Positions 1 to 36,071 of a DNA stretch of 36,071 bases are shown here, piece after piece. Position numbers and translations under genes: made by a program. The stretch comes from Elioraea sp. Yellowstone. Its GTDB lineage: Bacteria > Pseudomonadota > Alphaproteobacteria > Acetobacterales > Acetobacteraceae. The stretch spans positions 1 to 36,071 of the forward strand of contig NZ_VIKA01000018.1 of the NCBI RefSeq assembly GCF_006704265.1. The letters are read 5' to 3'. Each line of letters begins with the position of its first letter. Position 1 is the stretch's first letter. Under the pieces are notes generated by a model. That model made no database searches, was not told the origin of the DNA, and was given only the letters and a program-made list of their open reading frames with translations.

Positions 1-247
1 GGGGGGGGGGGCCGTCCCCCCGGGGCCGCTACTCGGGGGGGGTATCCCCCGCCGTCTTGGGCGCCCCCCCCCCGCGGGGTTTTTTCCCGCCCCCCCCCCC
101 CCCCCCACCTCGGGGGGGGGGCCCCCCGCCCCCCCCGCGCCCCCCTGGAGGGTCCCCTCCCGTTGGTCGGGGGCCACGCGCGCCGACCAACGGGAGGCGC
201 GCCCTGCGGAGGGGGGTCTTGGGGGGGCGACCGTCGTCCCCCCAGCC
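1..247. other. Low-complexity G/C homopolymer contig end
   Basis: This stretch is made of long runs of G or C with almost no A/T and no believable coding frame. Normal coding sequence starts abruptly at the rlmE stop codon (248). The texture is that of a sequencing or assembly artefact at a contig end, mirrored at the other end of the window. A perfect 15-bp inverted repeat at 156-197 lies inside it and is listed separately. Confidence 0.8.
156..197. repeat. Perfect 15-bp inverted repeat, 12-nt loop
   Basis: The arms are cctcccgttggtcgg (156-170) and its exact reverse complement ccgaccaacgggagg (183-197), with a 12-nt loop. It lies about 50 nt downstream of the minus-strand rlmE stop, so it could be a transcription terminator stem, but there is no T-tract after it on either strand. 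Because it sits in poly-G/C noise, a fold-back read artefact is equally possible. Confidence 0.5.
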
Positions 248-904
248 CTACCTGAACCCCTGCGCCACCACGTAGGTCTCAGCGCTCTCCTTGCGGCTCG
301 CCGGCGGCTTCGCATGCCGCACGCTCGCGAAGCGCCGCTTCAGCGCGGCCAGCATCGTCCGCTCCGACCCGCCCTGGAACACCTTGCACACGAACGCCCC
401 GCCCGGCGCCAGCACCCGCAACGCCACATCCGTCGCCACCTCGGCGAGCGCCATGATGCGCAGATGGTCGGTCGCCGCATGGCCGGTCGTGTTCGGCGCC
501 ATGTCGGACAGCACCACGTCCGCCTTGCCGCCCAAGGCCGCGACCGCCGCCTCGGCCACCGCCGGATCGGTGAGATCCCCGCGCAGCACGGCCGCCCCCG
601 CGATCGGCTCGATCGGCAGCAGATCCACCGCCACCACGCCCGGCCCGGCGCGCTCCACCGCCACCTGCGTCCACCCACCGGGCGCGGCGCCGAGATCGAG
701 CACCCGCGCGCCCCGCCGCAGCAGGCGGAACCGGTCGTCGAGCTCGATCAACTTGAACGCCGCGCGCGAACGATACCCGGCCGCCTGGGCCGCGCGCACA
801 TAGGGGTCGTTGAGCTGGCGGGCGAGCCAGCGGACCGACGAGGGGTCCTTCCGCCGTGCCCCGCGAACCCTGACCGTGAGCCCGCGGCCGGGCCCGCCCT
901 TCAT
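248..904 (-). CDS. rlmE: 23S rRNA (uridine(2552)-2'-O)-methyltransferase RlmE (FtsJ/RrmJ)
   Basis: This 218-residue protein is a SAM-dependent enzyme that 2'-O-methylates U2552 in the A-loop of 23S rRNA during late 50S assembly. The SAM-binding motif LDLGAAPGGW is at residues 69-78, followed by the acidic VAVDLLP strand. The K-D-K-E catalytic tetrad of the family is intact: K51 (AAFK), D134 (SDMAPN), K174 (VCKVFQGG) and E209 (SAETYVVAQGF). Length and C-terminal ending match the family, so the gene is complete although it lies next to contig-end noise. Its ATG overlaps the stop of the upstream Ppx/GppA gene in an ATGA junction (901-904), implying translational coupling. The gppA-rlmE pair is common in Alphaproteobacteria. 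Confidence 0.95.
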   Translation of the reverse strand: MKGGPGRGLTVRVRGARRKDPSSVRWLARQLNDPYVRAAQAAGYRSRAAFKLIELDDRFRLLRRGARVLDLGAAPGGWTQVAVERAGPGVVAVDLLPIEPIAGAAVLRGDLTDPAVAEAAVAALGGKADVVLSDMAPNTTGHAATDHLRIMALAEVATDVALRVLAPGGAFVCKVFQGGSERTMLAALKRRFASVRHAKPPASRKESAETYVVAQGFR

Positions 905-1959
905 GCCGCAGGCGGACGGGCCGCCGGCGCCGGGCGCGGACGATCGGCGCGGCCGTTCCAGCGCCCCCGGTCGGCACGCATCAGGCGGATCAGCATCCCC
1001 TCGCGCAATCCCCGGTCGGCCACCGTCACCCGCGCCGCAGGCCAGAGCCGGCGGATGGCGGCGAACACCGCGCAGCCGGGCAGCACGAACTCCACCCGAC
1101 CCGGGCCGACGCAGGGATGCTGTGCGAGGCCCGGCCGGCCGAGCGCGCAGAGCGCGGCCAGCGCGTCGTCCGCCTCGGCCCCGGTCAGGGTGTGGCCGTC
1201 GATCAGCGCCCGCGAGTAGCGCGGCAGGCCGAGCGCCACTCCGGCCAGGGTGGTGACCGTCCCGGAGGTGCCGATCAGCCGCACGCCGCCGCGGCCGATC
1301 TCGTCGCCGATGCGGTGGATCTCGTCGAAGGGGCGGAAGGCGGCGACCGCATCCTCGACCATCGCCGCGAAGCCGTCGCAGGTGAAGGCGCGCTCGCCCC
1401 AGCGCTCGGCCAGCGTCACCACCCCCATCGGGATCGAGGCGTAGCCGATCACCTCGGAGGGAGGCTCGCCGCGGCGGCGCGCACGCAACCAGGCGAGCTC
1501 GGTCGAGCCGCCGCCGATGTCGAACAGCAGCGCGCGATGCTCGGGCCCCGCCAGCAGCGAGGCGCAGGACTCCACGGCAAGCTCCGCCTCCTCGCGCGGT
1601 CCGATCACCTCGAAATCGATCCCCGTGGCCTCGCGCACGCGGGCGAGGAAGCGCGCGCCGTTCGAGGCCTTGCGGCAGGCCTCGGTCGCGACCGCACGGA
1701 AACGGCGGGTCGGGCGGCGCGCGAGCCGGTCGGCGCAGACCGCAAGCGCGTCGAGCGCGCGTTCCATCGCGGCCTCGCAGAGCCGTCCCGTGCTGGCCAG
1801 CCCCTCGCCGAGCCGGACCATGCGCGAGAAGCTGTCGATCACCCGGAAGCCGCGGCTGAGCGGGGTCGCGACCAGCAGGCGGCAGTTGTTGGTGCCGAGG
1901 TCGAGGGCGGCATAGACGGGCGGCCCGGTATCGGTCGGCATATGCGGAAGCGCCTGCAT
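901..1959 (-). CDS. Ppx/GppA family phosphatase (exopolyphosphatase-like)
   Basis: This 352-residue protein belongs to the ASKHA-fold family that hydrolyses polyphosphate or pppGpp. The first phosphate-binding motif ALDLGTNNCRLLVA follows the N-terminus, and the second, LLFDIGGGSTELAWL, is in the middle. A TSGTVTTLAG stretch follows. The protein is the short type without a C-terminal HD domain, which is usual next to rlmE in Alphaproteobacteria. An in-frame ATG six codons later (1941) is an alternative start; neither has a strong Shine-Dalgarno. The sequence does not decide between polyphosphatase and pppGpp phosphatase. Confidence 0.9.
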   Translation of the reverse strand: MQALPHMPTDTGPPVYAALDLGTNNCRLLVATPLSRGFRVIDSFSRMVRLGEGLASTGRLCEAAMERALDALAVCADRLARRPTRRFRAVATEACRKASNGARFLARVREATGIDFEVIGPREEAELAVESCASLLAGPEHRALLFDIGGGSTELAWLRARRRGEPPSEVIGYASIPMGVVTLAERWGERAFTCDGFAAMVEDAVAAFRPFDEIHRIGDEIGRGGVRLIGTSGTVTTLAGVALGLPRYSRALIDGHTLTGAEADDALAALCALGRPGLAQHPCVGPGRVEFVLPGCAVFAAIRRLWPAARVTVADRGLREGMLIRLMRADRGRWNGRADRPRPAPAARPPAA

Positions 1960-2061
1960 GGCGGCGGTGGGGCCCTTGGATCCTCCATCATGATCGTGTG
2001 CCGAGCGGCCCGCGGCAAGCAGTTTGCTCGATCCGCGTGCGCGGCCCGCACCCGCCGCAGG

Positions 2062-3573
2062 TCACTCCGTGATCGCGTCCGCGGCGCGGCGCCCGCGCCG
2101 CTCGTTCCAGACCGACACCGCGAGGGAGGCGAGCATCAGCGCGAAGATCGTCAGCGCCACCGGGTGGTTCAGGATCTCGAGCGCGTTGCCCCCGGCGATC
2201 TGGTAGGCGCGGAGGAGCTCGGTCTCGATCAGCCGCCCCAGCAGCAGCCCGACCACGACCGCTGCGACCGGGTAGCCGTAGCGCGAGAGCTGCCAGCCGA
2301 GCACGGCGAAGGCAAGCAGCGTGATCGGCCCCGCGCTCGAGCCCTCGATCGCGAAGGCGCCCATCGTGGCGACCACCAGCACGCAGGGGATGAGGATGCG
2401 CAGCTGCACGCGCACGATCGCGCTGGCGACGAACACGAAGCCGGTGCCGATCACGGTCAGCAGCAGCGCCTGGGCGAAGTTGGAGAGGATGATCGCGTAG
2501 ACGATGTCGCGGTTCTGGTCGATGAAGCGCGGGCCGCCGACGACGTTGTGCATGGCGAAGGCGGCGAGCAGGATGGCGGTCGCGCCGCCGCCCGGGATGC
2601 CGAGCGCCAGCATGGTCGCCATCGCCCCGCCCTCGGAGCTCGAATTGGCGCTCTCCGAGGCGATCACGCCCTTCGGGTTGCCCTGGCCGAAGGTGTGCCC
2701 GTCCGGCGCAGTGCGTTTCGTCTCGGCATAGGACAGCAGGTTGGAGATCGAGGAGCCCACACCGGGGGTGGCGCCGATCAGGGCGCCGATCAGGGCGCCG
2801 CGCAGCATCGTGCCGGGATGGCGCAGCACCAGCCGGCCGCCATCGAGGATGCGGGCGAGGCTGATCCTGCGGTCCTCCTCCGCCTCGACCAGGAAGCGCG
2901 TGTTCACCAGCGCGAAAAGCTGGCTTGCCGCGAGCAGTCCGACCATCGCCGGGATGGTCGGGATGCCGTCGAGCAGCCAAGGGATGCCGAGCGTGCCGCG
3001 CATGTAGCCGGCGGTGTTCATTCCCACGGTGCCGAACAGCACGCCCAGCCCGGCGGCGAACAGGCCGCGGCTGACCGATGTCCCGCCCAGCGAGCCGAGC
3101 AGCACCATGCCCCAGATGCCGACCGCGACCATCTCGAAGGGTCCCATCTTCAGGACCATCTCGGCGAGCGGCTGCACGAGCACGAACAGCACCATGTAGC
3201 TCAGCAGCACGCCGATGCAGGAGGCGAAGAGGGCGGCCCCGAGCGCCTCGTTGTGCCGGCCCTGGCGTGCCATCGGGTAGCCGTCGAAGGTGGTGGCGAC
3301 TGCCGAGGAGGTGCCGGGGATCCCCATCAGCACGGCGGGTACCGACCCGCCGAATCCGGCGCCCGTATAGACCGAGGTCAGGAAGATGATCGCCGGCAGG
3401 AAGTCCATGTAGAGTGTTGCGGGCAGGACGAGCGCCATCGCCATCGACACCGACACGCCCGGGATCGCGCCGAAGACCAGGCCGATCAGCAGGCCGGGGA
3501 CGACCCAGATCCAGGCGTCGAGTGAACTGGACAGCAGGCTGAGGGCCGAGCCGGCCGCCGGCAGGTCGATCAT
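2062..3573 (-). CDS. tctA: Tripartite tricarboxylate transporter, large permease TctA (set 1)
   Basis: This 503-residue polytopic membrane protein is the ion-coupled permease of a TTT transporter, which takes up di-/tricarboxylates or aromatic acids handed over by a periplasmic TctC protein. The internal duplication typical of TctA is visible: a GAIPGVSVSMAMAL motif near residue 35 and GATPGVGSSISNLLSY near residue 260, each followed by conserved GIPGTSSAVATTFDGYPMA or ALGIPGGGATAILL stretches. About 11-12 hydrophobic segments can be seen. It is the last gene of the minus-strand tctC-tctB-tctA operon, 7 nt after tctB. The substrate cannot be read from the permease. Confidence 0.95.
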   Translation of the reverse strand: MIDLPAAGSALSLLSSSLDAWIWVVPGLLIGLVFGAIPGVSVSMAMALVLPATLYMDFLPAIIFLTSVYTGAGFGGSVPAVLMGIPGTSSAVATTFDGYPMARQGRHNEALGAALFASCIGVLLSYMVLFVLVQPLAEMVLKMGPFEMVAVGIWGMVLLGSLGGTSVSRGLFAAGLGVLFGTVGMNTAGYMRGTLGIPWLLDGIPTIPAMVGLLAASQLFALVNTRFLVEAEEDRRISLARILDGGRLVLRHPGTMLRGALIGALIGATPGVGSSISNLLSYAETKRTAPDGHTFGQGNPKGVIASESANSSSEGGAMATMLALGIPGGGATAILLAAFAMHNVVGGPRFIDQNRDIVYAIILSNFAQALLLTVIGTGFVFVASAIVRVQLRILIPCVLVVATMGAFAIEGSSAGPITLLAFAVLGWQLSRYGYPVAAVVVGLLLGRLIETELLRAYQIAGGNALEILNHPVALTIFALMLASLAVSVWNERRGRRAADAITE

Positions 3574-3580
3574 GCCGCGC

Positions 3581-4051
3581 TCACAGGATCGCCGTGGTCA
3601 GCGGATAGGGGATCATCGCCTTGAAGGCGAGGATCACGCCAGCGGCGAAGGCGGGCGGGAACAGCACGAGCATCAGCGGCCGCCGCTCGCCGCCGATCGC
3701 GAGCCCCGCCAACACGAAGGCCCAGGCGGCGACGTCGTAGCCGATCGTCTCCAGCCCGGCGATGTAGAGCGCGAAGGCGCCGACCATGGCGCCGACCTTC
3801 AGCCGCTCCGGCCAAGTACCCTCCGGACCGTCCTGAGATGCGCCGGCCGTCCGCCTGACGCAGCCCCAGGCGATCACCGCCCAGAGCGCCAGCACCAGGA
3901 TCGCGGTCGGCTGGAGCAGGAGCAGGTTGTGCGGGCTGAGCGAGACCGCGCGCGCCTCGATCAGATAGGCCAGAACGCCGGCGGCGAGCGCGGTGACGAG
4001 GGCGAGATGGCCCCAGGCGATGCGCCGTGCCGGCGCGTCCTGCCCCGTCAC
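3581..4051 (-). CDS. tctB: Tripartite tricarboxylate transporter, small permease TctB (set 1)
   Basis: This 156-residue protein has four hydrophobic segments (about 14-30, 45-62, 88-104 and 118-150), the layout of the poorly conserved TctB subunit that partners TctA. The identification rests on size, topology and its position between tctC (14 nt upstream) and tctA (7 nt downstream). The linker between segments 2 and 3 is charged and Gly/Pro-rich. TctB is needed for transport in characterised TTT systems but has no known catalytic residues. Confidence 0.88.
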   Translation of the reverse strand: MTGQDAPARRIAWGHLALVTALAAGVLAYLIEARAVSLSPHNLLLLQPTAILVLALWAVIAWGCVRRTAGASQDGPEGTWPERLKVGAMVGAFALYIAGLETIGYDVAAWAFVLAGLAIGGERRPLMLVLFPPAFAAGVILAFKAMIPYPLTTAIL

Positions 4052-4065
4052 GCGCGCCCCCGTTC

Positions 4066-5073
4066 TCAGCTCGCCTTCAGGAGATCGGCGTATTTCGCCA
4101 TGGTGCGGTGGGTGGCGAGATATGCCCGGTTCGACGCTTCCGGCCCGTACCAGGTGGTGGCGAGCTGCTGGCCCTTGAGTGTCGCGACACAGTCCGGGTC
4201 CTTGGTCGCGCGCTCGATCGCCGCCTCGAGGATCCTGTACCGCTCGGGCATCTTCTCGACGAAGCGGCGCAGCACGACGAAGCCGCGCTGCGAGCCGGCG
4301 ACGAACTCGGGCTCGAAGCCGTGCTGCTTGGCGTGATCGGTGATCAGCTTCGTCTCCTCGAAGCCCTCGAACTTCTCCTCGTCGAACATCAGCAGCGGAC
4401 GGATGCGCTCCTTGATCGGCAGGAAGCCCTCGGCGCCGACGAGGCCGATATCGACATGCCCGCCCATGGTGGCAGTGCGGGCCGGGCCGCCACCGTCATA
4501 GGTGACGATGCGCATCCTCGACCGGTCGATGCCGTGCGCCTGCACCAGGAGCGCAAGGTTGACGAGATCCGCCGAGGCGGGCTGCACGCCGACGGTCAGT
4601 GCGGCCGGGTTGGCCTTCAGCGCCGCGACCGCCGCGTCGATCGAGGCGGTCGGTTTCGTGGTCGCCGTCGCGCAGAGCGTGGCATCGCGCGAGGGCAGGT
4701 TGATCATCCAGAAGTCCTCGGCCTTGTAGGGTGCGTTGCGCAGCAGGATCGACAGCGGGATATAGGGTGCTGCCGAGTGCATCATGATCATGTAGCCGTC
4801 GTCGGGCTGCTGGAGGTAGAAGGTGTTACCCAGAACCGTTCCGCCGCCGGGCCGGTTGATGACGGTCACCGGCTGGCCGAGCTGCTTGGCGAGGAACGGC
4901 GCGAAGGCGCGCGCGTAGCGGTCGTTGTAGCCGCCGGTGGCGAAGGGCACGAGGATCGTCACCGGCCGGTCGGGGTAGGTCTGGGCGCGCAGCGGCAGGG
5001 GGGCGGCGAGGGCGGCGCCGGCGGCGAGGCCGAGCGTGGCACGACGCGAGAGGGTGAACTTGTCCGACCTCAT
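4066..5073 (-). CDS. tctC: TTT periplasmic substrate-binding protein TctC/Bug family (set 1)
   Basis: This 335-residue protein has a Tat-like signal peptide (SRRATLGLAAGAALAAPLP, cleavage near LRAQ-TYPDRP). The mature domain opens with the family signature YPDRPVTILVPFATGG and continues with VTVINRPGGGTVLGN. Bug proteins bind carboxylates through backbone and water contacts and pass them to TctAB. It is the first gene of the minus-strand TTT operon. A palindromic operator-like site lies 83-96 nt upstream of its start (5156-5169), so its transcription is probably controlled by the GntR protein at 9248-9934. It is only distantly similar to the second TctC at 12124, suggesting a different ligand or affinity. 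Confidence 0.93.
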   Translation of the reverse strand: MRSDKFTLSRRATLGLAAGAALAAPLPLRAQTYPDRPVTILVPFATGGYNDRYARAFAPFLAKQLGQPVTVINRPGGGTVLGNTFYLQQPDDGYMIMMHSAAPYIPLSILLRNAPYKAEDFWMINLPSRDATLCATATTKPTASIDAAVAALKANPAALTVGVQPASADLVNLALLVQAHGIDRSRMRIVTYDGGGPARTATMGGHVDIGLVGAEGFLPIKERIRPLLMFDEEKFEGFEETKLITDHAKQHGFEPEFVAGSQRGFVVLRRFVEKMPERYRILEAAIERATKDPDCVATLKGQQLATTWYGPEASNRAYLATHRTMAKYADLLKAS

Positions 5074-5155
5074 CGATGGATCCTCCCTTGGGTCACGGCG
5101 CGGTCCGCCGTCTTGGCTGCATGCTGGCCTGCTCTCTCTACGGGGTCAAAGTGTC

Positions 5156-5169
5156 AACCGTCAACGGTT
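5156..5169 (+). promoter_or_regulatory. Putative GntR operator, site A
   Basis: AACCGTCAACGGTT is a palindrome with perfect 6-bp arms around a CA centre. It lies in the divergent region between tctC set 1 (minus, start 5073) and the AbrB-family gene (plus). It aligns with the sites at 5226-5239, 8192-8205 and 9972-9985. It is the copy nearer to tctC. That the neighbouring GntR protein binds it is inferred from repetition and position. Confidence 0.65.
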
Positions 5170-5225
5170 TGCGGCCTCCCCAGTGCCGTGCGCGGAGCGC
5201 AAGCCGATCGCGGATGACCCGTCAT

Positions 5226-5239
5226 GTCTGTCGACGGTT
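5226..5239 (-). promoter_or_regulatory. Putative GntR operator, site B
   Basis: Read on the minus strand this is AACCGTCGACAGAC, matching site A at the first seven positions. On the plus strand the region also forms an imperfect palindrome, ctgtcgacggttgacag (5228-5244), with 7 of 8 paired positions. It is 60 nt upstream of the preferred ATG of the AbrB-family gene. Sites A and B are centred 70 bp apart, near seven helical turns, so cooperative binding is possible. Confidence 0.6.
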
Positions 5240-5298
5240 GACAGTTTTGCCGGGTGAGCGAACCCTCCCTTGTCCCCTGGCCAGCCCACCGCCCCCGC

Positions 5299-6399
5299 AT
5301 GAGCGACGCTTCCAAGCACCGATCGCCGGCACAGGCCGCATCCGCTCCGACCGGACGGCTCGCCCCGATCGCGCTGGCGGCCGCGCTCGGCGTGGCCGGC
5401 GGCGCGATCGCCTGGAGGCTCGGGGTGCCGCTCGCCTGGATGATCGGGCCGATGGTCGCGACCGCAGCGGCGAGCCTGGCGGGGTGGCGGCTCGTGCCCG
5501 TGCCGATGGGGCGCGAGCTCGGCCAGGCGGTGGTCGGAGTGGCGATCGGGCTGCGCATGACCCCCGCCGTGCTGGCGAGCGTCACCGCGCTGACGCCGGC
5601 GATCGCGCTGGCGACGCTCGGCGTGATCGCCACCACCACGCTCGCCGCGTTCCTGCTGCGCCCGCTCGGTCGCGTCGATGCGCGCACCGCGTTCTTCGCG
5701 ACGGCCGCCGCCGGCATGGCCGACATGGCGATCGTCGCGCGCCGCCACGGCGGCGATGCGGATGCGGTGGCGACCGTGCATGCGATCCGCGTGGCCGCGA
5801 TCGTGCTGGTGGTGCCGGTGCTGGCGGTGGCCTTCGGAAGCGGTGGCACGGTCGAGGACACGGCGCCGGCGGGTGCGCATCCGCTCGCGCTGTTGCCGGT
5901 GCTCGCGCTCGCCGTGCTCTGCGCCCGCGCGCTGAAGCCGCTGGGCTTCCCCAATCCCTGGCTGGTCGGGCCGATGATCGGCACGGCGGTGTTCGCGGCG
6001 CTCGACCCGTTCCCGGTCGTGGTGCCGTGGATCGCACTCGTGCTGGCGCAGCTCGCGATCGGCATCGCGCTGGGGACGCGGTTCCAGCGCGAGAGCCTGG
6101 CGCGCCTGCCGCGCGTCGCCTTGGCCGGCGCGGCGATCGCGGGCCTGCTGATCGTCGCGGCGGCGGCCGGCGCGGCCGTGCTGTCGGCCGCCGCCGGGCT
6201 GCCCCCCACGGTCGCGTTCCTCTCGCTCGCGCCGGCCGGCATCACCGAGATGGTGCTGACCGCGAAGATCATGCGGCTCGACGCCACGGTGGTGACCGCG
6301 TTCCAGGTCGTGCGGATCGCCGTCATTGCCGTGACGATCCTGCCGATGTACCGGCTCTACGGGCTCCTGGCGAGGAGGGTGCATGGATCTGCGATATGA
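5299..6399 (+). CDS. AbrB family membrane protein (PF05145)
   Basis: This 366-residue, very hydrophobic protein has two similar halves, the layout of the AbrB-duplication family (often mislabelled ammonia monooxygenase). The first half carries GVPLAWMIGPMVATAAASL and MGRELGQAVVGVAIGLRM, and the second repeats the pattern as LGFPNPWLVGPMIGTAVF and LAQLAIGIALGTRFQ. About 10-11 membrane segments can be seen. Members often occur beside TTT transporters, but the transported substrate, if any, is unknown. I chose the ATG at 5299; an in-frame GTG at 5254 would add 15 non-hydrophobic residues and sit only 15 nt from operator site B. Neither has a good ribosome-binding site. The 3' end overlaps the SDR gene by 17 nt. 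Confidence 0.85.
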   Translation: MSDASKHRSPAQAASAPTGRLAPIALAAALGVAGGAIAWRLGVPLAWMIGPMVATAAASLAGWRLVPVPMGRELGQAVVGVAIGLRMTPAVLASVTALTPAIALATLGVIATTTLAAFLLRPLGRVDARTAFFATAAAGMADMAIVARRHGGDADAVATVHAIRVAAIVLVVPVLAVAFGSGGTVEDTAPAGAHPLALLPVLALAVLCARALKPLGFPNPWLVGPMIGTAVFAALDPFPVVVPWIALVLAQLAIGIALGTRFQRESLARLPRVALAGAAIAGLLIVAAAAGAAVLSAAAGLPPTVAFLSLAPAGITEMVLTAKIMRLDATVVTAFQVVRIAVIAVTILPMYRLYGLLARRVHGSAI

Positions 6400-7174
6400 C
6401 GGCCGCCGCGTCCTGGTGGTGGGCGCCTCGGCCGGGATCGGTCTTGCGACGGCGGAGCTCCTGGCGGCCGAGGGGGCGCGGCTCGTGATCGCCGCGCGCT
6501 CGGCCGAGGGAATCGCGGCCGCGGCCGACAGGATCGCGCGCGCGGCCGGCCACCGTCCCGGCACCGCCTCGGCCGACATCACGCTCCCCGGCGAGGCCGA
6601 GCGTCTGGTCGCTGCGGCGGTGGCGGATCTCGGGGGGCTGGATGCCCTGGTCGATTGCGTCGGCGGGTCAATCCGCGCGCGCTTCGAAGAGCTGAGCGAC
6701 GCCGACTGGCAGGACAATTATGCGTTCAATGTGCTCTCGGCCGTGCGACTGGTGCGTGCGGCGCTGCCGTCATTGCGTGCCGGGCGCGATCCGGCGCTGG
6801 TGATCCTGGGCGCGGCGTCGGCGCGCATGCCGTATCCCAACCAGATCGTGTCCAACGTGCACAAGGCGGGGCTGCTGGCGCTGGTGAAGACGCTTGCGGC
6901 CGAACTCGCGCCTGAGGGCATCCGGGTGAACGCGGTGGCGCCGGGGCGTACGCTGACACGGCTCTGGACCGAGCGCGCGGACCGGCTCGCGGCCGAGCGC
7001 GGCACGACGCGCGATGCGGTGATCGCCGAGTTCGCGCACGAGATCCCGCTCGGCCGCTTCGGCGCGCCGGACGAGGTGGCGGCGATGGTGGTCTGGCTCG
7101 CGAGCCCGCGCGCGAGCTACGTCACCGGCCAGACCGTGAACGTGGACGGCGGCATCGCGCGCGGCCTGCCGTAG
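6383..7174 (+). CDS. SDR family protein lacking the catalytic Tyr (sdr1)
   Basis: This 263-residue Rossmann-fold protein has the cofactor motif GASAGIG (14-20), a VDCVGG equivalent of NNAG near residue 90, and the C-terminal family ending YVTGQTVNVDGG. The YxxxK site is altered: around the conserved K161 the sequence is SNVHKAG, so the usual Tyr at K-4 is Ser157. Some SDR subgroups share this change, so it may be native to the family, but the classical proton-relay chemistry cannot be assumed. It is probably an NAD(P)-dependent dehydrogenase or a non-canonical SDR of the pathway. It overlaps the AbrB-family gene, so it is co-transcribed, and it ends 4 nt from the convergent hydrolase gene. 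Confidence 0.85.
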   Translation: MDLRYDGRRVLVVGASAGIGLATAELLAAEGARLVIAARSAEGIAAAADRIARAAGHRPGTASADITLPGEAERLVAAAVADLGGLDALVDCVGGSIRARFEELSDADWQDNYAFNVLSAVRLVRAALPSLRAGRDPALVILGAASARMPYPNQIVSNVHKAGLLALVKTLAAELAPEGIRVNAVAPGRTLTRLWTERADRLAAERGTTRDAVIAEFAHEIPLGRFGAPDEVAAMVVWLASPRASYVTGQTVNVDGGIARGLP

Positions 7175-7178
7175 CGCC

Positions 7179-8141
7179 TCAGCCCGCGAACGGCACCGGC
7201 TCGGCGCCGGCGAAGAAGCGCCAGAACGCATCGTACACCAGATCGGGCCGGTGCTCGGCGGGGTAGTGCCCGGTGGGGATCGCCCAGCCCCGCAGATCCG
7301 GCGCCCATGGACGCCACGCGTCCAGCACCTTGAAGTGCCGACCGCAATGGCTGTTCGAACCCCACAGCACCAGAACCGGACAGGCGATCGTCTTCCTGCC
7401 GAAATCGTCCGAGTCCATCGCGAAATCCACCGTCACGGTGGCGCGATAGTCCTCGCACACGGCGTGGATCTGTTCCGGCGTGGTGCAGCGCACGTATTCC
7501 GCCATCGCCTCGGCCGAGAAGATCTCCAGCCCCACGCCCTTCTTGTTCAGCTTGTAGCTGATGTAGTAGGGCAGGTCGGCGCAGAGCAGCCTCTCGGGGA
7601 AGGGGGCCTTCTGCGCCATGAACATCCAATGGTAGCTCTCCAGCGCCCAGCCGAGCGAGATGTTGGTCAGCACGTGATGCGTCGGCACGATGTCGAGCGC
7701 GGCGAAGCGCGTCACGACATCCGCGTGGTCGAGCGCCATGCGGAAACCGACGCGCGCGCCGCGGTCATGCCCGGCGACCGCGAACCGGTCGAAGCCCAGT
7801 TCGCGCATCACCGCGCGGTTGTCCTCGGCCATCGCCCGGAACGAGTAGCCCGCATGATCCTCGCCGCCCGGCGGCTTGTCGCTGTCGCCGTAGCCGCGCA
7901 GATCGGCCGCGACGACCGTGAAGCCCTGGGCGAGCGAGGGCGCGATCTTGTGCCAGGAGACCAGCGTCAGCGGGTTGCCGTGCAGGAGCAGGAGCGGCGG
8001 CCCCGACCCGCCGACCGCCACATTGATGCCCACCCCGCCCACGACGATGCGTCGGCGCGCGAAGCCGGGCAGAAGTTCCCTGCCCCAGGGGATGAGCGGC
8101 GGCGGCACGGCGGGGTCCGGGCGCGGCAGGTCGTGGGGCAT
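7179..8141 (-). CDS. Alpha/beta hydrolase, haloacetate (fluoroacetate) dehalogenase-like
   Basis: This 320-residue alpha/beta-hydrolase has an Asp nucleophile. The HGNP oxyanion motif is at 54-57, the nucleophile elbow GHDRGAR gives D126, the acid is D150 (LDIVPT), and the base is H292 (TGHYPAEHRP). Residues that bind the carboxylate and halide in fluoroacetate dehalogenases appear conserved: Arg127 and Arg130 after the nucleophile, the H171-W172 pair in the cap, and a YRA motif. The extra halide-contacting cap Trp of that family is not evident. Typical members release halide from haloacetates, but relatives hydrolyse epoxides or C-C bonds. The gene stands alone on the minus strand, divergent from pdxA with operator site C between them. 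The real substrate is unknown. Confidence 0.85.
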   Translation of the reverse strand: MPHDLPRPDPAVPPPLIPWGRELLPGFARRRIVVGGVGINVAVGGSGPPLLLLHGNPLTLVSWHKIAPSLAQGFTVVAADLRGYGDSDKPPGGEDHAGYSFRAMAEDNRAVMRELGFDRFAVAGHDRGARVGFRMALDHADVVTRFAALDIVPTHHVLTNISLGWALESYHWMFMAQKAPFPERLLCADLPYYISYKLNKKGVGLEIFSAEAMAEYVRCTTPEQIHAVCEDYRATVTVDFAMDSDDFGRKTIACPVLVLWGSNSHCGRHFKVLDAWRPWAPDLRGWAIPTGHYPAEHRPDLVYDAFWRFFAGAEPVPFAG

Positions 8142-8191
8142 GGCGGTCTCCTCGGGGTGGTGCAGCGGATGACGCGTCCGGGGGTGCTGTC

Positions 8192-8205
8192 AACTGTCCG
8201 CTGTT
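8192..8205 (+). promoter_or_regulatory. Putative GntR operator, site C
   Basis: AACTGTCCGCTGTT aligns with sites A, B and D, and the wider sequence forms GTCAAC-(8 nt)-GTTGAC (8189-8208). It sits between the divergent starts of the dehalogenase-like hydrolase (8141) and the pdxA-like gene (8255), where it could control both. Confidence 0.6.
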
Positions 8206-8254
8206 GACCCGCAGCGGCTCCTCCGCTTCCCTGCCCCCCCGACAGGAGGGTTCG

Positions 8255-9247
8255 ATGACGGCGAGAATCGGTCTGATGCTCGGCGATGCCACCGGGATCG
8301 GCCCCGAGGTGGCGGTGAAGGCGCTCGCCATCGGCCCGCTCGCCGACGCACGGGTGGTGCTGTTCGCCGACCGGCGCGTGCTCGCGCTCGGCGAGCGCGA
8401 GGCGGGACGGACGCTTGCGGTGCGGCCCTGCAACGGCCTCGACGCGCTCGACGAGGCGGACGGGGCGATCCCGCTGATCGAGTGCGTTCCCGCCGACCCC
8501 GCCGCGCTTGGCCGTGGCGCGGTGAGCCCGGACTCCGGACGGATCGTCGGCGAGACGCTCGCCCGCATGATCGCCGAGGCGAAGGCCGGCCGGCTGGATG
8601 CGATCTGCTTCGCGCCCTTGAACAAGAAGGCGCTGCACGAGGGCGGCTTCGCCTATCACGACGAGCACCAGATGTTCGCCGCGCTGACCGGGCACCGGGG
8701 CTTCTTCGGCGAGATGAACGTGATTCCCGCCTTCTCGACCTTCCGCGTCACCTCGCACGTGTCCCTGCGCGAGGCGCTTGCGCTGATCACGCCCGAGCGC
8801 ATCGCGGCTGCGGTCGAGCTCGCCGACGCCACGCTCGCGCGCCTGCTCGGCCGCCGCCCTCGGATCGGCGTCGCCGCGCTCAACCCGCATGCCGGCGAGA
8901 ACGGCCTGTTCGGCCGCGAGGAGATCGAGATGATCACGCCGACGCTGCAGGCCCTGCGCGCGAAGGGGATCGACTGCACGGGGCCGATCCCGGCGGACGT
9001 GATCTTCATCCGCGCGCGCGACGGTGGCTTCGACGGCGTGGTGTCGATGTATCACGACCAGGGCCAGATCGCGACCAAGCTCCTGGGCTTCCATCAGGGC
9101 GTCACGGTGACGGCCGGGCTTGACGTGGTGTTCACCACCCCGGCGCACGGCACCGCCTTCGACATCGCCGGCAAGGGGATCGCCGATCCGGGTGCGATGC
9201 GGCGGGCGCTCGAACTGGCGGCGCGGCTCGCGAACCGCCGCGCCTGA
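8255..9247 (+). CDS. PdxA family NAD-dependent dehydrogenase (PdxA2-like)
   Basis: This 330-residue protein has all PdxA hallmarks: GDATGIGPEVAVKAL at the start, NPHAGENGLFGREE, YHDQGQIATK and TTPAHGTAFDIAGKG. The three metal-binding His are present (H168, H212, H267). PdxA itself oxidises 4-phosphohydroxythreonine in vitamin B6 synthesis. Paralogues act in catabolism, such as PdxA2 on 4-phospho-threonate/erythronate and TphB on a terephthalate cis-diol. The location in a TTT/CoA-transferase island argues for a catabolic role, but no DUF1537 sugar-acid kinase and no ring-hydroxylating oxygenase is in the window. The ATG at 8255 has a good ribosome-binding site (aggaggg, 7 nt). The stop abuts that of the convergent gntR gene. 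Confidence 0.9.
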   Translation: MTARIGLMLGDATGIGPEVAVKALAIGPLADARVVLFADRRVLALGEREAGRTLAVRPCNGLDALDEADGAIPLIECVPADPAALGRGAVSPDSGRIVGETLARMIAEAKAGRLDAICFAPLNKKALHEGGFAYHDEHQMFAALTGHRGFFGEMNVIPAFSTFRVTSHVSLREALALITPERIAAAVELADATLARLLGRRPRIGVAALNPHAGENGLFGREEIEMITPTLQALRAKGIDCTGPIPADVIFIRARDGGFDGVVSMYHDQGQIATKLLGFHQGVTVTAGLDVVFTTPAHGTAFDIAGKGIADPGAMRRALELAARLANRRA

Positions 9248-9934
9248 TCAGCCCGGCCGCATCTCGGCCATCCCGATCGCGTCGAGAAAGCGCCGCCGCC
9301 CGCCGACGATGTGCCGTTCGCCCGCCTCGCGCGCGGCGGCCGCATCGCCCTTGCGGATCGCGTCCAGGATCACGCGGTGCTCGGCGTTGCTCTCGGCCAT
9401 CGCGCGCGCGCTGAACAGTGATTTGCGCCGGCTCAGATGGCTCTCCTTCACCAGCGCGTCGTACATCTCCTTGGCGCGCGCATTGCCGGCGTAGTCCATC
9501 AGGGCGTCGTGGAAGGCGAGGTTGTGCTCGTAATAGGCCGGCGCGTCGCCGGCCGCGATCGCCGCCGCCATGGTCTCGATCAGCTGCGCGAGCCGCGCGC
9601 GCTGTTCGGCGGTCGAGGATGCGGCCAGGCGTGCGCAGGCATAGCCGGTCAGGAGGCCGCGCATCTCGGAGATCTCGAGCGCCTGCTCGACGCTGAGCTC
9701 GCGCACATAGACGCCGCGGTTCACCTTCGCCTCGACCAGCCGCGCCTTCTCCAGCCCCCGCAGCGCCTCCCGCACGGGCCCGCGGCTGACGCGCAGCCTT
9801 GCGGCGAGGTGCTGCTCGTTGATCCGCTCGCCTGGCGCGAGCTCGCCGGTCAGGATCAGCCGCTCCACCTCGCGCTGCACGAGCGAGGTCAGCGACTGGG
9901 TCCGGACGATGTCGATCGGCGGCGTGTCGAGCAT
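9248..9934 (-). CDS. GntR family transcriptional regulator, FadR/FCD subfamily
   Basis: This 228-residue protein has an N-terminal winged helix (about 12-78, with the GntR pattern LAARLRVSRGPVREALRGLE at 43-62) and an all-helical FCD effector domain (about 84-215). The FCD metal/ligand site appears present as N138, H142, H186 and H208. FCD regulators usually respond to small carboxylates and act as repressors. I chose the ATG at 9934 because the extra 28 codons of the longer frame would cover the operator palindrome at 9972-9985 and have no family match. The gene is in the middle of the island and divergent from the CoA-transferase operon. The same palindrome occurs at the other two divergent promoters, so it is probably the local, autoregulated control gene. 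Confidence 0.92.
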   Translation of the reverse strand: MLDTPPIDIVRTQSLTSLVQREVERLILTGELAPGERINEQHLAARLRVSRGPVREALRGLEKARLVEAKVNRGVYVRELSVEQALEISEMRGLLTGYACARLAASSTAEQRARLAQLIETMAAAIAAGDAPAYYEHNLAFHDALMDYAGNARAKEMYDALVKESHLSRRKSLFSARAMAESNAEHRVILDAIRKGDAAAAREAGERHIVGGRRRFLDAIGMAEMRPG

Positions 9935-9971
9935 GGCGCGCGTCCTCTGCCAGCCTGGGCGGGAAAACTCA

Positions 9972-9985
9972 AACTGTCGACAGTT
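9972..9985 (+). promoter_or_regulatory. Putative GntR operator, site D (autoregulatory)
   Basis: AACTGTCGACAGTT lies within a perfect 16-bp palindrome (9971-9986). It is between gntR (start 9934, minus) and the CoA-transferase gene (start 10054, plus). As the most symmetric of the four copies, beside the regulator gene, it is the best estimate of the binding site. Confidence 0.7.
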
Positions 9986-10053
9986 TACATCATCGCGTCG
10001 CAATGCTAAGCGGAACATCGCAAAGCGCAGAAACCGTCGGGGACCGTCGCCGC

Positions 10054-11247
10054 ATGCCCATTCCCGCCGCCTCGTCCACGCTCGCGGGGCTCCGCGTGCT
10101 CGATCTCAGTCGCGTGCGCGCAGGCCCGACCTGCGTGCGTCAGCTCGCCGACTGGGGCGCGGACGTGATCAAGATCGAGATGCCGCCCGCGCTCGAGAGC
10201 GGCGAGGGACTGGGCGGACCGCGCCACGGGCCCGACTTCCAGAACCTGCACCGCAACAAGCGCAGCCTGACGCTCAACCTCAAGGCGCCCGAGGGCCTGG
10301 CCATCTTCAAGCGGCTCGCCGCGCGGGCGGATGTGGTGGTGGAGAACTTCCGCCCCGACGTGAAGACCCGCCTCGGCATCGACTACGAGTCGCTGCGCGC
10401 CGTCAACAGGCGCATCATCCTCGCCTCGATCTCCGGCTTCGGCCAGGACGGGCCGTACGTGAACCGCCCGGGCTTCGACCAGATCGCCCAGGGCATGGGC
10501 GGGCTGATGTCGATCACCGGCCTGCCCGGCCAGGGCCCCGTGCGCGTCGGCATCCCGGTGGCCGATCTCTGCGCCGGCATCTTCGCTGCCCAGGGCATCC
10601 TGCTCGCGCTGATCGAGCGCGAGAAGTCGGGCGAAGGCCAGTGGGTGCAGACCAGCCTGCTCCAGGCGCAGATCTTCATGCTCGACTTCCAGGCCGCGCG
10701 CTGGCTGGTGGACCGCGAGGTGCCGAAGCAGGCGGGCAACAACCACCCGACCTCGATCCCCACCGGGGTGTTCCCGACCGCCGACGGTCACATCAACATC
10801 GCGGTCGCCGGCGGGCCGATCTGGGAACGCTTCGCGCGCGCCATGGGCCGCGCGGACTGGATCACCGATCCGCGCTACGCCCGCGCCGCGGACCGGTCGA
10901 AGAACCGCGACGCGCTGAATGCCGAGATCGCCGAGCTGACGAGGACGAGATCCTCGGCCGAGTGGGTGGAGCTCCTGAACGAGGCCGGTGTGCCGACCGG
11001 GCCGATCTACTCGATCGACCAGGTCTTCGCCGATCCGCAGGTGCAGCACCTGAAGATGGCGGCCGCCGTCGACAGCCCGGTGCGCGGCCGGATGGAGCTG
11101 GTCGCGCAGCCGATCGTGCTCTCGCGCACGCCCTCCTCGCTTGCCGCGCCGCCGCCCGAGGCGGGCCAGCACACCGACGAGGTGCTGGCCGAGGCGGGCT
11201 ACACCCCCGCCGAGATCGCCGACTTCCGTGCCCGCCAGATCGTCTGA
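10054..11247 (+). CDS. CaiB/BaiF family (class III) CoA-transferase
   Basis: This 397-residue protein moves CoA between a donor acyl-CoA and a carboxylic acid through an enzyme-bound anhydride. Family motifs are present: LAGLRVLDLSRVRAGPTC at the N-terminus, WGADVIKIE, NKRSLTLNLK, and the catalytic Asp as D142 in RPGFDQIAQGMGG. The length is normal for a formyl-/succinyl-CoA:carboxylate transferase. The upstream in-frame start at 10003 is less likely because the first 17 residues fall outside the family. It opens a plus-strand operon running through at least 17088, and probably activates the acid imported by the TTT systems. The acceptor acid cannot be named from sequence. Confidence 0.93.
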   Translation: MPIPAASSTLAGLRVLDLSRVRAGPTCVRQLADWGADVIKIEMPPALESGEGLGGPRHGPDFQNLHRNKRSLTLNLKAPEGLAIFKRLAARADVVVENFRPDVKTRLGIDYESLRAVNRRIILASISGFGQDGPYVNRPGFDQIAQGMGGLMSITGLPGQGPVRVGIPVADLCAGIFAAQGILLALIEREKSGEGQWVQTSLLQAQIFMLDFQAARWLVDREVPKQAGNNHPTSIPTGVFPTADGHINIAVAGGPIWERFARAMGRADWITDPRYARAADRSKNRDALNAEIAELTRTRSSAEWVELLNEAGVPTGPIYSIDQVFADPQVQHLKMAAAVDSPVRGRMELVAQPIVLSRTPSSLAAPPPEAGQHTDEVLAEAGYTPAEIADFRARQIV

Positions 11248-11259
11248 AGGACCAGAACG

Positions 11260-12066
11260 ATGCCCGACGGATTGCTGCTCAAGACCGACAAGATGCTCGC
11301 CCGCAAGGAGGGCGGCATCGGCACCATGACCTTCAACAACCCCGAGCGGCGCAACGCCGTCTCGATGGAGATGTGGGAGGCCGCCGAGGCGATCCTGACC
11401 GACTTCCGCGACGACCCGTCCGTGCGCGTGGTGATCGTGACCGGAGCGGGCGACAAGGCCTTCGTCTCGGGCGCCGACATCTCCAAGTTCGAGAGCGAGC
11501 GCAACTCGATGGAGGATGTCGAGCGCTACAATGCCCAGACCGCGCGCGTCTACGACCTGCTCTACGAGCTGCCGAAGCCGACCATCGCGCAGATCAAGGG
11601 CTACTGCGTGGGCGGTGGCACCGCGCTCGCCGTGTGCTGCGACCTGCGCATCTGCGGCGACGACAGTCGCTTCGCCATCCCCGCCGCCAAGCTCGGCCTC
11701 GGCTACGGCTTCACGGGGATGAAGCGGCTCGCCGACATCGTCGGCCCCGCCTTCGCCAAGGAGATCCTGTTCACCGCCCGGCTGTTCGACGCCGAGGAGG
11801 CGCGCGCGATGGGCCTCGTCAACCGGGTCGTGCCGAAGGCCGAGGTCGAGGCCTATGTGGCGAACTACGCCGCGACGATCTGCGAGAACGCGCCGCTGAC
11901 GGTGTCGGCGGCGAAGCAGATCCTGAACGAGACGCAGAAGGACGCGGCGGCGCGCGACATGGCGAAGGTGGACCGCCTGGTTGCGGCCTGCTTCGCCTCC
12001 GAGGACTACAAGGAGGGCCGCCGCGCCTTCATGGAGAAGCGCAAGCCGAACTTCCAGGGGCGCTGA
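11260..12066 (+). CDS. Enoyl-CoA hydratase/isomerase (crotonase) family protein, non-canonical active site
   Basis: This 268-residue crotonase-fold protein begins 12 nt after the CoA-transferase. The oxyanion-hole elements are present: FVSGADISKF (68-77) and KGYCVGGGTALAVCCD (113-128). Both catalytic glutamates of classical hydratases are missing. The position of rat Glu144 is A122 (GGGTA) and that of Glu164 is A142 (IPAAKLGLG). A simple hydration of an enoyl-CoA is therefore unlikely; decarboxylase, isomerase or hydrolase chemistry on an acyl-CoA is possible within the superfamily. Context suggests it acts on the CoA thioester made by the preceding enzyme. Confidence 0.88.
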   Translation: MPDGLLLKTDKMLARKEGGIGTMTFNNPERRNAVSMEMWEAAEAILTDFRDDPSVRVVIVTGAGDKAFVSGADISKFESERNSMEDVERYNAQTARVYDLLYELPKPTIAQIKGYCVGGGTALAVCCDLRICGDDSRFAIPAAKLGLGYGFTGMKRLADIVGPAFAKEILFTARLFDAEEARAMGLVNRVVPKAEVEAYVANYAATICENAPLTVSAAKQILNETQKDAAARDMAKVDRLVAACFASEDYKEGRRAFMEKRKPNFQGR

Positions 12067-12123
12067 GCCGCATCCGGGCCAGGGGGCGGACAACGCTCCC
12101 GGCCCCTCTTCGGGAGGAGACCG

Positions 12124-13080
12124 ATGCTCACACGACGCAGCTTCGCCGCCGCATCCGCCGCGGCACTCGTTCCATCCCCGCTCCTCGCGCAGGCGCGCTA
12201 CCCGGTGCCGACCGTCACGCTGGTGACGCATTCCTCGCCCGGCGGCGGCAGCGACGTGTTCCTGCGCGAGCTGATCAAGCACCTGCAGCCGGTGATGGGG
12301 GTCAACTTCGCGGTCGAGAACGTGCGCGGCGGATCGGGCGCGACCGCCGTGGCGCGCGTTGCGCGCGCGCGGCCGGACGGCTCGATGTTCTACGCCACCA
12401 CCCCGACCTACATCCAGACGACGCTCTTGAGCCGGCCGGAGTTCGGCTACGACGCGCTCGATCCCCTCGCGATCGTCTTCCTCGACCCCGAGGTGATCTA
12501 TACGCGCGCCGAGTCGCCCTTCCGTACGCTCGCCGATGCGGTCGCGCACGCCAAGGCCAATCCGGGGCGCCAGAAATGGGGGGCGGCGAATCCGGCCTCG
12601 CTGGAGCGCATCGCCTTCGAGCGGATGAGCCGGCTGATCGGCGCGCGCGCCGCCGTGGTGAGCCACGAGGGCGGCGGCGACCTGATGATCAACGTGCTGA
12701 ACGGCACGCTCGACCTCGGCATCGGCGAGATCCAGGAGATCCGCTCCCAGCTCGAGGCCGGGAGGATCCGCCTGCTCGCCGTCGTCACCGAGGCGCGGCT
12801 GCCCGACTTCCCCGATCTCGCCACCGCGCGCGAGCAGGGTGTGGATCTGGTCGTCACCAAGTTCCGCGGTCTCGCCGGTCCCAAGGGCATTCCCGACGAG
12901 GTCGCGGCGATCTGGCACGAGGCGCTGCGCCGGGTGCTGGAGAGCCCCGCCTACAGGGCGCAATACGCCAAGGAGAGCCTGGTGCCGGCACTGATGGCGC
13001 GCGACGAGGCGCGCCGCTTCACCACCGCCTTCGCGGCCGAGGTCGAGCGCGACCTGCGCGAGCTCGGCGTGGTGCGGTGA
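12124..13080 (+). CDS. tctC: TTT periplasmic substrate-binding protein TctC/Bug family (set 2)
   Basis: This 318-residue protein has a Tat-like signal (LTRRSFAAASAAALVPSPLLAQ, cut near residue 23). The mature part carries the Bug-type start VPTVTLVTHSSPGGGSDVF and VNFAVENVRGGSGATAV. The ATG follows a clear Shine-Dalgarno (gggaggag). It is the third gene of the CoA-transferase operon and is coupled to tctB by a GTGA overlap. It differs strongly from the first TctC, so the island may import two related acids. Confidence 0.92.
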   Translation: MLTRRSFAAASAAALVPSPLLAQARYPVPTVTLVTHSSPGGGSDVFLRELIKHLQPVMGVNFAVENVRGGSGATAVARVARARPDGSMFYATTPTYIQTTLLSRPEFGYDALDPLAIVFLDPEVIYTRAESPFRTLADAVAHAKANPGRQKWGAANPASLERIAFERMSRLIGARAAVVSHEGGGDLMINVLNGTLDLGIGEIQEIRSQLEAGRIRLLAVVTEARLPDFPDLATAREQGVDLVVTKFRGLAGPKGIPDEVAAIWHEALRRVLESPAYRAQYAKESLVPALMARDEARRFTTAFAAEVERDLRELGVVR

Positions 13081-13535
13081 ACGCTGCCACGCGCGACATC
13101 ACGCTCGGCATCGCTGCGCTCGCGGTCGCCGGCGTCTGGTGGGCGCTGGCTGCGGCAATCCCCGTCAGCCTGCTTGCGGACGCGGTCGGCCCCGGCGGTG
13201 TGCCGAAGGCGGTGGCGATGCTGATGGCCGCGGCGGGTGCGGTGCTGGTGCTGCGCAGCGTGCTGCGCCCGGCGCGGGAGAGGCCGGCACGTCCCGCGCA
13301 CGGCCGCGCCGCCGGTCTGCTCGCGCTGCTGCTCGCCTATGTCCTCGGCCTGCCGTTGATCGGCTATCCCCTGGCGCTCGGGCTGCTCGCCGGGGCGGTC
13401 GCGCTCTATGCCGGGGCGCGACCCGGTCTCGGGCTCGCCGGCTTCGCGGCGGCGATCGGCGCGCTGTTCTGGTTCGTCTTCGTGCGGGTGATGGGCATTC
13501 CCTTTCCCGCCGGTACGCTGTTCGGCGGGCTCTGA
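13077..13535 (+). CDS. tctB: TTT small permease TctB (set 2)
   Basis: This 152-residue protein has four hydrophobic segments and an Arg/Pro-rich linker near the middle (RPARERPARPAHGRA), as in TctB. The GTG start at 13077 overlaps the tctC stop (GTGA), and its stop overlaps the tctA start (TGATG), so the three subunits are translationally coupled. Identification rests on topology and position, since TctB sequences diverge widely. Confidence 0.88.
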   Translation: MNAATRDITLGIAALAVAGVWWALAAAIPVSLLADAVGPGGVPKAVAMLMAAAGAVLVLRSVLRPARERPARPAHGRAAGLLALLLAYVLGLPLIGYPLALGLLAGAVALYAGARPGLGLAGFAAAIGALFWFVFVRVMGIPFPAGTLFGGL

Positions 13536-14986
13536 TGGGCGCCTTCACCGACGTCTCGGTCATCGCCACCGCCTTCGGCGGCACGCTCTGGGGCATCCTC
13601 GGCGGCGCGCTGCCGGGCATCTCGCCCTCGATCGCGATGGCGCTGCTGCTGCCCTTCACCTACGGCATGGAGCCGATCCCGGCGATCGTGCTGCTCGCCA
13701 GCGTCTATGTCGGCGCCGAGTACGGCGGCTCGATCCCGGCGATCCTGATCCGCACGCCCGGCACCAACGCCGCCGCCGCCACCACGCTCGACGGCTACGA
13801 GATGGCGCGGCAGGGCAGGGGGGGCGAGGCGCTCGGCATCTCGCTCGTCTCGGGACTGGTGGGCGGGCTGTTCGGCCTCGGCGTGCTGGTCGTCGCGACC
13901 GAGCCGCTCGCGCGCGTTGCCCTCGCCTTCACGCCACCCGCCTATTTCGCGCTCGCCGTGCTCGGCCTGTCGGTGATCGCGGGACTCGCCGGCGGGGCGC
14001 TCACGAAGGGGCTGATCGCCGCCTCCCTCGGGCTGATGATCGCGACCGTCGGCACGGATCCGGTCTCGGGCGTGCCGCGCTTCACCTTCGGCTCGCCCGA
14101 GCTGCTGGCGGGAATCCGGCCGATCCTCGTGATGGTGGGGCTGTTCGCGGTGGCCGAGATGCTGGTGCAGATCGGCGAGCCGGACTGGGCCAAGGCCGAG
14201 GCGCGCGACACGCGCCTCAAGCTGCCGAGCCTCGCGCTGTTCCGTCGCCTCCTGCCCGCCCAGGCGATCGGCTGCGGCATCGGCACCTTCGAGGGCGTGA
14301 CACCGGGTGCGGGCGGCACCATCGCCGCCTTCATGGCCTACAACGAGGCGAAGCGCTGGTCGCGCGATCCCGACGCCTTCGGCAAGGGCGCGCCCGAAGG
14401 CGTGGCCGCGCCCGAGGCGGCGAACAATGTCGTCACCGCGACCGCGCTGGTGCCGCTGCTCTCGCTCGGCATTCCGGGGTCGAACTCGGCGGCGATCCTG
14501 CTCGGCGGCTTCCTGGTGCACGGGCTCACGCCCGGGCCGATGCTGTTCGAGCGCGCGCCGGAGGTCGTGTGGGGGCTCTACGGGGGCCTGCTGCTCGCCA
14601 ACATCGCCATGCTGCTGCTCGGCCTGGTCATCCTCACGCCGACGCTATGGCTGGTGAACCGGCCCAAGCCCTATCTGGTCGCCGCGATCCTCGCGCTGAT
14701 CGTCTCGGGCGTGTTCGCGATCGAACAGAGCGTGTTCGACATCGGCCTGGTGCTGGGCTTCGGCGCGCTCGGCTACGCGTTGCGCTGGGCCGGCGTGCCG
14801 GTGCTGCCGCTGGTGCTCGGCGTGGTGCTGGGCTTCATGCTCGAGAGCAACTACCGCCGCAGCCTGGTGCTCTCGGGCGGGGATCATGCGGTGTTCGTCG
14901 AGGATCCGGTGGCACTCGGCCTGCTCGCGGCCGCGCTGCTGCTGACCGGCTTCTCCCTGTGGCGCGAGTTCCGGAGGACGACGTGA
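13535..14986 (+). CDS. tctA: TTT large permease TctA (set 2)
   Basis: This 483-residue polytopic protein shows the TctA repeats: GILGGALPGISPSIAMALLL (21-40) with PGTNAAAATTLDGYEMA, and FEGVTPGAGGTIAAFMAYNEA with LGIPGSNSAAILLGG in the second half. The start ATG at 13535 shares bases with the tctB stop. The stop overlaps the GTG of the following MmgE/PrpD gene. It is clearly a paralogue of the permease at 2062-3573, not a recent duplicate. Confidence 0.95.
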   Translation: MGAFTDVSVIATAFGGTLWGILGGALPGISPSIAMALLLPFTYGMEPIPAIVLLASVYVGAEYGGSIPAILIRTPGTNAAAATTLDGYEMARQGRGGEALGISLVSGLVGGLFGLGVLVVATEPLARVALAFTPPAYFALAVLGLSVIAGLAGGALTKGLIAASLGLMIATVGTDPVSGVPRFTFGSPELLAGIRPILVMVGLFAVAEMLVQIGEPDWAKAEARDTRLKLPSLALFRRLLPAQAIGCGIGTFEGVTPGAGGTIAAFMAYNEAKRWSRDPDAFGKGAPEGVAAPEAANNVVTATALVPLLSLGIPGSNSAAILLGGFLVHGLTPGPMLFERAPEVVWGLYGGLLLANIAMLLLGLVILTPTLWLVNRPKPYLVAAILALIVSGVFAIEQSVFDIGLVLGFGALGYALRWAGVPVLPLVLGVVLGFMLESNYRRSLVLSGGDHAVFVEDPVALGLLAAALLLTGFSLWREFRRTT

Positions 14987-16341
14987 AGGCGGATGTGAGC
15001 GTGGCGGAGCGGCTGGCGCGGGCGGCGGCCGATGCCGCCCCGAGCGAGGCGGTGCGCGAGACCTGCGAGCGCCTGTTGATCGACATCGCCGGCCTCTGCG
15101 TCGGCGCGCGCCACGAGCCCTACATCGCCGCGATGCTGGGCGCCGCCGACGCCGACGGTCCGTCCACCGCGATCGGCCACGCCCGCGGCTTCTCGGCTGC
15201 CGATGCGGCGCTCATCAACGGCACCGCCGCGCACGGCGAGGATTTCGACGACACCTTCGAGGGTGGGCCGGTGCATGCCGGCGCGGTGGTGGTGCCGGCC
15301 GTGCTGGCGGTCGCGGAACGGTTCGGGCTCGCCGGCGCGGATGCGCTGCGCGGCATCGCCGTGGGCGCGGAGGCGACCTGCCGGCTCTCCACCGTCGTGC
15401 CGAAGGCGGTGCACAAGGCGGGCTTCCATCCGACCTCGGTGTTCGGCGTCATGGGCGCGGCGCTGGGCGTGGGCGCGGCGCTGCGTCTGACCCCCGCCCA
15501 GATCACCGACGCGCTCGGCATCGCCGGCAGTTTCGCCTCCGGCATCATCGAGTACCTCGCCGAGGGCGCCTGGACCAAGCGGCTGCATCCCGGCTGGGCG
15601 GCGCAGGGCGGCATCCGGGCGGCGCTGCTCGCGCGCGGCGGCTTCGTCGGCCCGCGCACCGTCTTCGAGGGGGCCCACGGGCTGTTCAACGGCTTTGCAC
15701 GGGCGCTGCCGGGACACTGGGACGCCCTGCTCGACGGGTTCGGGACGCGCTGGGTGGCGGAGACGATCGCCTTCAAGCCCTATGCCTGCGGCACCATGAC
15801 GCATCCCTATGTCGATTGCGCACGCCGCCTCGCCGCACGGGGGATCACGCCCGAGGAGATCGTCGCGATCGAATGCGAGACGGCCGAGGGCATCCTGCAC
15901 CGGCTGTGGGAGCCGCTCGCCGACAAGCAGGCGCCGCCCAATGCCTACGCGGCGAAGTTCAGCACGCCCTACTGCATCGCCGCCGGCTTCGTGCTCGACG
16001 GCGCGGCGCTCGACGCCTTCACCGAGGAGCGCGTCGCCGATCCGCGCCTGCGCGCGCTCGCGGCGAAGGTCCGCTACGTGGTCGATCCGGACAATCCCTA
16101 TCCGCGCGCCTATACCGGGCATGTGCGCGCCACGCTCGCCGACGGCACCGTGGTCGAGGAGCGCCAGCCGCATCTGCGTGGCGGCGCCTCCGAGAGGCTG
16201 AGCCGCGCGGAGATCGAGGCCAAGGCGCGCGCCAACATGCGCCACGGCGGCTGGGACGACGCGCGGATCGAGGCTGCGCTGCGCTTCGCCGCCTCGGCGT
16301 TCGATGCGGCGCGGATCGACGTCTCCCCGCTGCGCGGCTGA
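14983..16341 (+). CDS. MmgE/PrpD family protein (dehydratase/decarboxylase/epimerase superfamily)
   Basis: This 452-residue protein belongs to the family of 2-methylcitrate dehydratase PrpD, cis-aconitate decarboxylase and iminodisuccinate epimerase, which act on small polycarboxylates. Conserved patches include NGTAAHGEDFDDTF (79-92), KAGFHPTSVFG (145-155), WTKRLHPGWAAQGG (197-210), FKPYACGTMTHPYVDC and AAKFSTPYCIAAGF. Asp, His and Lys residues at these sites form the active site in characterised members, and none appears lost. The start is GTG (14983) overlapping the tctA stop. Direct coupling to a TTT transporter suggests the imported acid or a close product is its substrate. PrpD itself is unlikely because no prpB or prpC is present. 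Confidence 0.9.
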   Translation: MKADVSVAERLARAAADAAPSEAVRETCERLLIDIAGLCVGARHEPYIAAMLGAADADGPSTAIGHARGFSAADAALINGTAAHGEDFDDTFEGGPVHAGAVVVPAVLAVAERFGLAGADALRGIAVGAEATCRLSTVVPKAVHKAGFHPTSVFGVMGAALGVGAALRLTPAQITDALGIAGSFASGIIEYLAEGAWTKRLHPGWAAQGGIRAALLARGGFVGPRTVFEGAHGLFNGFARALPGHWDALLDGFGTRWVAETIAFKPYACGTMTHPYVDCARRLAARGITPEEIVAIECETAEGILHRLWEPLADKQAPPNAYAAKFSTPYCIAAGFVLDGAALDAFTEERVADPRLRALAAKVRYVVDPDNPYPRAYTGHVRATLADGTVVEERQPHLRGGASERLSRAEIEAKARANMRHGGWDDARIEAALRFAASAFDAARIDVSPLRG

Positions 16342-16344
16342 GCG

Positions 16345-17088
16345 ATGACCCAGGAACTCGCCGGCCGCGTCGCGCTCGTCACCGGCGCCGGGCGCAACAT
16401 CGGCCGCGCGATCGCGCGTGACCTCGCCGCCGGCGGAGCGGCGGTGGCGGTGAACGCGCGCGCCAACCGCGCCGAGGCCGAGGCGGTCGTGGCCGAGATC
16501 GTGTCCGCTGGCGGCCGCGCCATCGTTGCGCTCGGCGACGTCACCGACCCGGCGGCGGTCGAGGGCATGGTGCGCGCCGTGCTCGAGACGTTCGGCCGGC
16601 TCGACATCCTGGTGAACAACGCCGCGCTCCGCCGCGAACTGCCCTTCGCCGAGATGGACTTCGCCGCCTGGCGCGCCGTGCTCGACGTGTGCCTGGACGG
16701 CGCGTTCCACTGCGCGCGCGCCGCCCTGCCGGCGCTGCGCGCGTCGGGACACGGAACGATCGTCAATATCGGCGGGCTGACCGGGCATTCGGGCGCGGCA
16801 CGGCGCGCCCACGTGGTGACGGCGAAGGCGGGGCTCGCCGGCTTCACGCGCGCGCTCGCCCACGATCTCGCCCCCGACATCACCGTGAACCTGGTCGCTC
16901 CCGGGCTGATCGACACCGCGCGCGAGGCGGCCCGGCCGCACCATCGCGGCGGGCGGCGCACGCTGGTGGGGCGCGAGGGCACGCCGGAGGAGGTCGCCGC
17001 CGCGGTGCGGTTCCTCGCCGGGCCGCGCGCGCGCTACATCACCGGCCAGACGCTGCACGTCAACGGCGGCGCCTACCTGCCCGGCTGA
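16345..17088 (+). CDS. SDR family protein lacking canonical Ser/Tyr (sdr2)
   Basis: This 247-residue Rossmann-fold protein has GAGRNIG (14-20), LVNNAAL (89-95) and the ending YITGQTLHVNGG. The conserved Lys is K161 (TAKAG), but the K-4 position is Val157 (AHVVTAK; a His is at K-5), and the region of the catalytic Ser reads NIGGLTG. It therefore lacks both residues of the classical Ser-Tyr-Lys triad while keeping cofactor motifs. A sister group with AHVxTAKAG at this site is, to my recollection, common in proteobacterial catabolic clusters, so the change is probably functional. It follows the MmgE/PrpD gene by 3 nt. Confidence 0.86.
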   Translation: MTQELAGRVALVTGAGRNIGRAIARDLAAGGAAVAVNARANRAEAEAVVAEIVSAGGRAIVALGDVTDPAAVEGMVRAVLETFGRLDILVNNAALRRELPFAEMDFAAWRAVLDVCLDGAFHCARAALPALRASGHGTIVNIGGLTGHSGAARRAHVVTAKAGLAGFTRALAHDLAPDITVNLVAPGLIDTAREAARPHHRGGRRTLVGREGTPEEVAAAVRFLAGPRARYITGQTLHVNGGAYLPG

Positions 17089-17091
17089 GCC

Positions 17092-17841
17092 GTGCTCGAA
17101 CCCTGGCAGTGGGCGGCGGCGCTGGCGCTGGCGCTCGTCGCCGGCACGGTCTCGGGCATCTCGGGCTTCGGTGCCGGGCTGATGCTCTCGGCCTATCTGC
17201 TGCCGATCCTCGGCGCACGCGTCACCGTACCGGTGCTGGCGGTGGCGATGGTGCTGACCAATGCCGGGCGGGTCTGGGCGTTCCGCGACGCGCTCTCCTT
17301 GCGCGTCGCGCTGCCGGTGCTCGCGGGCGTGCTGCCGGGGGCGCTCGCGGGGTCCTACGCCTTCGGCACGCTCGGCGGGGTGTGGGCCGAGCTGGTGGTC
17401 GGCGGATTCCTGATCGTCTCGGTGGCGTTGCGGCGTGCGCTCGCGGGGCGCAGGATCCCCGCCACGCCGCGCGTGCTCGTGGCAGGCGGCGGGGTCACCG
17501 GCCTGCTCTCCGGCATCACCACCGGGGCGGGCATGCTGCTGATCCCGCTGCTGCTCGGCGCCGGCCTGCCGGCGCGCGCGCTGATCGCGACGGATGGGTT
17601 CGTTTCCGGATCGATGCACCTCGCGCGGGTCGCCGGCTATGCCGCCGGCGGCGTGCTCGGCCCGGATCTCGTCCTGCTCGGCCTGGCGCTCGGCGCAGCG
17701 ACCGTGCCGGGCAGCCGCGCGGCCGCCTGGATCGTCGCACGCATCCCGCCCTGGAGGCACGAGGCCGTGCTTGAGGCCCTGGTCGTGCTGATCGGCGCGC
17801 TGACGGTCTGGGAGGCGGTCGCGGCGATGAGCGGACGGTAG
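17092..17841 (+). CDS. TauE/SafE (TSUP) family membrane permease
   Basis: This 249-residue protein has about eight membrane segments in two halves. Each half opens with a glycine-rich motif, GTVSGISGFGAGLMLSAYLL (18-37) and GVTGLLSGITTGAGMLLIPLLL in the second half, as in TSUP (COG0730). Members export or import sulfite, sulfoacetate, other organosulfur anions or small acids. The GTG start is 3 nt after sdr2, so it is the last gene of the CoA-transferase operon. It may export an end product such as sulfite, but no sulfur-releasing enzyme is recognisable in the island. Confidence 0.87.
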   Translation: MLEPWQWAAALALALVAGTVSGISGFGAGLMLSAYLLPILGARVTVPVLAVAMVLTNAGRVWAFRDALSLRVALPVLAGVLPGALAGSYAFGTLGGVWAELVVGGFLIVSVALRRALAGRRIPATPRVLVAGGGVTGLLSGITTGAGMLLIPLLLGAGLPARALIATDGFVSGSMHLARVAGYAAGGVLGPDLVLLGLALGAATVPGSRAAAWIVARIPPWRHEAVLEALVVLIGALTVWEAVAAMSGR

Positions 17842-17860
17842 CGGCTGGCGGATTGTTTTC

Positions 17861-17949
17861 TTCCTGGCGCTCGGCAAGGAGTTTCATCGCCGCTCTTCCG
17901 TGCAAAACAAAAAAATCTTCTTCAACCCTGGTATTCCTTGGCGCCAGAA
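17861..17949. repeat. Imperfect inverted repeat in the leader of the ABC operon
   Basis: The left arm ttcctggcgctcggcaagga (17861-17880) pairs with the right arm tccttggcgccagaa (17935-17949) across 15 positions, apart from a 4-nt bulge (tcgg) and one extra C. About 54 nt lie between them, including an A-rich tract (caaaacaaaaaaa). It sits 44 nt upstream of the binding-protein start. It may be an operator pair, a structured leader or a terminator for the upstream operon; no known riboswitch core is recognisable. Confidence 0.45.
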
Positions 17950-17992
17950 GAAAGAACATCCTATATCGCGGCGAACACGGGAGGGGCCCGCC

Positions 17993-19024
17993 ATGTCCTG
18001 CTGCACCACGCTCGCCCCGCCCGAGCAGTCGCTCGGGCAGCTCGATCGCCGCACCGCGCTCGCCGGCCTTGCCGGCGCGATCACGCTCGCCGGCCGCGCG
18101 CACGCGCAGGGGCTGACGCGGTTGCGTCTGGCCTTCTGCGGCCAGCTCCTCTGCGTCGTGCCCTACGAGGTGACGCGCGCGCGCGGGCATTTCCGTGCCG
18201 AGGGGCTGGAGGTCGAACTCGTCTACACGCGCGGCGGCAACCAGGCGATGCAGGCGCTGGTTGGCGGCGCAGTCGACTACGCCGGCACCTCGTTCGACGT
18301 CGCCTTGCAGGCCTTCGCCAACGGCGCACCGATCCGCCGCTTCGCCTCCACCGGCCGCCTGCCGCTGTTCGCCCTCGCGGCTGCTCCGGCCCGCGCCGGG
18401 ACGATCCGCGACATCGCCGCCCTCGACGGCCGCACGATCGGGATCTCGGCACTCGGCAACGCCGATCATGTGCTGGCCCTGTTCCTGATGAAGCGCGCCG
18501 GGCTCGATCCGGGGCGCGCGCGCTTCGCCGCCCTCGGCACCAATCTCTACGAGGCGCTGCGCCGCGGCCAGGTCGAGGCCGCGATGGTGCAGGAGCCGGC
18601 GCTGACCCTGGTCCAGGAGGCGGGCGGGCACGTGATCTTCAACGCGATGGACATCGCCGATGCGACACGCGTGCTGGGCGGCGCCTTCGAGTTCATGGGG
18701 GTCGCCGTGCGCGCATCCGAACGCGACCGGCGGCTCGACGAGATGCGCCGGCTCGCCCGCGCGCTCGCCGCCGGCTTGCGCGACACGCGCACGATCCCGG
18801 TGGAGGAGGTGGTCGCCGCCCTGCCGCGCGAGCTGATCGCCGGCGGCGACTGGGGGCGGCTCGGCGTGATCCTCGAGCGCTACCGCGAGTCGCTCTACCC
18901 CGACGAGGTGCGCATCGATCCGGAGGCGGCCGCGCGCGTCGCTCGCGCGCAGCGCGAGGCGGGCGTGCTGACGCGCGAGGTCGATCTCGCCGTGCTGCTC
19001 GACCGCGCGGTGCTGGAGGGCTGA
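17993..19024 (+). CDS. ABC transporter substrate-binding protein, NMT1/THI5-like
   Basis: This 343-residue periplasmic binding protein resembles the SsuA/TauA/ThiY group. A Tat-like signal (LDRRTALAGLAGAITLAGRAHAQ) is at 18-39. The mature part has the family pattern EVTRARGHFRAEGLEVELV and a later IGISALGNADHVLALFLM. Cys49 and Cys54 (AFCGQLLCVVPYE) occupy the first loop after strand 1, which faces the ligand in this family. Two more Cys (3, 4) precede the twin-Arg and would be removed with the signal. The start at 17993 has a ribosome-binding site (gggagggg). The operon continues with ATPase, permease and a MerB-like protein. The ligand is unknown; a thiol-binding or soft-metal ligand is a hypothesis only. 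Confidence 0.88.
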   Translation: MSCCTTLAPPEQSLGQLDRRTALAGLAGAITLAGRAHAQGLTRLRLAFCGQLLCVVPYEVTRARGHFRAEGLEVELVYTRGGNQAMQALVGGAVDYAGTSFDVALQAFANGAPIRRFASTGRLPLFALAAAPARAGTIRDIAALDGRTIGISALGNADHVLALFLMKRAGLDPGRARFAALGTNLYEALRRGQVEAAMVQEPALTLVQEAGGHVIFNAMDIADATRVLGGAFEFMGVAVRASERDRRLDEMRRLARALAAGLRDTRTIPVEEVVAALPRELIAGGDWGRLGVILERYRESLYPDEVRIDPEAAARVARAQREAGVLTREVDLAVLLDRAVLEG

Positions 19025-19028
19025 CCCT

Positions 19029-19799
19029 TTGCTCCACGTACGACGGCTGACGCTCGGCTATGGCGGCCCGGAACCGGTGCTGGCCGAACTCGACCTCGAC
19101 ATCGCGGCGGGCGAGTTCGCCGCGCTGGTCGGGCCCTCGGGCTCCGGCAAGACCTCGGTGCTGCGCGCGGTCACCGGCCTGCAGCGGGCCGAGGGGGGCG
19201 TGATCGACCTCGCCGTGCCGCGGAGCGAGGTCGGATTCCTGTTCCAGGACGACGCGCTGCTGCCCTGGCGCACGGCGCGGCAGAACGTCGCGCTGGGCCT
19301 GCGCATCCACGGCATGGCCAAGGAGCGCGCGCTCGCCGAGGCGGAGGCGTGGCTGGATCGGCTCGGCCTCGCCGGGCTCGGCGGACGCTTCCCGCGCCAG
19401 CTCTCGGGCGGGCAGCGCAAGCGCGTCGCGATCGCTCAGGTGCTGGCGCTGCGGCCGCGGCTCTTGCTGATGGACGAGCCCTTCGCCTCGCTCGATGCGA
19501 TCGTGCGCGCGCGCATCACCCAGGACCTGCTCGACCTGGTCGAGCGCGAGGGCATCTCGGTGCTGCTGGTGACGCACGATCTCGAGGAGGCGATCGCGCT
19601 CTCGGACGTGGTGCACGTGCTCTCTGGGGGCCCGCGCGCGCGCGTGCTGGCGAGCCGCCGCGTGCCGATCGCGCGGCCGCGCGAGCTGATCGGCGCGCGC
19701 GGGCATCCGGCCTTCGCGCCCCTGCTGCGCCAGCTCTGGCGCGACCTCGAAGGCGCGTTCCCCGCCGGCGCGCAGGCCGCGGAGCGTGTCGCGGCATGA
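19029..19799 (+). CDS. ABC transporter ATP-binding protein (SsuB/TauB/ThiZ type)
   Basis: This 256-residue nucleotide-binding subunit has Walker A GPSGSGKTS (about 37-45), the Q-loop FLFQDDALLPWR, signature LSGGQRKRVAIAQ, Walker B LLLMDEPFASLD and the H-loop LLVTHDLEEAI. The start is a TTG at 19029, supported by a ggaggg Shine-Dalgarno (19015-19020) and the normal N-terminus LHVRRLTLGYGG. It lies 4 nt after the binding-protein gene and overlaps the permease gene (ATGA), so the three are one transporter. Confidence 0.94.
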   Translation: MLHVRRLTLGYGGPEPVLAELDLDIAAGEFAALVGPSGSGKTSVLRAVTGLQRAEGGVIDLAVPRSEVGFLFQDDALLPWRTARQNVALGLRIHGMAKERALAEAEAWLDRLGLAGLGGRFPRQLSGGQRKRVAIAQVLALRPRLLLMDEPFASLDAIVRARITQDLLDLVEREGISVLLVTHDLEEAIALSDVVHVLSGGPRARVLASRRVPIARPRELIGARGHPAFAPLLRQLWRDLEGAFPAGAQAAERVAA

Positions 19800-20557
19800 C
19801 GACCCTGCTGAACCTCGTCTGGGTGCGCCGTGCGCTCGCGCTCGCGACGCTGATCCTGCTCTGGGAGGCGGCCGGCTGGGCCGGGCTGATCAATCCGCTC
19901 TACGCCGCGCCGCCGAGCGAGGTGGCCGCGCTCGCCTTCGGCCTGTTCGCGGACGGCTCGATCTGGCCGCATCTCCAGGCGACCTTCGCGGCCGCCCTGC
20001 TCGGGCTCGCGATCGGGCTCGCGATCGGCATCATGCTCGGCTTCGCGGCCGCCCTGATCTCCCCGCTCGCCGCGCTGCTCGAGCCGGTCATGCTGCTCTT
20101 GAACGCCGTGCCGCGCGTGATCCTGGCTCCGCTGTTCGTGATCTGGATGGGGATCGATCTCGGGTCGAAGGTCGCGCTCGCGACCGTGCTGGTGGCGGTG
20201 CTGATCTTCTTCGCAGTCTATTCCGGCGTGCGCGAGGTGGACCAGCGCCTGGTCGAGCGCGTGCGCACGCTCGGCGGCGGCAAGGCGGTGCTGGTGCGCG
20301 AGGTGTACATCCCCTCCGTGGTCTCCTGGGTGATGGGCAACCTGAAGGTGGCGGTGGGCTTCGCCTTCACCGGCGCGGTGGTGGGCGAGTTCGTCGCCTC
20401 GGCGCGCGGGCTCGGCTACCTGCTGCAGTTCGCGCAGAGCACCTACAACGCCGCGCTGTCGCTCGCGCTGGTGACGCTGATCATGCTGTTCGTGCTGGTG
20501 CTGTTCTTCCTCGCCGAGCAGCTCGAGCACCGGCTGCTCAGATGGCGCTATCGCTGA
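19796..20557 (+). CDS. ABC transporter permease (SsuC/TauC/ThiX type)
   Basis: This 253-residue protein has six membrane segments and the BPD_transp_1 EAA-like loop (VRTLGGGKAVLVREVYIPSV, around 155-175). Motifs LEPVMLLLNAVPRVILAPLF and WMGIDLGSKVALA match the nitrate/sulfonate/taurine permease group. The start overlaps the ATPase stop and the end overlaps the MerB-like gene by 16 nt. Confidence 0.93.
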   Translation: MTTLLNLVWVRRALALATLILLWEAAGWAGLINPLYAAPPSEVAALAFGLFADGSIWPHLQATFAAALLGLAIGLAIGIMLGFAAALISPLAALLEPVMLLLNAVPRVILAPLFVIWMGIDLGSKVALATVLVAVLIFFAVYSGVREVDQRLVERVRTLGGGKAVLVREVYIPSVVSWVMGNLKVAVGFAFTGAVVGEFVASARGLGYLLQFAQSTYNAALSLALVTLIMLFVLVLFFLAEQLEHRLLRWRYR

Positions 20558-21333
20558 CTGCGCGGTTCGCGCCGGGCGAGACGGTCGCGCTGCGGCCGGA
20601 CCTCGCGCTGCCCGACTGGTCGCTGCTGACCGATCGCGCCGGGCGCGAGGCGCTCGCCGCGGCGATGGCGGTGGCCGGACGGCGCGAGCGCTGGGCCGGG
20701 CTCGACGCGGCGGAGGACGCGGTACGGCGCACGGTGCTGCTCGGCTTCGCCGCGTTCGGCTCGCCGCCGTCGGTGACGGAGATCGCGGCCAGCACCGGCC
20801 TGGATCGGGATGCGGTGCGCGCGGCGCTGGCGCGGCTCGCGGATCGCGACCTGGCCGTGCTGGGCGAGGACGGCCGCATCGCCGCCGCCTATCCGTTCAG
20901 CGCCGAACCGACGCCGCATCGCGTCGCCCTCGCGCGCTTCGCCACGACCGTGCACGCGCTCTGCGCGATCGACGCGCTCGGCATCGGCGGCATGCTGGGC
21001 GCCGACACGCTGGTCGAGTCCCGCTGTGCCGAGACGGGCGCGAAGGTGACCGTGCGCACGCGCAACGGCGGCTTCGCGCTCGCCGAGCTCACGCCGGCGG
21101 GGGCCCAGGTCTGGTACGGCCTCGCCTACGCGGGCGGGTGCGCGGCGCGCTCGGGCTGCGCGCTCAAGCTGTTCTTCCGCTCCGAGGCCGATCTCGCGTC
21201 GTGGCGGGCGCGCCACCACGACCACCCCGGATATCGCCTGAGCGTGCCGGCCGCGCTGCAACTCGGGCTCGCGCTGTTCGCGCCGATGCTCGGCGGTCAG
21301 GCCGCGGAGATCACGACGAAGGTGTCGTTGTAG
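20542..21333 (+). CDS. MerB-like protein (organomercurial/alkylmercury lyase family)
   Basis: This 263-residue protein has a winged-helix-like N-terminal part (about 60-118, PPSVTEIAASTGLDRDAVRA) and a C-terminal alkylmercury-lyase domain. MerB cleaves C-Hg bonds using Cys96, Asp99 and Cys159 (R831b numbering). The equivalents here are C141 and D144 (CAID) and C206 (SGCALKLFF); the structural Cys117 corresponds to C162 (RCAETGA). C200 is extra. All catalytic positions are thus kept. The start at 20542 lies inside the end of the permease gene, so it is translationally coupled to the importer. No merR, merT, merP or merA is present, so the substrate may not be an organomercurial. The 3' end overlaps the convergent pseudogene by 37 nt. 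Confidence 0.82.
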   Translation: MALSLTARFAPGETVALRPDLALPDWSLLTDRAGREALAAAMAVAGRRERWAGLDAAEDAVRRTVLLGFAAFGSPPSVTEIAASTGLDRDAVRAALARLADRDLAVLGEDGRIAAAYPFSAEPTPHRVALARFATTVHALCAIDALGIGGMLGADTLVESRCAETGAKVTVRTRNGGFALAELTPAGAQVWYGLAYAGGCAARSGCALKLFFRSEADLASWRARHHDHPGYRLSVPAALQLGLALFAPMLGGQAAEITTKVSL

Positions 21334-21765
21334 GCGGGCTGGCCCCAGGGCGACCAGGCGGAGGGCGAGAGCAGGTTCGCCACCGCCCCCTCCTCGCCGG
21401 CGGTGCTCCACCACTTGCCGGGCGGCGAAACGACGCCGGGCAGCATCGCGTCGGTGACACGCAGGGTGGCCGGATCGCGCCGCGCGCGTTGCGCCCCCGG
21501 CGCATCACGAGCCAGCTCTCCGCCATGTCCTCGGGATCGAAGCCGGCCGTCCAGCACGCGCCGGCCGAGGCGGTCGCGGTGACCGAGCAGATGTCCCCAC
21601 GCATGCGGCCCGCGCCGAGCGCGTGGGAAATCCGCACGAGCGGGGGCCGCTGCACCACGCCCATCGTGCCGAGAGAGGTGTGCGGGGCGATCGCCTGCAC
21701 ACCGCGCGAGCGCGGATCGCCCGGACCCGTCGCGGCGACCAGGGCATCGGCGCATCCGCGGCGCC
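21297..21765 (-). pseudogene. Molybdopterin oxidoreductase remnant (internal deletion, frameshift)
   Basis: Two pieces of a molybdopterin (DMSO-reductase-type) oxidoreductase are joined out of frame on the minus strand. The upstream piece (about 21765-21482) reads VVQRPPLVRISHALG, then RGDICSVTATASAG and DPEDMAESWLVMRRGRNAR, like the region where such enzymes have an ALGTPN-type stretch and a DPED...WGRNP motif. After a junction near 21475-21485 the frame shifts to VTDAMLPGVVSPPGKWW and LSPWGQPAYNDTFVVI, the C-terminal dinucleotide-binding domain, ending at 21297. The start, the Fe-S region and several hundred central residues are missing. No complete gene occupies 21334-21878 on either strand. 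Confidence 0.6.
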
Positions 21766-21878
21766 GCCCTGGAATCCGATACGTAGCCGTGCCAAGATCG
21801 TGCCTCGCTCGGGACGACAGCCCAGCCCCGGCGTCCTGTCATGCCGCGGCCGCCGGAGACGCAGCATGGGGGAAGATC

Positions 21879-22571
21879 ATGGCGCAGCTCATCGAGTATC
21901 TGTATCTTGCGGATATCGCCTATGCGTCGAAGGCAGACGGCCAACCCACGGCGTTCGGCTGGACGACGCAGAAGTGGGAATGGGCGACCTGGTACGGCGA
22001 CGGGTTCCAGGGCGGGATCTTCGTCGATCCGGCTGGCGACGAGGTGATCGTCGCGTTCGCCGGGACCAAGGGGAGTCTGAGCACGGCACCGATCTCGCAG
22101 AACACGGCCAATCTGCGCATCGGCCTGCACGTCATCCCGAACATGGCCGGTTCCGCTCATGCCATGGTGCGGTGGGCGCAGGAGAACTACCCCCTGGCGC
22201 GGCTCTCGATCGTCGGCCATTCGCTCGGCGGCGGGCTTGCCCAGGTCGTCGGCAACTGGACCGGCGTGCCCTTCATCTCGTTCAACGGCCCGGGCATGGC
22301 GGGACACCTCAAGCTGTCGGCGTTCAATGTGTTCAAGCCGAAACAGATGCTCCGCTCGATCCGGTCGGACGCCACCGGACGGAGCTCGGGGATTTCCTTC
22401 GTTGTCCGACATGACTTCATCGGCAGCTACGGCAAGCATGTCGGCCACTTCTTCCTGCTCGACCAGAATGGTGGCGACACGCACAGCCTCCAGGCCATCC
22501 GACGCGGACTGCACAATCACGGCTTGCTGCGCCGAGAGCCCCAGGACGTCTCGGCGCGCTGGACGGGCTGA
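21879..22571 (+). CDS. Lipase, class 3-like alpha/beta hydrolase
   Basis: This 230-residue protein resembles fungal-type class 3 lipases. The nucleophile elbow GHSLGGGLAQ gives S115, D179 in RHDFIG is the probable acid, and H202 in DTHSLQAI the base. EVIVAFAGTKG (55-65) is the usual oxyanion strand before the lid. No signal peptide is seen, so it is cytoplasmic or exported by another route. The ATG at 21879 follows gggggaag, a good ribosome-binding site; the frame stays open far upstream but shows no family similarity there. Flanked by a decayed gene and the fluoride-type operon, it seems monocistronic. Confidence 0.83.
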   Translation: MAQLIEYLYLADIAYASKADGQPTAFGWTTQKWEWATWYGDGFQGGIFVDPAGDEVIVAFAGTKGSLSTAPISQNTANLRIGLHVIPNMAGSAHAMVRWAQENYPLARLSIVGHSLGGGLAQVVGNWTGVPFISFNGPGMAGHLKLSAFNVFKPKQMLRSIRSDATGRSSGISFVVRHDFIGSYGKHVGHFFLLDQNGGDTHSLQAIRRGLHNHGLLRREPQDVSARWTG

Positions 22572-22580
22572 GCGCAGCGG

Positions 22581-23798
22581 CTAGCGCGGGCCGAGCCGCC
22601 TGCGCGTCGCGCCGAGCCCGAGCGCGGCGAGCAGGGCGAAGGCGGCGCCGGCGAGGAAGGTCCCCGCCGGCCCGACCGCATCCCAGAGCGCGCCGGCGAT
22701 CGTGCTGGCGGCCAGCAGCGCAAGCCCGCCCACCAGGTTGAACACGCCGAAGGCGGTGCCGCGCAGCTCCGCCGGCGCCGCATCCGCCACCAAGGCGGCG
22801 AACAGGCCCTGGGTGCAGCCCATGTGCAGGCCCCAGAGCACCACGCCGATGCCCACGCCGAGGATGCCGCCGGTGACGGCGAGCACCACGTCCGCCGCGA
22901 CCAGCAGCGCGAGACCGAGCAGCAGCAGGCCGACCCGGTCCATCCGGTCGGAGAGCGCACCGACCGGATAGGCGGAGAGCGCGTAGGCGATGTTCATGAC
23001 GACGAGCACCACAGGCACCAGCATCAGCGCGGTGCCGACCGACTGGGCGCGCAGGATCAGGAAGGCCTCGCTGAAGCGCGCCAGCGTGAACACCGCCGCG
23101 ATCCCGACCACCTGCCAGTACGCAGGTCCGAGGCGCGCGAGCTCGGCGCGCGCGAGCGGCGTGCGCACCGCGCGCAGCCCCGCCGGCCGCGGCGGCTCGT
23201 GCACCGCGACCACGACCAGCGCGAAGGACAGTCCCGCTGGCGCCACCGCGACCCAGAACACGGCGACGAAGTCGTCGGCGAACAGTGCCATCAGCCCGAT
23301 CGCGGCGAGCGGACCGAGGAACGCACCCACCGTGTCGAGCGACTGGCGCAGTCCGAAGCTTGCGCCGCGCAGCTCCGGGGGGCTGAGGTCGGCGACCAGC
23401 GCATCGCGCGGTGCGCCGCGGATGCCCTTGCCGAGGCGGTCGACAAAGCGTGCCGCCACCAGCCAGGCGACCGAGGGGGCGAGCGGGAAGACCGGCTTGG
23501 TGAGCGCGGCGAGCCCGTAGCCCAAGGCGGCAAGCGCCTTGCGCCGGCCGAGGCGGTCGGAGAGTGCGCCGGAAAACAGCTTGGTGATCGCCGCCGTCGC
23601 CTCGGCGATCCCCTCGATCAGGCCGACCGTCAGCACCGGTGTGCCAAGCGCGACCACCAGGTAGACCGGCAGCAGCGCATGGATCATCTCGGAGGAGACA
23701 TCCATCAGCAGCGAGACGAAGCCGAGCGCCCAAACCCCGCCCGGGATGCGCCGCCAGGCCGGCCCGTCGGCCTGCGGCGCCTGCCGCCCGGTCCTCAT
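22581..23798 (-). CDS. MFS transporter
   Basis: This 405-residue protein has 12 predicted membrane segments in two halves. The loop 2-3 motif GALSDRLGRRKALAALGY (about 76-93) and its second-half counterpart GALSDRMDRVG mark the major facilitator superfamily. RFVDRLGKGIRGAPRDALVAD (loop 4-5) is typical of a subgroup annotated as multidrug or sugar efflux permeases. It starts 13 nt after the DUF190 gene on the same strand, so it may be the tail of the fluoride-type operon. The substrate is unknown. Confidence 0.9.
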   Translation of the reverse strand: MRTGRQAPQADGPAWRRIPGGVWALGFVSLLMDVSSEMIHALLPVYLVVALGTPVLTVGLIEGIAEATAAITKLFSGALSDRLGRRKALAALGYGLAALTKPVFPLAPSVAWLVAARFVDRLGKGIRGAPRDALVADLSPPELRGASFGLRQSLDTVGAFLGPLAAIGLMALFADDFVAVFWVAVAPAGLSFALVVVAVHEPPRPAGLRAVRTPLARAELARLGPAYWQVVGIAAVFTLARFSEAFLILRAQSVGTALMLVPVVLVVMNIAYALSAYPVGALSDRMDRVGLLLLGLALLVAADVVLAVTGGILGVGIGVVLWGLHMGCTQGLFAALVADAAPAELRGTAFGVFNLVGGLALLAASTIAGALWDAVGPAGTFLAGAAFALLAALGLGATRRRLGPR

Positions 23799-23811
23799 CC
23801 CCCTGTGCCCG

Positions 23812-24159
23812 CTACCGTTGCGGATCGGCCCCGTACCGCAGGACCTCCACCCGCTCGAGCGTCACGAGGCCGCTGCCCATCAGCCCCTCGAGCACGGTGA
23901 GGAAACCGCGGATCTTCTCCTCGGCATCGACGATTTCGATCACCAGGGGCAGATCCTGCGAGAGGCGCAGGATCTTGGTGGTGTGCAGACGGCTCGACTG
24001 GCCGAACCCCATCGCGCCGCGCAGCACGGTCGCACCCGCGAGGTGCAGCTCGCGCGCCTTCAGCACGATCGCCTCGTAGAGTGGGCGGTCGCCATCGCGA
24101 TCGTCCTCGCCGATGAAGATGCGCAAGAGCAGCGCCTGCCGCGGAACCTGCATGATCAT
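23812..24159 (-). CDS. DUF190 domain protein
   Basis: This 115-residue cytoplasmic protein has a ferredoxin-like/PII-like pattern: LLRIFIGEDDR, YEAIVLKARELHLAGATVLRGAMGFG and a DLPLVIEIVD stretch. These are the signatures of DUF190 (COG1993), a family regularly encoded next to crcB fluoride channels. Function is unproven; a PII-like sensor of the channel or cell state has been proposed from fold. An in-frame ATG two codons later is equally usable. It overlaps the upstream crcB by 4 nt. Confidence 0.88.
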   Translation of the reverse strand: MIMQVPRQALLLRIFIGEDDRDGDRPLYEAIVLKARELHLAGATVLRGAMGFGQSSRLHTTKILRLSQDLPLVIEIVDAEEKIRGFLTVLEGLMGSGLVTLERVEVLRYGADPQR

Positions 24160-24596
24160 GGTCCTCCGAGCCGGTTGAGCCGCTGGGCGAGCAGGTGACC
24201 GGCCGCCACCGCGCCGAGCCAGGCGGCGAGCGAGACGAGCACGTAGAGCGCCGCGAGAAGCGGGGCGCCGGACTGGACCAGGCGCAGCGTCTCGAGGCTG
24301 AACACCGAGAAGGTGGTGAAGCCGCCGCAGATGCCGGCCATCACGAACTGGCGCGCGCGCGTGCGGGCGAAGACGCGCCCGTCGGGGCCGGTGAGCGTGG
24401 CGTAGAAGCCGATCGCGAAGGAGCCGAGGGTGTTCACGAACAGCGTGCCCCAGGGGAAGGCAGGACCGAGCAGCGCGACCGCGCCGAAGGAGGCGAGCGC
24501 ACGCAGTACCCCGCCGATCAGGCTGCCGAGCCCGACGAGCGCATAGAGCGCGACGACATCGGCCCGGGCCCGCCAGGGCGATGTGCCGCCGGTCAC
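24156..24596 (-). CDS. crcB: Fluoride channel subunit CrcB/Fluc (canonical Phe box)
   Basis: This 146-residue protein has four membrane segments. The pore asparagine is N55 (FPWGTLFVNTLGS), and the central TM3 break GICGGFTTFSVFSLET (88-103) carries both pore phenylalanines (F93, F96). Fluc channels are antiparallel dimers that let fluoride leave the cell passively. The GTG start (24596) overlaps the stop of the partner crcB gene. With the partner having a changed Phe box, the pair probably forms a heterodimeric Fluc. Confidence 0.92.
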   Translation of the reverse strand: MTGGTSPWRARADVVALYALVGLGSLIGGVLRALASFGAVALLGPAFPWGTLFVNTLGSFAIGFYATLTGPDGRVFARTRARQFVMAGICGGFTTFSVFSLETLRLVQSGAPLLAALYVLVSLAAWLGAVAAGHLLAQRLNRLGGP

Positions 24597-24991
24597 GCCG
24601 GCCGACCGAGCAGTGCCGCCATGGAGGCGAAACCGATCGCCGCTCCGCCCAGGCAGAGCACGAGCGAGCCGATCACGTTGCCGGCGACGCTCACCAGGCT
24701 GCCCTCGCGCAACAGCGCCAGGGTCTGAAGGCTGAACGAGGAGACGGTCGTATAGCTGCCGAGCACGCCGGTGACGAGGAGCGCCCAGGCATCGGGCGAG
24801 GTCCCGGGCGGAAACGCGGCAGCGGCGACGCCGATCGCGAGCGCCCCGGTCGCGTTCACCACCAGCGTGCCCCAGGGAAAGGTCTCGCCCACCGTGCGCG
24901 CGACCAGGCCGGAGACGAGGAAGCGAAGCGCCCCGCCGACGGTGCTGCCGAGCGCGACCCAGAACAGCGGGGCGAGCATGGCTGCGCTCAT
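24593..24991 (-). CDS. crcB: Fluoride channel subunit CrcB/Fluc (altered Phe box)
   Basis: This 132-residue protein has four membrane segments, with the pore Asn at N46 (FPWGTLVVNATGA) and TM3 break GVLGSYTTVSSFSLQT (75-90). The two pore-lining Phe are replaced by Tyr80 and Val83. It is coupled on both sides (ATGA with the upstream small gene, GTGA with the downstream crcB). The replacement is expected if only one set of Phe residues is needed in a heterodimeric channel. Confidence 0.9.
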   Translation of the reverse strand: MSAAMLAPLFWVALGSTVGGALRFLVSGLVARTVGETFPWGTLVVNATGALAIGVAAAAFPPGTSPDAWALLVTGVLGSYTTVSSFSLQTLALLREGSLVSVAGNVIGSLVLCLGGAAIGFASMAALLGRPA

Positions 24992-25212
24992 CGCGCCGCC
25001 CGCAGGGCGCGCCGGGCGCCCCGCCACACGCTCGCGACGAGCACCGCCGGGCAGCCGAGCGCCAGCAGGCCGCCGCCAAGCCATGGCGCGGCACCGGCGA
25101 GGTCGATCACGGCAGCGGACGCGCCGACGACCGTGAGCGCGGCGGCCGAGAGGTGCGCATCCGCTGCCACCATGCCGAGCAGTTCGGCCAGCACCTCGCG
25201 CAACAGGCTCAT
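24988..25212 (-). CDS. Small membrane protein of unknown function
   Basis: This 74-residue protein starts at the ATG at 25212, which overlaps the upstream gene's stop (ATGA). It has a short amphipathic N-terminus (MSLLREVLAELLGMVAADAH), two hydrophobic segments (about 22-38 and 40-56) and an Arg-rich tail. I do not recognise a family. Tight overlaps on both sides in the fluoride-type operon make it a real gene, perhaps an accessory of the COG4280-like protein or of Fluc. Confidence 0.7.
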   Translation of the reverse strand: MSLLREVLAELLGMVAADAHLSAAALTVVGASAAVIDLAGAAPWLGGGLLALGCPAVLVASVWRGARRALRAAR

Positions 25213-25955
25213 CGCACGGCCTCCCGGGCCGCTTGCCGCGCTGCGGCGGTCGCGCACAGACCTGCCGCGAGGAACAGCAGCGCCAGCACGAAGAGCGCGC
25301 CCTCCTGCCCCGGCCAGTCCACGCCCAGCCCCTCACCGGTCCAGAACACGCCGAACGCGGCGAGCATCGTGCCGACGCCGAACTTCAGGCTGTTCTCGGG
25401 CACGCGGGCGAGGGGGCGATGCAGCATGGCGCCGAGCCCGAGCACCAGGCCGCAGGCGGCCAGCGCGCCCAGCGCCGCCGGCACGACCGAACCGTGCCCA
25501 GCACCGACCGCAAGCACCACGAAGACCACCTCCAGCCCCTCCAGCAGCACCGCCTTGAAGGCGGCAAGCCCGGCGATCCAGTCGCCCGTGGCGCGGCTGG
25601 GGGCGGCCGCGGAGCCGAGCGCCGCGCGGGCGCGGGCGTAGACGGCGTCCTCGTCGCGCGGCGGCAGCACGCCCGCGGCGCGCAGCGCGGCCTTGCGCAG
25701 CCAGCCGAGGCCGAACAGCAGGAGCAGGATGCCGACGGCGAGCTGGACGGGAGCGATGGGCATGCCGGCAAGCAGGGGACCGAACCCGGCCACCAGGGCC
25801 GCAAGGACCGCAAGGGCGGCGGCGGTGCCGGACGCGGCCGGACGCCAGCCGCGCAGGGTCGCAACCGCGAGCACGATGGTGAACGCCTCCACCACCTCGA
25901 CCAGGGAGGCGAGGAAGGCGGCTCCGATCGCCGGCGCCGCCGCCGAGAGGGTCAT
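25209..25955 (-). CDS. COG4280-like integral membrane protein
   Basis: This 248-residue protein has about seven membrane segments in two related halves. Each half holds an ExxE motif within a membrane helix: E20/E23 in SLVEVVEAFTIVLAV and E139/E142 in AVLLEGLEVVFVVLAV. The pattern resembles the REGLE helices of Ftr1-type iron permeases and UPF0016-type cation transporters, so it may move a cation. COG4280 is the closest family I can name, from memory. It lies between the ChrB-domain gene and the crcB pair. Confidence 0.7.
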   Translation of the reverse strand: MTLSAAAPAIGAAFLASLVEVVEAFTIVLAVATLRGWRPAASGTAAALAVLAALVAGFGPLLAGMPIAPVQLAVGILLLLFGLGWLRKAALRAAGVLPPRDEDAVYARARAALGSAAAPSRATGDWIAGLAAFKAVLLEGLEVVFVVLAVGAGHGSVVPAALGALAACGLVLGLGAMLHRPLARVPENSLKFGVGTMLAAFGVFWTGEGLGVDWPGQEGALFVLALLFLAAGLCATAAARQAAREAVR

Positions 25956-25988
25956 GGCGCGGCCTCCTTCGCGGGCGGGACGGAGGCG

Positions 25989-26528
25989 TCAGGCATTCTC
26001 GTCCTGCGCCTCGAACACCTGGCGGGCATAGGCGTCGAGCAGCGTCTCGCAGGCGGCAAGCCGCTGCTCGGCTTCGCTGCGCAGCGCGGCGCCGTAGAAG
26101 TCGAGGCGCACGATCTTCGCGAGCCAGCCCTGGAGCTTCTTCAGGTCGACGTCGTTCTCCTCGAGCTCCGCGTAGGTGAAGTGCTGCGCGGCCTGCTCCT
26201 TCGCCACCTCGCGCTCGAAATCCCCGCACTTGTCGATGAACTCGCGATAGGCCTCGTCACGGTCGGCCTTGAAGCGGGCGACGACCTTCTCCTCCTGGGC
26301 GCGGTCGAGCGCGACCGCCTCGAGGATCACGGCCTCGCCCCCGGCACCGGCGATCTCGTTCTCGAGCATCTTCAGGCGGCGGACGTGATCGTCGGTACGG
26401 GGCAGGAGGCAGACGCCGTTCTGCACATAGACCGCGCCCAGTCCCTTCAGGCGGCGCCAGACCGCGACTCGGACCTTCGCCGGCTCCGGGGGGACGCGAT
26501 AGGCGAGCAGAAGCCAGCGCGTATCCAT
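25989..26528 (-). CDS. ChrB N-terminal domain protein (chromate-resistance regulator-like)
   Basis: This 179-residue protein begins with the ChrB_N pattern WLLLAYRVPPEPAKVRVAVWRRLKGLGAV (split here as residues 5-33), followed by a long charged helical region with E/K-rich stretches. Full-length ChrB is longer and has a second domain, which is missing. ChrB acts as a chromate-responsive regulator of chrA, but no chrA is in this window. As the first gene of the operon it may regulate it in response to an oxyanion or fluoride. There is no Shine-Dalgarno before the ATG; a leaderless start is possible. Confidence 0.82.
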   Translation of the reverse strand: MDTRWLLLAYRVPPEPAKVRVAVWRRLKGLGAVYVQNGVCLLPRTDDHVRRLKMLENEIAGAGGEAVILEAVALDRAQEEKVVARFKADRDEAYREFIDKCGDFEREVAKEQAAQHFTYAELEENDVDLKKLQGWLAKIVRLDFYGAALRSEAEQRLAACETLLDAYARQVFEAQDENA

Positions 26529-26565
26529 GGAACGTCTGTACTGTATCGGTTGTAACAGATCAAGC
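26529..26565 (-). promoter_or_regulatory. Candidate promoter/operator of the ChrB-crcB operon
   Basis: On the minus strand TTGATC and TACAGA are 17 nt apart, a weak -35/-10 pair that would start transcription near the ATG at 26528. The inverted repeat TCTGTTA...TACAGA (26535-26559) covers the spacer and -10, where a repressor could act. No crcB (fluoride) riboswitch pattern is recognisable in this gap. Confidence 0.35.
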
Positions 26566-26691
26566 GCGACGATGTCCAGGCGGTCGGGGCGCGCCCGTAC
26601 CCTCCGCGTTGCCGACCGACCGTCTCGTCTTTATGGTCCGCGCGTCCGCGGGGACCCCCGCGCGCCCCACTCGCCCAGGGAGGATGTTCCG

Positions 26692-27663
26692 ATGCGCCTG
26701 ACGCGCCGATTCCTTGCGGCCGGCCTCGCCGCTGCCGTCGCGGCACCCGCCGCCGCCCAGACCAACGTCACGCTGACGCATGCGCTGCCCTTGGACAGCC
26801 ACTACGGCGTCGGGGCCGTCGCCTTCAAGGAAACGGTCGAGCGGCTGACCAACGGGCGCTACCGCGTCACCATCCAGCGCAACGACAACGAGCGCGAGGC
26901 GATCGAGGCGACGCAGATCGGCACGCAGGAGTTCACCATCACCTCGACCGGACCGGTCGGCAACTTCATCCCCGACACGCTGGTGCTCGACATCCCCTTC
27001 CTGTTCCGCGACTACGCCCATGCGCGCGGCGTGCTCGACAGCGCGATCGGCCAGGACCTGCTGGCGAAGTTCTCCGCCCGCGGCCTGGTCGGCGTGGCCT
27101 GGATGGAGAACGGGTTCCGCAACGTCACCAATTCGCGGCGCGAGGTCGCCGGCCCCGCCGACGTGCAGGGGCTGAAGATCCGCACCATGGAGAACCCGGT
27201 GCACATGCGCGCCTTCCAGACGCTCGGCGCGCTGCCCACGCCGATGGCGTTCAGCGAGCTCGTGCCCGCGCTGCAGCAGGGCACGGTGGACGGCCAGGAG
27301 AACCCGATCCCGGTGATCGTGGCGAACAATCTCAACCAGGTGCAGCGGTATCTCTCGCTGACGCGGCACGTCTATTCGCCGGCGGTTCTGATCGGCAACC
27401 CGGCCTTCTGGAACAGGCTGAACGCGGCCGACAAGGCGGCGTTCCAGGAGGCCGCCAAGGCGGCGGTGAAGGCGAACCGAGACCGCGTGACGGCCGACGA
27501 GCAGCGCGGCGTGACGCTCCTGCGCGAACGCGGCATGACCGTGCGCGAGAGCGTCGACACGGCCGCCTTCCAGGCCGCGCTCGCCCCGGCCTTCGAGCAG
27601 TACCGGCGCCAGTTCGACGCCGCACTGATCCAGCGCATCATCGACTGGAAGCCCGGCAGCTGA
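26692..27663 (+). CDS. dctP: TRAP transporter substrate-binding protein DctP
   Basis: This 323-residue periplasmic protein has a signal peptide (RLTRRFLAAGLAAAVAAPAAAQ). DctP features include NVTLTHALPLDSHYGVGAV at the mature N-terminus, the carboxylate-binding Arg in GLKIRTMENPVHMRAFQTLG, and FSELVPALQQGTVDGQENP. Most ligands are C4-dicarboxylates, sugar acids or other organic acids. The ATG at 26692 follows ggaggatgttccg, a normal ribosome-binding site; an upstream in-frame start gives no signal peptide. Stop and dctQ start overlap (TGATG). Confidence 0.95.
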   Translation: MRLTRRFLAAGLAAAVAAPAAAQTNVTLTHALPLDSHYGVGAVAFKETVERLTNGRYRVTIQRNDNEREAIEATQIGTQEFTITSTGPVGNFIPDTLVLDIPFLFRDYAHARGVLDSAIGQDLLAKFSARGLVGVAWMENGFRNVTNSRREVAGPADVQGLKIRTMENPVHMRAFQTLGALPTPMAFSELVPALQQGTVDGQENPIPVIVANNLNQVQRYLSLTRHVYSPAVLIGNPAFWNRLNAADKAAFQEAAKAAVKANRDRVTADEQRGVTLLRERGMTVRESVDTAAFQAALAPAFEQYRRQFDAALIQRIIDWKPGS

Positions 27664-28163
27664 TGGCCGCGCTCGTCCGCGCCGTCCTCGCGGCCGAGCG
27701 CATCACCACCCAGGCGGCCCTCGCGGCCGCCTGTTTCGCGCTCGCCGTCGCGGCCGGCGCGGGAGCGTGGCAGGTCTTCACGCGCTTCGTGCTCGCCCAG
27801 CCCAGCCCGTGGTCGGAGGCGCTGGTGCGCCAGGCGCTGGTGTGGATGGTGCTGCTCGGCATCGCCGGGGCGATCCGCCACGGCGCGCTGGTCGCGATCG
27901 ATGTCGCGCGCCAGGCCGCGCGCGGGCGGCTCCGCCTGGCGCTCGAGATCGTCACCCTCGCCGCCACGGTGCTGCTGTTCGGCGTGCTGTTCTGGTTCGG
28001 CTGGTCGATGGCCGAGCGCGTGCGCTTCCAGACCATCGCCGGGCTCGACGTGTCGATCGCCTGGGGCTACGCCGCAATCCCGGTGGGTGCGGTGTTCGCG
28101 ATCCTGGCGGCGCTCGCCGCCGTGCTCGACCCGCACGCCCCCGACGCCTCGGGCCAGGTGTGA
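27663..28163 (+). CDS. dctQ: TRAP transporter small permease DctQ
   Basis: This 166-residue protein has four membrane segments and the DctQ-type motif WSEALVRQALVWMVLLGIAGAI (about 45-65). It forms the stator-like partner of DctM. It overlaps dctP by one base and ends 10 nt before dctM. Confidence 0.92.
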   Translation: MAALVRAVLAAERITTQAALAAACFALAVAAGAGAWQVFTRFVLAQPSPWSEALVRQALVWMVLLGIAGAIRHGALVAIDVARQAARGRLRLALEIVTLAATVLLFGVLFWFGWSMAERVRFQTIAGLDVSIAWGYAAIPVGAVFAILAALAAVLDPHAPDASGQV

Positions 28164-28173
28164 GGCGCACGCC

Positions 28174-29451
28174 ATGACCAGCGCCATGCTCGCGATCATG
28201 CTGGCGCTGTTCGCGCTCTCCGTCCCGGTCGCCGTCGCGATCGGCCTCGCCGCGGTCGCCGGCATCGAGTTCTACACCCGATTCCCGCTGATCGTCGCCG
28301 CCCAGCAGATCTATGTTGCGCTCGACCGCTTCCCGCTCGCCGCGATCCCGTTCTTCATCCTCGCCGGCAACCTGATGGAAGTGGGCGGGATCAGCCGCCG
28401 GCTCGTCGAGTTCGCGCGCGCGCTGGTGGGCGGAGTGCAGGGGGGGCTCGCGATGACCTGCGTGCTCACCTGCATGATCTTCGCGGCGATCTCCGGCTCC
28501 TCGGTCGCGACCACCTTCGCGATCGGCGCGATCATGGTCCCGGCCTTGAAGCGGCTCGGCTATCCGGCGGCCTTCGCGGGGTCGCTCCAGGCGGCCTCGG
28601 CCGAGCTCGGCGTCGTCATCCCGCCCTCGATCCCGATGATCCTCTACGGGGTCGCGACCCAGACCTCGATCCCGGAGCTCTTCATCGCCGGATTCGGCCC
28701 GGGCGTGCTGATCGCGGCCGTGCTGTCGGCGCTGGTGCTGGCGTGGTGCCGGATCAACGGCTGGGGCCTTCAGGATGCCGAAGGGCGGCGCGGCGTGGGC
28801 GAGGGCACGCGCGACGCCTTCTTCGCGCTCCTGATGCCGGTGATCGTGCTGGGCGGCATCTATGGCGGCATCACGACGCCGACCGAGGCTTCGGTGATCG
28901 CGGTGGCCTATGCGCTGCTGATCGGGATCGTGATCTATCGCGAGCTCCGCCTGCGCGACCTCTATCCGGTGTTCCGCAAGTCCGTGATCACATCCTCGGT
29001 GATCATGTTCATCATCGCCACCGCCGGGCTGTTCTCGTGGCTGCTGAACCGTCAGGGCATCCCCGACATGCTGGCGACCTGGCTCGTCTCGGTGTTCGGA
29101 TCGCCGGCGATGTACCTGCTCGGCGTCAACCTGTTCCTGTTCGTGGTCGGGATGTTCATCGAGACCTCGGCCTCGATCATCGTGCTCGGGCCGATCCTGC
29201 AGCCGGCGGCGGCGCAGTTCGGCATCGATCCGGTGCATTTCGGCACCATCATGGTGGTGAACCTCGCCCTCGGCATGGTGACGCCGCCCTTCGGCGTGAA
29301 CCTGTTCGCCGCCGCGCAGGTGGCCGAGACGGGGATCGACCGGATGATGCGCTACCTGCCGGTGTTCATCCTCGCGGTGATCCTCTGCCTCGGCGTGATC
29401 ACCTACGTGCCGGCGCTGACGCTGTTCCTGCGCGACGTCGTCTACCGCTGA
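28174..29451 (+). CDS. dctM: TRAP transporter large permease DctM
   Basis: This 425-residue polytopic protein is the Na+-coupled elevator permease of the TRAP system. Family motifs include PLAAIPFFILAGNLME, FAAISGSSVATTFAIGAIMVP, VIPPSIPMILYGV and, near the end, VNLALGMVTPPFGVNLF. Both helical-hairpin regions are complete. The 3' end overlaps the convergent livM gene by 10 nt, so a shared bidirectional termination zone is expected. Confidence 0.95.
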   Translation: MTSAMLAIMLALFALSVPVAVAIGLAAVAGIEFYTRFPLIVAAQQIYVALDRFPLAAIPFFILAGNLMEVGGISRRLVEFARALVGGVQGGLAMTCVLTCMIFAAISGSSVATTFAIGAIMVPALKRLGYPAAFAGSLQAASAELGVVIPPSIPMILYGVATQTSIPELFIAGFGPGVLIAAVLSALVLAWCRINGWGLQDAEGRRGVGEGTRDAFFALLMPVIVLGGIYGGITTPTEASVIAVAYALLIGIVIYRELRLRDLYPVFRKSVITSSVIMFIIATAGLFSWLLNRQGIPDMLATWLVSVFGSPAMYLLGVNLFLFVVGMFIETSASIIVLGPILQPAAAQFGIDPVHFGTIMVVNLALGMVTPPFGVNLFAAAQVAETGIDRMMRYLPVFILAVILCLGVITYVPALTLFLRDVVYR

Positions 29452-30371
29452 GTGCCGATCCGCTCGCCGATCAGCCCCTGCGGGCGGGCGATCAGGATGA
29501 GCTGCAGCGCGAGCCCGATCAGGAACAGCCGCACATAGGCCGCACGCGTGGCAAGCTCGCCCGGAAGCTGGGCGGCGAGCCAGTCGGTCGCCGCCCACAC
29601 GGCCCAGACCGCCACCGCGCCGAGCACGGCGCCGCGGTTGTTGCCCGATCCGCCCGCGATCAGCATCACCCAGACGAGGAAGGTGACGGTGACGGGCTCG
29701 AGCGCCTCGGGACTCATGAACTTGAAGAACGCCGCCATCATCGCGCCGCCGAGCCCCATGAACGCCGCGCCCAGCACGAAGGCCTGCACGCGCAGCCGTG
29801 CGGGGTTCTTGCCGACCGCCTTGGCCGCCTCCTCGTCGTCGCGCACCGCGCGGAGCGCGCGGCCGAAGGGGCTCCTCGCCGTCGCCTCGGCGAGCGCGTA
29901 GAGCCCTGCCACCGCCGCGCAGGCGAGGCCGAGATAGGCGAGCTGCCCCCAGGGCTGGCCGAGCCCCTCGAACGGCCGCGGGATGCCGGTGATGCCGAGC
30001 GGCCCGCCCGTGAGCCAGTCCTCGTTGCGCACCGCGAGCCGCACGATCTCGGCGATGCCGATGGTCGCGATCGCGAGGTAGTCGGTGCGCACGCGCAGGG
30101 AGACCGCGCCGACCGGCAGCGCGAGCAGGGCGGCGGCGAGCGCACCTGCGGGCCAGGCGAGCCACCACGGGAGGCCGAACCCGCCGACATGCGTCCCGCT
30201 CGGCGCGGCGGTGAGCAGGGCGGCGGTGTAGGCGCCGGCGGCGACGAAGGCGAGGCCGCCGAAGTTCATCAGCCCCGTCAGCCCCCATTGCAGGTTCAGC
30301 CCGAGGCTGAACGCGGCATAGATCGCGGCGAGGGTGAGCAGGGTGGCGGCGTAGAGGGCGGCGTCCATCAC
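29442..30371 (-). CDS. livM: Branched-chain amino acid-type ABC permease LivM
   Basis: This 309-residue protein has about ten hydrophobic segments. LivM signatures are GLNLQWGLTGLMNFGGLAFVAAGAY near the N-terminus, TDYLAIATIGIAEIVRL and SPFGRALRAVRDDEEAAKAVGKN (the cytoplasmic loop contacting the ATPase). It is the last gene of the livKGFHM operon and overlaps livH by 4 nt. Ligands of this transporter class include branched-chain amino acids, urea, amides and aromatic acids. Confidence 0.94.
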   Translation of the reverse strand: MMDAALYAATLLTLAAIYAAFSLGLNLQWGLTGLMNFGGLAFVAAGAYTAALLTAAPSGTHVGGFGLPWWLAWPAGALAAALLALPVGAVSLRVRTDYLAIATIGIAEIVRLAVRNEDWLTGGPLGITGIPRPFEGLGQPWGQLAYLGLACAAVAGLYALAEATARSPFGRALRAVRDDEEAAKAVGKNPARLRVQAFVLGAAFMGLGGAMMAAFFKFMSPEALEPVTVTFLVWVMLIAGGSGNNRGAVLGAVAVWAVWAATDWLAAQLPGELATRAAYVRLFLIGLALQLILIARPQGLIGERIGTQR

Positions 30372-31249
30372 ATCCCCCGGAACAGCCCCTGCGGGCGCAG
30401 GATCAGGGTCAGCACCAGCACCGCGAAGGCGACCCCGGTCTTGTAGGCGGGTTCGAGCAGCGGCGCGCCGCCGATCAGCGGGAACGAGGAGAGCTCCTCC
30501 GCCATGCCGAGCAGCAGCCCGCCGAGGGCTCCCCCCCAGGGCCGGCCGATCCCACCCAGGATCGCCGCGGCGAAGGAGGCGAGCAGCACGTTGAACCCCA
30601 TGCCCGGCGTGAGCTGCGTGTCGATGCCGAGGAACACGCCGGCGATCGCGACCAGCACCGCGGCGACCGCCCAGGTGAGCCGGATCACCTGCGCCACGTC
30701 CACGCCGGTGATGCGCGCGAGGTCCGGGTCGTCCGCCATCGCCCGCATCGCCCGCCCCGCGCGGCTCCGGGTCAGCAGCAGATGCAGGGCGAGCGCGGCG
30801 ACCGCCGCGCCGGCGATGATCCAGAGATGGCGCACCTGGATGCGCAGCGCACCGAGGACGAGCGGCGGGGTGAAGCCCATGCCGTAGCCGGTCTGGGTCG
30901 GGCCGAAGACGAAATAGAGGCCGGCCCTGATCATCAGTCCGGTGCCGAAACTGCTGATCAGCAGCACCGCCGGCAGGCTGCGCCGGAGCCGCGCGTAGAA
31001 CAGCGCATCGGCCGCGAGCGCGACCGGCACGGTGGCGGCGGCGGCGATCGGGATCGCGGCCCAGGGGCTGATCCCGAGCGCATCGACGGCCGCGAGCGCG
31101 GCATAGGCGCCGAACGCCATCAGGTCGCCATGGGCGAAATGGGCGAAGCGCATCACCCCGTAGACGAGGCTGAGCCCCGTCGCCGACATGGCGTAGATCG
31201 CGCCGAGCACGAGCCCGGGCAGGAGATAGAAATTGACGAGTTCGAGCAT
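30368..31249 (-). CDS. livH: Branched-chain amino acid-type ABC permease LivH
   Basis: This 293-residue protein has about eight membrane segments. The N-terminal GAIYAMSATGLSLVYGVMRFAHFAHGDL motif (split: residues 16-43) and SRAGRAMRAMADDPDLARITGVD loop are LivH hallmarks. It pairs with LivM. It starts 7 nt after livF. Confidence 0.94.
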   Translation of the reverse strand: MLELVNFYLLPGLVLGAIYAMSATGLSLVYGVMRFAHFAHGDLMAFGAYAALAAVDALGISPWAAIPIAAAATVPVALAADALFYARLRRSLPAVLLISSFGTGLMIRAGLYFVFGPTQTGYGMGFTPPLVLGALRIQVRHLWIIAGAAVAALALHLLLTRSRAGRAMRAMADDPDLARITGVDVAQVIRLTWAVAAVLVAIAGVFLGIDTQLTPGMGFNVLLASFAAAILGGIGRPWGGALGGLLLGMAEELSSFPLIGGAPLLEPAYKTGVAFAVLVLTLILRPQGLFRGM

Positions 31250-31256
31250 CGGCCGG

Positions 31257-31961
31257 TCAGCCCCCCAGGAACAGCCGGCCGATCTCGGGATCGGCGAGCA
31301 GCGCGGGGCCGGGGGCGGTGGCGCGATTGCGGCCCATCGCGAGCACCACGCCGCGATCGGCGATCGCGAGCGCGGGCCGCGCGTTCTGCTCCACCATCAG
31401 CACCGCGACGCCCTCGCGCGCGATCGCCTGCACGCGCTCGAAGATCAGCGCGCAGAACTTCGGGGAGAGCCCCGCGGTCGGCTCGTCCAGCATGATCAGC
31501 CTGGGTTCGAGCATCAGCGCCCGGCCGATCGCCACCATCTGGCGCTGCCCGCCCGAGAGCTGGCCCGCCGCCACGCGCCGCCTCTGCACGAGATCGGGAA
31601 AGAGGGCGAAGACGCGCGCCATCCCGGCCGCCGCCTGGGCCGGGCGCGCATAGGCCCCCATCGCTAGGTTCTCCTCCACGGTGAGCGAGGGGAAGACGTT
31701 GCGCTCCTGCGGCACATAGGCCAGTCCGCGCAGGATCATCGTCTCGGCCGGCGCGTTCGCGATCGCCTCGCCCGCGAAGGCGATCGAGCCCGCGCGGATG
31801 CGCACCAGCCCGGCCACGGCCTTCATCAGCGTCGACTTGCCGGCGCCGTTCGCGCCGACGATCACGACGATCTCGCCGGCATCGGCGTCGAGATCGACGC
31901 CGTGCAGGATGTCGGCCTCGCCGTAGCCGCCGACCACGCCGCGCACCTCGAGCAGCGCCAT
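31257..31961 (-). CDS. livF: Branched-chain amino acid-type ABC ATPase LivF
   Basis: This 234-residue ATPase has Walker A GANGAGKSTLMK, YVPQERNVFPSLTVEENLAMG, signature LSGGQRQMVAIGRAL, Walker B LIMLDEPTAGLSP and an MVEQNA H-loop variant (Gln for His, as is usual in LivF). An in-frame GTG at 31967 overlaps the livG stop and is an alternative start; I prefer the ATG at 31961 because MALLEV matches the normal N-terminus. Confidence 0.94.
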   Translation of the reverse strand: MALLEVRGVVGGYGEADILHGVDLDADAGEIVVIVGANGAGKSTLMKAVAGLVRIRAGSIAFAGEAIANAPAETMILRGLAYVPQERNVFPSLTVEENLAMGAYARPAQAAAGMARVFALFPDLVQRRRVAAGQLSGGQRQMVAIGRALMLEPRLIMLDEPTAGLSPKFCALIFERVQAIAREGVAVLMVEQNARPALAIADRGVVLAMGRNRATAPGPALLADPEIGRLFLGG

Positions 31962-31963
31962 CG

Positions 31964-32752
31964 TCACTCCGCCGGCGCGATCGCCATGCCGAGATAGGCC
32001 TCGGCGACCTGCGGGTCGTTGCGCACCTCTGCCATCGTGCCGGAGGCGATCACCCGTCCCTCGGCCATCGCGTGCACCGGGTCGCACAGCTCGGCGACCA
32101 GGTCGAGGTCGTGCTCGATCACCAGGAAGGTGATGCCGTCCTCGCGGTTCAGCGAGGCGATGGTCGCCGCGATCTCGCGCAAGAGCGTGCGGTTCACCCC
32201 GGCGGCCGGCTCGTCGAGCAGGATGATCCTCGCCCCGCTCATCAGCGCGCGGCCGAGCTCGACCAGCTTCTTCTGCCCGCCCGAGAGCGCGGTCGCCGGC
32301 GCCTCGGCATGGCCGGCGAGGTTGAGCCGCGCCAGCACGGCGTCCGCACGGTCGCGCAGTGCCGCCTCCTCGCGCGCGATGCGCGCGCGCGCGATCCAGG
32401 GCAGCGGCAGACGCTCGCCCGCCTGGCCGGGGGCCGCCACCATCAGGTTCTCGCGCACGGTCATGCGCGCGAAGAGGCGCGGGATCTGGAAGGTGCGCGC
32501 GAGCCCGATGCGGTGCAGCCGCCAAGGCGGCAGCCCGGTGACGTCCGCGCCGCGCAGCCGCACCGTGCCGGCCTCCGGCGCGAGGAACCCGGCCACGGTG
32601 GCGAACAGCGTCGACTTGCCCGCGCCGTTGGGCCCGATCAGCCCGGTGATCGAGCCCTCCGGCACGTTGAGCGAGACGCCGTCGAGGGCGACGAAGCCGC
32701 CGAAGCGCTTCGTCAGCCCCCGCACGGCGAGGGCCGGTGCGGCCCCGGTCAC
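31964..32752 (-). CDS. livG: Branched-chain amino acid-type ABC ATPase LivG
   Basis: This 262-residue ATPase has Walker A GPNGAGKSTLFA, the LivG insert RTFQIPRLFARMTVRENLMVA, signature LSGGQKKLVELGRAL, Walker B IILLDEPAAGVN and VIEHDLD. The GTG start at 32752 overlaps the stop of the binding-protein gene (GTGA). Confidence 0.94.
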   Translation of the reverse strand: MTGAAPALAVRGLTKRFGGFVALDGVSLNVPEGSITGLIGPNGAGKSTLFATVAGFLAPEAGTVRLRGADVTGLPPWRLHRIGLARTFQIPRLFARMTVRENLMVAAPGQAGERLPLPWIARARIAREEAALRDRADAVLARLNLAGHAEAPATALSGGQKKLVELGRALMSGARIILLDEPAAGVNRTLLREIAATIASLNREDGITFLVIEHDLDLVAELCDPVHAMAEGRVIASGTMAEVRNDPQVAEAYLGMAIAPAE

Positions 32753-33984
32753 TCGGAGAGGTTCTCGACGGTGTTGATCCGTCCGTCGGCGATGTCCCAG
32801 ACCTCGATGCGGCCGCGCGCGTCGCCGGTGGCGTTGAAGTCGATCGGGCCCGAGGCGCCCTCGTAGTTCACCTCGCCGCCACCGGCGAGGATCTGCCGCG
32901 CCTTGGCCCAATCCCCCGGACCGACGACCTCGCCCGGCGGGGCGGAGACCCCGCGCAGCGCCGCCCTGATCGCCGCCTTCTCGGCCTGGCCGGCCTTCTG
33001 GATCGCGAGCGCGGCGACATAGGCCGCGTCGTAGGACTGGGCGACGAAGGCGCCGGCCGGATCCAGGGTCGGGTTGGCGCGGCGGAACGCCTCCTCGTAG
33101 CGGCGGCGCTGCTCCGGTGCCGCGGCCGTGCCGGGCGCGGTGCCGAAGGTGCCGCGCAGCGCCTGCGCGCCGACCGCCTGCACGACCGCCTGGTCGCGCA
33201 TCCCGTCGGTCAGCACGAAGCGGCTGAAGAAGCCGTTCTCGACCGCGTTGCGCAGGATGGTCGTGCCGCCCGAGGCGGGGTAGGCGATCAGCACCAGCGC
33301 CTGCGGGTTGCCGCGCCCGGCGAGCGTCTGCAGCTCGGCGCGGTACGACGGACGGTTCTCCTCGAAGTTCTGGCTCGCCGTCACCGTGCCGCCGGCGGCC
33401 TGGAAGCTCGCGCTGAAGGCATCCGCCAGGCCGCGGCCGTAGTCGTTGTTGATCGCCATCACGGCCGCGCGCTCGATGCCGCGCGCCCGGGTGATGCGGC
33501 CGAGCACCGCACCCTGCAGCCCGTCCGGCACGGCGGTGCGGAACACCGTGTCGTTGTCGGCGAGCGCGCTGATCGCCGGTGCGGTGGCCGAGGGCGAGAT
33601 GATCGGCACGCCGGCCGGGATGGTGACGGCGTTGGCGACCGCGATCGTGATGCCCGAGGCCATCGGGCCGATGATCACCGGCACGGCGTCGGCCTGGACG
33701 AGGCGGGTCGCCACCTGCACGCCGACCTGCGGGTTGGTCTGGTCGTCGGCCTCGACGAGTTCGAGCCTCCGCCCGTCCAGCACGCCGCCTGCCGCGTTGA
33801 TCTCGTTGAGCGCCAGCATGATGCCGGCGCGGATCGGCGGAACGAAGCTCGCGAGCCCGCCGGAGGCGGAGAGGATCGCGCCGATCCTCAGCGCACCGGC
33901 CTGGGCGCGCGACGCACCGAGCGGCAGTGCCGCGGCCGTCGTGGCGGCGAGCATCGTGCGACGGGTCAACGCAAAGCGTGTCAT
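32749..33984 (-). CDS. livK: ABC substrate-binding protein, LivK/Leu-Ile-Val family
   Basis: This 411-residue type I periplasmic binding protein has a Tat-like signal (LTRRTMLAATTAAALPLGASRAQA). Features are LRIGAILSASGGLASFVPP at the mature start, ALNEINAAGGVLDGRRLELV, PVIIGPMASGITIAVANAV and FVAQSYDAAYVAALAI. The ATG at 33984 follows ccaggagggaccc; the longer frame has no signal peptide. The conserved GPxxS pocket residues suggest an amino-acid-like or small carboxylate ligand. It leads the livKGFHM operon. Confidence 0.93.
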   Translation of the reverse strand: MTRFALTRRTMLAATTAAALPLGASRAQAGALRIGAILSASGGLASFVPPIRAGIMLALNEINAAGGVLDGRRLELVEADDQTNPQVGVQVATRLVQADAVPVIIGPMASGITIAVANAVTIPAGVPIISPSATAPAISALADNDTVFRTAVPDGLQGAVLGRITRARGIERAAVMAINNDYGRGLADAFSASFQAAGGTVTASQNFEENRPSYRAELQTLAGRGNPQALVLIAYPASGGTTILRNAVENGFFSRFVLTDGMRDQAVVQAVGAQALRGTFGTAPGTAAAPEQRRRYEEAFRRANPTLDPAGAFVAQSYDAAYVAALAIQKAGQAEKAAIRAALRGVSAPPGEVVGPGDWAKARQILAGGGEVNYEGASGPIDFNATGDARGRIEVWDIADGRINTVENLSE

Positions 33985-34154
33985 GGGTCCCTCCTGGCAT
34001 CTGTCCCGGTCCCGCACCCCCGTGGGGCCGCGGCTGCCGGCGAGATAGTCCGGAAACGGCGAGGCGAAAACCGGAATCGGATTTCGCCCCGGCAAGCGAC
34101 GTTTCCGCCCTGTTGCGGGACGGCCCGGCGCCCGGCGTGATCTCGCCGCCGCCG

Positions 34155-34946
34155 TCACGCCTCCATCGCCAGGAACGGCTCGAGCGCGCGCAGGAACGGC
34201 TCGGGCGCCTCGGCGTGCACCCAGTGCCCGGCCCCGGGCACGACCACGAAGGCCGCGCGCGGGAACAGCGCGAGGATGCGGCCGTGATGCTCGGGCCGCA
34301 CATAGTCGCTGCGCTCGCCGCAGACGAACAGCACCGGGCCGTCATAGCGCGCGCCCGCCGGCGGGTCGGGGAAGGCCGAGATCGTCGGCACCGCGGGCTC
34401 GATCGCGGCGAGGTTGAGCCGCCACTCGGGCGGGCCGTCTGCGCGGAAGCGCAGGTTCTGCAGCAGGAAGGCGCGCTCGCCGGCATCGGGGATCGCCTCC
34501 TTCAGCGCCGCATCCGCCTCCGCCCGGCGCATCCCTGCGCGCAACGGCACCGCGCGCATCGCCGCGGCATAGGCCTGCAGCGTCGGCCGGTAGGAGACCG
34601 GCGCGACGTCCACGACGACCAGCCGCTCGACCAGGGCGGGCCGGGCGAGCGCGAGCCACATCGCCGCCTTGCCGCCCATCGAGTGCCCCACCAGCGCGGC
34701 GCGGCCACCGGCGCGCGCCTCGATCAGCGCGGCGAGGTCGGCCGCCATGGCCGGGTAGTCCATGCGCGGATCGTGCGGGCTCGCGCCGTGATTGCGCAGA
34801 TCGGCCGCGATCACCCGGTAGCTGGCGGCGAGCCGCCTGCCGACCGTGGTCCAGTTCTGCGCCGAGCCGAACAGCCCGTGCAGGATCACGACGGGCCTGC
34901 CCTCGCCCTGCTCGACAGCGGCCAGCGTCACCGGTGCGATCGTCAT
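34155..34946 (-). CDS. Alpha/beta hydrolase (YbfF/ABHD11-like esterase)
   Basis: This 263-residue esterase has the HGLFGSAQNW oxyanion motif (23-32), ADLRNHGASPHD (48-59), the nucleophile S89 in VGHSMGGKAAMWLAL, VDVAPVSY, an acid in GERSDYV and the base H241 in PGAGHWVHAEAP. The set LFGSxxNW plus DLRNHG is typical of ABHD11/YbfF, which hydrolyse short-chain or acyl-CoA-type esters. An in-frame ATG at 35031 would add 28 residues and begin only 17 nt after the upstream gene; neither start has a strong ribosome-binding site. Confidence 0.88.
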   Translation of the reverse strand: MTIAPVTLAAVEQGEGRPVVILHGLFGSAQNWTTVGRRLAASYRVIAADLRNHGASPHDPRMDYPAMAADLAALIEARAGGRAALVGHSMGGKAAMWLALARPALVERLVVVDVAPVSYRPTLQAYAAAMRAVPLRAGMRRAEADAALKEAIPDAGERAFLLQNLRFRADGPPEWRLNLAAIEPAVPTISAFPDPPAGARYDGPVLFVCGERSDYVRPEHHGRILALFPRAAFVVVPGAGHWVHAEAPEPFLRALEPFLAMEA

Positions 34947-35047
34947 GCCACCGGTGATGCCCGAGGGCGACGCCGGCGGCAACCGCGCCGGCGCGCGGTG
35001 GTTCAGCCAGGTGGTCAGCACCTCGGCCATCCGGGCCGCGGCCGCGC

Positions 35048-35947
35048 TCACCGCGCTGGCCGACGATACGACCGACGCGTACGCGCCGCCCTCGCCTGAC
35101 GCCGGACCGCGAGGATCAGCAGCGCCGACAGGATCAGCCCCCCGCCGACCGCAAGCGCGCGCGTGACCGGCTCGCCGAGCACGGCAACTGAGATCGCCAG
35201 CGACACCAGCGGCACGCCGAGGAACCCGACCGACGCCACCAGCGCCGGCAGGGCCCGGCTGACGCTGCTCGCCGCCCAGGTCGCCACCGGCCCGCCGAAC
35301 ACGCCGAGGAAGGCGAGCGCCGCGACGGACTGCGCCGTCAGCCGCACCCCGCCCGCCGGCTCGAGCAGGACCGCCGCCGGCAGCAGCACCAGCGCGGCGA
35401 GCGCGAACTGCCACGGCAGCAGCGACACCAGCGGTGCAGCGGGCCGGCTCGCGCGCAAGACCGCGATCGCCACCGCCCAGAAGAACGACGCACCAAGCAG
35501 CAGAGCGACACCCGCGAGCGGCGCAGCCACCGGATCGGCGAGCACGACGATCCCGGCCAGGCCGAGCGCGACCGCAAGCAGCCGCCGCGGACCGGGCCGC
35601 TCGCCGAGCGCGAAGGCGGAGATCGGCACCAGCCAGAGCTGCGTCGTGTAGGCGAGCAGGGTCGCCCGCCCCGCCGGCACGAGCGTGAGCGCGAGATGCA
35701 GCAGCGCGAAGAACGCACCGATCTGGCAGACGCCGACCGCGAACACCACCGCCAGATCGGCGCGCGCCGGCACGCGCCCCCCCTCGCGCCAGCCGACCAG
35801 CAGCGCGGTCGCCCCCGCCGCGAGCACCGCACGCCAGAACGCGAACCAGGTCGGGGTCGCATCGACGAGACCGATCTGGATGACGGGAGCCGCCGCGCCG
35901 AAGATCGCCACCACCAGCGCGAACTGGATCAGCGCGGCGCGCGGCAT
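35048..35947 (-). CDS. EamA family (DMT superfamily) transporter
   Basis: This 299-residue protein has ten hydrophobic segments in two EamA repeats (about 5-138 and 147-285). Repeat ends show TTQLWLVPISAFALGERPGPRRLLAVALGLAGIVVL and SVGFLGVPLVSLAISVAVLGEP, where the LGE motif is the family hallmark (listed in pieces in residues 100-135 and 240-265). It is a drug/metabolite exporter with unknown substrate. It is the first complete gene after the noisy right end and may be co-transcribed with the downstream esterase. Confidence 0.9.
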   Translation of the reverse strand: MPRAALIQFALVVAIFGAAAPVIQIGLVDATPTWFAFWRAVLAAGATALLVGWREGGRVPARADLAVVFAVGVCQIGAFFALLHLALTLVPAGRATLLAYTTQLWLVPISAFALGERPGPRRLLAVALGLAGIVVLADPVAAPLAGVALLLGASFFWAVAIAVLRASRPAAPLVSLLPWQFALAALVLLPAAVLLEPAGGVRLTAQSVAALAFLGVFGGPVATWAASSVSRALPALVASVGFLGVPLVSLAISVAVLGEPVTRALAVGGGLILSALLILAVRRQARAARTRRSYRRPAR

Positions 35948-35969
35948 CAGCGCACCGCAAAGACGTGGA

Positions 35970-36071
<102 letters not shown>

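Follow-up and report, generated by a model that had tools for sequence, protein, structure and literature searches.

A minus-strand operon in the 36,071-nt window (the whole stretch of Elioraea sp. Yellowstone DNA that was analysed) is probably a mobile fluoride-export operon under protein control, with a short ChrB protein as its local autorepressor. From comparative sequence evidence, we conclude that short ChrB probably acts as a local autorepressor in mobile stress operons that are often linked to fluoride. What the DNA gives directly is the run of genes, a palindrome that has a fixed place in the promoter and occurs once in the draft genome, the failure to detect a riboswitch and the absence of a chromate-sensing domain; that short ChrB binds the palindrome and is a repressor is what we infer from these features.

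Read 5′ to 3′, the run begins with chrB (25989-26528), which encodes the proposed autorepressor, a 179-aa protein with a ChrB_N domain only (Pfam PF20229, E 2e-42, residues 20-177). It is followed by genes for an FTR-like (OFeT_1), putatively COG4280-like membrane protein (25209-25955, 248 aa, Pfam OFeT_1 7.5e-7), a small hydrophobic protein (24988-25212, 74 aa), two Fluc subunits, crcB1 (24593-24991, CRCB 2.3e-22) and crcB2 (24156-24596, CRCB 3e-23), and a DUF190 (COG1993) protein (23812-24159, 1.7e-38). Open reading frames and Pfam matches bore out the predicted ChrB-headed operon with two CrcB proteins, DUF190 and a small protein, and the run extends across a 13-nt gap into a final gene for an MFS transporter (23798-22581, MFS_1 2.5e-48), homologues of which (about 63-79% identity) follow soon after short chrB in many loci. 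The 74-aa protein had no Pfam match at E values up to 1, and in many loci its tblastn homologues follow the FTR-like gene. The FTR-like protein scored 29.5 bits against the OFeT_1 cut-off of 26.9, with the FTR1 profile below its cut-off, and its ExxE pairs E20/E23 and E139/E142 were invariant in 20 sequences. Its predicted structure was of middling confidence (pLDDT 76), with BbZIP as the top structural match (Z 9.9, 111 residues, 5.4 Å); its profile found no convincing relative among solved-structure sequences.

With the gene starts adopted in the Pfam analysis, 4-nt overlaps occur at each of the four junctions from the FTR-like gene through DUF190, which suggests translational coupling of these genes. 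The overlaps also bear on the reading that crcB1 and crcB2 are either constitutive or driven by a promoter inside the operon, with chrB controlling nothing relevant to fluoride. The crcB1-crcB2-DUF190 unit does stand without chrB in stretches from other genomes, as that reading would expect, but the overlaps tie it to the FTR-like gene in the window, and the order chrB, FTR-like, crcB, crcB, DUF190 recurs in 6 of 80 loci (the best 80 of 370 relatives, hence the closest kin) and on one plasmid (L014), making independent expression quite unlikely.

The predicted asymmetry of the CrcB subunits was confirmed: crcB1 carries the Phe box GSYTTVSSF and crcB2 carries GGFTTFSVF, with YTTV kept in 8/8 operons of this type and FTTF in 7/8 (missing in L031). 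An identically ordered crcB pair occurs in L014, L026, L029 (here split by an extra frame), L031, L033, L034 and L035. As two adjacent, divergent crcB genes, the window pair is predicted to form a heterodimeric Fluc channel. Asymmetric Fluc heterodimers are already known, and La1/La2, Sa1/Sa2 and Mt1/Mt2 likewise consist of neighbouring crcB genes whose Phe boxes differ (PMC5636608). According to the same paper, the La and Sa pairs keep three of four Phe and the Mt pair has lost the second Phe position in both subunits, whereas in the window one subunit has both Phe positions replaced (by Tyr and Val).

The window shares its export genes, crcB and DUF190, with operons controlled by the RF01734 fluoride riboswitch, but it lacks a riboswitch and probably also a 5′ leader, and has a lead protein gene and an operator-like site in their place. 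The earlier observation that no fluoride riboswitch is visible held up: an Rfam scan of the window returned no family at gathering score, a permissive scan of 23700-26900 found no crcB motif, and RF01734 had 0 matches across the draft genome. The possibility of a crcB riboswitch hidden in the window was likewise rejected, as neither the permissive scan nor our own motif model (R1) found one. A riboswitch in the gap that separates chrB from the FTR-like gene, the position seen in L026 and L029, was also discarded, because the 64-position motif would not fit into the 33 nt available. Where relatives have a chrB/FTR-like gap of about 230-250 nt, it often holds a DUF1127-like small open reading frame. 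A 2024 review puts the share of Flucs under riboswitch control at only about 15% and states that other, unknown mechanisms exist (PMC11139923). Short ChrB may fill the role that commonly falls to the fluoride riboswitch.

Upstream of chrB on the minus strand, a −35 element TTGATC (26558-26563), included in the pattern matched in the own genome, and a weak −10 element TACAGA (26535-26540), assigned from the sequence and the family promoter consensus, flank a 17-bp spacer containing an operator-like palindrome, TGTTACAACCGATACA (26542-26557), with 1 mismatch to TGTWACN4GTWACA. The pattern TTGANNTGTWACNNNNGWWACA, with up to 2 mismatches allowed, had a single site in the 3.82-Mb draft genome, ahead of the window operon. 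The ATG lies 6 nt past the −10 element, where the transcript should begin, so the message is probably leaderless. The arrangement is conserved: of 81 distinct promoters, 72 have TGTWAC-N4-GTWACA filling the −35/−10 spacer with no more than 1 mismatch, and 79 have it when up to 3 mismatches are allowed, whereas none of the shuffled promoters had a copy with ≤1 mismatch and about 8% had one with ≤3. The palindrome was absent from two of the 81 (L032 and L052). The TTGA of the −35 element is at a fixed place (87-96% per base, 76 aligned promoters), and the ATG is 13-14 nt past the palindrome in 66/79 promoters. Copies also occur upstream of EEP-MFS genes that are not headed by chrB, about 230 nt (L125) and about 320 nt (L117) before them.

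Long-type chrB genes are preceded by a looser, related palindrome (≤2 mismatches) in 12/13 loci, including 8/8 among loci unseen when the pattern was chosen. This pattern was chosen from five loci; ten new loci (eight long-type, one short and one 164-aa frame) were then checked, and all ten carried it with ≤2 mismatches, although at a 2-mismatch shuffle frequency of 0.03-0.073 per locus, no individual locus carries much weight and the strength lies in the set. The related palindrome before long chrB makes the shared N-terminal domain the likely palindrome reader. An O. tritici-like promoter (L142) had no good copy (best, 3 mismatches); because the palindrome is not clearly present in the TnOtChr promoter of Ochrobactrum tritici, we do not claim one common operator for short ChrB and the O. 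tritici systems. For the same reason, the published O. tritici inverted repeat was rejected as a general ChrB site; its 34-nt sequence matched in 3 plasmid records. O. tritici ChrB still bound its promoter when the inverted repeat was mutated, as reported in PMC3817168.

The TnOtChr ChrB resembles the window protein in its ChrB_N domain, its two arginines, its proposed own-promoter site and its place as first gene of a mobile resistance operon, whereas it has 312 rather than 179 aa and is accompanied by chrA rather than fluoride genes (PMC3817168). Window residues R20 and R25 align with R18 and R23 of the 312-aa protein and are invariant in 88/88 short proteins; in the long protein, according to the same paper, R18 and R23 mutants were constitutive, and N- or C-terminal parts failed to regulate. 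The C-terminal domain bearing R180, R187 and H229 is absent, as the window protein ends before those positions in the alignment, and with the C-terminal part of the 312-aa protein as query only one of the best 80 of 370 loci (L092) gave a match; a ChrB_C search of the whole genome found nothing, but its controls were equally silent. Also invariant in 88/88 short proteins are C40, H48, C101 and C160, which align with Y38, C46, S84 and C142 of long ChrB and form a candidate sensor site.

These features weigh on the reading that short ChrB senses chromate like long ChrB, with the fluoride genes as passengers. Family membership in ChrB_N favours it, long ChrB being a chromate-responsive repressor (PMC3817168), but R180, R187 and H229 lie in the domain missing from the short form, the one ChrA query used matched 0 of the best 80 of 370 loci, and the chrA-like genes of the own genome are on other contigs (C88 and C295; the window is C99), so that chromate sensing is very improbable. 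The original prediction of a protein-based fluoride or oxyanion response fared unevenly: chromate is unsupported, whereas protein control is the best reading, because no riboswitch was found, the arginines tied to repression are kept and a conserved operator-like site occurs once in the genome.

An AlphaFold model of short ChrB (pLDDT 91, pTM 0.65) has a PaaX/Cas2-like first domain, with no winged helix before or after it and, unlike PaaX, three predicted long C-terminal helices. The top Foldseek match in the PDB was PaaX (8a39, E 1.7e-3), followed by Cas2 proteins, none reaching E 0.001, and searches against solved-structure sequences gave no convincing relative (3 matches, best E 0.096). VIA-align rows for ChrB were mainly helical bundles. 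The Cas2-like domain of PaaX is not known to read DNA, and this, with the predicted lack of a winged helix, speaks for the palindrome being bound by another, host-encoded factor while short ChrB does something else. The same palindrome is nevertheless found ahead of short chrB in widely differing hosts, and just once in the own genome, and the related palindrome before long chrB, together with the constitutive R18/R23 mutants, also points away from a host factor, which we consider unlikely.

Short ChrB as autorepressor would operate as follows. A presumed dimer would bind the 16-bp palindrome filling the −35/−10 spacer and exclude RNA polymerase, until a stress signal frees the palindrome of short ChrB; one leaderless transcript would then yield ChrB, the FTR-like metal transporter, the small membrane protein, Fluc, DUF190 and the MFS transporter, and the asymmetric two-gene Fluc channel would let F− exit the cell. 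The signal is putatively linked to fluoride, directly through F− or a metal-fluoride species, or by some other effect. Counting against the autorepressor model are the weak window −10 element, the 1-mismatch palindrome and the modelled lack of a winged helix, and likewise the two promoters without the palindrome, the poor copy in L142, the failure of N- or C-terminal parts of O. tritici ChrB to regulate and its binding to a promoter with a mutated repeat. With a candidate Fluc regulator, a base-level operator and possible sensor residues named, the question is directly testable, and if an inducer is found, the compact promoter-repressor pair could be used as a biosensor part.

Linkage to fluoride extends beyond the window. 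As anticipated, short chrB is co-located with crcB elsewhere, crcB lying near it in 16 of the best 80 of 370 loci. Fluoride riboswitches were near short chrB in 17 of these best 80 and in 16/79 genomes against ≤0.51 expected, the expectation being computed across these 79 genomes from matches at E ≤ 0.001, including a few that scored below the gathering cut-off. In L026 and L029, the riboswitch lies between chrB and the next gene, starting 28-32 nt past the chrB stop, so both kinds of control coexist there; in L022, L046, L055 and L093, a riboswitch on the other strand ends 108-121 nt before the chrB start (the L046 one scoring below the Rfam cut-off). The 80 loci include near-copies (L033/L034, L040/L042, L055/L093, L058/L059 and L077-L079). 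In 59 of the best 80 of 370 loci, the stretches around chrB showed neither crcB nor DUF190 nor a fluoride riboswitch; as a full 8 kb on both sides was available for 41/80, a missing neighbour is less certain than one that is present.

It is possible, if doubtful, that short ChrB senses fluoride or metal-fluoride species and is thereby the protein equivalent of the fluoride riboswitch, with the invariant Cys/His set replacing the lost chromate domain, and is carried on mobile operons, some inside dense fluoride-riboswitch islands. Judged by titles and abstract starts, none of the papers listed dealt with a link between fluoride and ChrB or with such dense islands, and the text of the E. cloacae fluoride operon paper (PMC5533749) does not contain 'ChrB'. 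Among the papers listed, crcB, ChrB and fluoride came together in one, a genome survey.

The signal may not be fluoride, because those 59 loci show no fluoride parts in the stretches covered and the cargo includes mcr-5, CDF and MFS genes. In the downstream chains of the best 80 of 370 loci, cargo was MFS-cluster (44), FTR-like (24), PAP2-type (19), CDF (9), EEP (7) and mcr-5 (3), counted from mechanical chains of open reading frames with guessed start codons and with loci able to count twice. As short chrB heads operons with many other cargoes, the window lead gene is not fluoride-specific. The alternative that short ChrB is a general mobile repressor for metal, oxyanion or envelope stress, with fluoride genes as one cargo of many on shared resistance islands, is a serious contender, though somewhat short of likely. 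It fits the varied cargo, the 59 loci without a nearby fluoride gene and Elioraea tepidiphila, in which chrB with its MFS partner (L024) and two paired crcB genes (L101) are on different contigs. Also counted in its favour is a quick ChrB tree, on which six labels (one 'other') required 21 changes; shuffles needed 43, and 5 would be the minimum. Against it are the strong enrichment of fluoride parts, and not chrA, near short chrB and the riboswitches set so close to the chrB stop or start.

In this tree, the window ChrB was on a long end branch without firm neighbours; it belongs to a clade of short ChrBs that stand at the head of operons with differing cargo. Among these, the ChrB of mcr-5 transposons (L018 and L077-L079) is about 71% identical to the window protein and is also the first gene before the cargo, with the palindrome upstream. 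These loci differ in their cargo (mcr-5 and MFS) and in a start codon farther from the palindrome than in the window, and no crcB, DUF190 or fluoride riboswitch was matched in their stretches. The 'chromate resistance protein' ahead of mcr-5 may thereby gain a different reading.

Seven genes form one run on the minus strand of the window, headed by chrB (26528-25989, 179 aa) and continuing through genes for an FTR-like membrane protein (25955-25209) and a 74-aa protein (25212-24988), the Fluc subunit genes crcB1 (24991-24593) and crcB2 (24596-24156), a DUF190 gene (24159-23812) and finally an MFS gene (23798-22581). With these starts, 33 nt separate chrB from the FTR-like gene, the four successive junctions from the FTR-like gene through DUF190 are 4-nt overlaps, and the DUF190-to-MFS gap is 13 nt. 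A TRAP-type DctP substrate-binding gene (26527-27663, plus strand) lies divergent from chrB; its long ORF overlaps the chrB start, and its true start is probably downstream of that ORF's start. The original prediction saw no fluoride riboswitch here, and covariance searches agreed: an Rfam scan of the whole window gave 0 matches, a permissive scan of the operon did not find the crcB motif, a model made from 15 fluoride riboswitch sequences found none in the window, and RF01734 had 0 matches across the Elioraea sp. Yellowstone draft genome (3.82 Mb, 358 contigs).

A scan of genome contigs returned 370 relatives, of which the best 80 were kept; together with 7 plasmid stretches and the window, these 88 loci supplied 81 distinct upstream regions. 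Of these promoters, 42 carry the palindrome TGTWAC-N4-GTWACA without a mismatch, 30 with 1 mismatch, 6 with 2 and 1 with 3; it is missing from two fetched stretches, L032 (4 mismatches) and L052 (6). Shuffled promoters never matched with ≤1 mismatch and matched with ≤3 in about 8%; a control region 160-80 nt upstream contained a match with ≤1 mismatch in 1/79. In the aligned promoters, TTGA lies at a constant position 5' of the palindrome, which fills the 17-bp spacer and is followed by TATAAT-like bases, and the chrB ATG is 13 or 14 nt past the palindrome in 66/79. Because of this fixed arrangement, the chrB transcript should start at or beside the ATG, which would leave no space for a riboswitch 5' of chrB. 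Allowing up to 2 mismatches, TTGANNTGTWACNNNNGWWACA had a single occurrence in the draft genome, before chrB, and its reversed-pattern control had 0. We suggest that short ChrB, the ChrB_N-only form, would repress its own operon locally via the spacer palindrome, a reading that as a whole we consider moderately probable. Palindrome copies were also present about 230 nt (L125) and 320 nt (L117) upstream of EEP-MFS genes.

The window protein is ChrB_N alone (Pfam, E 2e-42). As a long-type reference we used the 312-aa ChrB of a plasmid chr operon whose promoter has the 34-nt inverted repeat described for TnOtChr of O. tritici; this ChrB carries the residues named in PMC3817168 at all six positions checked. 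According to that paper, R18A and R23A mutants of O. tritici ChrB are constitutive, chromate induction requires R180, R187 and H229, and N- or C-terminal parts by themselves gave no regulation. R20 and R25 of the window ChrB align with R18 and R23 of the reference, whereas the window protein ends short of R180, R187 and H229, so that it keeps both N-terminal arginines but not the C-terminal region of O. tritici-type long ChrB. An AlphaFold model (pLDDT 91) has a beta-alpha-beta-beta-alpha-beta domain and then three helices; Foldseek ranked PaaX first (E 1.7e-3), with Cas2 proteins next. C40, H48, C101 and C160 are invariant in 88/88 short ChrB proteins and lose that invariance once five long-type relatives join the alignment. 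Family evidence and conservation are consistent with putative DNA binding by short ChrB. A looser related palindrome, TGWWAC-N4-GTWWCA, was found with ≤2 mismatches at 12/13 long-type loci, 14/15 of all loci tested and 10/10 of those not yet seen at the time the pattern was fixed (shuffle frequencies 0 to 0.073 for each of the 14). An O. tritici-like promoter is an exception, with 3 mismatches at best. The short form is uncommon in the order: the window ChrB has matches in 9/200 genomes. Identity is 67-100% in 4 of these, counting the window's own genome, while the others reach 31-40% or match over a 31-residue piece.

Pairing of ChrB_N with crcB, the subject of the original prediction, recurs. 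In a survey reaching up to 8 kb either side of short chrB (the full 8 kb in 41/80 loci), crcB was nearby in 16/80 loci, chrA in 0/80 and the C-terminal part of long ChrB in 1/80; crcB, DUF190 or a riboswitch was present in 21/80. Fluoride riboswitches occurred in 17/80 loci. Given 175 matches across the 79 genomes (about 408 Mb), at most 0.51 loci with a riboswitch were expected by chance, compared with 16/79 genomes observed (P about 1e-22, or about 2e-13 counting only 11 as independent). In L026, L029 and L098 the riboswitch begins 32, 28 and 110 nt past the chrB stop; in L022, L046, L055 and L093 it lies on the opposite strand, 108-121 nt ahead of where chrB starts, the L046 copy scoring under the Rfam cut-off. 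Eighteen stretches of about 3.5 kb (13 long-type chrB, 2 other survey matches, 3 short chrB) gave just one weak match (23.5 bits, L012), a rough comparison because these flanks are shorter. The position of fluoride parts near short chrB favours a fluoride-linked signal. A strict fluoride role is counted against by the 59/80 loci whose stretches lack crcB, DUF190 and riboswitch and the 40/79 genomes with no riboswitch match, and the range of cargo behind short chrB favours a broader stress signal. ChrB-family repressors and Fluc export are already known in kind; new are a stand-alone ChrB_N protein with its own Cys/His set heading fluoride genes and, as predicted from sequence, a promoter with an embedded putative operator and no apparent leader. 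Judged by titles and abstract starts, we found no literature link between ChrB and fluoride. Separately, 34 fluoride riboswitches lie within about 126 kb of one Paraburkholderia sp. DHOC27 contig (genome G233, contig C3, 51-177 kb; stretches L111-L117; contig of L058), close to a short chrB, and seven further genomes (G239, G211, G234, G214, G231, G207 and G242) each hold 9-24 matches, most of them on a single contig, G207 having an identical set on two. Such dense clusters look like large fluoride-response islands.

The asymmetry proposed for the Fluc subunits held across operons of the window type (chrB-FTR-like-crcB-crcB-DUF190), with a YTTV box in crcB1 in 8/8 and FTTF in crcB2 in 7/8. The crcB2 of L031, a MAG, lacks the stretch holding the Phe box (around 10306), through real loss or an assembly fault; in L029, the crcB1 frame extends around 10055 into a long stretch, anion-transporter-like by eye, between crcB1 and crcB2. 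The pair also exists without chrB: among ten crcB regions fetched from genomes also carrying short chrB, eight (L101-L105, L107-L109) have the YTTV form beside a second crcB with FTTF, YTTF or LTTF, and the L104 and L109 pairs lie downstream of a fluoride riboswitch. Subunit asymmetry is not new, since asymmetric Fluc heterodimers have been described (PMC5636608), as has the one-pore eukaryotic FEX (PMC5417652); heterodimers are reportedly rarer in Gram-negatives (PMC11139923). A marked feature of this pair is that one subunit has other residues at both of its Phe positions.

Across the best 80 loci, the plasmid loci and the window, chrB-MFS was the commonest arrangement. Others were chrB-FTR-like-small protein-crcB-crcB-DUF190 (window, L014, L026, L029, L031, L033, L034 and L035; small protein unmatched in some), chrB-FTR-like without crcB, chrB-mcr-5-MFS (L018, L077-L079), chrB-CDF, chrB-EEP-MFS and further arrangements. 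On a quick tree of the 88 ChrBs, six cargo labels required 21 changes, where shuffles required 43 and the minimum is 5; cargo therefore tends to stay with its ChrB lineage yet has been swapped. Elioraea tepidiphila has chrB-MFS (L024) and a crcB1-crcB2-DUF190 unit (L101) on separate contigs, whereas the window joins them in one run. At the mcr-5 loci, the 'chromate resistance protein ChrB' (3112-3654 in L018) is the short form with the same type of palindrome upstream, making a chromate role there doubtful. In L015, L016, L027, L031, L033-L035, L037 and L089, chrB and the gene that follows it are about 230-250 nt apart, and a small ORF, DUF1127-like by eye on its motif, lies between them; the records for L016 and L017 carry a DUF1127 annotation. 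In the Pollutimonas bauzanensis assembly, two contigs (L040 and L042) each carry a copy of one chrB-CDF-PAP2-FTR-like block with riboswitches.
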